Positions 1 through 64,000 of a stretch of DNA of 64,000 nucleotides are shown piece by piece. The position numbers and the translations under genes were made by a program. Source of the stretch: Candidatus Calescibacterium sp. (GTDB taxonomy: Bacteria > Calescibacteriota > Calescibacteriia > Calescibacteriales > Calescibacteriaceae); contig JANXBU010000009.1 in assembly GCA_025060505.1 (NCBI GenBank), positions 15,319 through 79,318 of the forward strand. Direction: 5' to 3'. The notes under the pieces are model-generated. The model was given only the letters and a program-made list of their open reading frames with translations. It was not told the DNA's origin and made no database searches. Within the stretch, counting starts at the first letter, position 1, and each line of letters starts with the position of its first letter.

Positions 1-138
1 ATTGAGGAATTTGAAAAAAACTATGTCAGAAACCTGTATATTTCCTGCAAAGGAAACATATCTGAGTGCGCAAGAGTTGCAAAAATAAACAGAAAATACA
101 TGGAAAAACTTGTCAGAAAATATATCAGAAATGAATAA
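1..138 (+). CDS. C-terminus of a Fis/NtrC-type DNA-binding regulator (partial)
   Basis: The first 45 codons, open from the window edge to TAA at 136-138, encode a Fis-type helix-turn-helix. The core NISECARVAKINRKYMEKL matches the usual pattern of a Gly-Asn-x-Ser-x-x-A turn followed by a recognition helix. In sigma-54-dependent activators (NtrC family) this HTH is the last domain, so the missing part is probably an AAA+ domain with or without a receiver. No catalytic part is visible, so activator status is inferred. It lies on the same strand as the kinase gene that follows about 90 bases later and may be regulated with it. Confidence 0.65.
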   Translation: MEEFEKNYVRNLYISCKGNISECARVAKINRKYMEKLVRKYIRNE

Positions 139-225
139 CCATAGAAAAATACCAGACCCGCAAACATACAAAAGATAAAAATTCAGAATAAATTTAGATT
201 GGTAGTTAAAGAAGTTATCAGAAAG

Positions 226-1641
226 ATGAGATTTGATAGAAAAATCCTTATATGGGAAGGAAATCTCTCAAAAACATATCTTGCATACGATAAAAAACTA
301 TCTAAAAATGTGATACTGAAAGAATACCCAAAAGAAAATAGGGAATACGCTCAAAAAGAATACAACATACTTTCAAAGATAAAATACAAAACCCCGGAAG
401 TCTATGAATTTTTTGAAGACGAAAACTACTTATGCATAGTCAGAGAATACATCCCCGGAAAAACCCTGAGAGAATTGATTGAAGAGAAAAGTCAGATACC
501 TCCGAACATCTTGCTTTTTATATGCTATGAAATTTTAAGATTTCTTGATTTTATACACTCAAAAGGAGAGTTCAACGGAGACATAACCCCGTCAAACATA
601 CTTATAGGATTTGATGGAACAGTAAGAATACTTGACTTTGCGAAGTCAGAAGAACTTATTACACCAGAATACTACGACAAAAATGAAAAAAAAGATATAT
701 CGGCAGACCTCAAAGCCCTTGGAAAAATTATTGATAAAATATGCAAGAATGAATCAATCAAGGAAATATCAAAAAAAGCACAACAAGGAAAATACAAAAA
801 CCCATCAGATTTTATTTCAGATATAATCAAAGTTATTCCGAAATTTGATATTGCTCTTGAAAAAGATCTCAGCATGTTTGTAATAGGTCAGGAGAAATAT
901 AATACAGAAAACAATACAAGAAAATTAAATGAAAACATCACAAAATTTCTGAAAAACATAGGAATTGCTGTTGTTTCATTTGCTCTTGGTGTAGTATTCA
1001 TACATTCTTTAAAATTCATCAAAAACAAATCAGCTCCAGAAATGGAGAAAACTAATGAAAAAAATATTTCAAACATTGAAGAATCAAATCAAACATCAAC
1101 CGAATTGAAAAATCAGCAGGAACCAGAAAGATTAACTGAAAGTTCAAAAAGATTAGCCGAAGCTACCTCAGTAATAATTCAGAACACAGATCCGAAAGGT
1201 TCAATAACAAAAGAAACACAAAATGTAAAAACAGTTAAAGAAACTAATGAAATACAAAGAAAAGCTCAGAACGATGAGAAAGAAAAAACGAGATCAGAAA
1301 AAACAAAGGAATCAAAAGAAAATAGAAATGCTGGAATAATTACAGAAACGAAAATCAGGCAAGAAGAAAATGAAGAAAAATACGGATATCTTTTCATAAA
1401 CACTGTTCCAGAATGCGAAGTTTGGATAAACGGAAAATATATAGATAAAACACCAATAGTAAACCTGAAAATTGAAATTGGAGAGAAAGAAATTGAATTC
1501 AGGACAGAAGATAAATCAGAAAAGACAAAATTACATATAAAAAGCGAAGAAAAGATTTTCCTTTTCGCTGATCTTAAAGGCAAAAAAATAGAGATAAAAA
1601 AAGAACTTGCAGAAAAAACTGAAACCCAACAAAATAAATAA
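226..1641 (+). CDS. Degenerate Ser/Thr protein kinase with one membrane helix and a C-terminal PEGA domain
   Basis: Numbering is from ATG 226; the frame also opens from TTG 199. Residues 8-220 are a Hanks-type kinase fold. The ATP-anchoring Lys is in ILKEY (K32). The catalytic loop reads NGDITPSN instead of HRDxxxxN but keeps the catalytic Asp (D119) and metal-binding Asn (N124). DFG is replaced by DFA (D137). The glycine loop is poor. A single hydrophobic segment at about 243-265 is followed by a Lys/Glu-rich linker (about 265-380), then a PEGA-like domain (about 384-460; GYLFINTVP, VWINGKYIDKTPI). PEGA domains usually lie outside the membrane, so the layout is cytosolic kinase, membrane, surface domain. 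Activity is uncertain. The gene is 12 bases from thiE. Confidence 0.7.
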   Translation: MRFDRKILIWEGNLSKTYLAYDKKLSKNVILKEYPKENREYAQKEYNILSKIKYKTPEVYEFFEDENYLCIVREYIPGKTLRELIEEKSQIPPNILLFICYEILRFLDFIHSKGEFNGDITPSNILIGFDGTVRILDFAKSEELITPEYYDKNEKKDISADLKALGKIIDKICKNESIKEISKKAQQGKYKNPSDFISDIIKVIPKFDIALEKDLSMFVIGQEKYNTENNTRKLNENITKFLKNIGIAVVSFALGVVFIHSLKFIKNKSAPEMEKTNEKNISNIEESNQTSTELKNQQEPERLTESSKRLAEATSVIIQNTDPKGSITKETQNVKTVKETNEIQRKAQNDEKEKTRSEKTKESKENRNAGIITETKIRQEENEEKYGYLFINTVPECEVWINGKYIDKTPIVNLKIEIGEKEIEFRTEDKSEKTKLHIKSEEKIFLFADLKGKKIEIKKELAEKTETQQNK

Positions 1642-1653
1642 ATCTGTCTTTAA

Positions 1654-2331
1654 ATGCTTCTGAAAAATCTCATTGATCAGAACAAGTTTGTTCTGTATGT
1701 GGTTACTGACGATAAATTTCTTCCTCGTGATGCAGATACAAGATCGCTTGAAACTCTTAAAGACATCGTAAAAATGTGCGCAGATGGCGGAGCGAAAATT
1801 TTTCAGTACAGAGCCAAAAAATTAGATATGTACATACAGTTCAAGCAAGCAGAAACTATAAAACATGAATGTGATAATAACAATCTCGTATTTGCTGTAA
1901 ACGATAGAGCCGATCTTGCTTATATTCTTGGCTCACAAATCCTACACGTTGGACAAGAAGATATACCTCCTTATGCCATAAAGAAAAAATTCCCAGAACT
2001 CAAAATTGGTTTTTCAACTCATAATATGGAGCAAGTCAAAGGAGCGATGCAGATAAACGAGCTAATAGACTACATAAGCTTTGGTCCAGTATTTGGAACA
2101 ACAACAAAAGAGAATCCATATCCAAAAACAGGAATAGATGACCTAAAATGGACAATTGAAAATTCAAAGCTCCCCGTTGTAGCAATAGGTGGTATAAACG
2201 ATAAGAACTTAGATCAGGTAATCTTGAGCGGAGCAAGAGCAATAGCAATGATATCCTTCGTACTTGAAGATACAAAGAAAATAAGGGAAAGATGCGAATT
2301 AATAATAAAAAAAGCACAAGAACTGATGTGA
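1654..2331 (+). CDS. thiE: Thiamine-phosphate synthase
   Basis: ThiE joins HMP-pyrophosphate and thiazole phosphate to make thiamine monophosphate in the cytosol. The 225-residue TIM barrel has the family motifs in order: FQYRAK (pyrophosphate binding), VNDRADLA, LHVGQED, SFGPVFGTTTK and AIGGI. Length fits the family (about 210-230). The gene starts 12 bases after the kinase-PEGA gene with no visible Shine-Dalgarno and is probably cotranscribed with it. No TPP riboswitch is evident upstream and no other thiamine gene is nearby. Confidence 0.92.
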   Translation: MLLKNLIDQNKFVLYVVTDDKFLPRDADTRSLETLKDIVKMCADGGAKIFQYRAKKLDMYIQFKQAETIKHECDNNNLVFAVNDRADLAYILGSQILHVGQEDIPPYAIKKKFPELKIGFSTHNMEQVKGAMQINELIDYISFGPVFGTTTKENPYPKTGIDDLKWTIENSKLPVVAIGGINDKNLDQVILSGARAIAMISFVLEDTKKIRERCELIIKKAQELM

Positions 2332-2343
2332 AACAATCAGAAC

Positions 2344-2361
2344 TTTCAGATCAATCTGAAA
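2344..2361. terminator. Hairpin between convergent thiE and phosphatase genes
   Basis: A perfect 7-bp stem (TTTCAGA / TCTGAAA) with a 4-base loop sits just after the thiE stop and overlaps the stop of the opposing gene. Neither side has a strong U-tract, so a terminator role is only suggested by position. Confidence 0.25.
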
Positions 2362-2755
2362 CTTGCATACCTTTATTTCTCTCCAAATTTTCTGAAAGTT
2401 CTATAACTATCTGTTTTATTTGATCTCTTACTTTTCTTAGGAAATCTATTGACGAGAAAGCAGGGTCTTCAACATCGTAGTAAAGCACTTTGGTCGGAGC
2501 GAAGAAAAATATTCTTGATAGTACTACTACGTAATCATATTCGGATATTTCTGATGTATTTACAGGCTTGGAATAGAGTCCAGATGTATCTACTCCATCC
2601 TCCTCAAGAACCTGAATAACCTCGTCAGGAACATAACCAAATGGTCTGATACCCGCGCTTTTTATCTCAAATCCTTTCAGATATTTTCTCGCATAGGCTT
2701 CAGCAATTATACTCCTGTATGCATTCCCAACACAAACAAAAAGAATTTTTGCCAT
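2351..2755 (-). CDS. Low-molecular-weight protein-tyrosine-phosphatase-like protein
   Basis: The 134-residue protein has the LMW-PTP P-loop at its N-terminus: VCVGNAYRS, that is C-X5-R-S with the nucleophilic Cys at position 8. The second Cys of the usual CxGNxCRS motif is Tyr. The general-acid loop is present as EDPAFSS near the C-terminus. The family includes protein tyrosine phosphatases and arsenate reductases; the missing second Cys argues against an arsenate-reductase-type redox relay. The start ATG (2753-2755) has AAAGGG upstream. The gene follows a 43-codon gene by 16 bases, apparently as its operon partner. Substrate unknown. Confidence 0.75.
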   Translation of the reverse strand: MAKILFVCVGNAYRSIIAEAYARKYLKGFEIKSAGIRPFGYVPDEVIQVLEEDGVDTSGLYSKPVNTSEISEYDYVVVLSRIFFFAPTKVLYYDVEDPAFSSIDFLRKVRDQIKQIVIELSENLERNKGMQVSD

Positions 2756-2771
2756 GTTCAGTGCCCTTTAC

Positions 2772-2903
2772 TTAATGTTCTTTATGTTTTCGCCTAAGCC
2801 TTCTCATGAAAGTTGGAGAGAAATCAATTTTTCGTTCCTCCTTTTGGTCATGCTCTACTATACGTCCAGCTATCCTTATGACCTTCTGCTTCTTCTTTTC
2901 CAT
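2772..2903 (-). CDS. Small basic protein (43 aa), unrecognised
   Basis: An ATG at 2903 opens 43 codons ending in TAA at 2772. The product starts MEKKKQKVIRIAGRIVEHDQ and ends in the very basic MRRLRRKHKEH. It has no Cys and no membrane segment. A purine-rich GGGAG lies about 13 bases before the start. It sits 16 bases upstream of the phosphatase-like gene on the same strand, so the two are probably one transcript. The basic tail might bind nucleic acid or phosphorylated partners, but I recognise no family. The main support is operon position. Confidence 0.45.
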   Translation of the reverse strand: MEKKKQKVIRIAGRIVEHDQKEERKIDFSPTFMRRLRRKHKEH

Positions 2904-3009
2904 AAGTCTTTTTTCCCACTCCCTCACAAGTCAAATATTAATACTACTGAATAATTGAATATTCATTTACCATATAAATACAGATTTGCATAATTACAAA
3001 GATCCAAAA

Positions 3010-3066
3010 ATCAAAACAAACAAAAAAACAAACAACAAACAAACAAAAAACAAACAAAAAAATAAA
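3010..3066 (+). repeat. Low-complexity CAAA/CAAAA tract
   Basis: About 55 bases of irregular repeats of CAAAC and CAAAAA lie immediately before the TraB-like gene. The tract forms an unusually Lys/Asn-rich open frame in the upstream extension of that gene, which I regard as non-coding. It is possibly a flexible A-tract upstream element or slipped-strand repeat. Confidence 0.6.
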
Positions 3067-3075
3067 AATTACGAA

Positions 3076-3081
3076 TATATT
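3076..3081 (+). promoter_or_regulatory. Candidate -10 (TATATT) for a leaderless start
   Basis: TATATT ends 6 bases before ATG 3088, placing the transcription start at or next to the A of ATG. No Shine-Dalgarno and no good -35 are visible. This is one of several such cases in the window. Confidence 0.35.
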
Positions 3082-3087
3082 TTACTG

Positions 3088-3648
3088 ATGAGAAGAACTC
3101 TCTTCATATTATTACTCTCATTTGCCTTTATTACTATAAGCTATGGACAAATTTTCAATGTTCCAACTGGCTCCTTTGCCACCGGGACCATATTAACTGG
3201 AATATCAGTAGCTCTTCCGGGAGAAGTAATAGACCCATCTCCTGTTGTCTTCAGAATAGATGAAGGATTTTTCACACCAGCTGATTCCATTGTAGATATG
3301 TCCGGATGCTATGCTCATGGAACTGCTTACTGGGCAGATTACATAAGCAGAGTCGTTATAGAAATAAAAGATATAACATGCCCACAAGGAGAAAAAACAT
3401 ATCACATAGAAGCTCTTGGATACCTATACGATGAAAATGGAGGATTCGGCTTTGAAGGAGAAATAACCAGATATGAAAAAGAAGTATGGGGTATAAGAAT
3501 AAGAACCGGCTATGCAACTGTTCCTGCTTTTTCAAGAGGAATTCTGTTCCTCCGACAGGGATTCAACTTTGAAAGAAAAGACCTGAAACATCCAAGATGG
3601 AGAAGACCGCTTACATTCCCAGAAAACTTCAAAGACTTCCCACCTTAA
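3088..3648 (+). CDS. Exported protein with a solitary TraB/VirB10 (TrbI)-like domain
   Basis: The start at ATG 3088 gives a clean signal peptide (MRRTLFILLLSFAFITISYG, cleavage before or after Q); the frame upstream is low-complexity. The mature part follows the order of the C-terminal domain of TraB/VirB10 conjugation proteins: VPTGSFATGTILTGIS, a proline-rich PSPVVFRID, a Cys followed by GTAYWADYISRVVIEI, a second Cys, then ALGYLYDENGGFGFEGEI. In conjugation systems this domain forms the outer-membrane pore of the secretion channel. Here it stands alone at about 187 residues, without the long N-terminal part and with no type IV secretion neighbour. The two Cys probably form a disulfide. Family assignment rests on motif order recognised by eye. 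Confidence 0.6.
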   Translation: MRRTLFILLLSFAFITISYGQIFNVPTGSFATGTILTGISVALPGEVIDPSPVVFRIDEGFFTPADSIVDMSGCYAHGTAYWADYISRVVIEIKDITCPQGEKTYHIEALGYLYDENGGFGFEGEITRYEKEVWGIRIRTGYATVPAFSRGILFLRQGFNFERKDLKHPRWRRPLTFPENFKDFPP

Positions 3649-3816
3649 ATATATACGAACAAACTACAACACAGGAACAAAAATTCGATAAAACCTCTAA
3701 TTTCGTTCAAAAATCTGTACTAAGCTTTCAAAAAAATACTAATTTATAAATCCCAATTTAAGATCACATTTTTATCGATATTACAAAGATTATTCATTAG
3801 TTCGACGCGCAGTTAT

Positions 3817-6800
3817 TTAGTCCTGAGAAAGAGTTGCATAAGCTGCAAAACCATTCCATATAAATACAATGTGAGGAACTCTTTTGCTATCCACCAATAT
3901 GTTTACTCCCCTATTTTGTGGGAATAAATTTACCAGAGCCACTGTATACTTCTTCCACTGTCCACTCCATAAAGTTGCATAACGAATCTCACCGAATGGT
4001 TTTGAGTAATACGCAATGTGAGGATTCCCTAAATTATCCACAGTTATAGAACACGATGATATAGGAACAGCTGAATCAACTCCTTGTATAGGATCAAAAC
4101 TGCTATTTTTAGCTTTTGCATAGAATAAATTTGTAGCGTTTTCACCTGCAAAGCATACATGAGTTGTACCATCTGAAAATAAAGCTATACCAACACTTTT
4201 TACATTGTAAGTATAAGTTGTAATCCTTATTGGAACCAACCAAGCACCAAAATTATATGGAGTAAGATTCCTTGTATAATATGGATAATATATTCCTCCA
4301 TCCAGCCCAGCAAATATTATGTGAACTGTTGCTCCGTTTGGACTAACAACCATATCAATATCTGTAACACTCATCGGCGATATTATAGCAGACGATAATG
4401 AAAAATTCGGAGTCAAAGGAACAGCATAAGTATGAACAATTGAAATACCTGTTGAATATACAACGTGTGTAGCGCTACCGCCAAAGTAAGATACATTCTC
4501 AACAATATCCAAAGAGCTAAATCTTCCATGAGAATTTAAATTTTTAGGCGACTCCCATTGATTCGATTGATTCGAATAAGATATAACACAGACACCATAA
4601 CTAGCACATGTTCCTCCACTTGTTACAGAATAAGAAAAATAAGCCGTTGCTCCGTTAGAAAAAACATCTATTGAGCAGTTATAAATATTGCCGGAACCAA
4701 GATAGTGAGTTTGAGAATACCAAACATTGACGGTTTTTCTGTAATAGCCAAGCCACATTGGACCACCATATGCAGTATAGTTGAAAGCTACATGAAGATC
4801 ACCATTAACATCGATGGAAGAATCTACATAATGAACAGGAGATAAAGAGCTTATTGTCTCCCAATCAAAAATCAGATTATCTATTACTCCATCGCAATTT
4901 TCATCTCCCCCATCCACTATCTCAGTAATACTTGGATTAAATTTCGGATTTCCGTCATCACAATCACCTCGGTTTGAAACAAACCCTGCTGGTGCAGAGC
5001 AAGCCTGAGTAGTAGAATTAGGATTTCCATATCCATCTGAATCTGAATCACGGTAGAAAGTTATAAGAACTCCATCATCTAATATACCGTTGCAATTTTC
5101 ATCTACACCGTCACAGTTTACCTCGTTTATACCGAACCTTACAGATGAATTAGCATCGTTGCAATCAAGAGAATTTTCCGACCAAGCACCTGATAACTCT
5201 AATCCGTTTATATCTCTTAACTTGTTTGAAAGATCCCTACAAGCAGAAGTGATACCAGATGAGCTACCCTGTCCATCTCCATCACCATCTTTATAAAAGT
5301 AAGATAAAATACCATCATTCACAAAACCATCACAATCCTGATCCAGAGTATCACATATCTCAATAGAAGTTGGTTTTATCATACTGTTTGAATCATTGCA
5401 GTCAAGATTATTCATAACATACCCATTTGGTTTTGAGCAAGCTTGTGTAGTAGAGTTAGGATTTCCATATCCGTCTGAATCTGAATCACGGTAGAATACA
5501 AGATAGACAAATTCGTCTATATCTCCGTTACAATTATCATCTTTCCCGTTGCATATTTCTACCGCGCCCGGATGAACAGACACATCAGAATCATTGCAGT
5601 CATTTGTATTCCCTACATAACCATAAGGTGCATAGCAGTCTTCGACATAATTCTGACCATCACCAAAACCATCACCATCTCCATCTCTATAAAATTTTGT
5701 CAATATGCATTCTGGAAACAAACCTAAGATACCTAAATCAACCACCTGACCGTTTCTTACAGATGCTATCTCTATGCCTATCTCATAATCACTTCTTATA
5801 AACATAAGAGTATAGCTTCCGGGGAGCACATCTGATAATGTAAAGCTCCCATCATTTGTTGTCACAGTAGCATTCCCAGATGGTAATAATATAACAGTCA
5901 CACCTCCCACTGGTTTTGTTGTCACCCAGTTATATACCTTCCCCTTTATAGCACCTAATTTCAAGTTGTTCTGTAAAAGTCTAACTTTTATCTCCTGACC
6001 TTCAACGGTTGCAATTTCCATCTGATAACCCTCTTTCCACACAGTTATAGTTTTTGAATCATCTGAGATTTGAAAATTTCCATATCTATCTGAAATAGCT
6101 GACTTACCTGTATCTGATACAATAAGAGCACCTGCAACAGGCTCATCATTTTGATCAACAACCTTTCCTGACCTAAATTTTTGCTCCACGCGTTCAAGTT
6201 CAAACTCACCTATGAAAACAATTGTTCCAGATTCTATTTGAACACCGCGCGTAATGTCACTTTCATATCCATACTTTTCTATGACAAAATCATAAGTTCC
6301 AATAGGTATATCTCCCATGATAAAGTTTCCGTCTTCATCTGTTATAGTAACCATAGGAGTTCCAGGCACATAAACATAAACTCCCTGTGCAGAATCAGAG
6401 CCCTTCAGTTTAACTTTTCCATAAATACCTCCGGTTGCATATATCATTATTTCACCCACATCTTTCTTTTTGTTTTTTATATCTTCCTGGGTTATTTCAA
6501 TAACTTGTCTGACTTTATAGCTTTTTCCGTCCTTCCTTACAGCTCCAACCGAAAGAGTAAATTTGCACGGACAACCAGAGACTGAAACCGGTAAAGAGAA
6601 ATTTCCTTCCGTATCTGATTCGGTAGATACTCCCTGCTCTTCCACTGCAACCAGCGCACCAGCAACCTTTTGTTTTTCATCTTTTTTGAACAAAGGGGAG
6701 CGAGCGGTGACTATTCTACCAGTTACAATTCTACCTGTAACAATTCTAGCTGTAACTATGCCCTGCTCCTGCACAAAGCCCAATTCAGCAGACACGCTTC

Positions 6801-6924
6801 CCGTAATTTCTACCCAATCCTTTCCTTTCTCTTTATCAATTTGATTACCATTCTTTGCACCTTCCTGACAAGCTGAGAGAAACAAGACTGCAATTGATAA
6901 AAATATCAACGATCCTGTTTTCAT
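3817..6924 (-). CDS. Large surface lipoprotein with carboxypeptidase-regulatory-like and MopE-type repeats
   Basis: The 1035-residue protein starts with a lipoprotein signal (MKTGSLIFLSIAVLFLSAC, lipobox Cys19). Residues 56-75 are four 5-residue repeats (IVTAR/IVTGR). About 85-400 is a string of Ig-like carboxypeptidase-regulatory domains (EGNFSLPVS, DGNFIMGDIPIGTYDF, YGNFQIS, DGSFTLSDVLPGSYTL). About 405-680 holds four Asp/Cys-rich modules of the MopE type: FYRDGDGDGFGDG, then NDCNDSD, HPGAVEIC and DDNCNGDIDE. These are expected to bind calcium or another metal. The last 350 residues are repeated strand-rich segments resembling a propeller. It is likely exposed on the cell surface. No enzyme motif seen; adhesion or metal binding is inference. 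It is monocistronic. Confidence 0.75.
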   Translation of the reverse strand: MKTGSLIFLSIAVLFLSACQEGAKNGNQIDKEKGKDWVEITGSVSAELGFVQEQGIVTARIVTGRIVTGRIVTARSPLFKKDEKQKVAGALVAVEEQGVSTESDTEGNFSLPVSVSGCPCKFTLSVGAVRKDGKSYKVRQVIEITQEDIKNKKKDVGEIMIYATGGIYGKVKLKGSDSAQGVYVYVPGTPMVTITDEDGNFIMGDIPIGTYDFVIEKYGYESDITRGVQIESGTIVFIGEFELERVEQKFRSGKVVDQNDEPVAGALIVSDTGKSAISDRYGNFQISDDSKTITVWKEGYQMEIATVEGQEIKVRLLQNNLKLGAIKGKVYNWVTTKPVGGVTVILLPSGNATVTTNDGSFTLSDVLPGSYTLMFIRSDYEIGIEIASVRNGQVVDLGILGLFPECILTKFYRDGDGDGFGDGQNYVEDCYAPYGYVGNTNDCNDSDVSVHPGAVEICNGKDDNCNGDIDEFVYLVFYRDSDSDGYGNPNSTTQACSKPNGYVMNNLDCNDSNSMIKPTSIEICDTLDQDCDGFVNDGILSYFYKDGDGDGQGSSSGITSACRDLSNKLRDINGLELSGAWSENSLDCNDANSSVRFGINEVNCDGVDENCNGILDDGVLITFYRDSDSDGYGNPNSTTQACSAPAGFVSNRGDCDDGNPKFNPSITEIVDGGDENCDGVIDNLIFDWETISSLSPVHYVDSSIDVNGDLHVAFNYTAYGGPMWLGYYRKTVNVWYSQTHYLGSGNIYNCSIDVFSNGATAYFSYSVTSGGTCASYGVCVISYSNQSNQWESPKNLNSHGRFSSLDIVENVSYFGGSATHVVYSTGISIVHTYAVPLTPNFSLSSAIISPMSVTDIDMVVSPNGATVHIIFAGLDGGIYYPYYTRNLTPYNFGAWLVPIRITTYTYNVKSVGIALFSDGTTHVCFAGENATNLFYAKAKNSSFDPIQGVDSAVPISSCSITVDNLGNPHIAYYSKPFGEIRYATLWSGQWKKYTVALVNLFPQNRGVNILVDSKRVPHIVFIWNGFAAYATLSQD
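4997..5058 (-). repeat. 62-bp intragenic direct repeat, copy 1 (MopE module)
   Basis: Matches 5435-5496 at 58 of 62 bases by my count. Both encode the same segment (FYRDSDSDGYGNPNSTTQAC) of two MopE-type modules, although the other modules of the same gene are more diverged. Suggests recent internal duplication or gene conversion. Confidence 0.8.
5435..5496 (-). repeat. 62-bp intragenic direct repeat, copy 2 (MopE module)
   Basis: Partner of 4997-5058, about 440 bases away in the same gene. The repeat spacing would let recombination add or remove two modules in frame. Confidence 0.8.
6700..6759 (-). repeat. Four tandem 15-bp repeats (IVTAR/IVTGR)
   Basis: Four exact-length 15-bp units (6700-6714, 6715-6729, 6730-6744, 6745-6759) encode IVTAR, IVTGR, IVTGR, IVTAR near the N-terminus of the large lipoprotein. 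Unit length is a multiple of three, so copy-number change would lengthen the stalk without a frameshift. Confidence 0.85.
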
Positions 6925-7767
6925 TGCTATATCTTACAAAATCTCAAAAACATTATAGTTTTTCCAAAATTATTCACTTTTTCATCAATTGTTGAATAGT
7001 CTTGTTTTATCTCAATTATGATGCTTTATTTCTGAAACTTTCATACATGATATTTTCCCCAGAGAACTCCAGAGTCTTTAAACAGAGCAAAAATATTTTA
7101 CTCACACCTTCGCCAAGAAATGAAATGATAAAACTGGCAAGAATTCTTTTCATAACTCTCTTTTGCTTTATCAAACATCCTAATATTGCACTATTTTGTA
7201 GTAGGTATTGATTTCCTTTCAGAGAATACAACAAAAGTCTTTTTTAAATATATTGACAAAAAATTGTATCTCAATCATGCACTCAAATATGCAGAAGAAT
7301 AACAAAAAGATGTAATGAGATCCAGAAAACTCTTGGTTTCTTTATCACAATTTCTTATGAGAACGATCAACAATGAACTCAATAGAGCAAATAGCTTTCC
7401 TTAACTGCTTTGATTTGGCTTAAAATTTTATTTCATTAGATCTCCTAATAACATTTTCATTCCTAGTTATATACCAATAGAATTATTCAATAAATATAAG
7501 TAAATATATAAAAAGTAGAAACGCTGCAGTTGGCACCTCTCTTTATGATCAAAATAAATAAATAAGATAAGAAGTTGAACACTCTGTTCAGTTCAGAGGA
7601 ACATCCTGTGAGAAGCATTTTTTCTTTCAAAATTATAAGATGTTAGATGCAACAGAGTAGTTTTATTATACTTTCCTGAAAACATTTAAGCATAACTTTT
7701 CACAAGAATATAACCAGACAGAATCCTTTAAGGATTTCACATCCGCAAAATTTTAAAATTTTTTAAG
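6925..7767. other. 843-base intergenic region, no confident gene
   Basis: This AT-rich gap separates the divergently oriented lipoprotein and GMC-like genes. Short overlapping frames occur on both strands at 7002-7234. The minus frame at 7016-7153 contains FLGEGVSKIFLL, loosely like the N-terminus of Wzx-type flippases, but it is too short and unsupported to call. No RNA gene, strong hairpin or repeat array was recognised. Confidence 0.5.
7754..7759 (+). promoter_or_regulatory. Candidate -10 (TAAAAT) 8 bases before ATG
   Basis: TAAAAT ends 8 bases before ATG 7768 and no Shine-Dalgarno is present. It would give a leaderless or nearly leaderless transcript. The base composition here makes chance matches likely. 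Confidence 0.3.
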
Positions 7768-9681
7768 ATGACAGAAAAAGATATAGCGAAAATTCGGAAG
7801 TTTGCCAGATTCGTCTTTCCCTTTGATTTTCCAAGAAAAGAAGAACAGGTAGATGTCACAGAGAAACAAGAAATGAGAATATCTGACATAGTGAACTTAG
7901 CTGACAACCAGACCAAAAGAGTAATACTTTATTCGCTTTATCTACTCGATTTCCTCTCTCTTATTTATGAAAGCGGAGATTTCCTTTCACTTGATGACCA
8001 GAGAACTCAGAGATTGATAACAAGACTATCAAACTCCCCAAGCAAGATTCAATACAATGTTTTCAGAATACTGCGTTTTATATCACTTCTTTCATTCTGG
8101 GATGCATTCGGCAATGAAAAAGTTGGATTCAATGTTAGTCCATCCAACAAAATTCCAAAGATCGAACTCTCTGATCTTGAAAAAATAGAAGAGAAAAAAC
8201 CCGGATTTACTGGAATTGAATGGGATATAGAAAGAATAAGATTCGGTAAATATGTGAGAGGAGATATAAGAATAGTTTCAGATGTCATAATAGTAGGTTC
8301 AGGCATAACAGCTTCTTTAATAGCAGAGAGATTATCAAGAGAAGATATATCAGTTTCTGTACTGGAAAAAGGTTATTTTCTTGATGCAGAAAATGTATCT
8401 GGATACTTGGAGATGGGAACAACATTCGGGGGAGTTCTGCCAGTTCTATCATCAGCTAACACAAACATGGTATTGAGCAGAGGTGTTGGTGGTTCAACAA
8501 ACATCTATTTTTCACTTTTCGAAAAAATAAGAGATGACGCAAAGGAAATCTGGAGAAAATTTCATGGAGTTAACACAAAAGATATGTTTCTTGATAGTGC
8601 AACAGAAGAAATATCCAAAATAATAAATTCAAGGGCTGTAAATTCAAACAATTCAGAAGCTCCAGAAATTCTCGTAAGAATATCAGAAGCCCTGAAAACT
8701 GAAGTTAAAAAATTCACAAAACTTGAAGGTCGCAAATCTAATCTACTGACATCAGATAAAGTTCTTTCTTCCGAAGTTATGCTCAGATATGCTGTCCACT
8801 TTGGAGCAAACATATACACTGGTTTTGAAGTTGAAAAAATAGCAAGAAGCAGTAGAAAATGGTTCTGCGAAGGATCTGTAAAAGATGAGTTTGGGAACAT
8901 AAAAGGTAGATTCATAGCTGAAGCAAAAGCTGTATTTCTGTGCGCCGGACCTTATGGAAATTTCAAAATACTTTCAAACTCTGGATTCAAAGAAAATATG
9001 CTTGGAAAAAAGCTCAAAATTCATCCCGCTGGTATAATTACCGCGTACTTTAACTCAGTTCAGGAAAAAATAAACAATCCATATTACATAGAGTTTGAAG
9101 ATATATTTCTGATGGAGATAAAATTTTCTCCTGCAATCTCTGGATCTTTTATATCTGACAGTGCAAGAGATGATCTTGTGAAAAGATCAAAGATGTATCC
9201 ATTTGCAAGAACTTTTGTGTTTTGGTTCAGAGAAACTGGAAACTCACAATTTACGAAAAATCCACTTGGAGCATTTCCAAGACTATTCCTCTCCGGAGAA
9301 GACATATCAAAATTTCTGTTCGCTGCAAAAGAGGTATCACTTGCTTTGATACTTTCCGGAGCAAGAGAAGTAATATTACCTATAAGATCTGTTCCTTCTG
9401 TTTCTTCTGTTGATGATCTTGATAAACTTGATATAGAAAATGTGAAGCCAAAGCAACTAGAAATAATTTCTCTGTATCAAACAGGAGGATGTCCAATCAG
9501 TTTCTCCTCAAAATACGGAATAGTTGATTCAATAGGTAGAGTCTTCGGAGAGAAAACTCTTTTTATAAGCGATACGAGCGTTATGCCAGATTCTTCACTT
9601 GTTCCACCGCTACTTACAGCATCTGCTCTGAGCTACATATCTGTTGAATCTTTTTTGGAAAGGATCAAATATGTAAAATAA
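7768..9681 (+). CDS. Divergent GMC-type FAD oxidoreductase lacking the catalytic His motif
   Basis: A 637-residue paralogue of the protein at 42773-44650. An N-terminal helical region (about 1-165; gluconate-dehydrogenase-subunit-3-like in position) precedes the FAD-binding Rossmann motif VIIVGSGITASLIAERL (about 175) with the trailing acidic residue in VLEKG. GVGGSTN (the GGxxN/S FAD motif) and a C-terminal FISDTSVMPDSS equivalent to the family's VVDGSVVPTS are present. The family signature HPxGTCRMG is replaced by YQTGGCPIS, so the usual catalytic His is absent, as is the Cys-rich VCTFGCPT loop of its paralogue. It probably binds FAD but has altered or no alcohol-dehydrogenase activity. The transporter gene follows after 35 bases. 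Confidence 0.7.
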   Translation: MTEKDIAKIRKFARFVFPFDFPRKEEQVDVTEKQEMRISDIVNLADNQTKRVILYSLYLLDFLSLIYESGDFLSLDDQRTQRLITRLSNSPSKIQYNVFRILRFISLLSFWDAFGNEKVGFNVSPSNKIPKIELSDLEKIEEKKPGFTGIEWDIERIRFGKYVRGDIRIVSDVIIVGSGITASLIAERLSREDISVSVLEKGYFLDAENVSGYLEMGTTFGGVLPVLSSANTNMVLSRGVGGSTNIYFSLFEKIRDDAKEIWRKFHGVNTKDMFLDSATEEISKIINSRAVNSNNSEAPEILVRISEALKTEVKKFTKLEGRKSNLLTSDKVLSSEVMLRYAVHFGANIYTGFEVEKIARSSRKWFCEGSVKDEFGNIKGRFIAEAKAVFLCAGPYGNFKILSNSGFKENMLGKKLKIHPAGIITAYFNSVQEKINNPYYIEFEDIFLMEIKFSPAISGSFISDSARDDLVKRSKMYPFARTFVFWFRETGNSQFTKNPLGAFPRLFLSGEDISKFLFAAKEVSLALILSGAREVILPIRSVPSVSSVDDLDKLDIENVKPKQLEIISLYQTGGCPISFSSKYGIVDSIGRVFGEKTLFISDTSVMPDSSLVPPLLTASALSYISVESFLERIKYVK

Positions 9682-9716
9682 AATAAATAAAAATCATCAG
9701 GAAATACTGTTCTCCA

Positions 9717-10940
9717 ATGGAAGAAAAAAAGATAATCTTGATTATAATTTTCTCGTTAACTTATTTGGGCTTGGCTTTTGGCTCAATCCCCGGACTGCTC
9801 ATAGATAGAGCTGGAATATCTTTGATAGGCTCTGCTCTTATAATACTGTTTGGAATTATGACAACGCATGAGGCTCTTGAACACATCGACATATCTACAA
9901 TACTTCTGCTCTATGGTCTTATGGTTCTTTCCGCACAACTGAGAATAGGTGGATTCTACACCAAAGTCGCCTTACTCATAATGAAAAACATCAAATCTCC
10001 AAAAATACTTCTGCTTCAGATTATGATAGCTTCAGCACTACTTTCTGCTATTTTAGCAAACGATATAGTATGCCTTGCCTTCACCCCTGTTGTTGCATAC
10101 TCAACACTCAAAAGCGGAATAAATCCTATACCTTTTCTCATAGCTCTCGCTGTATCAAGCAATATAGGTTCAGCATCAACAATAGTCGGAAATCCACAAA
10201 ACATGTTCATAGGACAGTTTGCAAAACTTGATTTTCTTAGCTTCATACTTTGGTGCTCCCCTCCCTCAGTTCTTTCTCTCTTGGCATCTTACCTTATAAT
10301 ACTTACTATATTCAGAAAAAAATGGACTCTACCAGCTGATAAAATACAGATACCTGAAAAAATTTGGGATGAATTCAACAAGCATCACTCCATAAAAGGT
10401 TTAATATTTGTTGTCATTACAATATTACTCTTTTTCACACCAATCCCAAGAGAAATAATAGCAACAACAGCAGCTTCTTTGCTCATGATAAGCAGATATA
10501 TAAGCACAAGAAAACTCCTCGAACTAGTTGATTGGTCTCTCATAATTTTATTCATATGCTTATTTATAATAGTCGGTGCTATCTCAAAGTATCAGATACC
10601 TCAAGATATACTCTCAGTGTTGGAGAAATACGGATTAAACATAAATGATCCGCTACATCTTTCACTCACAACTGTTATAATAAGCAACATCTTCAGCAAT
10701 GTTCCAGCAGTAATGCTTCTTATAAACACGCTTGATAAAACTACAGAAAACTACTACATTCTTGCTGTTTCAAGTACATTTGCTGGAAATCTTCTTACAA
10801 TCGGTAGCATAGCAAATCTCATTGTAATTGAGCAGGCAAAAAATTTTGGGGTAAAAATAACTTTTCTGGAATATGCCAAAACAGGGATACCCGTGACATT
10901 GGTTTCAATAGTTCTGTTACTTATTTGGATCAGAATCTAA
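9717..10940 (+). CDS. ArsB/CitM-type (ion transporter superfamily) membrane transporter
   Basis: The 407-residue protein has about 10-11 hydrophobic segments. Its N-half repeat carries ILANDIVCLAFTPVVAY and SNIGSASTIVGNPQN, the paired re-entrant motifs of ArsB/NhaD/CitM/SLC13-like carriers; the C-half repeat has SNIFSNVPAVMLL and AGNLLTIGSIANL. These internal twofold motifs (a Thr/Ser-Asn-Pro-Gln-Asn turn) define the superfamily. Substrate (arsenite, carboxylate, sulfate or Na+) cannot be decided; no arsenic gene is nearby. ATG 9717 lies 35 bases after the GMC-like gene, probably the same operon. Confidence 0.8.
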   Translation: MEEKKIILIIIFSLTYLGLAFGSIPGLLIDRAGISLIGSALIILFGIMTTHEALEHIDISTILLLYGLMVLSAQLRIGGFYTKVALLIMKNIKSPKILLLQIMIASALLSAILANDIVCLAFTPVVAYSTLKSGINPIPFLIALAVSSNIGSASTIVGNPQNMFIGQFAKLDFLSFILWCSPPSVLSLLASYLIILTIFRKKWTLPADKIQIPEKIWDEFNKHHSIKGLIFVVITILLFFTPIPREIIATTAASLLMISRYISTRKLLELVDWSLIILFICLFIIVGAISKYQIPQDILSVLEKYGLNINDPLHLSLTTVIISNIFSNVPAVMLLINTLDKTTENYYILAVSSTFAGNLLTIGSIANLIVIEQAKNFGVKITFLEYAKTGIPVTLVSIVLLLIWIRI

Positions 10941-11058
10941 AATCTTTTTAGATCATTACAATCTCTTTGATTTTGCAACCTGATTTTGTAAATATTTCAA
11001 ACATTAAGAACAAATTACTTGATCGTGAATCTTAATTTCTGAAAAAAACAAACAGCAT

Positions 11059-11083
11059 TTCTGAAAATCAAAAATTTTCAGAA
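11059..11083 (+). promoter_or_regulatory. 10-bp hairpin abutting the cobT start codon
   Basis: TTCTGAAAAT (11059-11068) and ATTTTCAGAA (11074-11083) are perfect inverted repeats with a 5-base loop, ending two bases before the cobT ATG (11086). The first arm also has a partial direct copy (ATTTCTGAAAA) about 20 bases upstream. It could hide the start site or be an operator. There is no Shine-Dalgarno, and no cobalamin riboswitch features were seen. Confidence 0.5.
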
Positions 11084-11085
11084 CC

Positions 11086-12117
11086 ATGGCTCGAGAAAAA
11101 GAGATACTAGAAAAAGTCAGAGCAAGGCTAGATGATCTTACGAAACCAAAAGATAGTCTCGGATATCTTGAAAAAATTATTGAAAGATACGCAAGCATAA
11201 CAGAAAAGACCGAATTCAAGCTTCCGCTGAAAAAAATAATTTCTGTTTTCTGTGGAGACCACGGTATAGCAGAAGAAGGAGTAAGCGCATATCCTCAGGA
11301 AGTGACAAAGCAGATGGTATACAATTTTGTTCGCGGTGGAGCTGCAATAAATGTTATAGGTAAATACATAGGAGCTGATGTGTTTGTTGTAGATGTTGGA
11401 GTAAATGGAGATATTGAAAAGAAAGGAGATGGAATGTGGGAGTTTTTCATCTCTCACAAAGTAAATCATGGAACAAAAAACTTCCTCAAAGAGCCAGCTA
11501 TGACACCCGATGAAGCAAAAAAATCAATTGAGGTTGGATACAAAATGTCAGAAATTGCTCAAAAATATGACATCGCAGTTCCAGGAGATATGGGAATAGC
11601 TAACACAACACCAGCATCCGCTATTGTATCTTTCATAACAGAACAGCCACCCGAAAAAGTTGTCGGAAGAGGAACTGGAATAGATGACCAAAAGCTCAAA
11701 AAGAAAATTCAGGTCGTCAGAGAAGCTATTGAGAAATGGAGACCGAAAAACGGAATGGAAGCACTTGAAAAGTTTGGAGGATTCGAAATAGGAGCAATAG
11801 CTGGATTTATACTCGGATGTGCTGAAAAGAAGATACCAGTTGTAGTTGATGGTATAATATCTCTTGCTGGGTTTTGTGTCGCATACTCATTAGATAGAAG
11901 CATACCGGAAAAAGTTTTCTTTGGACACAAGACATACGAGCCCGGCGGAGCTGTTATATCTGAGTTTTTCGGACAAAGACCTATTGTAGATCTTGAAATG
12001 AGACTCGGAGAAGGAACCGGCGGAGCTATTGCTACAACAATAATCGAAATAGCCCTGAGCTTATATATGAATATGGCTACATTCTCATCTGCTGGTGTTT
12101 CAAGAAAAATAGACTGA
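11086..12117 (+). CDS. cobT: Nicotinate-nucleotide:dimethylbenzimidazole phosphoribosyltransferase
   Basis: CobT activates the lower ligand base of cobalamin by transferring ribose phosphate from nicotinate mononucleotide. The 343-residue length is typical. Motifs visible are LTKPKDSLGYLEKI near the N-terminus, FCGDHGIAEEGVSAYPQEVT (substrate pocket), GGAAINVI, GDMGIANTTPASAI, and the C-terminal RLGEGTGGA with the catalytic Glu. A 10-bp hairpin touches its start codon. No other cobalamin gene is in the window, so a corrinoid salvage role is plausible but not shown. Confidence 0.93.
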   Translation: MAREKEILEKVRARLDDLTKPKDSLGYLEKIIERYASITEKTEFKLPLKKIISVFCGDHGIAEEGVSAYPQEVTKQMVYNFVRGGAAINVIGKYIGADVFVVDVGVNGDIEKKGDGMWEFFISHKVNHGTKNFLKEPAMTPDEAKKSIEVGYKMSEIAQKYDIAVPGDMGIANTTPASAIVSFITEQPPEKVVGRGTGIDDQKLKKKIQVVREAIEKWRPKNGMEALEKFGGFEIGAIAGFILGCAEKKIPVVVDGIISLAGFCVAYSLDRSIPEKVFFGHKTYEPGGAVISEFFGQRPIVDLEMRLGEGTGGAIATTIIEIALSLYMNMATFSSAGVSRKID

Positions 12118-12235
12118 ACCGTGAATCTTGCAAAAACAAAAACATAAGATTCAGAAGAAAAAGATACTTTACATATCTCAAACAAAGCAGTAAAAATATA
12201 CAAAAATTTCTTACACAAGAATTAAATTAAATCAT

Positions 12236-14155
12236 ATGGATTTGATACTAAAATTCGGGGAGGAATCAAAAATAAAAAATATCCCAGAACTTTTCGTAGA
12301 GAGAACAAACAGGTCCTATGGCAAATTAGCTTACAGATACAAAGAAGGTGATAACTGGAAAGATGTAACCTGGGGAGAATTCAAAAAATCTGTTTTTTCT
12401 GTTGCCTCATTTCTTCTGAAAAGAGGTGTAAAAAAAGGAGAAAAAATATCTGTTCTATCTGAAACAAAGCCTGCTTGGTGCATTGCAGATCTTGCTATAT
12501 TATCTGTTGGAGGAACAACTGTTGGGCTTTATCCAACTTTATCTCCTTCACAGATTGAATACATAGTGAATCACTCAGATTCAAGAGCAATCTTTGTAGA
12601 AAACAAGGAAAAGCTTGAGAAATTTTTATCTGTAAGGAAAAAAACTGGAGTAAAAGAAATAATCATATTTGAACCTGAAGGTGCACAAGGCTATATGGCA
12701 GAGGATCCAAACATATTCTCTCTTGATCAAATATTGAAGGATGAGAAATTAGATCAAGACTCAGTTGAAAAACGTATATCAGAAATAACACAAGACGACA
12801 TCGCTCTTTTAGTTTATACCTCTGGAACGACCGGAAACCCAAAAGCCGCAATGATTTCCCATGGAAACATACTGGCTTTTCTCTCTTCGTTTGATGATTT
12901 TGCCAACATAGGGATTAGCGAAGACGATATAAGTTATCACTTCTTGCCCATGGCTCATGTAGCAGAACACATTGCTGGATTTTTTGGAAGAATAAACCTT
13001 GGATTGGCAGCAGCTTATGCTACAAGCATAAAAGCAGTTGTTGACGAAATAAGAGAAGTAAGACCAACTATCTTTGGAGCAGTTCCAAGAATCTTTGAGA
13101 AAGCTTATGCAAGAATTCAGGAAGAGGTCGCAAAGCAACCACAAAGAAGACAGAAAATCTTCCGATGGGCCGAAAGAGCTGGAAGAGAATATGTCAAACA
13201 TCTGAATGAAAGAAAAAGTATACCATTATCTCTGAAAATAAAATATGCACTAGCTTACAATCTTGTTTTAAAGAGAGTCAAGGATGCATTTGGAGGAAGA
13301 ATCAAATATTTTATAACAGGTGCTGCACCAATACCCTATGAAATTCTTGAGTTCATGTGGGCCTGTAAACTACAAATCTACGAAGTCTATGGATTAACTG
13401 AAGCTACAGTCATAACTCATGCAAACACTCCGTTTGATTTCAAACTCGGAACAGTCGGAAAACCCATAAAGTGTGTCCAAAGCAAACTTGCCCAAGACGG
13501 AGAGATACTCATAAAAGGTCCAACAGTATTCAAAGGATACTACAAAAACGAAGAAGCAACAAAAGAAGCAATTGATACCGAAGGATGGCTACATACAGGA
13601 GACATAGGAGAAATAGATAAAGACGGATTCCTAAAAATAAAAGATAGAAAAAAACACATCATAATAACATCCGGTGGAAAGAACATAACCCCAGCGGAAA
13701 TAGAAAACAAGCTCAAAGCAATGGATATCATAATATCACAAGTTCATGTTCATGGAGATAGAAGACCTTATATATCAGCAATTATAACATTAAACCCATC
13801 TGAGGCAATTGAGTTTGCAATAAAAGAAGGAATACTCGATAAAGAAGATGAAATAAAGAAAGCTCGGCAGATTCTTGAAGAGCTCCAAGAGAAACCATTG
13901 GCAAGACCAGAAGGTATAGATGAAATTATGAAAAAAATAACATCCAATCCCAAAGTATACGAAAGAGTGAATAAAGCAGTAGAGAGAGCAAACTCAGAAC
14001 TTTCAAGAGTAGAAAACATAAGGAAATTCAGAATTCTTGAAAGAGATTTCTACATAGAAGAAGGAGAAATAACTCCTACTCTGAAAGTCAGAAGAAAAAC
14101 TATTGAAGAAAAATATAAACACATCTTCGATGAAATGTATAAAGATACAGATTAA
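12236..14155 (+). CDS. Long-chain fatty-acid--CoA ligase (AMP-forming)
   Basis: The 639-residue adenylate-forming enzyme has the AMP-binding P-loop YTSGTTGNPKAAMISH (about 193-208), the aromatic/adenine motif YEVYGLTEA (about 385), TEGWLHTGDIGEID, the hinge KDRKKHIIITSGGKNITP and the C-terminal lid with the catalytic Lys in TPTLKVRRK. This order is that of FadD/LACS-type enzymes, which activate long-chain fatty acids to acyl-CoA at the membrane. It converges on an AidB-like acyl-CoA dehydrogenase, so both may serve fatty-acid oxidation. The start has no Shine-Dalgarno. Confidence 0.88.
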   Translation: MDLILKFGEESKIKNIPELFVERTNRSYGKLAYRYKEGDNWKDVTWGEFKKSVFSVASFLLKRGVKKGEKISVLSETKPAWCIADLAILSVGGTTVGLYPTLSPSQIEYIVNHSDSRAIFVENKEKLEKFLSVRKKTGVKEIIIFEPEGAQGYMAEDPNIFSLDQILKDEKLDQDSVEKRISEITQDDIALLVYTSGTTGNPKAAMISHGNILAFLSSFDDFANIGISEDDISYHFLPMAHVAEHIAGFFGRINLGLAAAYATSIKAVVDEIREVRPTIFGAVPRIFEKAYARIQEEVAKQPQRRQKIFRWAERAGREYVKHLNERKSIPLSLKIKYALAYNLVLKRVKDAFGGRIKYFITGAAPIPYEILEFMWACKLQIYEVYGLTEATVITHANTPFDFKLGTVGKPIKCVQSKLAQDGEILIKGPTVFKGYYKNEEATKEAIDTEGWLHTGDIGEIDKDGFLKIKDRKKHIIITSGGKNITPAEIENKLKAMDIIISQVHVHGDRRPYISAIITLNPSEAIEFAIKEGILDKEDEIKKARQILEELQEKPLARPEGIDEIMKKITSNPKVYERVNKAVERANSELSRVENIRKFRILERDFYIEEGEITPTLKVRRKTIEEKYKHIFDEMYKDTD

Positions 14156-14190
14156 AAAAGATACAGATCAAAAATATACAGATTAAATCA
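14143..14190. repeat. Three tandem copies of a 16-bp repeat between convergent genes
   Basis: AGATACAGATTAAAAA (14143-14158), AGATACAGATCAAAAA (14159-14174) and a decayed third copy (14175-14190) cover the last codons of the ligase gene and the gap to the opposing stop. It looks like replication slippage; no function is evident. Confidence 0.7.
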
Positions 14191-15678
14191 CAAATAGCTC
14201 CACAGATCCGCAATTTTCACAAACAAATCTTCAATATCTTCTTCCTTCTTGTTGTCTGGTAAATCCAAAAACCTTTCAGTATAGTCTTCAACTTCTTTGA
14301 GCTTCTTTATTTTGAATTCATCTCCTCTGAATTTCTCTTTCAAGAAATCAAATAGCAATTTATGTGAGCTTTTTTTCGCAATGGTTTCAAGACCATCTAG
14401 CATCTGTCTGTGCGGAGTCCCCTCCCATATAGAAAGGATTATAGATTCTCTGAAAAGCCTTTCCACTGGAAACTCTTCAAGTATTCCAAGTCCACCCCAA
14501 ACTTCCATAGCCCACTTAGATGTCTGTATTGCTACCTCAGCAGTATAGTACTTTGATATATGAGAAAGTATTCTGAAAAGCAAAAATCTATCAGAAAAAG
14601 GTGGAACCTCCTTGAAGACTTCGTTGTAAATCTTGACGGCATCCCATGCCATATTGAAGCACTTGAAGAGCTCTGAAACTCTCTTTCTGAACTGTTTGAG
14701 CATAAGTGGGTGTTCAAAAACATATCTACCAAAAGCAAAACGCTGACTTGCAAACTTGTAAGCTAAGTTCAGTGCTCTTTGTATAACAGCAACGCTTCCA
14801 AATATGTTTGAGAGACGAGACGAATTCAAAACATCCAGAATCTCATAAATACCCCACTCTTTTTTGCCAAGAAGATACGCTTCGGTATTTCTGAACTCAA
14901 CTTCTCCTGTTGGAACTGAGCGAGTTCCTATTTTGTTTTTCAGACGTCTTACAAAATAATTCAGACTTCCATCTCCTTTGAACTTTTTGATGACAAAAAG
15001 AGCGAGTCCCTTTACATTTCTTTGAGAGTTTTTTGGTCTTGCAGCAACAACTGCAACCTGAGCACCAACATTTGAAGAAAAATATTTATCACCATTCAAG
15101 ATCCATCTTCCATCTCCTACTTCATAAGCTTCTGTCTCAACCGCATATCCAAGATCAGAGCCTCCCTTTATCTCCGTCATCCACGTAGCTCCCTGCCAAA
15201 CATCAGGTCCACAAATCCTCATTTTTGGGATTATCTCATCTTTGAGCGCACTATCTCCATACTTTGATATCGGCAGGGCCGTAGAAAGCGATACTGTATA
15301 TGGACACCCAAGCCCAGCATCAAAAAATGTAACAACGTAAAGCATAAGATAAAAAGGAATTACAGAATCATACCGAAAAACCATATCTATTATGCCTCTC
15401 CTGTATCCCTCATAAAGAAGTTCCCAGTATTCAGATGGATATTGTATTTCATCCACTCTTTTTCCAGTCTCGTCAAACATTTTCAACCAAGGGGTTCCGT
15501 GCCTATCAACAGAGTCAGAATAGAACTGTCCTCTTTCGAAAAACCACTTCTCATATTCTCTGAGAACTGTTTTCAATCCATCGTACCCAAAACTATCAAT
15601 ATCTATGAACCGCAGAAGAAAATCAACAGGAGATCCACCAAGTATATTTTCAACAGATTTATCAAGTTCAGATCCCAT
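14188..15678 (-). CDS. AidB-like acyl-CoA dehydrogenase
   Basis: The 496-residue flavoprotein has the acyl-CoA dehydrogenase order: WMTEIKGGSDLG (FAD/substrate loop), WILNGDKYFSSN, GTRSVPTGEVEF, ASQRFAFGRYVFEHP, then VWGGLGILEEFPVERLFRES and IWEGTPHRQML. The Glu of WEGT is at the usual catalytic-base position of medium-chain dehydrogenases. The N-terminal extension, internal spacing and SIWEGTPHRQ ending place it near the AidB/isovaleryl-type branch. The substrate is unknown. A TAAAAT hexamer lies 7 bases before its ATG with no Shine-Dalgarno. Partner electron-transfer flavoprotein genes are not nearby. Confidence 0.82.
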   Translation of the reverse strand: MGSELDKSVENILGGSPVDFLLRFIDIDSFGYDGLKTVLREYEKWFFERGQFYSDSVDRHGTPWLKMFDETGKRVDEIQYPSEYWELLYEGYRRGIIDMVFRYDSVIPFYLMLYVVTFFDAGLGCPYTVSLSTALPISKYGDSALKDEIIPKMRICGPDVWQGATWMTEIKGGSDLGYAVETEAYEVGDGRWILNGDKYFSSNVGAQVAVVAARPKNSQRNVKGLALFVIKKFKGDGSLNYFVRRLKNKIGTRSVPTGEVEFRNTEAYLLGKKEWGIYEILDVLNSSRLSNIFGSVAVIQRALNLAYKFASQRFAFGRYVFEHPLMLKQFRKRVSELFKCFNMAWDAVKIYNEVFKEVPPFSDRFLLFRILSHISKYYTAEVAIQTSKWAMEVWGGLGILEEFPVERLFRESIILSIWEGTPHRQMLDGLETIAKKSSHKLLFDFLKEKFRGDEFKIKKLKEVEDYTERFLDLPDNKKEEDIEDLFVKIADLWSYL

Positions 15679-15685
15679 GTCTTGA

Positions 15686-15691
15686 ATTTTA
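15686..15691 (-). promoter_or_regulatory. Candidate -10 (TAAAAT) 7 bases before ATG
   Basis: On the minus strand TAAAAT is followed by 7 bases and then the ATG of the AidB-like gene. Same leaderless geometry as ftsK and the GH38 gene. No clear -35. Confidence 0.35.
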
Positions 15692-15805
15692 TCTTATAGC
15701 ACACATCTTTTGTTTTTTTACAAAAGAATTCTTGTGAAAAAATGAGTAATTATAAAAAATTTCATAAAAACTATATATTCACACTTAACACTTTTTTTGC
15801 AAAAC

Positions 15806-15811
15806 TATATT
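15806..15811 (+). promoter_or_regulatory. Candidate -10 (TATATT) 7 bases before ATG
   Basis: TATATT followed by 7 bases and ATG 15819, with no Shine-Dalgarno. It supports the upstream ATG 15819 over the internal ATG 15840 for the GH38 gene if the transcript is leaderless. Confidence 0.35.
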
Positions 15812-15818
15812 TTAAAGT

Positions 15819-18155
15819 ATGAGGCCACATTTTAAAAATATGAAATATAAGTTCCTATATCTTGTATCTTTTTTAGTGATTCTCTCTTGGTGCAAAGATC
15901 AAAAGAAAGAAGAAATAAAAACAGGTGTTCAATTTCCTCCTGATGCCCAGTATGTTGTAATATTTGGCCAATCAAGTCACCTTGACATATCTTGGTTTTA
16001 CACATCAGAGGAGTATTATGAAAAGCTTGTAAGAAAAATCTTCATAAAAACAGTCGAGTTTCTCAAACAGGACGCAATACATACATCATTTTTCGCTGAA
16101 GCTTTTTGGATTGACAAATTCTTAAATGAAAACTTACCAGAGAAAGATGATTTCTTGAAATTCATAAAAGAAGGTAGAATAAAAATAGAAGGAGGAGGAG
16201 TCGGAACAGATGATCAGCTGGTTGTTCCAACAGAAGGAATAATAAGAAACTACATCACAGGACGAAAAAGAATGAATCAAATAGGTATCCAAACTACACA
16301 GAACGCCTGGGTCCCCGATTCCTTTGGATTTCCGCCTTCAACGCCTGATTTATATAAAATCATGGGTTTTGACTCAATAGGAATCGCAAGAGTCAATGGA
16401 TTTTCTGCTCCAACGTCTGTGTATTATCTCAAACCACTGATTGATGGATCTTTTGAAATACCAAAAAACATGGTGAATAAAGATTCAGGTGGATGGGAAC
16501 TTATTGAAAAAGGTCAGCTTTTCATATGGAAAGGATTATATGGAACCGAGATAATCGTATACTGGATGCCCTTCCTTTACGGAATAGGCTCATCTTTGTT
16601 TTGCAAATCTGGTCTCGCTCCAAATGTTTACCTCAATCCAGATATTGAATGTCTGGGTGAAGAAGATAAAGCAAATGAAGAGGAGTTCTCTCAAAAACTC
16701 CAAACATATCTTTCAAAAATCAAACCTAACTCCAAATTTGTTTTTGTGCCTCTCGGATGGGATTTCGAAAAACCTCAGTTCAATCTCGGGAAATACATAA
16801 GATACTGGAATGAAAAATACTATCCTCAGAAAAAAATTTATCTCACATCTGCAAGCTTTTCAGATTACATCGAGCTCGTTAAGAAAGAACAATTACCCGT
16901 GTTTTCTGGAAATCTCGCTCCATACTGGACAGGATATTTTGGCTCGCACGCAAACATAAAAAAATTTATCTTTGAGAAAACTTACAGATTACTTTCAATT
17001 GAGACCATATCAAGCATAAGCAAAATAGCAGGAATAGACATTGATCTGAAGCAATTAGAGCAAAAACTAAGCGAGATATGGTGGTACATGGGAATGATGA
17101 CAAATCACGACACAGGAGCAGGAACACTGTACAAGAAAACTTATCAGAACGAAACAGTAAAACTTATGGAAATAATATCCAAAAAAATAGAAGATCTGGA
17201 AAAAGAAGTTTTTGGCAAAATCGCGCAAAACACACAACAGGGAAAATACATAATATTCAATCCTCTGAGTTTCAAGAGAAAAGAAATTCCAGCTTTCGGA
17301 TTCAAGATAGCAGATAAGCCACCGGAATACAAAATATCTCCTTGTTCAACAACAGAAGCAGCTGGACTAAAAATTTCCACAGTTCTTTGGCAAGACGATG
17401 GTGGATCCTGGAGAATCGGTTCCGAAACTCCACCTGGAAAATTTCAGGAAACAGAACTCAAAGTTCCTACACAAGCAAAATGCGAACTCATAGATGACAA
17501 GACAAACATATCTATTAAAGCTGAATCAATACCTCTTGGACACTCTCTGACAGTGAGAATATCTTTTCCTTCAAAGATCACCAGAATAAAGGTTGAACAA
17601 CATCTGGATCTTATAGAGTTTGAAAACAGGTACCTTGTTTACACACCAACATTTATACCATATCTCACTTTCTTCAAAGTTTATACCGAAGATGGTAAAA
17701 GCTATACCTTCTCCACAAAGGGAGCAAAAGGAGTTGCAAAAACATCTGAAAACTCGGTAGACGCTTTTATTGGAAGAAACGTTCGCTTCGAAAAACACGA
17801 TATTCTCGGTCCGATTGGAGACATGAGCGAAGATGGTCCATTTGAAATCGAAATACAGATAACACAAGACACAGATGAACTCAGTTCATTTTTTTCATCC
17901 TACTCATTCCATTTTCCACTGATAGCTATTGAAGGTAAAAGCGAAAAAACAAACTTTCAACCTGAACTCTCTGTTATGAATATAAGCGATAACCTTGGAA
18001 TACTTTTTTCATCAATAGGAGTGAATCACATAAGAACTGTTCTCCCGTCAAAGACAATAAAATTCCAGAGTAATATCTTCAAGTCATCAAATCCTATCTC
18101 TCCTTTGACACTGAAAACTTCGGAGCTTTCAAACACATTTGAGCTCATAAAGTAG
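15819..18155 (+). CDS. GH38-family (alpha-mannosidase-like) lipoprotein
   Basis: The 778-residue protein begins with a signal ending in FLVILSWC, a plausible lipobox (Cys at 25 from ATG 15819; a shorter start at 15840 is possible). The catalytic domain shows GH38 features: SSHLDISW (metal-binding His/Asp), WVPDSFGFPPSTP (the Asp of the PDxFG motif is the expected nucleophile) and MTNHDTGAGT (metal-binding His-Asp). A C-terminal strand-rich domain follows, as in the family. GH38 enzymes cleave alpha-mannosides; the true sugar is unknown. Lipid anchoring implies action in the periplasm or at the surface. It stands alone, with no sugar transporter beside it. Confidence 0.78.
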   Translation: MRPHFKNMKYKFLYLVSFLVILSWCKDQKKEEIKTGVQFPPDAQYVVIFGQSSHLDISWFYTSEEYYEKLVRKIFIKTVEFLKQDAIHTSFFAEAFWIDKFLNENLPEKDDFLKFIKEGRIKIEGGGVGTDDQLVVPTEGIIRNYITGRKRMNQIGIQTTQNAWVPDSFGFPPSTPDLYKIMGFDSIGIARVNGFSAPTSVYYLKPLIDGSFEIPKNMVNKDSGGWELIEKGQLFIWKGLYGTEIIVYWMPFLYGIGSSLFCKSGLAPNVYLNPDIECLGEEDKANEEEFSQKLQTYLSKIKPNSKFVFVPLGWDFEKPQFNLGKYIRYWNEKYYPQKKIYLTSASFSDYIELVKKEQLPVFSGNLAPYWTGYFGSHANIKKFIFEKTYRLLSIETISSISKIAGIDIDLKQLEQKLSEIWWYMGMMTNHDTGAGTLYKKTYQNETVKLMEIISKKIEDLEKEVFGKIAQNTQQGKYIIFNPLSFKRKEIPAFGFKIADKPPEYKISPCSTTEAAGLKISTVLWQDDGGSWRIGSETPPGKFQETELKVPTQAKCELIDDKTNISIKAESIPLGHSLTVRISFPSKITRIKVEQHLDLIEFENRYLVYTPTFIPYLTFFKVYTEDGKSYTFSTKGAKGVAKTSENSVDAFIGRNVRFEKHDILGPIGDMSEDGPFEIEIQITQDTDELSSFFSSYSFHFPLIAIEGKSEKTNFQPELSVMNISDNLGILFSSIGVNHIRTVLPSKTIKFQSNIFKSSNPISPLTLKTSELSNTFELIK

Positions 18156-18406
18156 TGAATATTAAGTAATGAATATTTAGATTTGCTCTAAATCATCCTT
18201 CTTTCACATATCTAGAATAATCAAACAAAAAATACAATCATACAGAAACATCTGATAAAGCAGAGCCAAGCACACAATCAAATTCAAAGAAAACAGTAAT
18301 CTTCAAGGTAATCAATTCGGGATATCTGACTCAGAACAGATATAAAGAACAATCAACCTACTGAAATTAAAAGAAATTGATTCAAAAATAACTAATATGA
18401 AAGACT

Positions 18407-20143
18407 ATGAGCGAGATTCATTTTCTTTTGGACTTTTTAAAACACCTTCTCAGACAAAAGAGTTTGCTTGTTTTAGCTATTCTGTTCATAGGAATCGATG
18501 TAGGGTCGGAACTTCTCATTCCGATAATACTCAAAGATTTTCTTGACTCTCCGGAGAAAAATCTACTGAGCTTTTCTCTTGTTCTCATAGGTGTAATATC
18601 TACCAATGCCGCTTCAAGATACTTTTCAATATACCTTACAAACAAGGTCGGGCAGAACATACTACATAGCATAAGAAATAATCTGTTCTCTCATATCACA
18701 AAACTGAAAATGAGATTTTTTGATAAGAATCAATCAGGAAAGCTTGTTATAAGAGTCATAAACGATGTGGAAAATCTCAATGAACTTTTTGTATCTGGTC
18801 TTATTACATTCGTTGCAGATATACTGATAATCTTTGGTATCATCACAATTATGTTCATTTTGAACTTCAAATTAGCTCTCGTTTCTTTGGCGGTCTTCCC
18901 ATTTATGATATACACCATTGTAGTCTTCAGAAAGAAAGCCTCTGAGATATATCTTTCAATCAGAAAAAAAATATCAGAGCTCAATTCATTTACAGCCGAA
19001 GCCATAACTGGAATAAAAACGGTCAAGATAATCCCTGGATACATATTCTCAAGCAGAAAATTCAGAAAACTCAATGAAGATTACTCAAATGAAGTAAATC
19101 GTTCAATAATACTCTATTCGTTTTTCTTTTCATCAATTATATTCTTCTCATCGCTTTCACTTGCAGGAGTTTTCCTATACGGTGGTATAAAAATACTCCT
19201 TGAAGAGCTCACGTTCGGAACTTTCATAGCTTTCTGGTATGCTGTCAACAAGCTCTATGATCCTGTTTGGGATTTCAGCGAAAAATATAATATATTCCAA
19301 GTAGCAGTCGCATCAGCAAAGAGAATGAAAGAAATATTGAACGAACCAGAAGAAACAGCAAACGAAGAAATTCAACCAGCAGAATACGAAAAAACCAATG
19401 GAAGATCCAACAACGGAAAATTCAGTATTTCAATAACTACACCTCAGTACAACGAAATGAACTGGAAAATAGAGTTCTCAGATGTACATTTTTCCTACGA
19501 TGGAAATAAAGAAGTTCTAAAAGGAGTCAGCTTCACCTTGGAACCTCGTGAAAAAGTATCAATAGTCGGAGTGACGGGAGCTGGCAAAACAACAATAGCT
19601 AATCTGCTGACAAGAATGTATGAACCTCAGAAAGGCAAAATACTTCTGGACGGCAAAGACATAAGAGAATATCCGCTAAACTTCATAAGAAAAAACATAT
19701 GCTTTGTTCATCAAGATATATTCATTCTGTCGGGAACGGTACTAGAAAACATAACATTTGGTCAATATGATGAGAACAAGATAGACAAAATAGTCAAAAT
19801 AATGAAAGCAGCTGAAATAAACATTCCTCTTTCAAGAGAAATCTCAGAAGACGGCGTCGGACTATCATCTGGTGAAAAACAAATAATATCTATACTGAGA
19901 GCAATATACCGCGATCCGAGAGTCATAATATTTGATGAAGCCACAGCATTTGTTGACATTGAAACCGAGCGGAAAATTTCCTATATACTTGAAAACATCC
20001 TCAAAGACAAAACTATAATAAAAATAGCCCACAGAATATCAACAGCACTGGAATCAGATAAGATAATTCTTATAAAGGATGGAAAAGCTCATGTTTTCAA
20101 AAAACTCAAAAGAAAAGAACTGATAAATATCCTTGGTATATAA
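18407..20143 (+). CDS. ABC exporter, fused membrane and ATPase domains
   Basis: The 578-residue protein has six hydrophobic segments in residues 15-300 (type IV ABC exporter fold) and a nucleotide-binding domain from about 345: Walker A GVTGAGKTT, Q-loop in CFVHQDIF, signature LSSGEKQ (usual LSGGQ), Walker B VIIFDEATAF and the switch in IAHR. Half-transporters of this kind act as homo- or heterodimers exporting lipids, peptides or drugs. It lies 7 bases before an acyl-CoA-ligase-like gene on the same strand, hinting at a lipid-type substrate. A related exporter is at 52571-54241, but the two are not adjacent. Confidence 0.85.
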   Translation: MSEIHFLLDFLKHLLRQKSLLVLAILFIGIDVGSELLIPIILKDFLDSPEKNLLSFSLVLIGVISTNAASRYFSIYLTNKVGQNILHSIRNNLFSHITKLKMRFFDKNQSGKLVIRVINDVENLNELFVSGLITFVADILIIFGIITIMFILNFKLALVSLAVFPFMIYTIVVFRKKASEIYLSIRKKISELNSFTAEAITGIKTVKIIPGYIFSSRKFRKLNEDYSNEVNRSIILYSFFFSSIIFFSSLSLAGVFLYGGIKILLEELTFGTFIAFWYAVNKLYDPVWDFSEKYNIFQVAVASAKRMKEILNEPEETANEEIQPAEYEKTNGRSNNGKFSISITTPQYNEMNWKIEFSDVHFSYDGNKEVLKGVSFTLEPREKVSIVGVTGAGKTTIANLLTRMYEPQKGKILLDGKDIREYPLNFIRKNICFVHQDIFILSGTVLENITFGQYDENKIDKIVKIMKAAEINIPLSREISEDGVGLSSGEKQIISILRAIYRDPRVIIFDEATAFVDIETERKISYILENILKDKTIIKIAHRISTALESDKIILIKDGKAHVFKKLKRKELINILGI

Positions 20144-20150
20144 TACAACT

Positions 20151-21608
20151 ATGGCATGGGAAATTCCGTTTCAGTTCAATATGGGACAAGCTATGCTCTC
20201 TTCTCCAGATGAAGATGGTTTAGCTTTTATATACTATGATGGCAAGGAAAAGCTTGAATTCACATATCATCAAACAAAAATAATATCAAGAAAGATAGGT
20301 GGTTTCATAAAAAGCAAGGTTGAAAAAACCCAGTCAATAGTCGCTCTGATAAGCGAACCCATTCCTGAACTTCTTTTCACTCACATTGGAGTTTATCTCA
20401 GCGGGAACATCTCAATGCCAATATCTCCCGTTCTCGGTGACGAGCTTCTGAGAAAAAGGATGGTGAAAGCTAGGCCAAAAATAATTTTCTGTAGTAAAAG
20501 CAACTTTGAAAGGTTACAAGATATCGCAAAAGAGATAGAATCAGAAATCTACACCATAGAAGATATCAAGAACACAGTAGTCTCAGCAAAAGAAATAGAA
20601 TCAGCAACCACATATCCAGAAACTCCGGCTATAATACTCTTTACATCTGGAAGTGAAAAAGAACCAAAGGGAGTAATTCACGGACACAAGATACTTCTTG
20701 CAAGAAGTGTGATATTCAAGTATATGGTTCAGGAAATAAACGGACTTATATGGGATATTGCAGACTGGGGCTGGATGGCCGGGATGTTCTATGGACCATT
20801 TCCAGCAATGTATCTCAAGAAACCATTTTTGATTTACCGAATGAAAAAGTTTGACCCAGATGAAGCGCTACACATAATAAAGAAATTCAACATCAAGATT
20901 GTGTTTATGCCACCGACTGCTCTGAGGATAATCCAGAAGGAAAGCAACAAACAAAGATTTGATTACCAAATAGAATCACTTCTGACCGCTGGAGAGTATG
21001 TTGGAGAAGGTTTGTTCGAATGGAGCAAATCTTTCTTCGGAATAGAACCAACCGAATTTTATAGTCAAACCGAAGGAGGACCAATTATAGCCAATTCACC
21101 AAAACTATTCAGACCAAAGCCCGCCTCAATGGGAAAGACAATACCTGGAGTGGCGGTAAAGCTCGTGGATGAAAAAGGAAATGAAATAAACAAACCTGGA
21201 GAAATAGGAGATATATGCATCAGCATATCTTCTCCTATATCTATGCTTGGATATTTCGGAGAAGATCTCAAAACAGAATTCGGATGGTTCAAAACCGGAG
21301 ACACAGCTTACTTTGATGATCAAGGATATTTTTTCTACAAAGGTAGAAAAGATAAAATCATAAAGACCTCCGGATACCGTATATCACCAGAAGAAGTAGA
21401 AGATGTAGTGCGTAGATATGCTGGAACAGAATGTGTCGTTATTCCAGAACAAGATGAAACCAGACAATATATCCTGAAAATACTTACAAAAGATGAAAAC
21501 GAAAAGATAGCTATGGTGGTCAGAAAATACATAGGCCCACATATAAAGTTCAGTATTGAGAAAGTCGATGAATTTCCAAAAACTATTACAGGAAAGATCA
21601 GAAGATGA
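20151..21608 (+). CDS. AMP-forming acyl-CoA synthetase (acetyl/medium-chain type)
   Basis: Start chosen at ATG 20151, 7 bases after the ABC gene stop; a TTG at 20133 would overlap that gene. The 485-residue enzyme has the P-loop FTSGSEKEPKGVIHGH, the WGWMAGMFYGP segment typical of the acetyl-/medium-chain acyl-CoA synthetase group, FYSQTEGGP, WFKTGDTAYFDDQGY, YKGRKDKIIKTSGYRISPEEVE, and it ends in FPKTITGKIRR with the catalytic Lys. The stop comes directly after that motif, so the C-terminal tail is very short. Organic-acid activation is expected; the substrate cannot be set. Confidence 0.85.
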   Translation: MAWEIPFQFNMGQAMLSSPDEDGLAFIYYDGKEKLEFTYHQTKIISRKIGGFIKSKVEKTQSIVALISEPIPELLFTHIGVYLSGNISMPISPVLGDELLRKRMVKARPKIIFCSKSNFERLQDIAKEIESEIYTIEDIKNTVVSAKEIESATTYPETPAIILFTSGSEKEPKGVIHGHKILLARSVIFKYMVQEINGLIWDIADWGWMAGMFYGPFPAMYLKKPFLIYRMKKFDPDEALHIIKKFNIKIVFMPPTALRIIQKESNKQRFDYQIESLLTAGEYVGEGLFEWSKSFFGIEPTEFYSQTEGGPIIANSPKLFRPKPASMGKTIPGVAVKLVDEKGNEINKPGEIGDICISISSPISMLGYFGEDLKTEFGWFKTGDTAYFDDQGYFFYKGRKDKIIKTSGYRISPEEVEDVVRRYAGTECVVIPEQDETRQYILKILTKDENEKIAMVVRKYIGPHIKFSIEKVDEFPKTITGKIRR

Positions 21609-21784
21609 AAATAGTAAGAAAAAAATAAAAAATCAAGAAAAAACAGACGATCTCAGTATATACGATTCACCAGATTGCTCAAGAAAAGTTCAAAATTTAA
21701 TATACTCTATTGAATTGACTAAGGTAAAGCACTCAGAAATACGGAAAAACACAGCGGCTCTGTAATGGTTCAGGAGGTAGATTT

Positions 21785-21832
21785 ATGGAACTCAGAGCAA
21801 AAGCTATTTTGAAAGCTGGTATCCTTCTTTAG
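21785..21832 (+). CDS. 15-codon mini-ORF with a strong ribosome binding site
   Basis: AGGAGG (21772-21777) is spaced 7 bases from ATG 21785, which opens MELRAKAILKAGILL and a stop at 21830-21832. It is among the best Shine-Dalgarno sites in the window, yet it leads only 15 codons and overlaps the 3' end of the opposing rhodanese gene. It could be a leader peptide, the stub of a truncated gene or chance. Nothing downstream on the same strand looks attenuated by it. Confidence 0.25.
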   Translation: MELRAKAILKAGILL

Positions 21833-22211
21833 TCCAATCTTTAACTCCGCCAGCATTCAGAACATTTTTGTAGCCCATTTTAAGAAGCGTACTTTTTGCT
21901 ATGTCTGACCTTCTTCCGGATCTACAATAGAGTATGATTGTTGTGTTTTTATCATTGACACCCATCTGCGGGAGTTTGTCTATCTGATCATGCGGAATAT
22001 TCATATCTGTGCCCGGAATGTATCCTTCCTTATGTTCTTCACTAGTTCTTACATCAATAAGAACAAACGATTTCTTACCCTCTTTTCTCTCTTGAAGAAG
22101 CTTATTAAGTTCCTTGGCATGTATATCATGAGCTACAGCTCTTGATGGGAAGAAAATGAATATGCCAAAAGCCAAAATACCCAAAAAGCCAAAAAGTAAT
22201 ATGCTTTTCAT
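21804..22211 (-). CDS. Periplasmic rhodanese-like sulfurtransferase
   Basis: The 135-residue protein has an N-terminal hydrophobic signal or anchor (LLFGFLGILAFGIFIFF) followed by one rhodanese domain: FVLIDVRTSEEHKEGYIPG, then the active-site loop YCRSGRRS with the persulfide-forming Cys, and NAGGVKDW at the end. Single-domain exported rhodaneses carry sulfur or cyanide-type persulfides outside the cytosol. No sulfur-metabolism neighbour is visible. The gene converges on the acyl-CoA synthetase gene. Confidence 0.88.
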   Translation of the reverse strand: MKSILLFGFLGILAFGIFIFFPSRAVAHDIHAKELNKLLQERKEGKKSFVLIDVRTSEEHKEGYIPGTDMNIPHDQIDKLPQMGVNDKNTTIILYCRSGRRSDIAKSTLLKMGYKNVLNAGGVKDWTKEGYQLSK

Positions 22212-22378
22212 TTTAATCCATAAAAATTAACAATTGCTTCAATAGATAAGATATTTACAAACAATTCAGTAAAGATATCTATCTGATAAGCGTTTCTGCA
22301 AGGATCTGAACCATCAACAATTAACAAACTGAAAATCCTCAATCCAAATGAATAATGGAAAATATGAAAAACTAAATA

Positions 22379-23479
22379 ATGGTGGATAGAAAAAACATTC
22401 GCAAAAACATAACCATAAAAGTTCGCGGAAAGATAATTGAAATAAATACTCAGAATCTGCTGAATAACATAAGAATAGTGAAAGAAAAAGTAAAAGGCGG
22501 AACGAAAATATTTTCTGTCATAAAATCTAATGCCTACGGGCACGGAATAAAAAATATAGTCCCTCTGATAGATGAGTTTGTTGATGGTTGGTGTGTGATA
22601 AGCTTGGAGGAAGCTCTACTTACAAGAAAACTTTCAAAAAAAGAAATAGTAATTCTGAAAGGAACTTCAGACAAAACTGAGACAAAAGAAGCAGCTGAAA
22701 AAAAATTCACAATAGTTGCAAGAGATCTAATAGACCTCGAACAGAAAATGAAATCAAGAGTTCCGAACCTTTTGGTCAAATTTGATACTGGGATGGGAAG
22801 ACTCGGGATACTCCCAGATGAGATTGATAAATTTGAAGATATAGTACAAAAATACAAAGGAAAAAGTAGGATCAAGGGCATTATAACTCACTTTGCCTAC
22901 TCTGATTTCGGAGATCCGAACTTCATAAAAAAACAAAATGAGATTTTTGATCATATATCCCAGAGAGTTGAGAAATTTCTCGGTAAGAGAATAATCAGAA
23001 CAATTTCAAACTCAGCCGGAACACTTATAGGAGACGACTTCCATAAAGACATTGTGAGACCGGGAATATGTATTTACGGAATTTCACCATTCGGAAAAGA
23101 AAAAGATTTTTCACTCAAACCAGCTATGTCTGTAAAATCAAGAGTTCTAACAATCAAAGAGATACCAAAAGGTTGGAGTGTTGGATATTCAAGAAAATTC
23201 ATCGCAAACGAGAGAACAAAAATAGCTGTTATTGACATAGGATATTCAGACGGAATACCCCGGATATTGTGGGAACAAGGTTTTGTTTCAATAAACGGAA
23301 AAAGATTCAAAATAATCGGAGTTATTTCTATGGATATGTTGTGCTCTCTTTGTGACAATTCGGTAAAGCCTCAGGATGAAGTTCAAATAATCGGAGACGA
23401 TATATCAATTTATGAAGTTGCGGAAAAAGCACAAACAATTCCATATGAGATTCTCTGCTCGGTTGGTCTGAAAACTTAA
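22379..23479 (+). CDS. alr: Alanine racemase
   Basis: The 366-residue PLP enzyme makes D-alanine for peptidoglycan. The PLP Lys is in VIKSNAYGHG (K49), the second catalytic Tyr is in SVGYSRKF, and RPGICIYGISP, DIGYSDGIPR and VISMDM are family motifs. The extra N-terminal 18 residues before the barrel begins (GKIIEINTQNLLNN) make the start at 22379 uncertain, and there is no Shine-Dalgarno. A hairpin plus T-rich run after its stop may end the transcript. It converges on yggS, another PLP protein. Confidence 0.92.
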   Translation: MVDRKNIRKNITIKVRGKIIEINTQNLLNNIRIVKEKVKGGTKIFSVIKSNAYGHGIKNIVPLIDEFVDGWCVISLEEALLTRKLSKKEIVILKGTSDKTETKEAAEKKFTIVARDLIDLEQKMKSRVPNLLVKFDTGMGRLGILPDEIDKFEDIVQKYKGKSRIKGIITHFAYSDFGDPNFIKKQNEIFDHISQRVEKFLGKRIIRTISNSAGTLIGDDFHKDIVRPGICIYGISPFGKEKDFSLKPAMSVKSRVLTIKEIPKGWSVGYSRKFIANERTKIAVIDIGYSDGIPRILWEQGFVSINGKRFKIIGVISMDMLCSLCDNSVKPQDEVQIIGDDISIYEVAEKAQTIPYEILCSVGLKT

Positions 23480-23594
23480 TTTTTATCTCGTCATAGCAGT
23501 TTTTAAGATTAGATTTCAGATTCGGTATTTTCTAAGAATGTAATCCGTATTTGCAACAGGACAATATTTCAACTAGTATTTTTCACAGAGGATT

Positions 23595-23631
23595 GAATCA
23601 CTGCCATGGCGTGATTCTTCTTATTTTCTTT
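23595..23631 (+). terminator. Likely intrinsic terminator for alr
   Basis: GAATCAC / GTGATTC form a perfect 7-bp stem, extended by GCC/GGC past a bulged T, followed by the T-rich TTCTTATTTTCTTT. The run lies just inside the 3' end of the opposing yggS gene. Confidence 0.5.
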
Positions 23632-24319
23632 CACCAAATATAGCTCTTCCAATTCTAACGAAACTTGCTCCTTCCTCAATGGCTACTTCAAAATCATCCG
23701 TCATACCCATAGAAAGTTCAGGCAAGTTATAGCCTTGTGAAATAAGTTTATCTCTTATTTTTCTCATACGAACAAAGTACTGCCTTGCTTTCTCTGGATC
23801 ATCTGATGGCGGTGGAATTGTCATAAGACCAACAAGCTCAATACTCTTTGGAGAAATCTCAAAAAATCTTTTTATGAATTCAAAAATCTGCTCCTCGTAT
23901 ATTCCAGATTTTGTTTTTTCCTCTCCTATATTGATCTGAACAAAACACTTTATCTTCTTTCCGTTGTATCTTTTTTCAAACTCAATAATATGATTTTCGG
24001 AAGACAAAGAATGAACAAAGGAGAAGCTTTGATATATGTTTTTTATCTTATTGCTCTGTATCCTTCCTATAAAGTGCCATGTTATATCAAGATCTCCAAG
24101 TTCATTCATCTTTGGAAATGCTTCCTGAAAATAGTTTTCTCCAAAGTCTCTTATGCCTGCCTCGTATGCATACCTTATATACTCCGGTGGAAATGTTTTG
24201 GAAACAGCAACGATTCTAACATCAGACGGTCTACGTCCAGCTCTCAGACAAGCTGATTTTACCCTTTCAAGAACACTCTGAACATTTTGAATTATTCTTT
24301 GCCTCAGATCATTAGACAT
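23621..24319 (-). CDS. yggS: YggS/PROSC-type PLP homeostasis protein
   Basis: Start chosen at ATG 24319 (MSNDLRQR); a TTG at 24352 extends the frame by 11 codons. The 232-residue single-domain TIM barrel has the PLP Lys in VAVSKTFPPE (K41), then FGENYFQE, WHFIGRIQSNK, NIGEEKTKSGI, GLMTIPPP and SMGMTDDFEVAIEEGASFVRIG. The family binds PLP without known catalysis and balances PLP and amino-acid pools. The aconitase gene on the same strand ends about 40 bases upstream of this start, so the two may be cotranscribed. Confidence 0.93.
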   Translation of the reverse strand: MSNDLRQRIIQNVQSVLERVKSACLRAGRRPSDVRIVAVSKTFPPEYIRYAYEAGIRDFGENYFQEAFPKMNELGDLDITWHFIGRIQSNKIKNIYQSFSFVHSLSSENHIIEFEKRYNGKKIKCFVQINIGEEKTKSGIYEEQIFEFIKRFFEISPKSIELVGLMTIPPPSDDPEKARQYFVRMRKIRDKLISQGYNLPELSMGMTDDFEVAIEEGASFVRIGRAIFGERK

Positions 24320-24362
24320 ATTGAACAACCAAAGAACAGATTCATTTATCAACTTTTGTAAA

Positions 24363-27005
24363 TTATTTAGCTTTGTTTTTTAGTATCTTGCGCAGGACAT
24401 ACGGAAGAATTCCACCGTGTCTTATATAATCCACCTCAACATAGGTATTTATCTTTGCAATAACCTGAAACTTTACAGATTCACCGTTCGACCTTACCAT
24501 CTCAACTTCTATTTCCTTCTGTGGAGCTAAATCCTTCAATGGTATGTTGAAGATCTCCGATCCATTTATTTGAAGTTCCTTGAGATTGGTAGATTTGAAC
24601 TGCAAGGGAACTATTCCCATACCAACAAGATTACTTCTGTGAATTGTCTCAAAGCTTTCTGCTATAACTGCTTTTATTCCAAGCAAGGCAGGACCTTTGG
24701 CAGCCCAGTCTCTTGAGCTTCCGGAACCATACTCCTTTCCTGCAATAACCAAAAGGGGAACACCGTCTTTTTTGTACATCTCCGATGCTTCAAAAACAGA
24801 AACTACTTTTCCATCATAAACCGTGTAGCCTCCTTCAAGGTCCACCATAAGATTTTTAAGTCTTATGTTCGCAAATGTACCTCTGACCATAACCTCCCAG
24901 TTTCCTCTCCTTGCTCCGTAGTTATTGAAATCAACTGGTTTAACTCCTCTTTCAACGAGATACTTTCCAGCAGGTGAGTCTGCTTTTATATTTCCAGCCG
25001 GAGATATATGGTCTGTTGTAATGCTATCGCCAAGAATAAGAAGGAGCCTTGCACCTTTTATATCTTTTATTTCTTTCGGTTCATCTATCTCAAAATTTTC
25101 AAAAAACGGTGGGGCTTTTATGTAAGTTGAGTTTTGATCCCAAGAATATGTATCCGATTTCGGAGCTTTCAATTTCTTCCATTCTTCTGTTCCCTCAAAA
25201 ACATTTGAATACTTTTTTTTGAAAAGTTCCGAAGAAATAATTGAAGTGAATCTTTCAACTTCTTCTTTCTGTGGCCATATGTCTTTTAGGTACACTGGAT
25301 TACCGTTTGGATCGTACCCAATTGGCTCTTCAAGAAGGTTTATATCTATTCTTCCAGCAATCGCGAATGCGACAACAAGAGGTGGAGACATAAGGAAGTT
25401 AGCTCGAGCAGAAGGATGGATCCTCGCTTCAAAGTTTCTGTTCCCACTCAAAACCGAGACAGCTACAAGATTTTCTTTCTTTATAGCTTGCTCAATTTTT
25501 TCGTTTATTGGTCCACTGTTTCCTATACAAACCGTACAGCCATATCCAGTTATGTGAAATCCAAGAGCTTTCAGATATGGCATCAGCCCAGCTCTTTCGA
25601 GATACTCCGCAACTACCAGAGAACCTGGAGCATTTGAAGTTTTAACATATCCCGGAACCCTCAGTCCTCGTTCCACAGCCTTTTTCGCTAAGATACCAGC
25701 TCCTATCATAAGATGTGGATTTGATGTATTCGTGCAACTTGTTATAGCAGAAAGCACAACAGATCCATCTCTGAGCTTTATTCTTTCTGTCTCGTTCAGA
25801 TCAACTTCTACCTCCTTTTTTTCCCTGCCCAAGTATGAAATAAACTTTGACTTCAGATCTCCGAGCGAGATTCTATCGTGAGGTCTCGATGGACCGGCAA
25901 CAGATGGCTCAACTTTTTCAAGATCAATCTCAACAACATCATCGAATTCAATCTTGGATTCATCTTCATAAAAGAGCATGTTTCTTTTAAGATAAGCTTC
26001 AACAATTTTCAGATGTTTCTTTGATCTACCTGTAAGTTCGAGGTATTTCAAAGTTTCGCTATCCACAGGAAAGAATCCGCATCTTGCACCGTATTCTGGA
26101 GACATATTAGATATTGTTGCTCTGTCTGGAACAGAAAGGTTCTTGAGTCCCGGCCCGAAGAATTCAACGAACTTATCAACAACTTTCTTTTTTCTCAGAA
26201 TCTCTGTTATGGTAAGAACTATGTCTGTAGCCGTGACTCCTTCTTTTGGTTTTCCAATCAACTTGACACCTACTGTTTCCGGAACAACAATGTAGTTCGG
26301 TTCTCCGAGCATAACAGCTTCAGCTTCTATTCCACCAACACCCCATCCTAAAACTCCTATTGCGTTTATCATTGTTGTATGTGAGTCTGTTCCGAGCAAA
26401 GTATCCGGAAAGAGTATTGGTTTCTTTCTCTTATTTGATTTTTCTACTCTCACAACATCTGCCAAAAATTCAAGATTTACCTGATGAATTATTCCGGCTC
26501 CTGGAGGTATAACTCTGATATTCTTGAAGTTCTCCTGCGCCCACTTTAAAAACTCGTATCTTTCTCTGTTTCTCTCAAATTCTTTTTTTGTGTTGAGCTC
26601 AAAAGCTAAATCCATTCCAAAAAAGTCAACCTGAACTGAGTGATCTATAACAAGGTCGCACCTTTTTATTGGGTTTATAATCTTCGGATCTTTTCCAAAC
26701 TTCTTTGCAACATCTCTCATAACTGCTATATCTGTTATAAGAGGAACTCCAGTGAAATCCTGAAGAATTACTCTTTCTGGAAAAAACGGTATCTCGCTGC
26801 CCTTTTTTCTTTTAAGGAGAAGATCAATGTGCTCCTCTTTTACTATTTTTTCTCTTTCGTCTTTTTTATCATCTTCCAAATCCTTGTATCTCAAAAGATT
26901 TTCAAGAAGTATTCTTAGTGAGTATGGAAGTTTTTTCGTTTCCTCAAAACCCTTGATTGAATAGAAACCATAACTCCTTCCATCAATAGATATATTTGAG
27001 AACAT
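24363..27005 (-). CDS. acnA: Aconitate hydratase
   Basis: The 880-residue protein is a full-length AcnA-type aconitase converting citrate to isocitrate via a [4Fe-4S] cluster. Visible motifs include FPDTLLGTDSHTTM, GWGVGGIEAEAVMLG, SAITSCTNTSNP (first cluster Cys) and GYGCTVCIGNSG (other two Cys). The C-terminal swivel domain carries LGDSITTDHISPAG, EYGSGSSRDWAAKGP and ESFETIHRSNLVGMGI. Length and the linker place it with AcnA/IRP rather than AcnB. It belongs to the TCA cycle in the cytosol. It may be cotranscribed with yggS downstream. Confidence 0.95.
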   Translation of the reverse strand: MFSNISIDGRSYGFYSIKGFEETKKLPYSLRILLENLLRYKDLEDDKKDEREKIVKEEHIDLLLKRKKGSEIPFFPERVILQDFTGVPLITDIAVMRDVAKKFGKDPKIINPIKRCDLVIDHSVQVDFFGMDLAFELNTKKEFERNRERYEFLKWAQENFKNIRVIPPGAGIIHQVNLEFLADVVRVEKSNKRKKPILFPDTLLGTDSHTTMINAIGVLGWGVGGIEAEAVMLGEPNYIVVPETVGVKLIGKPKEGVTATDIVLTITEILRKKKVVDKFVEFFGPGLKNLSVPDRATISNMSPEYGARCGFFPVDSETLKYLELTGRSKKHLKIVEAYLKRNMLFYEDESKIEFDDVVEIDLEKVEPSVAGPSRPHDRISLGDLKSKFISYLGREKKEVEVDLNETERIKLRDGSVVLSAITSCTNTSNPHLMIGAGILAKKAVERGLRVPGYVKTSNAPGSLVVAEYLERAGLMPYLKALGFHITGYGCTVCIGNSGPINEKIEQAIKKENLVAVSVLSGNRNFEARIHPSARANFLMSPPLVVAFAIAGRIDINLLEEPIGYDPNGNPVYLKDIWPQKEEVERFTSIISSELFKKKYSNVFEGTEEWKKLKAPKSDTYSWDQNSTYIKAPPFFENFEIDEPKEIKDIKGARLLLILGDSITTDHISPAGNIKADSPAGKYLVERGVKPVDFNNYGARRGNWEVMVRGTFANIRLKNLMVDLEGGYTVYDGKVVSVFEASEMYKKDGVPLLVIAGKEYGSGSSRDWAAKGPALLGIKAVIAESFETIHRSNLVGMGIVPLQFKSTNLKELQINGSEIFNIPLKDLAPQKEIEVEMVRSNGESVKFQVIAKINTYVEVDYIRHGGILPYVLRKILKNKAK

Positions 27006-27145
27006 GATTTTTGATTAGTGAAAAGGAATTTTGCTTTGTTTTTTAATGAAATTTTATTTGTTTATTCTAATCAAACTGTATTTGCATGATTTTGAATAAA
27101 ATTATGCTGATTTTAAATACAAGCACCTAAATTGAATATACCAAT

Positions 27146-27946
27146 TTATCTCTGAACTTTTTTAGCCATATACTCACCAATTGCGTTTATGCTCCATACG
27201 AGCAGGAAAATCAAGACAGAAGGTATTATGATAAATCTCGGATATATTGATATGGCTCTGAATCCCTCTTCCGCAAGCACTCCCAGAGATGATGTTGGAG
27301 GTTTGAGACCAAGACCTATAAAAGATAATCCAGATTCTGTTAGTATAGCTGTTGGAACCCTCAAAACAAGCATAACAATCACGTAGTTTATTATATTTGG
27401 TATTATATGTTTGAAAAATATTCTGAGCGTTGAGTTTCCGACCAAAATAGCAGATGCGATAAATTCCTCGTTTTTGAGTTTGACGACCTCTCCTCTTATT
27501 ACTCTTGCAACAGAAAGCCAAGCTCCAAGAGAAATAGCAGCTATTATAGCAATCTCACCCTGCCCTATTACAAGAGATATAAGAACAATCAGAATTATGT
27601 CTGGAATAGAAATAAAAAAGTCAATAAACCGCATAATCAGAACATCCACTATGCCGCCAAACCAACCAGATATTATCCCTATCACAGTTCCGAGTATTGT
27701 AGCTATCAGAGCAGCAGTTATCGCAACTCTTAGAGATATACCGAGACCATAAGATGTTCTTGCAAGAAGATCTCTTCCTATTTCATCTGTTCCAAATGGA
27801 TGTTCAAGAGAAAATCCTTCAAGCGTCCTTTCTGGAAACTGCTCATAATAAGTATAAGGTAAAATCGGATATGAAAGAGCAAAAAGAAAAAGAGCTATAA
27901 GAATGAAAACAGCTATCCTAACATCTGTTGGCAATTGTTTCAACAT
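27146..27946 (-). CDS. Oligopeptide/dipeptide ABC transporter permease (DppC/OppC type)
   Basis: The 266-residue inner-membrane protein has an N-terminal helix, the HPFGTDEIGRDLLARTSYGLGISLRV segment diagnostic of the DppC/OppC branch (quoted in parts: HPFGTDEIGRDLLAR), five further helices and the EAA loop VIRGEVVKLKNEEFIASAILVG. The C-terminal GLSFIGLGLKPPTSSLG is also family-typical. Its DppB partner, ATPases and binding protein are absent here, so it is an orphan or part of a scattered transporter. Confidence 0.88.
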   Translation of the reverse strand: MLKQLPTDVRIAVFILIALFLFALSYPILPYTYYEQFPERTLEGFSLEHPFGTDEIGRDLLARTSYGLGISLRVAITAALIATILGTVIGIISGWFGGIVDVLIMRFIDFFISIPDIILIVLISLVIGQGEIAIIAAISLGAWLSVARVIRGEVVKLKNEEFIASAILVGNSTLRIFFKHIIPNIINYVIVMLVLRVPTAILTESGLSFIGLGLKPPTSSLGVLAEEGFRAISIYPRFIIIPSVLIFLLVWSINAIGEYMAKKVQR

Positions 27947-28114
27947 TATAAGTAAAACAATGTAAAATAATTTAAAGATTTATACGATTCACAATTTTCC
28001 TCTCAAATTTCATTTTCTTTTCAGGGAATTCTTTAATTCATATTTCAGGTCGGCGAATTTATGAAAAAGAACTTATTATGTAAAATATTGAAGAACTATA
28101 ATTAAAATAATGAG

Positions 28115-28777
28115 ATGAGGTGGATAAAGAGAAAGGAAGAGATCAATAAAGAAAAAATCAGTAAGGTAAGGAAGAGGGGACAAAAAACAAGAGAGAAGAT
28201 CATAAAAGTCGCTACGAAGCTTTTTGGCAAATACGGATTCGCCGGAACAAGTATGGACGAAATATCTGAAAAGGTTGGAATAAAAAAAGCTTCACTGTAT
28301 CATCATTTTCCAAGCAAACAAGATATATATTTTGAACTCATAGATAAAGTTCTTACAGAAATCCTTGATATATTTCAAATATCGTTCACATCAGATGACA
28401 TAATAAAAGATTCCGAGATGTTCTTTGAGAAAATAATGGACTACATATCAAAAAATCAGGATTATATAAAAATACTCGTCAGAGAGCTTCTTGATGAGAA
28501 CATACCAATAAGACAGCTTTCACAAGAATATGTTCCAAAACTTCTTAACTTCGGAGAAAAGATAATCGGTGAGGGAGTGAGAAAAGGAATTTTTCGCGAA
28601 GGTATTGATCCAATCCAACTTTCTGTGACTCTAACAGGTGCAGTTCTGATATATTTTTTATTTATACCTATCTTAGATCCATTCATTCCAAATCCGCTGA
28701 GCAAAAAATCAATTGAGACAAGAGTAAAACACATGGTAGATATATTCTTAAACGGAATAATACTGAGAAACAAATGA
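28115..28777 (+). CDS. TetR-family transcriptional regulator
   Basis: The 220-residue protein has a basic N-terminal tail and a TetR helix-turn-helix at about 24-70: KVATKLFGKYGFAGTSMDEI, then VGIKKASLYHHFPSKQDI. The rest is the helical ligand-binding domain, ending in hydrophobic helices. It lies 69 bases before an acyl-CoA dehydrogenase gene on the same strand, with a palindrome between them. This suggests a FadR/PsrA-like role in sensing acyl-CoA, by inference only. Confidence 0.9.
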   Translation: MRWIKRKEEINKEKISKVRKRGQKTREKIIKVATKLFGKYGFAGTSMDEISEKVGIKKASLYHHFPSKQDIYFELIDKVLTEILDIFQISFTSDDIIKDSEMFFEKIMDYISKNQDYIKILVRELLDENIPIRQLSQEYVPKLLNFGEKIIGEGVRKGIFREGIDPIQLSVTLTGAVLIYFLFIPILDPFIPNPLSKKSIETRVKHMVDIFLNGIILRNK

Positions 28778-28812
28778 AAAAGAAAACCTGATACAAAAAA
28801 TCTGTAATATTA

Positions 28813-28825
28813 TATAAGCCTTATA
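28813..28825. promoter_or_regulatory. Candidate TetR operator palindrome
   Basis: TATAAG-C-CTTATA, a perfect 13-base palindrome about 20 bases before the acyl-CoA dehydrogenase ATG and after the TetR gene. Position suits a repressor site, but it is short for TetR-family operators and AT-rich. Confidence 0.35.
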
Positions 28826-28846
28826 GATGTAGAGAAAATATATGTT

Positions 28847-30118
28847 ATGAAACCAGATGGAATAAACTTCAATCCTCCACAGGAAGTAAGGCAGATAATC
28901 GACTCGATGTTCAAATTCATAGACAACGAAATAGTTCCGCTTGAGAAGGAAAACAAAAAGGTTCTGGAAGATGAAACCAAAATGTACGATGAAAACTTAT
29001 ATCTGAAAAAAGAGGTTCAGGAACTAAGAAGTTATGTTAGGAAGAAATCAGCAGAAGCGGGATTTTATACTATATTTGTTCCTGAAAGTCTTGGTGGTAG
29101 CGGGTTCGGCCCTCTTTCTTCGGTATTTATAAACATAAAGCTTCACGCAAGGTATGGTCCCGGGCGCCCGCTTATAACTCCAGGAAGAGGTTTGCTTGTA
29201 TCCCCACTTATGGCTGGCTTCGTAGATGGGCCATCTTCTGTAATCGCAGAAATGACAGATGAACTGAAAAAACAAGTTCTACCCGGATTACTTAAAGGTG
29301 AAAAAACACAGTGCTTTGCTCTTTCTGAACCAGAAGCGGGCTCAGATGTATGGTCTATGAAAACACGAGCGGAAAGAAAAGGAAAAAACTGGGTTATAAA
29401 TGGAATAAAGCAATGGATAACAAACGGTCCATACGCAGATTACGCGGTTGTTTTCGCAGTAACAGATACAGAACTTCTCAAAGCTAAAAAGGGCGGAATC
29501 ACAGCTTTCTATGTAGAAAAAGAAAGAGGTTGGAAGGTTCAATCAATAATACCATACATGGGACACTTTGGATCCGATACAGCTATTTTATCATTTGACA
29601 ATGTTGAGGTTCCAGAAAGCCACGTTATAGGTGAAGTCAATTTTGGATTTCTGAAAGCTATGGAAGGAATAGACATCGGACGCCTTGCAATAGGAGCAAT
29701 ATGCAGCGGACTTTCAGAATGGGCTCTGAACGAATCAATTGAATACTCAAAACAAAGAAAAGCTTTCGGGCAAACAATTTCTGAATATCAGGCGATTCAA
29801 TTTATGCTTGCCGATTCATATCTGGATACCTACACATCACAAACTCTTTGCATACACTGTGGATGGCTCGCAGAAAACTCAGAAAAACCACCGATAAAAG
29901 AAATATCAGCAGCAAAAGGATACTGCGTAGAAGCCTGCCAACGTGTCTTTGATAGAGCCATACAAATATTCGGCGGAATGGGGCTCACCAACGAACTAAG
30001 ACTACAAGACGGGTTCAGACTCGCGAGAACCTACAGAATACCAGATGGAACATCCGAAATCCAGAGAAGAACAATAGCAAGAAGACTCCTTAAAGGCGAT
30101 ACATCTGTTGTGTTCTGA
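28847..30118 (+). CDS. Acyl-CoA dehydrogenase
   Basis: The 423-residue flavoenzyme has CFALSEPEAGSDVWSMKT and WVINGIKQWITNGPYAD for FAD and substrate, GSDTAILSFDNVEVPE, YSKQRKAFGQTISEYQAIQ, and the C-terminal QIFGGMGLTNELRLQ. The closing motif is IPDGTSEIQRR: Asp stands where medium-chain enzymes have the catalytic Glu (EGTSEIQR), so the base may be that Asp or lie elsewhere as in isovaleryl-type enzymes. It oxidises an acyl-CoA to the 2-enoyl-CoA, passing electrons to ETF. Likely controlled by the adjacent TetR. Confidence 0.88.
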   Translation: MKPDGINFNPPQEVRQIIDSMFKFIDNEIVPLEKENKKVLEDETKMYDENLYLKKEVQELRSYVRKKSAEAGFYTIFVPESLGGSGFGPLSSVFINIKLHARYGPGRPLITPGRGLLVSPLMAGFVDGPSSVIAEMTDELKKQVLPGLLKGEKTQCFALSEPEAGSDVWSMKTRAERKGKNWVINGIKQWITNGPYADYAVVFAVTDTELLKAKKGGITAFYVEKERGWKVQSIIPYMGHFGSDTAILSFDNVEVPESHVIGEVNFGFLKAMEGIDIGRLAIGAICSGLSEWALNESIEYSKQRKAFGQTISEYQAIQFMLADSYLDTYTSQTLCIHCGWLAENSEKPPIKEISAAKGYCVEACQRVFDRAIQIFGGMGLTNELRLQDGFRLARTYRIPDGTSEIQRRTIARRLLKGDTSVVF

Positions 30119-30169
30119 GCTTCATATACTGCAAAAATAAATAATTAATAACCTATACAATCCCCCACA

Positions 30170-31712
30170 CTACAATTTCTCCCATTCAAAATTCACGACG
30201 TTTCTTTTTTGCACACTGAAATCTACTCCTATCAGGTATATCTCATTGAATTTTCCAGTGTATTTCTCCCAGTAACGTTTTGACTTTATCTGCTCCAATG
30301 CCTTACTCTGAACATTATCTATCTCCAAAACTTTGAATTCAAATATATAGCACTTATCACCTAATTTAACCGTCAGATCTATTCTTCCCTCGTTTGTTAT
30401 ATCCTCACCCACTACATCTAATCCAGTTGATTGAAACAGAGTATATACAACACTTGCGCAAAATGATTCATATTTGTTTAAACCTATGTACCAAAAATAC
30501 TTGATGCAAAAATACTCTTTATCAGCTCAACTATTTCATCAATGTTTCCATTCATAAACGCAAGTTGCAACTTCAGTGTTAGTCTGAAACTTTCTGATCT
30601 GTTCTGCACAACATAACCCAGTATGTAAGAGTTTAGAGAAATCTTTACTTCCTTGTTTGGATATGTCAGCACATAGATAATTCCCGTTGCAGCTTCCTTA
30701 ACTTCCTTATTGTTAGGTATCCAGTTTGAAACAAAAGATTCTCTGGCTCTATAAAGTCTATATCAAAATAACCGAGTAAATTCTCGTTTGCAAAAAGACT
30801 CTCTAGATCCGGTATATGAAACCTCTTGTTAATCAAAAGCTTTACAAGAAAAGCAGGTGTTCCCGTCTCAAACCAGTATGGTCTGAATACCTTTTCTGAT
30901 AAATACAATAGAACATCAAATGGATTATATACTGGCTCCCCTAACCAAGAATATCCATTATACCACGTCCTTATATCTTCCAAATTCAATCCTGCCAGCT
31001 CCGGTGCAAATACCTCCTCAAACTCCTTCTGTGTATACCCGCATATCGTCGCATACTCCCTATTCAGTGTTATGTCTTGCAGCTGATTTATCCCTGAAAA
31101 CAACGATACCTTTGAAAACTTACTTACTCCAGTTATAAATACAAACCTCAAATACTCATCCGCACCCTTCAACACAGAATAAAAATTCTTCAACTTCTCT
31201 CTTATCCTCAATACTGTCTCACTCTCACCCTCTATCCTATCAAGTATCGGTTTGTCGTACTCATCTATCAAAACTACCACCTTACTCCTGTATTTCTCAT
31301 ATAGGCTCACTATCAGCTCCTTCAATCGGTAATTTATCAGTCTCTTTCTCAACTTCACTCCGTAGTTCTCCGCATTCTCCAAAAGTATCTCAGACATCAC
31401 CTCCTCCAAGTTCTTCTCATCCTCAACTACACCATCTCCGAAATTTATCAGTATTACAGGATGAAATTCATCCCAGTTCCAGTTATTCTCCAAATATAAT
31501 CCCTCAAAAAGTTTCTTCTTTCCTAAAAACGCCTGTCTCAGTGTATCCAGAAACAAAGATTTGCCAAATCTACGAGGTCTTGATAGAAAGTAATATTTCC
31601 CCTCACTAGCGAGCTTTGACACAAAATATGTCTTATCTACGTAATAGTATCCATTAGTCCTCATTTCCTCAAAACTCTGTATTCCTATTGGGAGTTTCTT
31701 ACCGATTCTCAT
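30170..31712 (-). pseudogene. AAA-ATPase-like / PD-(D/E)XK nuclease family gene broken by two frameshifts
   Basis: One ancestral gene lies in three frames. The first piece (31712 to about 30706) starts LPIGIQSFEEMRTNGYYYVD and has the P-loop-like SRPRRFGKSLFL and LIDEYDKPI, as in the AAA-ATPase-like family (PF09820 type). It derails after FQTGYLTI; adding one base near 30705-30708 restores KEVKEAATGIIYVLTYPNKEV. A second lost base in the A5/T5 run at 30493-30497 separates SIFASS from YIGLNKYESFCASVVYTLFQ. The last piece has GRIDLTVKLGDKCYIFEFKV, the PD-(D/E)XK nuclease core (PF08011 type). Both lesions could be true decay or homopolymer read errors. Function of the family is unsettled. A second copy begins at 63792. 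Confidence 0.8.
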
Positions 31713-31819
31713 AACCTATAATCAAAATTTGAACCTCTGAAGCACGCAGAATTAATCTACAAGAAGTCATTATGTCTTCGTTCACCTGAAATTAAGAACT
31801 TTTCAGAAAATATGGAACC

Positions 31820-33265
31820 TCAATCCAAAGATATGTCAGTTCCTATAACAGTGGATATATACATATTCTCGTTTGAGCCACCTTGAGAAAGTGAAGATTG
31901 ATATTCAACTGCTTTTTTCCTTTGCTCCTCAATAGGTAAATTTTTATCTATATCAAAAGTCCATGGCCCAAGAATAATGAATCCGCCATCTTTGAAGCTT
32001 TGCAGACCGTCAAACTTTATTTCATCAAGCGGGGGATTACCAATGTAGTTTATGTCCCTTCTTGCTCTTTTATCTCTTCCGAGTATCGCTGTCTGACCAT
32101 CAAATGATGTATCAAACATATTACCGGTCATCATAGGATTAACATTGAAAGCTATGCTCTTTTTCCATGTTATGTCTATTTTTCGGAACTGGCAGCCCTT
32201 TCCTTCAAACAAAGCTATATGCGGATTTGTGCAACCGACATAGTATTCGGTCTGTATGCTCCCCATAGTAGAAGCAAGCCATTCATAAGTCTGCCAGTGC
32301 TTTAGCCCCCCAAGACCTGCCCAAGCTCCGGAATTCGCATCAGGCTGAAGAAGAACATCGCAACCTTTCTCATCAAGAGTCCTGATATACTCCGGAACAA
32401 AAGCGTCAAGACTTATTCCAATGCATACATCAATTGGAGTTTCTGGTATTCTGTAAACTTCAAGCTCCTCATAACTACTTGATGAGAACTGAAGATCGTT
32501 TTTCTCTGTTGGAACAAGATTTACCTTGCGTGTCTTGTGAACTATATCTCCTTGTGGAGAAAAAATAAAACAGGTATTCCAAACGTCTGAAGTAGTTGCT
32601 TCATAATAAAAGGATTTATCTTCAACAACTGGGTCAACAAATTTTTCAGATCCGCTTGTAAAATTTTTCTTATCCAAATATGGATAAGGAGTATTCTGAC
32701 ATGAAACCACATAGACTCCGTATTCTTTTGCAAAAGAAGAAAAGGTATTGTAGAAAACCCTCCACAAGGTATCAGTGAGCGCTAAGAATATCTGCCTACC
32801 CTGCATACCATCTATTTCTGGAAATTTATCTGTATAATACGAAATTGCACTGCCGATTTTACCCATAAGTAAAATTGAAGCTTGAAGAACAGATTTAGCC
32901 TGCTCTCTCGCATTTCTTCCATTTTCTCCGAAGAAAACAAGAGGCAGTCCAGCATGCTCTTCAAAAACAACTACGTTTTTATATCTCTTTGAAATATATG
33001 GTTTTATAATCTCCATATACTTCTTATACGATTGATAATATGATTCTTCGTCCACAACGTCTTTTTTGAGATCAAACCTGTGTCCAACAGCAAAAAATCT
33101 GACAGTCTTTGATGCATCAAGATTATCATTAAAGTCAAAAATTACGGCAATCTTCTCATCCCCATGAGTTCTGAATTCATTTAAAGAAGCACCCTTTTTT
33201 TTATCATCCTTCTGACTGCAAAAAAATAAAACTAAAACCAAAGAAAAAAGTATTCGCAAACGCAT
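31820..33265 (-). CDS. Lipoprotein with a nitrilase (carbon-nitrogen hydrolase) fold and Cys-to-Ser active site
   Basis: The 481-residue protein has a lipoprotein signal (FSLVLVLFFC, Cys16). The rest follows the nitrilase superfamily: the catalytic Glu in VVVFEEHAG (E103), Lys in HKTRKVNLVP (K247) and the nucleophile elbow IGISLDAFVPEY. The family has I-C-x-D-x-x-(F/V)-P-E there, so the nucleophilic Cys is Ser285 (AGT, one base from TGT). The following LLQPDANSGAW is also conserved. Such a change usually abolishes amidase chemistry, so it may be a binding protein or use Ser. Lipid anchoring outside the cytosol is itself unusual. Monocistronic, 100 bases upstream of the broken AAA gene on the same strand. 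Confidence 0.7.
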   Translation of the reverse strand: MRLRILFSLVLVLFFCSQKDDKKKGASLNEFRTHGDEKIAVIFDFNDNLDASKTVRFFAVGHRFDLKKDVVDEESYYQSYKKYMEIIKPYISKRYKNVVVFEEHAGLPLVFFGENGRNAREQAKSVLQASILLMGKIGSAISYYTDKFPEIDGMQGRQIFLALTDTLWRVFYNTFSSFAKEYGVYVVSCQNTPYPYLDKKNFTSGSEKFVDPVVEDKSFYYEATTSDVWNTCFIFSPQGDIVHKTRKVNLVPTEKNDLQFSSSSYEELEVYRIPETPIDVCIGISLDAFVPEYIRTLDEKGCDVLLQPDANSGAWAGLGGLKHWQTYEWLASTMGSIQTEYYVGCTNPHIALFEGKGCQFRKIDITWKKSIAFNVNPMMTGNMFDTSFDGQTAILGRDKRARRDINYIGNPPLDEIKFDGLQSFKDGGFIILGPWTFDIDKNLPIEEQRKKAVEYQSSLSQGGSNENMYISTVIGTDISLD

Positions 33266-33438
33266 ATAAAAAAGTTTATATATAACTCTGAAATTTTTAT
33301 TTTTTTATACACACATTTTGCACATTCTTGAATACAATCAAATCTTATACACATAAACAAAACCTCCAAAAAGATTCAAAATATAAACATCAAACAACCA
33401 TCAGAAAAAGCATATTATCATTTATAAATTTGGCTTTG

Positions 33439-33444
33439 TAAAAT
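33439..33444 (+). promoter_or_regulatory. Candidate -10 (TAAAAT) 7 bases before the ftsK ATG
   Basis: TAAAAT, seven bases, then ATG 33452; no Shine-Dalgarno. This is the clearest of the leaderless-type arrangements among the plus-strand genes, though no convincing -35 was found. Confidence 0.35.
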
Positions 33445-33451
33445 TGTCTTT

Positions 33452-35572
33452 ATGATACAGGTCATCATCTCGATTGTGAACATAATCATATCATTAGCTA
33501 TACTTGGACTATCACTTGATTCATCTGCTCCTCGTTCTCCTTTTATAAGCGGATATCCAAATGAAATACTTATGAAACTGTACGGAAGCGTTTTTCTTGC
33601 ACTAGGATATGGTCTTATTCCACTTTCAGCAGGATTTCTTATGATAAGTCTTATTTCTCTCATAAAAAAAGAAGTTCAAACAAGATATATTGCTTTAACA
33701 GTAATGATAGCAATAGGAATATCTGCTGTAAGCTCTTATGTAAGCGTAGATTCCGGAGGAATTTTAGGATTTGAGATAAAAAAGCTCTTCGAAAGACTAA
33801 ATCTTCCACAAAATCTTTCGTTAGCTATAATAACTGGGGCAACTTTCATTTTTTCTTTTATAATTACATCTCCAATCATACTGAAAACAGCAAAAATCCT
33901 ATCTAGAAAGAAAACTATAGAATCGGTTGATCAAAACCAGGCACCAGAAGAGGATCAGCTGAAAACTGAATACAAAAGAACAGAGATAACCCTCAAAATA
34001 GATGAGACATCACACATAACAGATGTCATAAATATTATGCAGAACAATCGAGTTGAGCTAGCTGAACAAGAAGAAATGACCAGAGTTCAAGAAAACAATG
34101 AGACAGACAAAGACGAAGAAGAGTATAATGAATACACAAAGGGTAACCAGTACACTAAGGATAAAACCGAAAAAGAAAAATTTGAACTTCCAAGTCCAGA
34201 TATTTTAGATGAACCAGGTGAATCCAACTATGATCCCCCAGAAATTCTTTCAAAGACATCTCGTGAGCTTCTCCAAGCACTTGAATCATTTGGAATAAAA
34301 GGAAAAATTACATCTGTAACATCAGGACCCGTTGTGAATTTTTTTGAATTCATTCCCGAAACAGGAATTCGAGCAACAAAGATAGTTCTTCTTGGAGATG
34401 ATATAGCAATAGCAATGAGAATGCCCGGAATAAGAATCATTGCTCCTGTTCCAGGTAGCGGCGCGGTTGGATTTGAAGTGCCAAGAAAAACAAGAAGTAT
34501 TGTTCGTCTAAAAGAAGTCTTCTTCGCACAAGAAGCAAAAAAAATGAAAATACCGCTAACGATAGGAAAAGATATATATGGAAAACCTTTCGTAGTAGAT
34601 CTCCAAAAACTACCACATCTTCTTATTGCCGGAACAACTGGTTCAGGAAAAAGTGTTCTTCTGAACGCCATAATAATAAGCCTGCTTCTGAGATTTAGAC
34701 CAGATGAGCTAAAATTCATTCTCGTTGACCCCAAAATGCTGGAATTCTCTCCGTACAGTGGAATTCCGAACTTAGTTACAGATGTTGTAACAAGTCCAAA
34801 GGGAGCAATAGATGTTCTAAGATGGGCTGTGGATGAAATGTTACGCAGATACCAAACTATGAAGAAAGAATCAGCTAAAAACATAGACCACTTCGTTGAA
34901 AAGACCGGCCAAACCATGCACAGAATAATTGTAGTAATAGATGAGTTTGCCGATCTTATGGTAAGCTCTGCAAGAAAAGTTGAAGAGTATGTTATGAGAC
35001 TCTCACAAATGGCAAGAGCAGCCGGAATACATCTTATACTCACAACCCAAAGACCTTCCGCGGACGTTGTAACGGGAATAATAAAATCAAACCTGCCAGC
35101 AAGAATCGCACTGAGAGTTTCAGATAAGACAAATTCCCGTGTTATACTAGATGTCAACGGTGCGGAAACACTTCTTGGACAAGGTGATTTCCTCTTTTCT
35201 ATGCCCGGAACAACCCCTCAAAGAGGGCACGCTTGCTTCATATCTGATAATGAAATATCAAGAGTAGTTGAACATCTGAAAAAGCAAGGAGAACCAGATT
35301 ATATACAAATCATAACCGAAGATGAGGACCAAGCTTTTATGTCACCTGAATTTTTTGAAAACAAAGATCCAAAGTTCAGAGAAGCAATCGAAATAGCCAA
35401 AAACTTCGGGCAAATATCAATATCGCTTCTCCAAAGAAAACTCGGAATCGGATTCAACAGAGCAGCAAGAATAGTTGAAGAAATGGAACAAGAAGGAATA
35501 GTCAAAAAACATGATAAAAAACTCATATACGTCGGAATACAACCAAAACAAAATGAAAATCAGGAAACCTGA
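33452..35572 (+). CDS. ftsK: FtsK/SpoIIIE-type DNA translocase
   Basis: The 706-residue protein clears chromosome ends from the division septum. Four hydrophobic segments in residues 1-150 anchor it; an acidic linker (about 150-260) leads to the alpha domain (LLQALESFGIKGKI), the beta motor with Walker A AGTTGSGKSVLLNA (about 392) and Walker B VVIDEFADLM (about 493), LVDPKMLEFSPYSGIPNL, and ILTTQRPSADVVTGIIKSN. The C-terminal gamma winged helix (ISISLLQRKLGIGFNRAARI) reads KOPS-like polar sequences. Length is near the short end for the family. Confidence 0.95.
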   Translation: MIQVIISIVNIIISLAILGLSLDSSAPRSPFISGYPNEILMKLYGSVFLALGYGLIPLSAGFLMISLISLIKKEVQTRYIALTVMIAIGISAVSSYVSVDSGGILGFEIKKLFERLNLPQNLSLAIITGATFIFSFIITSPIILKTAKILSRKKTIESVDQNQAPEEDQLKTEYKRTEITLKIDETSHITDVINIMQNNRVELAEQEEMTRVQENNETDKDEEEYNEYTKGNQYTKDKTEKEKFELPSPDILDEPGESNYDPPEILSKTSRELLQALESFGIKGKITSVTSGPVVNFFEFIPETGIRATKIVLLGDDIAIAMRMPGIRIIAPVPGSGAVGFEVPRKTRSIVRLKEVFFAQEAKKMKIPLTIGKDIYGKPFVVDLQKLPHLLIAGTTGSGKSVLLNAIIISLLLRFRPDELKFILVDPKMLEFSPYSGIPNLVTDVVTSPKGAIDVLRWAVDEMLRRYQTMKKESAKNIDHFVEKTGQTMHRIIVVIDEFADLMVSSARKVEEYVMRLSQMARAAGIHLILTTQRPSADVVTGIIKSNLPARIALRVSDKTNSRVILDVNGAETLLGQGDFLFSMPGTTPQRGHACFISDNEISRVVEHLKKQGEPDYIQIITEDEDQAFMSPEFFENKDPKFREAIEIAKNFGQISISLLQRKLGIGFNRAARIVEEMEQEGIVKKHDKKLIYVGIQPKQNENQET

Positions 35573-35678
35573 TATCTTACATACAGAACCCCAAAATTCA
35601 GCCTCAATCAAATAAACTCACACTTAATTAAATCACATCATAACCATAAACTAAAATATATTTGCAAAATTTATTCAA

Positions 35679-36476
35679 ATGCTTCCGTATATCAGCATAG
35701 GAGACCTTTATCTTCCATTCTTCTCCATAGGTTTCTCCATAACCTGTCTAATTTTTTTATTCCTGAGCTTCAAATCACTTAGAAAGTATGGAATCAACGA
35801 AAACGATGCTATAAACATACCAACAATAATATGCATAGTCTCAATTCTCTTTTCAAAGATTCCATTGGGACTAATCTACAGATGGGATTTAATAGAATAT
35901 GCGAAGTTTTGGAAAACGGGACACACACTTGTAGGAGTGCTGATAATCTCAACAGCTGCAATAATCGTATATACACTGGTAAGAAAAATAAAATTTATTG
36001 ATATAGTAGCAGGACTTGTATATCCATCATTCTTCGCACTTTCATCATATAGACTACTTGTATGTTTCACAGTAGGATGCTGCTATGGATTTGAATCTCA
36101 AAAATACGGAATTGTTTTCTCCCCTGAATCTTTTGCAGGAAACGGCAATTATGTTAAACTGTTTCCGACTCAGATTGTTGAGTCAGCTCTGTTCTTTTTT
36201 TCCGGAATTATAATATATAAACTCAAAAATTTGAGCAAAGAGAAAATAATAATTACTGGACTGTTACTCCTGATACTTGAAAGGTTTATTGCAGAACAAA
36301 TAAGAGCAGATATAAAAGAAAAAATCATAAAATTTGAAAACTTTGGAATAAGTATATGGTTCCTGGCTCTCTTAATTATACTAATTATAACAGACATCTA
36401 CCTTAACTTATTAAGATATTGGATAAACGACATCAAAAGAGCAGAATACAAAATGAGAGAGGATAAAATCAAATGA
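35679..36476 (+). CDS. Lgt-like (prolipoprotein diacylglyceryltransferase family) membrane protein
   Basis: The 265-residue, roughly seven-helix protein has motifs recalling Lgt: the His in KTGHTLVG, the Arg/Gly segment SSYRLLVCFTVGCCYG, LFPTQIVESALFF (the PTQ-E motif) and LERFIAEQIRAD (RF-xx-E-xx-R). Lgt attaches diacylglycerol to the lipobox Cys of lipoproteins. The classical His-Gly-Gly and Arg-Gly-Asn-Phe-x-Asn sequences are changed, so it may be a paralogue with another substrate. It overlaps by 4 bases a lipoprotein gene and forms a tight three-gene operon. No Shine-Dalgarno. Confidence 0.65.
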   Translation: MLPYISIGDLYLPFFSIGFSITCLIFLFLSFKSLRKYGINENDAINIPTIICIVSILFSKIPLGLIYRWDLIEYAKFWKTGHTLVGVLIISTAAIIVYTLVRKIKFIDIVAGLVYPSFFALSSYRLLVCFTVGCCYGFESQKYGIVFSPESFAGNGNYVKLFPTQIVESALFFFSGIIIYKLKNLSKEKIIITGLLLLILERFIAEQIRADIKEKIIKFENFGISIWFLALLIILIITDIYLNLLRYWINDIKRAEYKMREDKIK

Positions 36477-37309
36477 GAACAAAAAAGAAAACAACAAACA
36501 AAAAAATCGCAATTCTGATGATTCTTCTAACTTTAACGCAGAACTGCAAACAAAAGAACAATACCGAAAACATCAATATCACTGAGCTCAGGAAATCAAT
36601 GAGCATAATTTATTCATTCAGCAATGCTCTGATTTTTACTTCTTATACATTCATAAAAATTTACGAACTCCTTGATATATGTGCAATCTACGAAAACGAA
36701 AAAACAAATATAAACTGTGTATTTGATTTTCGCCAACTCAAAGAAGCTAAAACTCAGGGAAAATGTGAGAAAAAATCTGGCAAGAACTTCCCGATCAGAT
36801 TAGAAAACTGCGAAATTGTATTATCAGCACAGAATTTTTATTTGGAGCTATATGGAACAGTAGAACTTTCAAAGTTCAAAGTATATTATGAAAACTTAAC
36901 CGCAAAAATAATCACTCCGGAATCATATTCAGGTTCAATTGATATATCAGAAACCTTCTCAGAAATATTCCTAATTGAATACGAGACAATAAGGTACTTC
37001 AAAATAAACGCCACAGGAAATATAGGACGAAACTCAATAAGAGCTTCAAATTACGTTGTAAGAGATGATGGATTCAATCCCATACAGATACAATTTGAAA
37101 ACAGTCACATTGAAACAAACGGATGCGCAAAACTAAATATAGAAATCACATCTGAAAATTTCATAAGCTTTTCGAAGAACTCTTGTCCACAAAATGGCAT
37201 AGTATTAAAAGATAACAAAAAAATAACATTTTTAGGAGGAGAAATTCAATATGAAGACAAAGTTGAAAGATGTCCTGAAATCCCTGAATGTCCTGTTGTT
37301 TACTTCTGA
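36473..37309 (+). CDS. Predicted lipoprotein, unrecognised
   Basis: The ATG (36473) overlaps the stop of the Lgt-like gene as ATGA, so translation is coupled. The 278-residue product has a basic start, the hydrophobic stretch IAILMILLTLTQNC and a plausible but imperfect lipobox ending at Cys25. The mature part is rich in beta-strand-like alternation (EIVLSAQNFYLELYGTVEL) and has nine or so Cys after the lipobox, with pairs near the end (CPEIPECP). I recognise no family. An extracytoplasmic, disulfide-bonded role is inferred. Its 3' end overlaps the next gene by 59 bases. Confidence 0.7.
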   Translation: MRTKKKTTNKKIAILMILLTLTQNCKQKNNTENINITELRKSMSIIYSFSNALIFTSYTFIKIYELLDICAIYENEKTNINCVFDFRQLKEAKTQGKCEKKSGKNFPIRLENCEIVLSAQNFYLELYGTVELSKFKVYYENLTAKIITPESYSGSIDISETFSEIFLIEYETIRYFKINATGNIGRNSIRASNYVVRDDGFNPIQIQFENSHIETNGCAKLNIEITSENFISFSKNSCPQNGIVLKDNKKITFLGGEIQYEDKVERCPEIPECPVVYF

Positions 37310-38090
37310 AATTTTCAATCCTTTAAGAACATTGCTACTGATTGTTATATCTTTCATACTTGCCAACTCAAAAATAGATTACTTCTCCATAAACATACCA
37401 CTGATGTATAAATCTTTTCTGAAATATCTTTTGAAATACTTTTTGCTGTGCTTTGCTGTTTTTATATTGTTTCAAAACATCGTAAGAAAGAAATTCATAA
37501 AATCAACAATACTTATCTCAGCAGTATTGTCTTTTTACATAATGAAATTTGCTGAAATGAGTTTTTTGGTTGCGCTATTTTTCCTTACTTCGCTTTATAT
37601 CTTGAAACCTTCCGGAATCAATTTGTTCATTATTCCATCGGTATTAGCCTTCTTTCTTGGAATACAAAACTCACCACCATCTTGGATAGATCTTGAAACA
37701 AAGATGTTTTTTATTCTGCCGTATGCAATATTATCTTTACAAACAGACAGAAGATCTTGGAGCGAGCTTTCTTCTATAATTCTACTCTGCTTCTTGTTTT
37801 TCGTTTCAAGACCAATTGGTATATTTTCTGGTTTGACTTTCCTTATTTCAAAAAGAATCTCTTCAATCTTTCCAAAGCTCAGATTTATTTTTTCTGCCTT
37901 TCTACCTTTTTTAGGTTTCTCATTTGGATATATCTTCTTTATTGAATTCCAAAGAGGAATACCAATAGGAGAACCATTTATTTTTCTTTCAAAAGTTCAT
38001 ATCCCAGCTATTCTCAGTGCCATATATCCTTCTTTAGCTCTCATCTTATATTCCATTCGATCTATTAAATCTAGGAAGAAAAATGCTTGA
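37251..38090 (+). CDS. Polytopic membrane protein, unrecognised
   Basis: Start at ATG 37251, inside the previous gene in another frame, is supported by AGGAGGA (37234-37240) spaced 10 bases away. The 279-residue product has about eight hydrophobic segments from residue 25 on, short loops and a basic C-terminus (RSIKSRKKNA), consistent with an inner-membrane protein. No transporter or enzyme motif is visible. It completes an operon with the Lgt-like and lipoprotein genes, so a joint role in envelope or lipoprotein handling is a guess. Confidence 0.7.
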   Translation: MKTKLKDVLKSLNVLLFTSEIFNPLRTLLLIVISFILANSKIDYFSINIPLMYKSFLKYLLKYFLLCFAVFILFQNIVRKKFIKSTILISAVLSFYIMKFAEMSFLVALFFLTSLYILKPSGINLFIIPSVLAFFLGIQNSPPSWIDLETKMFFILPYAILSLQTDRRSWSELSSIILLCFLFFVSRPIGIFSGLTFLISKRISSIFPKLRFIFSAFLPFLGFSFGYIFFIEFQRGIPIGEPFIFLSKVHIPAILSAIYPSLALILYSIRSIKSRKKNA

Positions 38091-38165
38091 TCATGCTGAT
38101 CAACTGCATGCTTAATTAATTACATACTTATATATTTGTAAAACTTGCTTTCAATAATAACCAAG

Positions 38166-38882
38166 CTACAACTCAAAGCTTTCTCCAAAAAACAGAGTTT
38201 TAGCCTTATATGATTTTATGATTTGATCAGGTGTTCCTTCTTCAATAGTTCTACCATCATACAGTAGATAAACTCTATTGCATATTTTCAAAACATCTCT
38301 AACATTGTGATCAGAAATTATAACTCCAACATTTTTTGATAAATCATCGATAATGCTAGCAACAAGATTTATTGATTTTGGATCTATACCTGCAAAAGGC
38401 TCGTCAAGAATAATGAAATTTGGAGAAAGCAACCATACTCTTGCAATTTCAACCTTTCTTCTCTCACCACCAGAAAGAACAGAAACTCTCTTTTTCATAA
38501 GTTCCTGTATCCCAAATTTTCCAACCACTTCATCTATCCTATCCACAGAAATACCGGCAATCTGAGCCGCTATCTTAAAATTTTCATATACAGAAATGTC
38601 TTCAAAGAGAGTGTTTTTCTGTGGAAGGTAGGCTATACCAAGCTTTGCCTTCTCAAAAGCAGATAAGTGTGTTATATCTCTTTTTGAACTATCATCTATT
38701 AGGTTGATCTTACCTTCATCGGCCTTATAAAATCCAGCCAAAACCATAAAAGTTGTCGTCTTCCCTGCACCATTTGGTCCGAGTATAGCTATCTTTTCTC
38801 CGACCGAACATTCAAAACTTACGTCTTTCAGAATATTTTTCTTATCTATCTTCTTTTTTATGCTTATAACTTCAAGTTTCAT
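38166..38882 (-). CDS. lptB: LPS-export-type ABC ATPase
   Basis: The 238-residue ATPase has Walker A GPNGAGKTTTF (about 35-45), Q-loop AYLPQKNTLFEDISVYENF, signature LSGGERRKVEIAR, Walker B FIILDEPFAGIDP and the LptB-type switch VIISDHNVRDVL. The Q-loop and DHNVR sequences are those of LptB rather than of amino-acid transporters. LptB powers extraction of lipopolysaccharide by LptFG. The rest of the Lpt system is not in the window. A TTGCGA-17-TTTAAT promoter ends 6 bases before ATG, suggesting a leaderless mRNA. Confidence 0.88.
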   Translation of the reverse strand: MKLEVISIKKKIDKKNILKDVSFECSVGEKIAILGPNGAGKTTTFMVLAGFYKADEGKINLIDDSSKRDITHLSAFEKAKLGIAYLPQKNTLFEDISVYENFKIAAQIAGISVDRIDEVVGKFGIQELMKKRVSVLSGGERRKVEIARVWLLSPNFIILDEPFAGIDPKSINLVASIIDDLSKNVGVIISDHNVRDVLKICNRVYLLYDGRTIEEGTPDQIIKSYKAKTLFFGESFEL

Positions 38883-38888
38883 GCTTCA

Positions 38889-38917
38889 ATTAAAGTAACA
38901 TTTTATATTTATCGCAA
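38889..38917 (-). promoter_or_regulatory. Promoter of lptB with leaderless geometry
   Basis: On the minus strand TTGCGA (38912-38917), a 17-base spacer and TTTAAT (38889-38894) lie upstream of ATG, with 6 bases between the -10 and ATG. This is the only case where both boxes look reasonable. Confidence 0.45.
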
Positions 38918-39070
38918 AGATGGAATCTATTAATAGAAAACACACCCCAAAACTAACATATGAAAAAATCCTATGTGAAGTTAGTAAAATATCCTGCAAA
39001 CAAAATTTCTGAATATTATCCTCCTGATTTTCCATGTCAATATTTTTATATAAATAGGAGGTAACAAGAT

Positions 39071-39466
39071 ATGAAGAAGATGACAAAGATAGTTTTAGCT
39101 TTATCTCTCTTTGTGGTCTCTCCAGTTTTTGCACAAAAAGATGGGAAAACTCAACAGAGCAAACCACAAGAAAAAACTCCAGCGCAACAACCGGCACAAA
39201 AGTTTGATGATAAAGCCATGATCGATTTAGCAACAAAAAAAGGATGCATGGCCTGCCATCAAATAGATAACAAACTGATTGGTCCATCATGGAAGGAAGT
39301 TTCTAAAAAATATACAGAGAAAGATGTGGACAGTCTTGTTAACTCTGTTCTAAATGGCTCAGTTGGAAAATGGGGAAATGTTCCTATGACTGCCAACAAA
39401 GGAATTGTAACAGAGGCTGAAGCAAAACAATTTGTTCTCTGGATACTCTCTCTGAAAAATAAATAA
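39071..39466 (+). CDS. Periplasmic class I cytochrome c
   Basis: The 131-residue protein has a signal peptide (IVLALSLFVVSPVFA), a Gln/Lys/Pro-rich linker (22-44) and a cytochrome c-551-like domain with heme motif CMACH (C59, C62, H63) and the likely axial Met in NVPMTAN (M106). The start is backed by AGGAGGT (39056-39062) at good spacing. It carries electrons in the periplasm; its partners are not visible, as no oxidase or bc1 gene is nearby. It is divergent from lptB. Confidence 0.92.
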   Translation: MKKMTKIVLALSLFVVSPVFAQKDGKTQQSKPQEKTPAQQPAQKFDDKAMIDLATKKGCMACHQIDNKLIGPSWKEVSKKYTEKDVDSLVNSVLNGSVGKWGNVPMTANKGIVTEAEAKQFVLWILSLKNK

Positions 39467-39631
39467 TAACTGAGCATTCTCAAAAATCAATTTAGACTCT
39501 GGTTCTGTAATACAAAATCCATAAAACAAAATAGCAATAAGGCAAAAGCGTAGGCTGTATAAAAACACTCTTGACCAGATCAAAACAAAGAATCTATGTT
39601 TTTTGGAAAATTCCGCAAATTACAACTAAAC

Positions 39632-39637
39632 TTTAAT
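39632..39637 (+). promoter_or_regulatory. Candidate -10 (TTTAAT) 7 bases before ATG
   Basis: TTTAAT, seven bases, ATG 39645 of the MBL hydrolase gene; no Shine-Dalgarno and no clear -35. Confidence 0.3.
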
Positions 39638-39644
39638 AAAATAA

Positions 39645-40424
39645 ATGAAAATAGAAGTACTTGGTGCATTTGGCTCAAAACTCAAAAATCTTGGAATGAC
39701 TTCAATACTCATAAATGATAAAGTCTCAATAGATGCGGGAAACATAGTAAGAAAAGGAGAAAAGATATTCCAACTTGAACACATCGTATTAACTCACCAA
39801 CACCTTGACCACATAGCAGATATACCGTATTTGATCGCAGAGTCATTTCCGGTAAGAAAAAATCCACTGAAAATATATACACATACAAAAGCTCTTGAAT
39901 CAATAAGCAGACATATTCTAAATACAGAAATATGGCCGGATTTTTCGAGCATAAAGATGATCGACAGAGAAGATTCATCTTTAAGATACGAAAAAATCTC
40001 ACTTGGACAAGAAATAAATATAGACGGACTAAAAATAACACCGTTTGAATCAAATCATACAGTTTTGACTTTCGGATACAAAGTTTATGATCAAAAATCA
40101 AATTGTGCTTTCCTCATAACTGGTGATACATGGAAACAAGACAATGTATGGGAAATCGCAAATTCCGACCCAGATGTTAAAGCTATATTCGTTGATGTTT
40201 CTTATCCAAAAAGAATGAGAGAACTTGGAAAAATCTCAAAACATCTTAGCTCCGATGTATTTGAAGAGGAACTGTATAAACTCAAAAGAAAAGACCTGAA
40301 AATTTACGTGTATCACATAAAACCTGCCTTCCGAAAAGAAGTAATAGATGAAATATCTGAAATAAAGAAAAGAACAAAATTTAAAATAGAAATACTAAAA
40401 GATGGCATGACATTTGAGATTTGA
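39645..40424 (+). CDS. Metallo-beta-lactamase-fold hydrolase (class II cyclic-nucleotide phosphodiesterase-like)
   Basis: The 259-residue protein has the MBL metal motif VLTHQHLDHIAD, a second His in ESNHTVLTFGY, the Asp in LITGDTW and a closing YVYHIKPA. The early GAFGSKLKNLGMTSILI and the HIKP ending resemble class II 3',5'-cyclic-nucleotide phosphodiesterases; RNase-Z-type enzymes are the alternative. Cytosolic, substrate unknown. It is a single gene between cytochrome c and the lpxH-like gene. Confidence 0.75.
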   Translation: MKIEVLGAFGSKLKNLGMTSILINDKVSIDAGNIVRKGEKIFQLEHIVLTHQHLDHIADIPYLIAESFPVRKNPLKIYTHTKALESISRHILNTEIWPDFSSIKMIDREDSSLRYEKISLGQEINIDGLKITPFESNHTVLTFGYKVYDQKSNCAFLITGDTWKQDNVWEIANSDPDVKAIFVDVSYPKRMRELGKISKHLSSDVFEEELYKLKRKDLKIYVYHIKPAFRKEVIDEISEIKKRTKFKIEILKDGMTFEI

Positions 40425-40455
40425 TAAACCAATTCTCAATTATAAAAATTATGAT

Positions 40456-41196
40456 TCATCTTTCCCAAGTCTTAATAGTTATGTTTTGACTATCCTGAAT
40501 CTCTATGTATGTTCCGTAATTTTCTGACCAGAAACCAGAATTGAGATATATTTTTCCTTCTACTTTTATAAAAGAAGGAATATGGCAATGGCCAAAAATT
40601 ACTCCATCGAGTTTTTTTTCCTTTGCTATTTGTATAGCATTTGAAAGCATAGATGAAAATATTTTGTTTCTTTTCTTTGAAGCCACAGGATGCATGTATT
40701 TCCTGCGCGATATAGATACAAAAACTTCTCCAATTCTATTTATGCTCCGATCAAAGTAGCCGTTGACCATAATTTTGAAAATCTTTTCTGTCTTAATCAG
40801 AGCCTTTCTGTATATTCTGTGAGATAACTCGCCAGAATATATATCACCATGAGAAATAAGAAATTTTTTACCATTCAACAATATCTCCTTCTCCGTTGTT
40901 CTTACAACACCCAATTCATCAAGCCAAGTCAAATGAAAATCATGATTCCCCTCAACATAGATTATCTGATTTTTTCCTTTTTCTATAACTTTTATAAATT
41001 CTTGAAAATTTGATTGCATATCTAAGTTTACTCCTATCCACAGATCGAATATATCTCCTAACAGTATTATATTCCCCTTCCTTTTGTATTCTTCCATAAA
41101 ATCAATAAATATTTTCTTCCTACTATCGTTTCGGCGAAGGTGTATGTCAGAAACTACGAATGTTTTTCCTTCAAGCTCTATTTTTGATTCACCCAT
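40456..41196 (-). CDS. LpxH-like metallophosphoesterase (UDP-2,3-diacylglucosamine hydrolase family)
   Basis: The 246-residue protein has all calcineurin-type metal motifs: VVSDIHLRRND, LLGDIFDLWIG, EGNHDFHL, LISHGDIYSG and IFGHCHIP. The DIFDLW and GNHDFH sequences are typical of LpxH, which hydrolyses UDP-diacylglucosamine to lipid X on the cytosolic face of the inner membrane. With LptB nearby, a lipid A role is reasonable. It follows the phosphohexomutase gene by 30 bases on the same strand, so the pair is probably one operon. Confidence 0.8.
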   Translation of the reverse strand: MGESKIELEGKTFVVSDIHLRRNDSRKKIFIDFMEEYKRKGNIILLGDIFDLWIGVNLDMQSNFQEFIKVIEKGKNQIIYVEGNHDFHLTWLDELGVVRTTEKEILLNGKKFLISHGDIYSGELSHRIYRKALIKTEKIFKIMVNGYFDRSINRIGEVFVSISRRKYMHPVASKKRNKIFSSMLSNAIQIAKEKKLDGVIFGHCHIPSFIKVEGKIYLNSGFWSENYGTYIEIQDSQNITIKTWER

Positions 41197-41226
41197 CTTA
41201 TTGTTCTCTGTTTATCTTTCACAGAT

Positions 41227-42633
41227 CTATTCTCTATTTTCTATACCAAAAATTTTGCAAAAAGATGATATTATTTTTTTCGTCTTTTGTTCGGAATCGG
41301 TTTCAGCATAAACCCTTAAAACAGGCTCTGTTCCAGACGGCCTTACAAGTAAAAATCCTCCGCCCTTAAACCTTATCTTGTATCCATCAATTGTTTCGAT
41401 TGTTTCAACTTTGAATTTATCTATGTTTTCAAGGTTTCCAGCTTTATCCATAACTTCTTGTTTTTTTTCATCTGATATATGAAAATCTTGCCTCAGATAT
41501 ATGTGCTTTCCGAACTTTTTCTCAATCCTTGAAATCAAAGATGAAAAGTCTTTCCCTTCCTCAAAAGAGTACTTAATAACAAGGCATGAGCAGAACAAAC
41601 TATCTCTCTCCTTCAGATGATAACTAATCCCTATTCCACCTGATTCCTCCCCAGCAATCACAGCATTATCTTCAATCATCCCTTTTATAAGATGTTTGAA
41701 CCCAACAGGAGTTGTGACGACCTCAAAACCATAAAAATTTGCCACCTTTTCAACAAGATCAGAAGCTGTAACAGTCTTGTAAACCTTCCCCTTGACATTT
41801 CTATATTTTGAAATATACTCAATAAGCATTGCGAAAACTCTGTGAGCGTCTATTATTTTACCTGTTTTTGTGCACGCGTATATTCTATCTCCGTCTCCAT
41901 CGAAAGCAAATCCATCCTTTCTGAGTTTTTTGCATGTCTGCTGCAGTGGCAGAAGAGTATACGGTGTCGGTTCAGGTTTACCGTAATCTGGAAAAAGAGG
42001 ATTAAGAGTATTTCTTATTTCAACGGCTTTTTTACCGAATATCATAGATGGGAGGCCTATACAGGCTCCGTGCATAAGATCAAAAACGAAAGTATCTATT
42101 TTCTTTAATACACCTCTTACTTCAGAATCTCTAACAACAGCTTCAACATATGGAGAGACTATATCCTCAGTTTTATAACCCCCGCTTTCTTCATACTTGA
42201 ATTTACTTTTTTTCTCATCCCATTCCGGTTTTATCTCCTGAATTATTCTCTCTATTTCAGATGTAGTTTCAGGAGAAGCAGGACCGCCGAACCATTCTCT
42301 GACTTTGTATCCATTAAACTGATAAGGATTATGAGAAGCAGTTATAGCTATTCCTCCCGAGAGTTTCTGAGAACCTATGAAAAAAGATACAGCAGGAGTT
42401 GGGCAAAATTTCTCCGACAAGAAAACTTTTATATCTTCATGAGCTAAAACAGATGCAGAAAACTTAGCAAACTCATCTGAAAGAAATCTAGTGTCATATC
42501 CAACAACAACTTCAGGATTTTTGAAATTCTTTTTTATGTATCTTGAATAAGCTAAGTTAACAAGTCCAACGTTATCAAAGGTAAACTCTTGACCAATTCT
42601 TGCTCTCCATCCATCTGTCCCAAACTTTATCAT
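41227..42633 (-). CDS. Phosphoglucomutase/phosphomannomutase family enzyme
   Basis: Start chosen at ATG 42633 (MIKFGTDGWR); the frame also opens from TTG 42645. The 468-residue alpha-D-phosphohexomutase has the phosphoserine loop ITASHNP (S100), metal loop FDGDGDRIY, sugar loop GEESGGIG and phosphate loop RPSGTEPVLRVY. It interconverts hexose 1- and 6-phosphates for cell-wall, LPS or storage sugars; motif spacing does not separate glucose, mannose or glucosamine specificity. The lpxH-like gene follows. Confidence 0.9.
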   Translation of the reverse strand: MIKFGTDGWRARIGQEFTFDNVGLVNLAYSRYIKKNFKNPEVVVGYDTRFLSDEFAKFSASVLAHEDIKVFLSEKFCPTPAVSFFIGSQKLSGGIAITASHNPYQFNGYKVREWFGGPASPETTSEIERIIQEIKPEWDEKKSKFKYEESGGYKTEDIVSPYVEAVVRDSEVRGVLKKIDTFVFDLMHGACIGLPSMIFGKKAVEIRNTLNPLFPDYGKPEPTPYTLLPLQQTCKKLRKDGFAFDGDGDRIYACTKTGKIIDAHRVFAMLIEYISKYRNVKGKVYKTVTASDLVEKVANFYGFEVVTTPVGFKHLIKGMIEDNAVIAGEESGGIGISYHLKERDSLFCSCLVIKYSFEEGKDFSSLISRIEKKFGKHIYLRQDFHISDEKKQEVMDKAGNLENIDKFKVETIETIDGYKIRFKGGGFLLVRPSGTEPVLRVYAETDSEQKTKKIISSFCKIFGIENRE

Positions 42634-42757
42634 AATAAACTTCAAAATAAACTGATGAAAAACTTTTTAGCTGTATTCAAAATTTTTTTAGAAATTCTTC
42701 AGATCAGATATACCAGATTAGTTGTGAAGATTTATAGAAATTTATTTTTTTGCAGAT

Positions 42758-42763
42758 TATAAT
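42758..42763 (+). promoter_or_regulatory. Candidate -10 (TATAAT) 9 bases before ATG
   Basis: A perfect TATAAT ends 9 bases before ATG 42773 of the GMC oxidoreductase gene; no Shine-Dalgarno. The transcript leader would be only a few bases. Confidence 0.4.
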
Positions 42764-42772
42764 AAATAGATA

Positions 42773-44650
42773 ATGTTTTCAGAACATGAGAAAAAAGTAT
42801 TGAAGGCGGTATGTGAGGCAGTTATACCACCCGGAAAATATTTTGATGGCGGTGGCGAAGAAGATGTGATCAAACTCGAAAATTTCTTCAAAGAAGATAA
42901 AACAGCTGAAAAGGTCTACAGATTAGCAATCCATCTTCTTGATTATCTAACAAAAATATCAAAATTCAAAAGCTTCACAGACATTCATATAGATGAAAGA
43001 AGAAAAATACTGGAAGAATACAGCATCAGCTCAAACCCCGCAAAAAGAGCCATATCTGAAATACTACTAACCACAATAAAAGTTTCACATTTCAGTGATG
43101 AAAAGATCTACTCAAAAATCGGGTGTATTTGGGATAAAAGTCCAAAGACATACCAAGTTCCCACATACATGGAAAATGTAAAAAACGATATCGAAGATAG
43201 TGAAATCGAGTGCGATGCTGTTGTGGTAGGTTCTGGAGCAGGTGGAGCTGTTGTGGCAAAAGAACTTGCTGAAAAAGGATTCGGAATTCTGATAGTTGAA
43301 GAAGGAAAATATTACACGAGAAAAGATTTCACCGGTAAAGCTGGAGAGTCTTTCAGAAAATTTTACAGAAACAGAGGTCTGACTTTTGCGATTGGAAACG
43401 CGATAATACCTATACCAATGGGAAGAATGGTTGGAGGTTCAACTGCAATAAATACAGGAACATCTTGGAGAACTCCCGAGTGGATTCTTTCAAAGTGGGA
43501 AAAAGAATTTGGACTTAAAGAACTCTCTCCCAAAAACATGGAAAAATATTTCGAAAGAGTAGAAACAACAATTCAGGTTGAAAGAACGAATCCAAAAGTT
43601 ATAGGTGGAATAATCAAAGTTATTGCAAGAGGCTGCGATTTGCTCGGATACAGACATTACCCGGTAAAGAGAAACGCTCCAGACTGTGATGGACAAGGAG
43701 TTTGCACTTTTGGATGTCCGACAGATGCGAAAAAATCAACGAATATATCATATATTCCAATGGCTCTGAAATCAGGAGCTTTATTACTTGAAGAGACGAA
43801 GTTCAAAAAACTTATTATTAAAAACGGAAAAGTGGAAGGAATAATTGCAGAACTCAAATCAGGAAGGCAAATAAACATAAGAGCTAAAGCTGTTGTGTTA
43901 TCTTGTGGTGCAGTTATGACTCCATTTTATCTTATAGAGGAAGGATTCAAAAATAAAAACATTGGTGGAAATCTTACAATTCATCCTGCAACGTCTGTTC
44001 TAGCTTACTGTCCAGATGATGAAATCAGGCAATACAACCACGTTCCGCAAGGATACTGCGTTGATACTTTTATGAAAATCGGAATTCTGCTACTACACGG
44101 TGGATTACCCATAGATGCAGGAGCAGGAGCGATACCTTTTGTAGGGGAGAAATTTTCGGAAGCTATGTCGAATTTTGATAAAATAGCGTCGTTCGGTGCC
44201 ATGATAGAAGACGAACCATCTGGAAGAGTCATGTCAATCATGAACAGACCATTTGTGTTTTACTGGCTCAAAAAAAGGGAACTGACTCTTCTGAAACTGG
44301 GTATAGAAATCTTAACGAAAATATTTCTCACAGCAGGGGCTCAAGAAATTTGGCCGATGATAAGAGGATGTCCGCCGATAAAAAATTGGAAAGATTACTA
44401 TGAATTTCAGAAAAGTAGCTTCAAACCAATAGATTATCTACTTTCAGCTTTTCATCCACTTGGAACATGCAGAATGGGAAAATCTAGTTTGAACTCTGTT
44501 GTAGATGAGAATCACAAAGTATGGGATGTGGAAAATCTTTATATCGTTGATGGTGGAGTTGTTCCGTCATCAATTGGTGTGAATCCTCAGATAACTATAA
44601 TGGCACTTGCAACAAGAGCATCTGAAAAAATAGCAGAAAGAATTTCATGA
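42773..44650 (+). CDS. GMC-family FAD-dependent oxidoreductase
   Basis: The 625-residue protein has an N-terminal helical region (1-145), then the FAD motif VVVGSGAGGAVVAKELAEKG (about 151-170) with IVEEG, MVGGSTAINTGTSWR, the Cys-rich loop DCDGQGVCTFGCPTDAKKS and the catalytic signature FHPLGTCRMG, followed by LYIVDGGVVPSSIGVNPQ. This set is typical of bacterial long-chain-alcohol or cholesterol-oxidase-like GMC enzymes, which oxidise alcohols to carbonyls. The N-terminal part resembles gluconate dehydrogenase subunit 3 in position. The paralogue at 7768-9681 lacks the catalytic His and Cys-rich loop. Confidence 0.85.
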   Translation: MFSEHEKKVLKAVCEAVIPPGKYFDGGGEEDVIKLENFFKEDKTAEKVYRLAIHLLDYLTKISKFKSFTDIHIDERRKILEEYSISSNPAKRAISEILLTTIKVSHFSDEKIYSKIGCIWDKSPKTYQVPTYMENVKNDIEDSEIECDAVVVGSGAGGAVVAKELAEKGFGILIVEEGKYYTRKDFTGKAGESFRKFYRNRGLTFAIGNAIIPIPMGRMVGGSTAINTGTSWRTPEWILSKWEKEFGLKELSPKNMEKYFERVETTIQVERTNPKVIGGIIKVIARGCDLLGYRHYPVKRNAPDCDGQGVCTFGCPTDAKKSTNISYIPMALKSGALLLEETKFKKLIIKNGKVEGIIAELKSGRQINIRAKAVVLSCGAVMTPFYLIEEGFKNKNIGGNLTIHPATSVLAYCPDDEIRQYNHVPQGYCVDTFMKIGILLLHGGLPIDAGAGAIPFVGEKFSEAMSNFDKIASFGAMIEDEPSGRVMSIMNRPFVFYWLKKRELTLLKLGIEILTKIFLTAGAQEIWPMIRGCPPIKNWKDYYEFQKSSFKPIDYLLSAFHPLGTCRMGKSSLNSVVDENHKVWDVENLYIVDGGVVPSSIGVNPQITIMALATRASEKIAERIS

Positions 44651-44751
44651 TGCCTTTTCCCAATCTGTGAGAAGATAATTTTTACCAAATTTTCACCAAG
44701 AAAGCTGTATATTTCAGTTAAGATATTTTAGCTGATTAAGTTTTTACAGGA

Positions 44752-44839
44752 GGGTAGGTGGCGGAACAGGTAGACGCAGAGGACTTAAAATCCTCTGGAG
44801 GGTAATACCTCCGTGCGGGTTCGAGTCCCGCCCTACCCA
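44752..44839 (+). tRNA. tRNA-Leu (anticodon TAA)
   Basis: Acceptor arms GGGTAGG / CCTACCC, D-arm GGCGGAACAGGTAGACGC, anticodon stem-loop AGGACTTAAAATCCT with TAA, a long class II variable arm (GGAGGGTAATACCTCC) and T-arm GCGGGTTCGAGTCCCGC. CCA is not encoded. It is followed after 10 bases by the GTG of the FIST gene. Confidence 0.97.
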
Positions 44840-44849
44840 CTTACCCTTA

Positions 44850-45971
44850 GTGTTCTTTTCTTCTGGCTTTTCATATGATCCGGATCCTCTGAAAGCTTGT
44901 CAGGAAGCATTTGAGAAAGCTCTGGAAAAATTTGACACGAGACCAAAGAACAAAGAAATTCTTGGAATGATATTTATGAGCCCAAAGTATGACCCCCAAC
45001 AAGTAATGGAATTTTTCAAAGATATAGATTTTATAGGACTAACAACATCTGGGAATATAAGTTTATCTGGAGAATACAAAGGCGAAAGAAGCGGAATAAC
45101 TGTGAACATAATAGATAAAAGACAGGTGTATTGTGAAACTTTTTCAGCATCTGTTATGAGCCGAAGACCAAGAGAGATAGGCAATATGATAGCAGAACGA
45201 TTTAAAAATCCATTCAATTCATCTATTATACTTTTCGCTTGCCCATTTTATGATGTTTCAGAAATACTTACAGGAATAGGAGAAAATTCAGATATACATG
45301 TAAGCGGAGGAATAGCAAGTTCTGACAGAAACAGACCAATTTTCATATTTGAAAATGGTTCAATAGGAAGTTACATGATAGGCGGTGTATTTATAGAGGG
45401 AGTCAGAACAAGGCATAGAATATTCCAAACATGCAAAATAGTCGGAGAAAATTTTCTGATAACTTCTGCTTATGAAAACATTATTGAAGAAATAGAAGGA
45501 ATAGAAGCAGAAGATTTTATATGGGGAGTATCTCCGATCATAGAAGATCCAGAAGCCATGGAATCTTCTTGGTTTATAGCATTACCCATAGATGAAAATC
45601 AGGAGATATACAAATTTATTCCAGTAGCTGAAATCCACGATGGGAAGATATTTCTTTTTGAAAAGATAGAAACAGGGAAGATTGCGAAATTAGCATTTCT
45701 CTCTCGGGACTTCGCTAAAAACAGTGCGGAATCAGAGACAAATGCTTTGCCGGAGGATACAGATTTCTGTTTATTCGTAAACTGTGTAGCAAGAAGTACA
45801 ATGGTTGGAAAAAATGATGTATCCACTATAAACAAAAGAAAAAAATCAAAAAGCTTGAAATTTGAGATGAGCGGTTTTCTATCAAACGGTGAGATAATCA
45901 CTTTGAAAAAACCAACACTTCTTACATACACCGGGGTTCTTTCCCTCTTCTCACGGATGACTATTATGTGA
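44850..45971 (+). CDS. FIST-domain sensory protein
   Basis: The 373-residue protein matches the FIST_N pattern from its first residues: SSGFSYDPDPLKAC, helix, then LGMIFMSPKYDPQQVMEF and GLTTSGNISLSGEY; a FIST_C-like part follows (FVNCVARSTM, and STMVGK near the end). FIST domains are thought to bind small ligands such as amino acids and feed signals to kinases or cyclases. It stands alone without such partners. The start is GTG 44850, only 10 bases after tRNA-Leu, with no Shine-Dalgarno; the next in-frame ATG would delete conserved residues. tRNA processing would create its near-leaderless mRNA. Confidence 0.8.
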   Translation: MFFSSGFSYDPDPLKACQEAFEKALEKFDTRPKNKEILGMIFMSPKYDPQQVMEFFKDIDFIGLTTSGNISLSGEYKGERSGITVNIIDKRQVYCETFSASVMSRRPREIGNMIAERFKNPFNSSIILFACPFYDVSEILTGIGENSDIHVSGGIASSDRNRPIFIFENGSIGSYMIGGVFIEGVRTRHRIFQTCKIVGENFLITSAYENIIEEIEGIEAEDFIWGVSPIIEDPEAMESSWFIALPIDENQEIYKFIPVAEIHDGKIFLFEKIETGKIAKLAFLSRDFAKNSAESETNALPEDTDFCLFVNCVARSTMVGKNDVSTINKRKKSKSLKFEMSGFLSNGEIITLKKPTLLTYTGVLSLFSRMTIM

Positions 45972-46010
45972 AAGTTCTTATGAAATTTTAAATCGTAGAG
46001 ATAAAACTAG

Positions 46011-46547
46011 TTATTGGACTATGAATTCTGTAAAATATACATTTATTACTCTTCCGGTTTCAAGAATTGCATTTATTCTTGAAATAAGCTCTTCTTTGAG
46101 AACAAGCTGTGCTTCATATCCACGGAGATCGGCCATTGTTTTTGAAGAAATAAGACCTATTATAGCATCCTTTATTATTGGTTCTTTTTCTTGCATTTCC
46201 GCAATAGCAATTGCTCTATCTAGTTCAAAAGTGAATGTGACTTTAAGGAATCTTGGAACATTTGCATCAGCTAAGTTTATAACGAGCGACCATGCTGGAA
46301 ACATAACTCCCCTTTTGACAGCAACACGAGCAACCTCAACACTTTTCTGCTCAATTTTTTCTTCCTCGGATGGCGCGGAAAAGAAATTTTTGTAAATGTA
46401 ATATCCTCCAAAAATCAAAGCCAACAAGATAGGAATATAATAAATAAAACTTGGGATTCTTATTTGTATACCGCCACCTTTTTTCTTCTTTCCCTCTTCT
46501 CCTATTTCTTCTATGATTTCTATTTCTTCTACTTTACCCTCTGCCAT
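46011..46547 (-). CDS. fliL: Flagellar basal-body protein FliL
   Basis: The 178-residue single-pass protein has an acidic/lysine-rich cytosolic tail, one membrane helix (about 29-50: IYYIPILLALIFGGYYIY) and the FliL periplasmic domain: MFPAWSLVINLADANVPRFLKVTFTF (in parts: VINLADANVPRFLKV), DAIIGLISSKTMADLRG and the ending VINVYFTEFIVQ. FliL links stator units to the flagellar motor. No other flagellar gene is in the window, so it is an orphan locus. Confidence 0.9.
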   Translation of the reverse strand: MAEGKVEEIEIIEEIGEEGKKKKGGGIQIRIPSFIYYIPILLALIFGGYYIYKNFFSAPSEEEKIEQKSVEVARVAVKRGVMFPAWSLVINLADANVPRFLKVTFTFELDRAIAIAEMQEKEPIIKDAIIGLISSKTMADLRGYEAQLVLKEELISRINAILETGRVINVYFTEFIVQ

Positions 46548-47127
46548 ATAATGAAATCTTAATCGTAATTAATTGATTTTTTCTTTTTTTGAAACAATTA
46601 ATCTTTCTGATGAGCTTATGAGAAATTCTTTTTTAATCTTCTATGTTTCGTCTAAAGGATAAAGAAACTTCCAAGAGAATCTTTTAGAACATTGCTATAC
46701 TCCTGATGGCAAAGCAATTAAATAGAATAAAAAAGATATTTAAAAATTTTTCTATGTGTCAAAGATAAAAAAGATTATTCTGGTACCCTGTTGAAAACAA
46801 GATAGTTATATAGAGAATCTAATTCAAAAGCTTACATATTTGAATAAAACACCTATTAGACTGTTGACGCAAGATTATTATTACATAAGGAATGATAATG
46901 GGAAATTTTTTGGGAATTTTTAATTTCTTCATAGATTTATTTTCAGATTAAAAACATTATGATTTCATATAAACAGAATTGATTGCAATAATAAAAAGTA
47001 GAAAGATGTACGGTAATTAAATAGATAAAAAGATAGATAAAAAACAAGATACACAGAAAATAAATTGAAGATATAACAAGATGGTAGTAGAAATGGTTAT
47101 GTAAATTAAAAGAATAAAGGAAAAAGA
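46548..47127. other. 580-base AT-rich gap downstream of 23S
   Basis: This region lies between the start of fliL (minus strand) and the 3' end of the 23S gene. It is where a 5S gene would be expected, but it is uniformly AT-rich and has no 5S-like GC-rich stems. No ORF or convincing terminator hairpin was found. Confidence 0.6.
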
Positions 47128-47146
47128 GAGAGATATGAATTTATGG
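47128..47146 (-). repeat. 23S processing stem, 3' arm
   Basis: GAGAGATATGAATTTATGG here is the exact inverse of 49991-50009. The two 19-base arms flank the 23S gene and can pair into the RNase III-type processing stem. Confidence 0.85.
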
Positions 47147-49990
<2,844 letters not shown>

Positions 49991-50009
49991 CCATAAATTC
50001 ATATCTCTC
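49991..50009 (-). repeat. 23S processing stem, 5' arm
   Basis: CCATAAATTCATATCTCTC on the plus strand; exact inverse of 47128-47146. See that entry. Confidence 0.85.
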
Positions 50010-50035
50010 CCAAATTTTTACGCTAGTTCAAAGGG

Positions 50036-50110
50036 TGGTGGAGACGACGGGATTTGAACCCGTGTCCTCCCGGGTGCAAGCCGGGCGCTCTCCCACTGAG
50101 CTACGTCCCC
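50036..50110 (-). tRNA. tRNA-Ala (anticodon TGC)
   Basis: Minus strand: acceptor GGGGACG / CGTCTCC with one G-T pair, D-arm TAGCTCAGTGGGAGAGC, anticodon loop CTTGCAC with TGC and T-arm ACGGGTTCAAATCCCGT. A CCA follows the discriminator A (50036-50038), unlike the other two tRNAs. It lies 7 bases after tRNA-Ile in the 16S-23S spacer. Confidence 0.97.
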
Positions 50111-50117
50111 AATTGGG

Positions 50118-50191
50118 TGGGCCCATCCGGATTCGAACCGGAGACCTTACCCTTATCAGGGGTACGCTCTTGCCAGCTGAGCTATGGGCCC
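50118..50191 (-). tRNA. tRNA-Ile (anticodon GAT)
   Basis: Minus strand: acceptor GGGCCCA / TGGGCCC, D-arm TAGCTCAGCTGGCAAGAGC, anticodon stem-loop ACCCCTGATAAGGGT with GAT and T-arm CCGGTTCGAATCCGG. CCA is not encoded. The Ile-Ala spacer pair is the classic arrangement. Confidence 0.97.
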
Positions 50192-50201
50192 GAGGTTGAG
50201 T
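50192..50201 (-). repeat. 16S processing stem, 3' arm
   Basis: GAGGTTGAGT is the inverse of ACTCAACCTC at 51785-51794. The arms flank the 16S gene and can form the base of its processing stem; the tRNA-Ile 5' end directly abuts this arm. Confidence 0.65.
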
Positions 50202-50233
50202 TTCTGAGAGAAATCAAAAAGAAGAAAGAAAGA

Positions 50234-51768
<1,535 letters not shown>

Positions 51769-51784
51769 GCGTAAATCTCCGAAT

Positions 51785-51794
51785 ACTCAACCTC
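51785..51794 (-). repeat. 16S processing stem, 5' arm
   Basis: Inverse partner of 50192-50201, upstream of the 16S 5' end. Confidence 0.65.
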
Positions 51795-52570
51795 TTTTTA
51801 AACTAAATTTCTCCACCACCTAACCTTTGAGCCCCGTCTCACGACAAGACTCTCCGGCTTTCTTTAGGCAATTATCTAATATAATCTGCCAAAATCAAAA
51901 AGTGTGAAAAAACAAAAACTTTTTGCATAAAAATAACACAACATTCTTATCTAGCAAAGCAGCAAAAAGCAACTAAAAGGTTTCTCCTCTGATATTCTCA
52001 TTTGATATCTTGGAAAATTCCTCTCAATCAAAAATAAGGAACAAAGATCACGACAAAACAAAAAGACAATACAAAAAGATAAAACAAAAAAAGAAATTCT
52101 TCTCATCGCAAAATTGCATCTCAAACTCCGTAAAAATATCGCATCTGAAAATCTCCGAAAATTACGCAATGTACACAAATCTACAACGATTGATTCTCGG
52201 AAATGATATTTGTAACACCACCTGTGAAATGAGATAATAAACAAAATCTCACAGATACCGAATACTGAAGAATTCACAAATTACATTGCAGAAAAAGATA
52301 AAAAACACAAATAAATAAAGACCAAACAAATAAGAAAGCAAAAAATTATGAACATATCAAATTCCAGGAACCGCGAAACAAAACAATATTCCGTAAGAAA
52401 TCAAAACATCTTATGCAGAACCAAAGATTTCGCCTAGTAAGAACTGTAAAACAATAAAGAAACACTGTGAGAAAAATTACACTCTACCATAAAAACAATA
52501 TACTTACCCAAAAGAATGTGATGTCTAAAAACTTCCACAAAGTGAAAGTGTGATTACAAAAAAAGAATTT
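51795..52570. other. 776-base gap holding the rRNA promoter region
   Basis: The rRNA operon is transcribed leftward from here. A GC-richer leader (about 51800-51870, containing CCGGAGAGTCTTGTCGTGAG on the minus strand) passes into AT-rich DNA with TAGATA/TATATT hexamers near 51875-51890. I could not fix a -35. Frames at 51951-52277 look like noise. The rest (52280-52570) is A-rich with no recognised gene. Confidence 0.4.
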
Positions 52571-54241
52571 CTATACTGATGCTATAAAAAAGTTCATCAT
52601 TTTGTTTTTGTCTATCTCATAAACTTTTCCTGAATCAACCAAAAGGAATCTCTGAGCCCAAAGAGCAGTTTTTGGCTTATGCGATACAATAAGAACTGTT
52701 TTACCTTCCATAAGTTTCTCAAAAGTCTTCAGAAGAGTATCTTCCAACTCCGGATCAACCGATGCCGTTGGTTCATCCATTATGATTATTGGTGGATTTT
52801 TAAGGAATGCTCTTGCTATTGCTATTCGCTGTCTTTGACCTTGTGAGAGATTTTTGCCTCCTTCCCCACATTTCATATCTTTTCCAAACTGACTCAAGTC
52901 AAGTCCAGCCTTAAAAATAGCTTCTTCTATCTCCGTTTTCTTTGCTCCCGGATTAGCAATTCTGACATTTTCATGTATGGTATCATCAAATATAAAAGGC
53001 TCTTGTTCAACAAAACCTATTATTTTTCTCAAAGAACCAAGATCAACATCTTTCAGATCTATACCATCTATAAGAATCCTACCTGTTGACGGATCGAAAA
53101 ATCTCGGGAGAAGAGAAACTAAAGTTGTTTTACCAACACCAGACTTCCCTATTATTGATATCTTCTCTCCCTTTTTGATCTCAAAATTCACATCGTTAAG
53201 AACAATCTTTCCATCAAATTCAACTGATACATTTTGAAAAACTATGTTGTTTTCAAAACTTTCTTTTCTAACATTTCCTGAAATCATCGCTTGAATTTTA
53301 TGAAACTGATATATTCTTTCAGCAGAAGGAATGATTCTTCCGATTTCAGATGGAACTCTTGTGATGTTTTTTATTGGCTCCCAAAGAGCAATAGTAGCTC
53401 CAACAAAAGCAAAAAACCCACCCGTTGTCATATTACCAGATGATATTTCAATAGCAGAAAAGATAACAATAGCTCCAACAATGACTGCTCCGGATAAATC
53501 TGCAATAGAGGAAGCAACTTCTGGTAAAATTCTTGATTTTATAGAGTACTTCTTAAAGATATCAATCTGCTTTTTAAAGACAGAGTTGATTATGTCAATC
53601 GAATAAATTCTGATAACTTTTGCTCCCTGAATGGATTCAATAATTTTTTGAGAAATACTATCAGCTGCTTCCCGCGTTTTTGAAGAGGCTTTTCTGACCT
53701 TTTTTCCTATGTAGCTTGCAGGAAAAGAGATCAGAGAGAATGCTATCAATGAAAAAAGAGCAAGTTTCCAGTTCATATAAATCAGCACCCCCGCAAGAAA
53801 AATCAGAGAAAAAGGATCTTTGAGTATAGTTCTGAGAAGATCTGGAAAACCAGATATAACTTCCACATCCCCAAGCAAACGAGAAACCGTAGACGATGAA
53901 CTGATGTTTTTGTCAAGCGATACAGATGTTATTTTCGAAAAAATCTTTTCTCTTATATCTCTTATCATACTTTGGACAGAATAACTTATGAGATACGATG
54001 AAATTATTCTGGATAAGCTCGAAACCAAAAAAAGGCCAACAATTGCCAAAGATATTTTTACAAGCTCCGAAACATTTCCCACAATAAGACCTTTATCAAC
54101 ACCTTCTTTTGTAAGCAGAGCAAGAATTCCACGGTAAGAAGAAAAAACCAAACTGAAAGGAAGAGCCAAAACTATATACCAAATATATCTTTTGAAAAAA
54201 GAAAATATAAAAAGAATATCGCTTATCAAACTCTGACGCAT
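52571..54241 (-). CDS. MsbA-like ABC exporter
   Basis: Start chosen at ATG 54241 (MRQSLISD); a TTG at 54283 extends it by 14 codons. The 556-residue half-transporter has six membrane segments (to about 290) and an ATPase domain: Walker A GKSGVGKTTLVSLLPRFF, Q-loop GFVEQEPFIF, signature LSQGQRQR, Walker B IIIMDEPTASVD and switch VSHK (Lys next to the His). Overall pattern is that of MsbA and related lipid exporters, which would fit LptB and LpxH elsewhere in the window, but drug exporters look alike. Monocistronic. Confidence 0.83.
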   Translation of the reverse strand: MRQSLISDILFIFSFFKRYIWYIVLALPFSLVFSSYRGILALLTKEGVDKGLIVGNVSELVKISLAIVGLFLVSSLSRIISSYLISYSVQSMIRDIREKIFSKITSVSLDKNISSSSTVSRLLGDVEVISGFPDLLRTILKDPFSLIFLAGVLIYMNWKLALFSLIAFSLISFPASYIGKKVRKASSKTREAADSISQKIIESIQGAKVIRIYSIDIINSVFKKQIDIFKKYSIKSRILPEVASSIADLSGAVIVGAIVIFSAIEISSGNMTTGGFFAFVGATIALWEPIKNITRVPSEIGRIIPSAERIYQFHKIQAMISGNVRKESFENNIVFQNVSVEFDGKIVLNDVNFEIKKGEKISIIGKSGVGKTTLVSLLPRFFDPSTGRILIDGIDLKDVDLGSLRKIIGFVEQEPFIFDDTIHENVRIANPGAKKTEIEEAIFKAGLDLSQFGKDMKCGEGGKNLSQGQRQRIAIARAFLKNPPIIIMDEPTASVDPELEDTLLKTFEKLMEGKTVLIVSHKPKTALWAQRFLLVDSGKVYEIDKNKMMNFFIASV

Positions 54242-54366
54242 CTTAGAAAAATTTAAAAAAATATCCAACTCTACTATAAACAAGTTCCAAAGAAAATTCT
54301 ATATTGCAGCAAATTGAAAAATGTGAGAAACATTATTGGAATACCATCGATTTGATATTCTCTGCA

Positions 54367-56247
54367 TCAACATCTGAATTCATGTGGAAAGTTTTTAAGG
54401 GCGGTCAGGAGCGGCACAGGAGCTGCTTGCCCCAGACCGCATAAACTTGCGTATGTGACGGTATCAGCTATCTCCTGAATTTTTACATCAAGATTTTTGT
54501 GCTTGTGTATTAGATCTTCCAGCATCTCTGTAAGTTTTGATGTTCCGACTCTGCAAGGAACACACTGTCCACAGCTTTCATCGGCAAAAAATTTCATCAG
54601 ATCTCTGACAAGAGCTGGAACCGATATAGACTCTGCTATTGCAAATATCGCACCAGAACCAAGCATTGCTCCCGCATTCTGAATATCTTCGTAAGTATAA
54701 AAAATCTCCAGGGCTGAATTATCTACAACTCCGCCGGAAGGACCTCCTAGAAGAAATCCTTTATTGGATTCACGAAAACCCAAACCGTAGATTTCAATTA
54801 TATCTTTTATCTTCAAACCGTAAGGAACCTCTACCGAGCATGGGTTATTTACGTTTCCACTCAGAGAAATCATCTTTGTTCCGATTGATTTACCTTTGCC
54901 GTATTTTGCAAACTCACCTGAACCATACAGAAGCACATAAGGGAGATTGGCAAATGTCTCAACATTGTTTATAAGGGTTGGTTTTCCAAAGAGTCCAACT
55001 TGGAACGGAAACGGTGGTCTGTTTCTTGGGATAGCCCTTTTCCCTTCTATAACTTCTAACATCGCTGTTTCTTCACCGGCAACGTAGGAACTTGGAGATC
55101 TTCTTACCTCAATGTCAAAGTGAAAATCGCTCAAGATTTCTCCAAGAAAACCTTTCTGTTTTGCTTGTTCGATCGCGTTTTTGAGACGATCTATTGCTTC
55201 TTTCGCTTTACAGTTTACGAATATGTATCCCTTTGAAGCTCCGACAACGTACGCTGAAATAGTCATACCCTCCACTATGGCAAACGGATTTGATTCAGCT
55301 AAATTAACATTACAAAAAGAAGCAACCTCTCCTTCTTCAAGATTAGCAACAACATATTTCTGAGCCGAAACTTGTTCAGATACACCTTTGAGTTTTATAT
55401 ACATCGGAAAAGCGGCTCCACCTTTGCCCCTTATTCCAGCATCCTTTACGGCATTGATTATGTCTGCTTTTTTCATACTAAAAGCCCTCTTTAGACCCTC
55501 ATAACCTCCCACAGAAATATATGTATCAATATTCAGAGGATCTACAACATCGTTGTACTTTGTTATTATCTTTCCATCTCTCCTGTATTCATAAGAATTT
55601 AGTTTATCTACAAGAGCTGGATTCTTTTTTATTTGATCTACCAGAGATTGATTTACTGAAAGAACCTTTCCGTTGATCATAACAACAGGAGCTAATCCAC
55701 AAAATCCAAGACATCCACAGTTTTCAATGTCAAAGTAATCTTCATCATAGTGGATTTTGTGATGAAAACAGTTTCCAGCTATGCACCTTTTTACCTTGAT
55801 TTTTTCAAAGTTTGAATAAACTTTAAATCTGCTGTTTGATCCAGAACCTTGTTGTTTCATATTGTTTTCAGAGTTCTTGGAATCAGATTTTTGCAAATGT
55901 GAATTTATTTTGTCTAACGAAGCTTTGAGGATAAAATCATCTCCTTTCTTTACAACAGGAGACTGTGCACACTTTTTGAAGCAGTAGGATGTTTTGATGT
56001 TGTAGCCGTTTCTTTTGAGCTCCTCGTACAGAGCTTTTGAGCCCTTCTCAACACAGGAAGTTCCAAAGCAAACATATATGACGTCTTTCTGATTTTGCTG
56101 GCTGAATTCTTTGTAAAATGATATAACTGAATAGATCTGATTTCTATGGATTTTCAACTTATTGGAAAGCTCAATGAAGTCCGAGTCTTCTATTTGACCT
56201 TTTCGTTCAATTATGTCAAATAGCTCCTCTATTAAACTTGTTTGCAT
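54367..56247 (-). CDS. HoxE-HoxF fusion: diaphorase subunit of a bidirectional NiFe hydrogenase
   Basis: The 626-residue protein joins parts that are usually separate. Residues 1-55 are the NuoE/HoxE helical bundle (VISFYKEF). Residues 56-100 form a thioredoxin-like [2Fe-2S] domain with C60, C65, C89 and C93 (CFGTSC, CFKKC). A Ser/Asn/Gln linker leads to a second such domain (150-190; CIAGNC, CGCLGFCGLAP). From about 215 it is NuoF/HoxF: GIRGKGGAAFP (NADH/FMN), YVVANLEEGEVASF, YVAGEETAMLEVIEGKRAIP (shortened: GEETAMLE), then SCGQCVPCRVG and TYASLCGLG for the [4Fe-4S] cluster. It oxidises or reduces NAD(P)H in the cytosol. Last gene of the hydrogenase operon, 48 bases after hypE. Confidence 0.87.
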   Translation of the reverse strand: MQTSLIEELFDIIERKGQIEDSDFIELSNKLKIHRNQIYSVISFYKEFSQQNQKDVIYVCFGTSCVEKGSKALYEELKRNGYNIKTSYCFKKCAQSPVVKKGDDFILKASLDKINSHLQKSDSKNSENNMKQQGSGSNSRFKVYSNFEKIKVKRCIAGNCFHHKIHYDEDYFDIENCGCLGFCGLAPVVMINGKVLSVNQSLVDQIKKNPALVDKLNSYEYRRDGKIITKYNDVVDPLNIDTYISVGGYEGLKRAFSMKKADIINAVKDAGIRGKGGAAFPMYIKLKGVSEQVSAQKYVVANLEEGEVASFCNVNLAESNPFAIVEGMTISAYVVGASKGYIFVNCKAKEAIDRLKNAIEQAKQKGFLGEILSDFHFDIEVRRSPSSYVAGEETAMLEVIEGKRAIPRNRPPFPFQVGLFGKPTLINNVETFANLPYVLLYGSGEFAKYGKGKSIGTKMISLSGNVNNPCSVEVPYGLKIKDIIEIYGLGFRESNKGFLLGGPSGGVVDNSALEIFYTYEDIQNAGAMLGSGAIFAIAESISVPALVRDLMKFFADESCGQCVPCRVGTSKLTEMLEDLIHKHKNLDVKIQEIADTVTYASLCGLGQAAPVPLLTALKNFPHEFRC

Positions 56248-56295
56248 TATACTGTTCTATTAAAGATAGAATTTGTTGTTAAGGAATCTTATATT

Positions 56296-57300
56296 TCAGC
56301 ATATACGAGGAAGTATGTCTCCTTTCAGGCTTTCAAGAACTCGCCTTGTTCCAATTCTCGTCAAAAGATATACTTTTGCTACGTTTGTGCTTTTGACTTT
56401 TCCTATAACAGTCGCGTCTTTTCCAAGAGGATGCGATCTTAGATATTCAAGAACCTTCTCGGCTTGACTCTTTCCAACAACCAAAACAGCTCTTCCCTCG
56501 CATGCTGAATATATCGGATCTATTCCGAGAACCTCGGATGCATTTCTCACCCACTCTTTCATGGGTAAATCTTGCTCATATACCTCTATTTCAACCCCGT
56601 ATTTGCTACATATTTCGTTCAGTAGAGTAGCAACTCCCCCGCGTGTTGCATCCCTCACGAACTTGATCTGGTCAAATCTATCCAGAGCTCCGAGTATAAG
56701 GTCAGTCAGATTGCTGAGATCTGATTTGACTTCATCATCTGTCTGAACACCTAATCTTTCAAGCATGATATAAAGCCCGTGCTCACCTATTCCGCCAGTA
56801 ACTATTATCAGATCATTCGGTTCTATTTTTCTGTTTCTCCAATCTCTGTGTTTCTCAATTACACCAATGCCTGCTGTGTTTATAAATATTTTGTCTGCTT
56901 TGTTCTTTTCTACAACCTTTGTGTCTCCAGTTATAACTTTGACTCCTGATTCATTACATGCCTGCGAAATCGAAGCAAGAATTCTCCTGAGATCAGCTAC
57001 AGGGAATCCTTCTTCAATGATGAAGCTAAGAGATAAAAAAAGAGGTTTTGCTCCAACTACACAAAGGTCGTTCAGAGTTCCAAAAACAGAAAGTCTTCCT
57101 ATATCACCATTCTTGAAGAATATGGGACTTATGACATATGAGTCTGTGGTCAGAGCAAGCCTTTCCGAGAGTTCAAAAACACCTGAATCAAGAAGCTCAT
57201 TGAGTATAGGATTTGAAAGATATTTGATGAAATCCTTTTCGATCAGGTTCCTCATTGCATCGCCGCCGCTTCCGTGTGCCATAAGTATTATATCCTGCAT
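56296..57300 (-). CDS. hypE: Hydrogenase maturation factor HypE
   Basis: HypE dehydrates a carbamoyl group, received from HypF, to a thiocyanate on its own C-terminal Cys and hands CN to the active-site Fe on HypCD. The 334-residue PurM-like ATPase has MAHGSGGDAMRNLI, TDSYVISPIFF, VITGDTKVVEK, GGIGEHGLYI and RDATRGGVATLLNE, and ends precisely in the required PRIC, so the functional Cys is present. GAAGGAGGG precedes its ATG. It is 92 bases after hypD. Confidence 0.95.
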   Translation of the reverse strand: MQDIILMAHGSGGDAMRNLIEKDFIKYLSNPILNELLDSGVFELSERLALTTDSYVISPIFFKNGDIGRLSVFGTLNDLCVVGAKPLFLSLSFIIEEGFPVADLRRILASISQACNESGVKVITGDTKVVEKNKADKIFINTAGIGVIEKHRDWRNRKIEPNDLIIVTGGIGEHGLYIMLERLGVQTDDEVKSDLSNLTDLILGALDRFDQIKFVRDATRGGVATLLNEICSKYGVEIEVYEQDLPMKEWVRNASEVLGIDPIYSACEGRAVLVVGKSQAEKVLEYLRSHPLGKDATVIGKVKSTNVAKVYLLTRIGTRRVLESLKGDILPRIC

Positions 57301-57392
57301 AAATTCCCTCCTTCTTAACTTCTGTTTTATTCCTTAATCTTTATAAATACTTCTGATCTCTGAAACCTTTCTTTGCAGGAAAAAACGCCAGT

Positions 57393-58496
57393 TCAGGAGT
57401 TTTCATAAAGATAGTATGCTGCGCATGTTCCCTCGGAAGATACCATACACGGACCTTTCGGATTTGTTGGAGTGCAAACTTTGGCAAAGAGCGGACACTC
57501 ATAAGGTTTCAGCACACCTCGCAGAACCTCACCACACCTGCAAGCGGTTTTTCTCACCTTCACAGGTTCATCAAGAGCAAATTTCTTTCTTGCATCAAGA
57601 TGTGAGTACTTGGGTTTGAGTTCAAGACCACTTTTGGGAATAACGCCAAGTCCTCTCCAAACTGAATCTGAAACATCAAAAACCTCATCTACAAGATTCT
57701 GAGCGAAGACATTTCCCTCAGAAGAAACGCTTCTTGTGTATGTGCTGAAAACACCGTATTCTCCGTTTTTTATTTTTTTCATAAGAAAGTAAATCCCGTA
57801 GAGTACATCTTCTGGTTCGAATCCCATGATAACAAAAGGTATCTTGTAGTTTTTGAGGTATTCTTGCCATCTTTTTATTCCAACGATGGTGGAAACATGT
57901 CCCGGCCCGATTATCCCGTCTAATTTTATTTCTCCCGCATCAAGTAGAGCTTTCATGGCCGGCGGTGTTAGCTTGTGCAGAGAAAGATAAAAGAGATTCT
58001 CAACCCCGAGTTCAACAATCTTTTTGATTGTGTAAGCGAGAGACGGTACGGTTGTTTCAAAACCAATACCTACCATAACATAGTTCTTTTGTGGATTTTG
58101 AAGAGCAATCCTTATAGATTCAAGAGGACTGTACACAACTTTTACTTCTTTTCCTTTTGCACGCAGATGGTTTAAACTTCCGTTGCTACCTGGAACATTC
58201 ACAAGATCACCAAAAGTTATAACACCAAGATCATATTTTTCTGCTATACCTATCAGATAGTCTATATCTTCATCTGCTGTAACGCAGACAGGACAACCCG
58301 GACCGGATTTGAGCTCAAGATTCTTTGGCAGAATACTTCTTATACCATATCTTGATATTTCACGAGTGTGGGTTCCACAGAATTCCATTATCACATACTC
58401 TCCGTCTTTTGCAAGATCATGTATTTTCTGAACAATAACCTGAATTTCTTCTGGTCCTAACTTTGTAAGATTTTTTATGTAGGATAAATTACTCAT
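57393..58496 (-). CDS. hypD: Hydrogenase maturation factor HypD
   Basis: Start chosen at ATG 58496 (MSNLSYIKNL), which follows GGGAGGTG and overlaps the hypC stop by 8 bases; a longer frame to 58526 is unlikely. HypD carries a [4Fe-4S] cluster and the Fe(CN)2CO unit. Motifs: MEFCGTHTREISRYGIRSIL, SGPGCPVCVT, GFETTVPSLAY, GPGHVSTIVG, MGFEPEDVL and the C-terminal cluster Cys in ACRCGEVLRG, CPLFAKVCTP and GPCMVSSEGTCAAYY. Full family length (367 aa). Confidence 0.96.
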   Translation of the reverse strand: MSNLSYIKNLTKLGPEEIQVIVQKIHDLAKDGEYVIMEFCGTHTREISRYGIRSILPKNLELKSGPGCPVCVTADEDIDYLIGIAEKYDLGVITFGDLVNVPGSNGSLNHLRAKGKEVKVVYSPLESIRIALQNPQKNYVMVGIGFETTVPSLAYTIKKIVELGVENLFYLSLHKLTPPAMKALLDAGEIKLDGIIGPGHVSTIVGIKRWQEYLKNYKIPFVIMGFEPEDVLYGIYFLMKKIKNGEYGVFSTYTRSVSSEGNVFAQNLVDEVFDVSDSVWRGLGVIPKSGLELKPKYSHLDARKKFALDEPVKVRKTACRCGEVLRGVLKPYECPLFAKVCTPTNPKGPCMVSSEGTCAAYYLYENS

Positions 58497-58713
58497 TGAT
58501 TTGCACCTCCCTTCTGATTGATTCAAGGAGAAATTCCGCTTCCTTTTCTGAAAGAATTGAGATGGAGAATCCAGCGTGAACTATTACATAATCACCTTCT
58601 TTTGCTTCCGGAGTCAGAGCAGTGCATATTTCAAGCTTACTTTTTCCCATGTCAACTACTGCGGTTTCGTTATCTTTTTTCTGTATTATCTTCATAGGTA
58701 CACCGAGACACAT
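58489..58713 (-). CDS. hypC: Hydrogenase maturation chaperone HypC
   Basis: The 74-residue protein starts MCLGVPMKI, keeping the essential Cys2 that binds the Fe(CN)2CO unit and the large-subunit precursor. GDYVIVHAGFSISIL matches the family barrel. Its start shares a base with the hypF stop (TAATG), and GGAGGTG lies upstream, so it is translationally coupled. hypC also overlaps hypD. Confidence 0.96.
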   Translation of the reverse strand: MCLGVPMKIIQKKDNETAVVDMGKSKLEICTALTPEAKEGDYVIVHAGFSISILSEKEAEFLLESIRREVQINE

Positions 58714-60644
58714 TATACTTTCACCTCCTCCAGAGCTCCGTTGAGCTGTCCCAAAGCAATTCCACTGTCGTTTGGCGGAACATTCCTATGAAAATATATA
58801 TCAAAATCCCTGAACTTCTTCAGTATCGTGTAGCAGAGAATTTTGTTCTGAAAGACGCCTCCGGAAAATCCAACTTTGTTTATGTTATGTTTATCTCTTA
58901 GGATCAGAGCTACCCTGTAGATAGACTCCACAATTGTGTTGTGGAACATACGAGCCAAATCTGAGTAGTCATTTTTATCTCTGAGCTCAATGATTGCCCT
59001 GAATGTCTCAAGCATATCTATGTATATCATTGAGCCGTTTTGATGGTGAATCTCAAAGGGTAGATATTTTTCTGTTTCCGATTTTGTCGCCAGATTTTCA
59101 AGTTCAATAGCTGCCTGACCAGAAAAGGCTATCTTATGATCTTCCTTGATTTTCAGTAAAACAGCAGCAATATCAAAAAGTCGTCCGACAGAAGATGTGT
59201 AAAAAACATTTGTTTCTGTGCTTATCTGTTTCATAACTATGTCTTTTTGCAATTTGTTGACCTGCTTGAAAAGGTCTATTTTTTCTGGGAGATACTTTGA
59301 AACATAGGAAAGTGCGATAAAAACTGGGTTTTCAATAGCGGAATCTCCTGCAACAATGGGTATGTACTTGAAGTGCGCAACTCTTCTGAGATCAAGAAAA
59401 TCTCCTATGAAGACCTCTCCTCCCCATATCTTTCCATCCTCACCGTATCCTGTTCCATCAAACGAAAAGCCTATGATCTTACCATCTATTTTTCTATCTA
59501 AAATCAGAGAGTATATGTGTGCTTTGTGATGTTGTATTTGTTTGAGCGGAACACCTTTTTGTTCTGCGAGCTTTTTAGCAAGCTTCGTTGAAAGGTAATA
59601 CGGATGAAGATCACAGACGACAACTTCGTAGTCAGCCATACGAACTAGATCATCCACGAGTTTCTCGTATGCTCCATATACGTGTGCGTTCAGAAGATGC
59701 CCCAATCTTGTTGATAGGAATATCTTTTTGTTCTTTGAGATACACACTGAGCTTTCAAGCTCAGGCCCAAGACATATACAGTCTCTGAATTTGTAGTTGG
59801 ATTCAAAAAAATTTCCGACTCTTCCTAAACCTCTTCTCGTTGGAACTCCAAGATCGTTGTAGACCACAGAGAAATCCTGTATGTTTTTGAACTCAAGATT
59901 GTTCAGAAAAATTTTCACATAACTTGAAAATTTCTCTAAAACTTCCTGATCTGATGTATATGGACTTTCCGAAGATATATTCACACTGGAAAAAACCAAA
60001 GGGAAATCAATAAAGCTGAAAATAAGAACGAAGAAAGGATCGTTTGCAAAAGAAACACCCAGATAATTTCCCTGAGCTATGTTAGAAGCTAATTTTGATT
60101 TTGTGTATCTTATTACGCTTATATCAAATGAGACCGGATTGTTTATATATTCGTTTGTATCAACAAATTTTCTGAGCATATCGGGATTCTTGAACATAAC
60201 AGGGAGAGGTTTGAATGTTTTCTTCACTTTTCTCAGGTAATCAACACTTTTTTCGTTTGTAGCATCACAGAGAAAATAGAACATACTGGAAGTTTTGAGT
60301 ATGATGACCTGGCCTCCTGAAAGAAGCTCTGAAATGTAAGAAAAAATATCATAGTAGTTAGAGTATTTTTCCGTGTTCATTTTCGGACCACATTTTGGGC
60401 AAGAGATAAAAGCGTATCTATACCTTCTTGGGATCAATTCGTTGTTGTACTGAATTTCACATTCGCTACATATCTTGAAAAACGGCTTTGCATCTGTGTA
60501 TCCAGTTGAGTAAAAAGAACCACAGTTATTACATCCTATGAACGGATAAAAATATCTTCTGGAAGATTTGTCAAAAAGTTCCTTCAAGCAATCTGTACAT
60601 ATTGGTCTGTCGTAATTTGGATTCACTGGTACTAAACCCTTCAC
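58713..60644 (-). CDS. hypF: Carbamoyltransferase HypF lacking the acylphosphatase domain
   Basis: HypF makes carbamoyl-adenylate and transfers the carbamoyl to HypE. This 643-residue version starts (GTG 60644) directly at the zinc-finger region: four CxxC pairs at C16/19, C38/41, C59/62 and C82/85. A YrdC-like domain (about 95-270; CDATNEKSVDYLRK, KPLPVMF) and a Kae1-like domain follow (HHKAHIYSL, GFSFDGTGYGEDGKIWGGE, YTSSVGRLFDIAAVLL, GFSGGVFQNKIL). The usual N-terminal acylphosphatase domain of about 90 residues, with its VQGVGFR motif, is missing; an in-frame stop lies shortly upstream. Parts of the YrdC domain also differ (KTSSMFYF for the usual KGLGGFHL). It starts 448 bases after the protease gene. 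Confidence 0.9.
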   Translation of the reverse strand: MKGLVPVNPNYDRPICTDCLKELFDKSSRRYFYPFIGCNNCGSFYSTGYTDAKPFFKICSECEIQYNNELIPRRYRYAFISCPKCGPKMNTEKYSNYYDIFSYISELLSGGQVIILKTSSMFYFLCDATNEKSVDYLRKVKKTFKPLPVMFKNPDMLRKFVDTNEYINNPVSFDISVIRYTKSKLASNIAQGNYLGVSFANDPFFVLIFSFIDFPLVFSSVNISSESPYTSDQEVLEKFSSYVKIFLNNLEFKNIQDFSVVYNDLGVPTRRGLGRVGNFFESNYKFRDCICLGPELESSVCISKNKKIFLSTRLGHLLNAHVYGAYEKLVDDLVRMADYEVVVCDLHPYYLSTKLAKKLAEQKGVPLKQIQHHKAHIYSLILDRKIDGKIIGFSFDGTGYGEDGKIWGGEVFIGDFLDLRRVAHFKYIPIVAGDSAIENPVFIALSYVSKYLPEKIDLFKQVNKLQKDIVMKQISTETNVFYTSSVGRLFDIAAVLLKIKEDHKIAFSGQAAIELENLATKSETEKYLPFEIHHQNGSMIYIDMLETFRAIIELRDKNDYSDLARMFHNTIVESIYRVALILRDKHNINKVGFSGGVFQNKILCYTILKKFRDFDIYFHRNVPPNDSGIALGQLNGALEEVKV

Positions 60645-61092
60645 ATATAATTTATTTTCGTTTTATTAATTTAAAAAATAGGACGAAAAAACTGCGTTAG
60701 TTCTTCAAAATCATCCTCAATAATTTTTTCTCTATTCAGTAAAGAAAATAATAGCAAGTAGATTTAATAAGCTTGGGCAATTTTATCGTTTCAATCTCTT
60801 GACAGCTGAGTATAGAATCCTTAAGAATAACTTTTTCTGCTGCAAACATCTGTAATTCGTAAAAGTATAAACGGGAATAAAGGTTCATTATTGTATCTCA
60901 AGAAAACTCTGATAGCAAAACCGCCGAGAGTTTTTGAATTTCCTTGAATCAGCGTAGCCGAATTTTTGATAATGCACATAAGAGTAAGAACAATTCCCTG
61001 ATTCCTATTCTTCATCAATCCTCAGTTCTGGTAAAAATCTGAATGAAATGATTGATAAAGAGTAGAACTGAAATGAACAAGAAAATCTGGCT
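60645..61092. other. 448-base gap inside the hydrogenase operon
   Basis: It separates the protease gene from hypF. A minus-strand frame at 60821-61018 (65 codons, starting MMKNRNQGIVLTLMCIIKN) resembles nothing I know. No acylphosphatase motif was found in any minus frame, so the missing HypF domain is not simply frameshifted here. A promoter for hypF could lie in this gap. Confidence 0.45.
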
Positions 61093-61542
61093 TTATAATC
61101 TTGCCAGAAGGTCTTTGAGTAGTTCATAAGCTCTTTTCAGGTTTCTTTCAGCTTCCTGAGATATCTGATTCCCGTAGTCAAAATCATATCCTCTTATTTC
61201 AATCAGAAATCCAACGAGCTTCGGGTTGTACATAGCCTTTGCGAATGAGAATATATCTTTGCAAGAAATACCATGAGATAGAGCCCCGCTGACTGATTTC
61301 TCAGAAAGCTCGTAAATAACGCACTCATCAGCAGAAGTTGATGCATCTACAAATATTACAACATCGTACTGTGCTATTTTTTCGGCGATCTGTATATCGG
61401 GGAAATCAAGGCAGAGCTTATCAAGATTTTTATTATCAAACCTTCTGACAAATTCTGGTCCCAGAGCGTCATCTTTTCTGAGCTCATTTCCAACTCCAAC
61501 AAGTAATATCTTTTTTTTATCCATGAGAAAATTCAAGCTCAC
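61093..61542 (-). CDS. Hydrogenase maturation protease (HoxW/HycI family)
   Basis: This endopeptidase trims the C-terminus of the large subunit after nickel insertion. The 149-residue product (GTG start; ATG at 61524 gives 143) has GVGNELRKDDALGPEF, with the nickel-sensing Glu and Asp, VIFVDAST with the second Asp, and LSHGISCKDI with the His ligand. The stop of hoxH lies about 50 bases before its start. Confidence 0.9.
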   Translation of the reverse strand: MSLNFLMDKKKILLVGVGNELRKDDALGPEFVRRFDNKNLDKLCLDFPDIQIAEKIAQYDVVIFVDASTSADECVIYELSEKSVSGALSHGISCKDIFSFAKAMYNPKLVGFLIEIRGYDFDYGNQISQEAERNLKRAYELLKDLLARL

Positions 61543-61590
61543 AGCTACAGCACAAATTTTATAACAAGAATCGTCTATAAGACAAGTTCT

Positions 61591-63039
61591 TTACTGAAAT
61601 TCTCTTGTTATTGTGTTTATGAGATTTTTTCTGTGATCGTATATTTGAATTATCATCGGCATCTTTCCTACTGCGTGAGTTGAGCAAGAAAGACATGGGT
61701 CATAACATCTTATACCTCCTTCGATGAGGTTGAGAGATTCTTCCTTAACATTTTTTGGGTCAAGGAATTTTTTAGCTATCATCTCAACGGCTTTTGACAT
61801 TGCCCAGCTGTTGTGTCCAGAAGCTACAATAAAGTTGCTTTTGAGGATTGTGCCTTTTTCATCAACCCAGTAGTGATGAATCAAAGTTCCTCGCGGTGCC
61901 TCTATTACTCCTATTCCCTCCTCTTTCTCCACCTTTCCTTTGACAAATACCTCCTTGCTTAGGATTTGGCTATCGGCAAGTATCTCCTTTACTCTTTCCA
62001 AGCAGTGTATAACTTCTATCATTCTCGCATAGTGGTAGTAAAAAGAAGGATGTATGGGTTTGTAGTTGTTGATCTGCCTGAAATATCTGAGTTCATCAGA
62101 GGCTTTTTCTGTTGGCATGTTCTTGCAAACGTTTAATCTTGAAAGCGGTCCGACTCTATATACTCCTTTTGGGTATCCGAGATTCTGGAGAAAAGGAAAC
62201 TTGAGATAGCTCCAATCTTCTATAAATTCCTTTATATATTTATGGTATTCTGTTTGGTCAAATTCAAGAATCGTGCTTCCGTTGTGGTCTATGACTTTGA
62301 GCTTTCCATCATAGACTTCCCAGTCTTCGTTTTCGTTCACCATGCTGAGGAAGTTAGTTTGGAAATTTGCATATTCCTCAACGAATGTTTTGTTTTTGTC
62401 TATGTAGTCCTTTATGTATTTGAGTCCATCCTGAGCGTATGAGATCATTTGGTCTACCTGATAAAGTAGTTCGTCTCTATACTTTGGATTGAGTGGTGCA
62501 GACATTCCTCCGGCTATGATATTTTTTGGATTTATACGAGCTCCTGAGATATACTCTATGATTGTTTGGCCGAATTTTCTGAGCTTTACTCCTTTTATGG
62601 CGAAGTCTGGATACTTTTGAACCAAACCTGATATGTTTCTGATAGATGGTTCTGCACCCCATCCTAAAAGTAGATCGGGAGCAGCGAGATAAAAGAAATG
62701 CAAAGAATGCGACTGAATTATCTGCCCGAGATGAACAAGAGTTCTGAGGAGTTTTGCTGTGTATGGTATCTGAACATTTATTATCATATCACCAGCTTTG
62801 GCAGCACCGAGTATGTGACTGATCGGACAAATACCGCATATCTTCGCTGTTATTATAGGAGCTTCTTCAAAATACCTACCTTCTATGAACTTTTCAAAGC
62901 CTCTGAACTGATCTACATGAAACAGAACTTTTTCTATTTCGTTTTTCTGATCAAGGTGAATAGTTATCTTTGCATGTCCCTCTATTCTTGTGACAGGATA
63001 TATTGTTATTTTGCTATCTGTTGTTTTTCCGTTCTGCAT
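61591..63039 (-). CDS. hoxH: NiFe hydrogenase large subunit (HoxH type)
   Basis: Holds the NiFe centre. The L1 motif is RIEGHAKI plus KICGICPISH with the first Cys pair; the L2 motif is DPCLSCSTHAVGKMP with the second pair. About 25 residues follow the His cleavage site, to be removed by the protease. The DPCLSCxTHAxG form is that of group 3 (NAD(P)-linked, cytosolic) enzymes. 482 residues, standard for HoxH. Starts 12 bases after hoxY. Confidence 0.94.
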   Translation of the reverse strand: MQNGKTTDSKITIYPVTRIEGHAKITIHLDQKNEIEKVLFHVDQFRGFEKFIEGRYFEEAPIITAKICGICPISHILGAAKAGDMIINVQIPYTAKLLRTLVHLGQIIQSHSLHFFYLAAPDLLLGWGAEPSIRNISGLVQKYPDFAIKGVKLRKFGQTIIEYISGARINPKNIIAGGMSAPLNPKYRDELLYQVDQMISYAQDGLKYIKDYIDKNKTFVEEYANFQTNFLSMVNENEDWEVYDGKLKVIDHNGSTILEFDQTEYHKYIKEFIEDWSYLKFPFLQNLGYPKGVYRVGPLSRLNVCKNMPTEKASDELRYFRQINNYKPIHPSFYYHYARMIEVIHCLERVKEILADSQILSKEVFVKGKVEKEEGIGVIEAPRGTLIHHYWVDEKGTILKSNFIVASGHNSWAMSKAVEMIAKKFLDPKNVKEESLNLIEGGIRCYDPCLSCSTHAVGKMPMIIQIYDHRKNLINTITREFQ

Positions 63040-63051
63040 GTTTCAGTAGAT

Positions 63052-63588
63052 CTATTCGTAGGAAAGCAATTTTCCTTTTAGTTCTGGTTGTTTATCTTCA
63101 AGCAATTTAGATAGAACCTCATATATAGCATCTGCTGATGGAGGACAGCCTGGAATATAGTAATCTACTTTCACAACTTCATCAACAGGTTTGACCTTTT
63201 CAAGGAGCTTGCTTATATCCTCGGAGCTTGGTATGTTTTTGTTGTAGTTGGTTTCAGCATCAGAATATGCTCTTTTGAGTACTTCTTCGGTAGAATATTT
63301 GTTTCTCATTGTGGGCACTCCGCCGAAAACAGCACAGTCTCCTATTGCGACAATGACTTTGCACCTTTCTCTCATCATCTTGACTTCTTTTTCTTGTGTG
63401 TCAGTAGCAACAGAGCCTTCTATTATTCCGATATCAACTTGTTCGCTCGGTGTTTTAAGATCTGTAAAAGGACTTGCATCAAAAACCAAACCTTTTTGTA
63501 TCAGATCAACAAGTCTTTCATCCATATCTAACATAGACATATGACAGCCTGAACAACCTTCACACCATATAGTTGCAACTCTTTTCAT
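63052..63588 (-). CDS. hoxY: NiFe hydrogenase small subunit (HoxY type)
   Basis: Carries the proximal [4Fe-4S] cluster: WCEGCSGCHMSMLDMDERL at the N-terminus, AIGDCAVFGGVPTM and the C-terminal PGCPPSADAIY. The MLDMDERL sequence is characteristic of HoxY. At 178 residues it has no signal peptide and no medial or distal cluster domain, as expected for a cytosolic group 3 enzyme. It is the first gene of the operon; TAATAT with an extended TGc lies 6 bases before ATG and there is no Shine-Dalgarno. Confidence 0.94.
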   Translation of the reverse strand: MKRVATIWCEGCSGCHMSMLDMDERLVDLIQKGLVFDASPFTDLKTPSEQVDIGIIEGSVATDTQEKEVKMMRERCKVIVAIGDCAVFGGVPTMRNKYSTEEVLKRAYSDAETNYNKNIPSSEDISKLLEKVKPVDEVVKVDYYIPGCPPSADAIYEVLSKLLEDKQPELKGKLLSYE

Positions 63589-63594
63589 AAAAAT

Positions 63595-63600
63595 ATATTA
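63595..63600 (-). promoter_or_regulatory. Candidate extended -10 of the hydrogenase operon
   Basis: On the minus strand TGCTAATAT is followed by 6 bases and the hoxY ATG. The TG one base before the hexamer fits an extended -10; no -35 was found. It implies a leaderless operon mRNA. Confidence 0.4.
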
Positions 63601-63791
63601 GCAAGAAGCATATAGGTGAATTTATTAACAAATAGAGCTTGGATTCGGTGTTGTCCAAACAAAAAGTCTTTTTTGCGCTGATTAGAAAACAATGTAAAGC
63701 TCAAAACTCAAAATATTTCTTCTGATTATGACGAAGCAAAATAAAAGGTATGAAGAGGCAAAATAAAATGTAAAAAGACAATAGAAGAAAT

Positions 63792-64000
63792 TCAGAGTTT
63801 ATGCCATTCAAAGTTTATGATATTTCTTTTTTCTGCACTGAAATCTATTCCTATCAGGTATATCTCCTTGAAGTTCTTGTACTTCTCCCAGTATCTCTTT
63901 GATCTTATCTGCTCAAGTGCTTTTGGCTCCGAACCCTCCATCTCCACTACCTTGAACTCAAATATGTAACACCTTCCCCCAAACCTCACTGTTAAATCTA
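63792..64000 (-). CDS. C-terminal end of a second AAA/PD-(D/E)XK nuclease family protein (partial)
   Basis: The frame runs off the window edge (DLTVRFGG is readable to base 64000). It matches the last piece of the broken gene at 30170-31712: CYIFEFKV with the nuclease core, LEQIRSKRYWEKY, EIYLIGIDFSAEKRN and NFEWHKL. This copy shows no frameshift in the visible part. Whether the full gene is intact cannot be seen. Confidence 0.8.
   Translation of the reverse strand, partial: DLTVRFGGRCYIFEFKVVEMEGSEPKALEQIRSKRYWEKYKNFKEIYLIGIDFSAEKRNIINFEWHKL

Follow-up and report, generated by a model that had tools for sequence, protein, structure and literature searches.

In the window (the whole 64,000-nucleotide stretch of Candidatus Calescibacterium sp. 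DNA analysed here), hypF encodes what is, judged by its sequence, a genuine HypF whose acylphosphatase (ACP) domain has been secondarily lost. This short HypF is probably supplied with carbamate by another route. HypF starts the synthesis of the hydrogenase cyanide groups, and its ACP domain splits carbamoyl phosphate (CP).

The hydrogenase cluster and the hypF gene

The gene belongs to a [NiFe]-hydrogenase cluster on the minus strand at the end of the window, in the order small subunit, large subunit, protease, gap, hypF, hypC, hypD, hypE and a NuoE-NuoF fusion:

63052..63588, minus strand: [NiFe]-hydrogenase small subunit
61591..63039, minus strand: [NiFe]-hydrogenase large subunit, with CGICP and DPCLSCSTH motifs and a C-terminal tail
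61093..61542, minus strand: hydrogenase maturation protease (TIGR00072)
60645..61092, minus strand: 448-base gap 5' of hypF, without an ACP remnant in any frame
58713..60644, minus strand: hypF without ACP domain, 643 aa, GTG start
58489..58713, minus strand: hypC, whose ATG shares the final base of the hypF stop codon
57393..58496, minus strand: hypD
56296..57300, minus strand: hypE (TIGR02124, 413 bits, cut-off 252), with the canonical PRIC acceptor end
54367..56247, minus strand: NuoE-NuoF-like fusion (diaphorase-type subunit); the relative G093, described below, has the same neighbour

HypC, HypD, HypE, the protease and the hydrogenase that accompany the short HypF are intact at the level of sequence. 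PRIC forms the C-terminus of HypE in the window and at four loci of the related family f90 (see below), and DPCLSCSTH and the C-terminal tail are kept in the hydrogenase large subunits of the loci compared.

Pfam identified two zf-HYPF fingers, Sua5_yciO_yrdC (107-261), HypF_C (288-382) and HypF_C_2 (392-633) in the window HypF and no acylphosphatase domain. The layout is thus two zinc fingers (~15-87), a divergent YrdC domain (~103-275) and an intact Kae1-like domain (288-634), with the first zinc finger forming the N-terminal start of the protein. The zinc fingers were matched by PF07503 in two stretches, and 8/8 Cys are kept. TIGR00143 (NCBIfam hypF) aligned at model positions 97-737 of 741, leaving the first 96 unmatched, and the score of 395 bits was below the equivalog cut-off of 466 bits. 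The open frame comprises 649 codons and is bounded, six codons 5' of the GTG, by two adjacent in-frame stops. A first-pass annotation had described a HypF without ACP that begins at the first zinc finger, with an in-frame stop just upstream, and the domain searches, the ACP profile described below and the reading frame all agree with it. No second HypF was found in the window genome (draft assembly, 115 contigs, 86% complete).

Search for an upstream acylphosphatase domain

An HMM of the ACP domain, trained on 45 canonical HypFs, was run on all six frames, with stops read through or not. Nothing significant was detected in the 448-base gap or elsewhere in the window, in keeping with the earlier observation that the gap holds no acylphosphatase motif; as positive controls, a canonical HypF reached 115.9 bits and the free ACP of the cell 58.8 bits. 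Extension of the HypF frame upstream with stops read through yielded no ACP. A hidden or frameshifted ACP 5' of hypF was excluded by the negative six-frame search. That an assembly or frameshift artefact conceals the domain is scarcely credible: the assembly is a draft of many contigs, but no frame holds an ACP and the identical start in independent genomes refutes the idea.

Relatives of the short HypF and origin of the operon

HypF proteins were searched in a sample of 98 genomes and in a larger sample of 385 genomes. The closest HypF among the 98 was that of G093 (JAUQQQ01, a Tibetan MAG), which is 61% identical and has the same zinc-finger start. An unrelated phylum includes several species with ACP-less HypFs 50-62% identical to that of the window, which argues against an assembly artefact. 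These species form family f90 (G093 and G098-G102), with an SSU 76.5% identical to that of the window organism. Further f90 HypFs of the same architecture are complete in G099, G100 and G101, cut short in G102 and broken in G098, and no ACP was found at the hypF locus of any f90 member; this is the comparison with HypF of relatives that the first-pass annotation had proposed. All other HypFs spanning the zinc finger to the end in the 385-genome sample, among the matches listed, have an open frame of at least 736 aa. Trees were built as FastTree topologies with IQ-TREE branch lengths. In the Kae1 tree the short-HypF clade adjoins the ACP-bearing HypFs of G081, G229, G358 and G171 with support 1.0, and since the clade is nested among ACP-bearing HypFs, the ACP-less state is derived and the domain was lost.

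Scanning of ten neighbours near hypF in the relatives (NuoG-like, ParA-like, AAA ATPase, kinase, ZnuA-like and TIM-barrel proteins) revealed no hyp-linked ACP or carbamoyl-supplying gene. Between hypC and hypD of two f90 genomes there are AAA ATPase/DUF3226 genes, apparently in broken pieces (L239, 12140-13309; L240, 10439-11802). With E. coli queries, HypA and HypB had no match in the G093 assembly, though HypC, HypD, HypE and HypF are present.

Between the window and G093, the operon proteins are 60-78% identical (protease, 48%), against 25-56% for other window genes with a G093 counterpart. Neither HypD nor HypF was found in the four other members of the window's family, which are all the sampled members of its phylum. 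Because the cross-phylum identity is far above that of the other genes and HypD and HypF are absent from genomes of the same family, the simplest reading is that the window organism probably acquired the operon (54367-63588) laterally from an f90-like donor.

Divergence of the YrdC domain

YrdC is the carbamoyl-adenylate domain of HypF, and Kae1 is the transfer domain. Columns with 95% or higher conservation among canonical HypFs were taken as near-invariant. The window HypF keeps 15/35 of these in YrdC, 22/30 in the zinc-finger region and 35/38 in Kae1. Between pairs of canonical HypFs YrdC is the more conserved domain (44-56% identity, against 30-55% for Kae1), whereas the short-HypF clade shares only 23-28% YrdC identity with canonical HypF at equal Kae1 identity; the first-pass description of this YrdC as atypical was therefore accurate. 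On one topology, the stem of the clade measures 1.41 substitutions per site in YrdC and 0.41 in Kae1, and the clade's branches make up 14.6% of the total tree for YrdC and 5.7% for Kae1, so that YrdC of the clade evolves ~2.5-fold too fast. The KGxGG loop has become KTS[SN][MI] in most clade members, and the KxR motif has become K-[KR]-T, one residue shorter, while SxN is kept. YrdC contacts were assessed solely from conservation together with the KxR...SxN motif as published; H205, R250, D258 and R273 are replaced, and K141 and R270/R271 are kept. In Kae1, the HxxH and Asp ligands of the site are kept.

Between two close clade members dN/dS was 0.26 in YrdC and 0.12 in Kae1. A value of 0.26 marks YrdC as constrained, hence by this measure the domain is under purifying selection, less strict than that on Kae1, and not in neutral decay. 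An AlphaFold model built with 8 sequences reached a pLDDT of only 69 and superposes on whole HypF at large rmsd; in this low-confidence model (pLDDT 69) the YrdC region still appears to fold and matches TsaC at ~2.5-3 Å.

A dead HypF was one option of the first-pass annotation; the enzyme would be dead or decaying, and the hydrogenase left unmatured or served by another system. One domain is indeed lost and constraint is relaxed in a second. The option is nevertheless very unlikely, as the protein is kept across two phyla as the sole HypF found, its Kae1 is intact, dN/dS is below 0.3, and the HypE PRIC and hydrogenase motifs are intact.

The main rival explanation, itself unlikely, is that YrdC is non-catalytic and that Kae1 alone works on carbamoyl-AMP, or another activated carbamoyl, from another protein. 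The loss of most near-invariant YrdC residues and the altered KxR beside an intact Kae1 would fit, and a precedent exists in HypF1 of Cupriavidus necator, which has a single domain out of three (PMC9100943). Carbamoyl-AMP from elsewhere has been proposed for HypF1 (PMC9100943); the HypF1 strain also has a fuller HypF2, and a test of HypF1 in E. coli showed no activity (PMC5350229). Against a non-catalytic domain, every member retains YrdC in frame, purifying selection acts on it, SxN, K141 and R270/R271 are retained, and the search for an extra YrdC protein as a carbamoyl-AMP source found the TsaC/Sua5-type one only.

Carbamoyl phosphate metabolism and the free acylphosphatase

The first-pass annotation had listed a stand-alone acylphosphatase among its options and proposed a genome search for one. 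A free-standing ACP is present in the window genome, not adjacent to the hyp genes, and in 5/6 f90 genomes. It looks like a housekeeping protein because it also occurs in relatives of the window organism that have no HypF.

In a domain search whose controls were positive in 14/14 genomes, neither the large-subunit domain of CP synthetase nor the domain of aspartate/ornithine transcarbamoylases was found in any of the 6 f90 genomes, whereas both were present in 5/5 genomes of the window's family; the window organism has a CP synthetase and two transcarbamoylases. G103 and three canonical sister genomes have the transcarbamoylase domain as well. The f90 genomes are incomplete MAGs with stated completeness of 71-90%; if independence is assumed, incompleteness alone would produce six misses with a calculated probability of the order of 1e-5 per family. 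The G093 assembly (1.59 Mb, rebuilt from pieces) has no orthologue of E. coli CarA, CarB, PyrB or ArgI and, on the weaker basis of single E. coli queries, no match to PyrC, PyrD, PyrE, PyrF or carbamate kinase. The family f90, home of most short-HypF clade members, thus appears to have no recognised CP source, the ornithine-transcarbamoylase route included, and these absences, together with the unmatched PyrC-F of G093, suggest pyrimidine and arginine auxotrophy. An FdrA-type oxamate carbamoyltransferase was also sought in G093 and rejected, the match to fdrA (E=4e-7) being unconvincing and presumably a succinyl-CoA-ligase-type protein.

The cell's free ACP could hydrolyse CP in trans and pass carbamate to the short HypF, dividing the classic pathway between two polypeptides. 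The ACP genes just described and the CP synthetase of the window genome speak for such a division. The occurrence of the free ACP in HypF-less relatives and away from the hyp genes speaks against it, as does the want of a recognised CP source in f90; carbamate is labile and normally tunnelled within HypF (PMC12134894), and the altered YrdC would be left unexplained. We consider this arrangement improbable.

Source of the carbamoyl group

The explanation that we favour, tentatively and with somewhat less than even confidence, is that the short HypF still carbamoylates HypE, that the CP-hydrolysing front end has become dispensable, that the carbamoyl group would arrive by another route, and that the operon was later acquired laterally. 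It draws on the domain loss, the intact Kae1 transfer site and HypE acceptor, the conserved operon, purifying selection and the co-occurrence with missing CP metabolism. On this explanation CP hydrolysis would be bypassed, and carbamate (from CO2 and ammonia) or another donor would enter the zinc-finger/YrdC module directly from outside, with the YrdC pocket reshaped to match. Such a route would have evolved in a lineage without CP metabolism, before lateral transfer of the operon to the window's organism. A bolder form, possible but more doubtful, is that [NiFe]-hydrogenase obtains its cyanide ligands independently of CP, through an ACP-less HypF that takes carbamate or another donor and that evolved in a bacterial lineage after the loss of CP metabolism. 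Among the structures listed is TsaC2 with N-carboxy-threonine, a YrdC enzyme acting on carbamate from bicarbonate and amine, and since YrdC enzymes can use carbamate so formed, direct-carbamate chemistry is not far-fetched.

Several points count against our favoured explanation: the window's own organism has CP available, the MAGs compared are incomplete, free ACP is common in f90, and the altered YrdC, including KxR, may adenylate nothing. The first-pass suggestion of another carbamoyl source has gained weight because f90, the family best represented in the clade, is without CP synthetase and transcarbamoylases.

Comparison with known systems

Canonical HypF, the carbamoyl-HypE ligase (PDB 3vth/3vti, 4g9i; TIGR00143), has the same zinc finger-YrdC-Kae1 order, hypCDE operon and Kae1 site; the window HypF differs in the absence of ACP, in a YrdC missing most near-invariant residues and in scoring under the TIGR00143 cut-off. 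An ACP-less HypF as such already has a precedent in HypF1 of C. necator, likewise a truncated HypF without the CP-hydrolysing front end (PMC9100943), but the window HypF retains the zinc fingers and YrdC. Kae1-only HypF-like frames of 352-424 aa, which resemble HypF1, were noted in G337, G206, G294, G044, G039 and G072. In Sulfurovum, a 671-aa protein that shares the zinc-finger region of HypF is encoded immediately 5' of a canonical-length HypF (L044, 3696-5708; L045, 5723-7735; L050 and L051, 5693-7705).

The class III O-carbamoyltransferases TobZ and GdmN perform the same YrdC and Kae1 carbamoyl transfer without ACP (PMC9633730, PMC9654439), but with Kae1 before YrdC, no zinc fingers and small-molecule acceptors, whereas YrdC precedes Kae1 in the window HypF. 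By analogy, the YrdC site of the short HypF might itself take CP and ATP. Class III enzymes use CP with YrdC and Kae1 only (PMC9633730), a listed E. coli HypF structure with ATP and CP has a 657-residue chain that starts shortly ahead of the zinc fingers, and L047 offers an ACP-less HypF with canonical YrdC motifs. The presence of CP in the window's own organism keeps this route open there. The window YrdC is, however, degraded at positions that canonical HypF keeps, and f90 is without a CP source; direct use of CP is rated a little lower than hydrolysis by the free ACP, as distinctly improbable. The L047 protein (7869-10064), from Bacillota, probably represents an independent ACP loss and may take CP by YrdC itself, as in TobZ/GdmN; its canonical YrdC shows that ACP can be lost without a change in YrdC.

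Both CN ligands are taken to derive metabolically from CP (PMC12134894), a view that finds support even in archaea lacking CP synthetase (PMC13260591). Thermococcales such as T. kodakarensis likewise have a [NiFe]-hydrogenase without CP synthetase; in T. kodakarensis, however, ornithine transcarbamoylase makes the CP needed for hydrogenase (PMC13260591), whereas f90 has no transcarbamoylase match. A literature search, with subscription papers largely outside it, found no sole-copy zinc finger-YrdC-Kae1 HypF with a reshaped YrdC that is kept in two phyla, one of them without CP metabolism. A clade with a sole ACP-less HypF, mostly in genomes where neither CP synthetase nor transcarbamoylase is detectable, offers a natural test of the CP-source rule and also of the separate contributions of the ACP and YrdC domains, and in the f90 lineage cyanide may come from a non-CP source.
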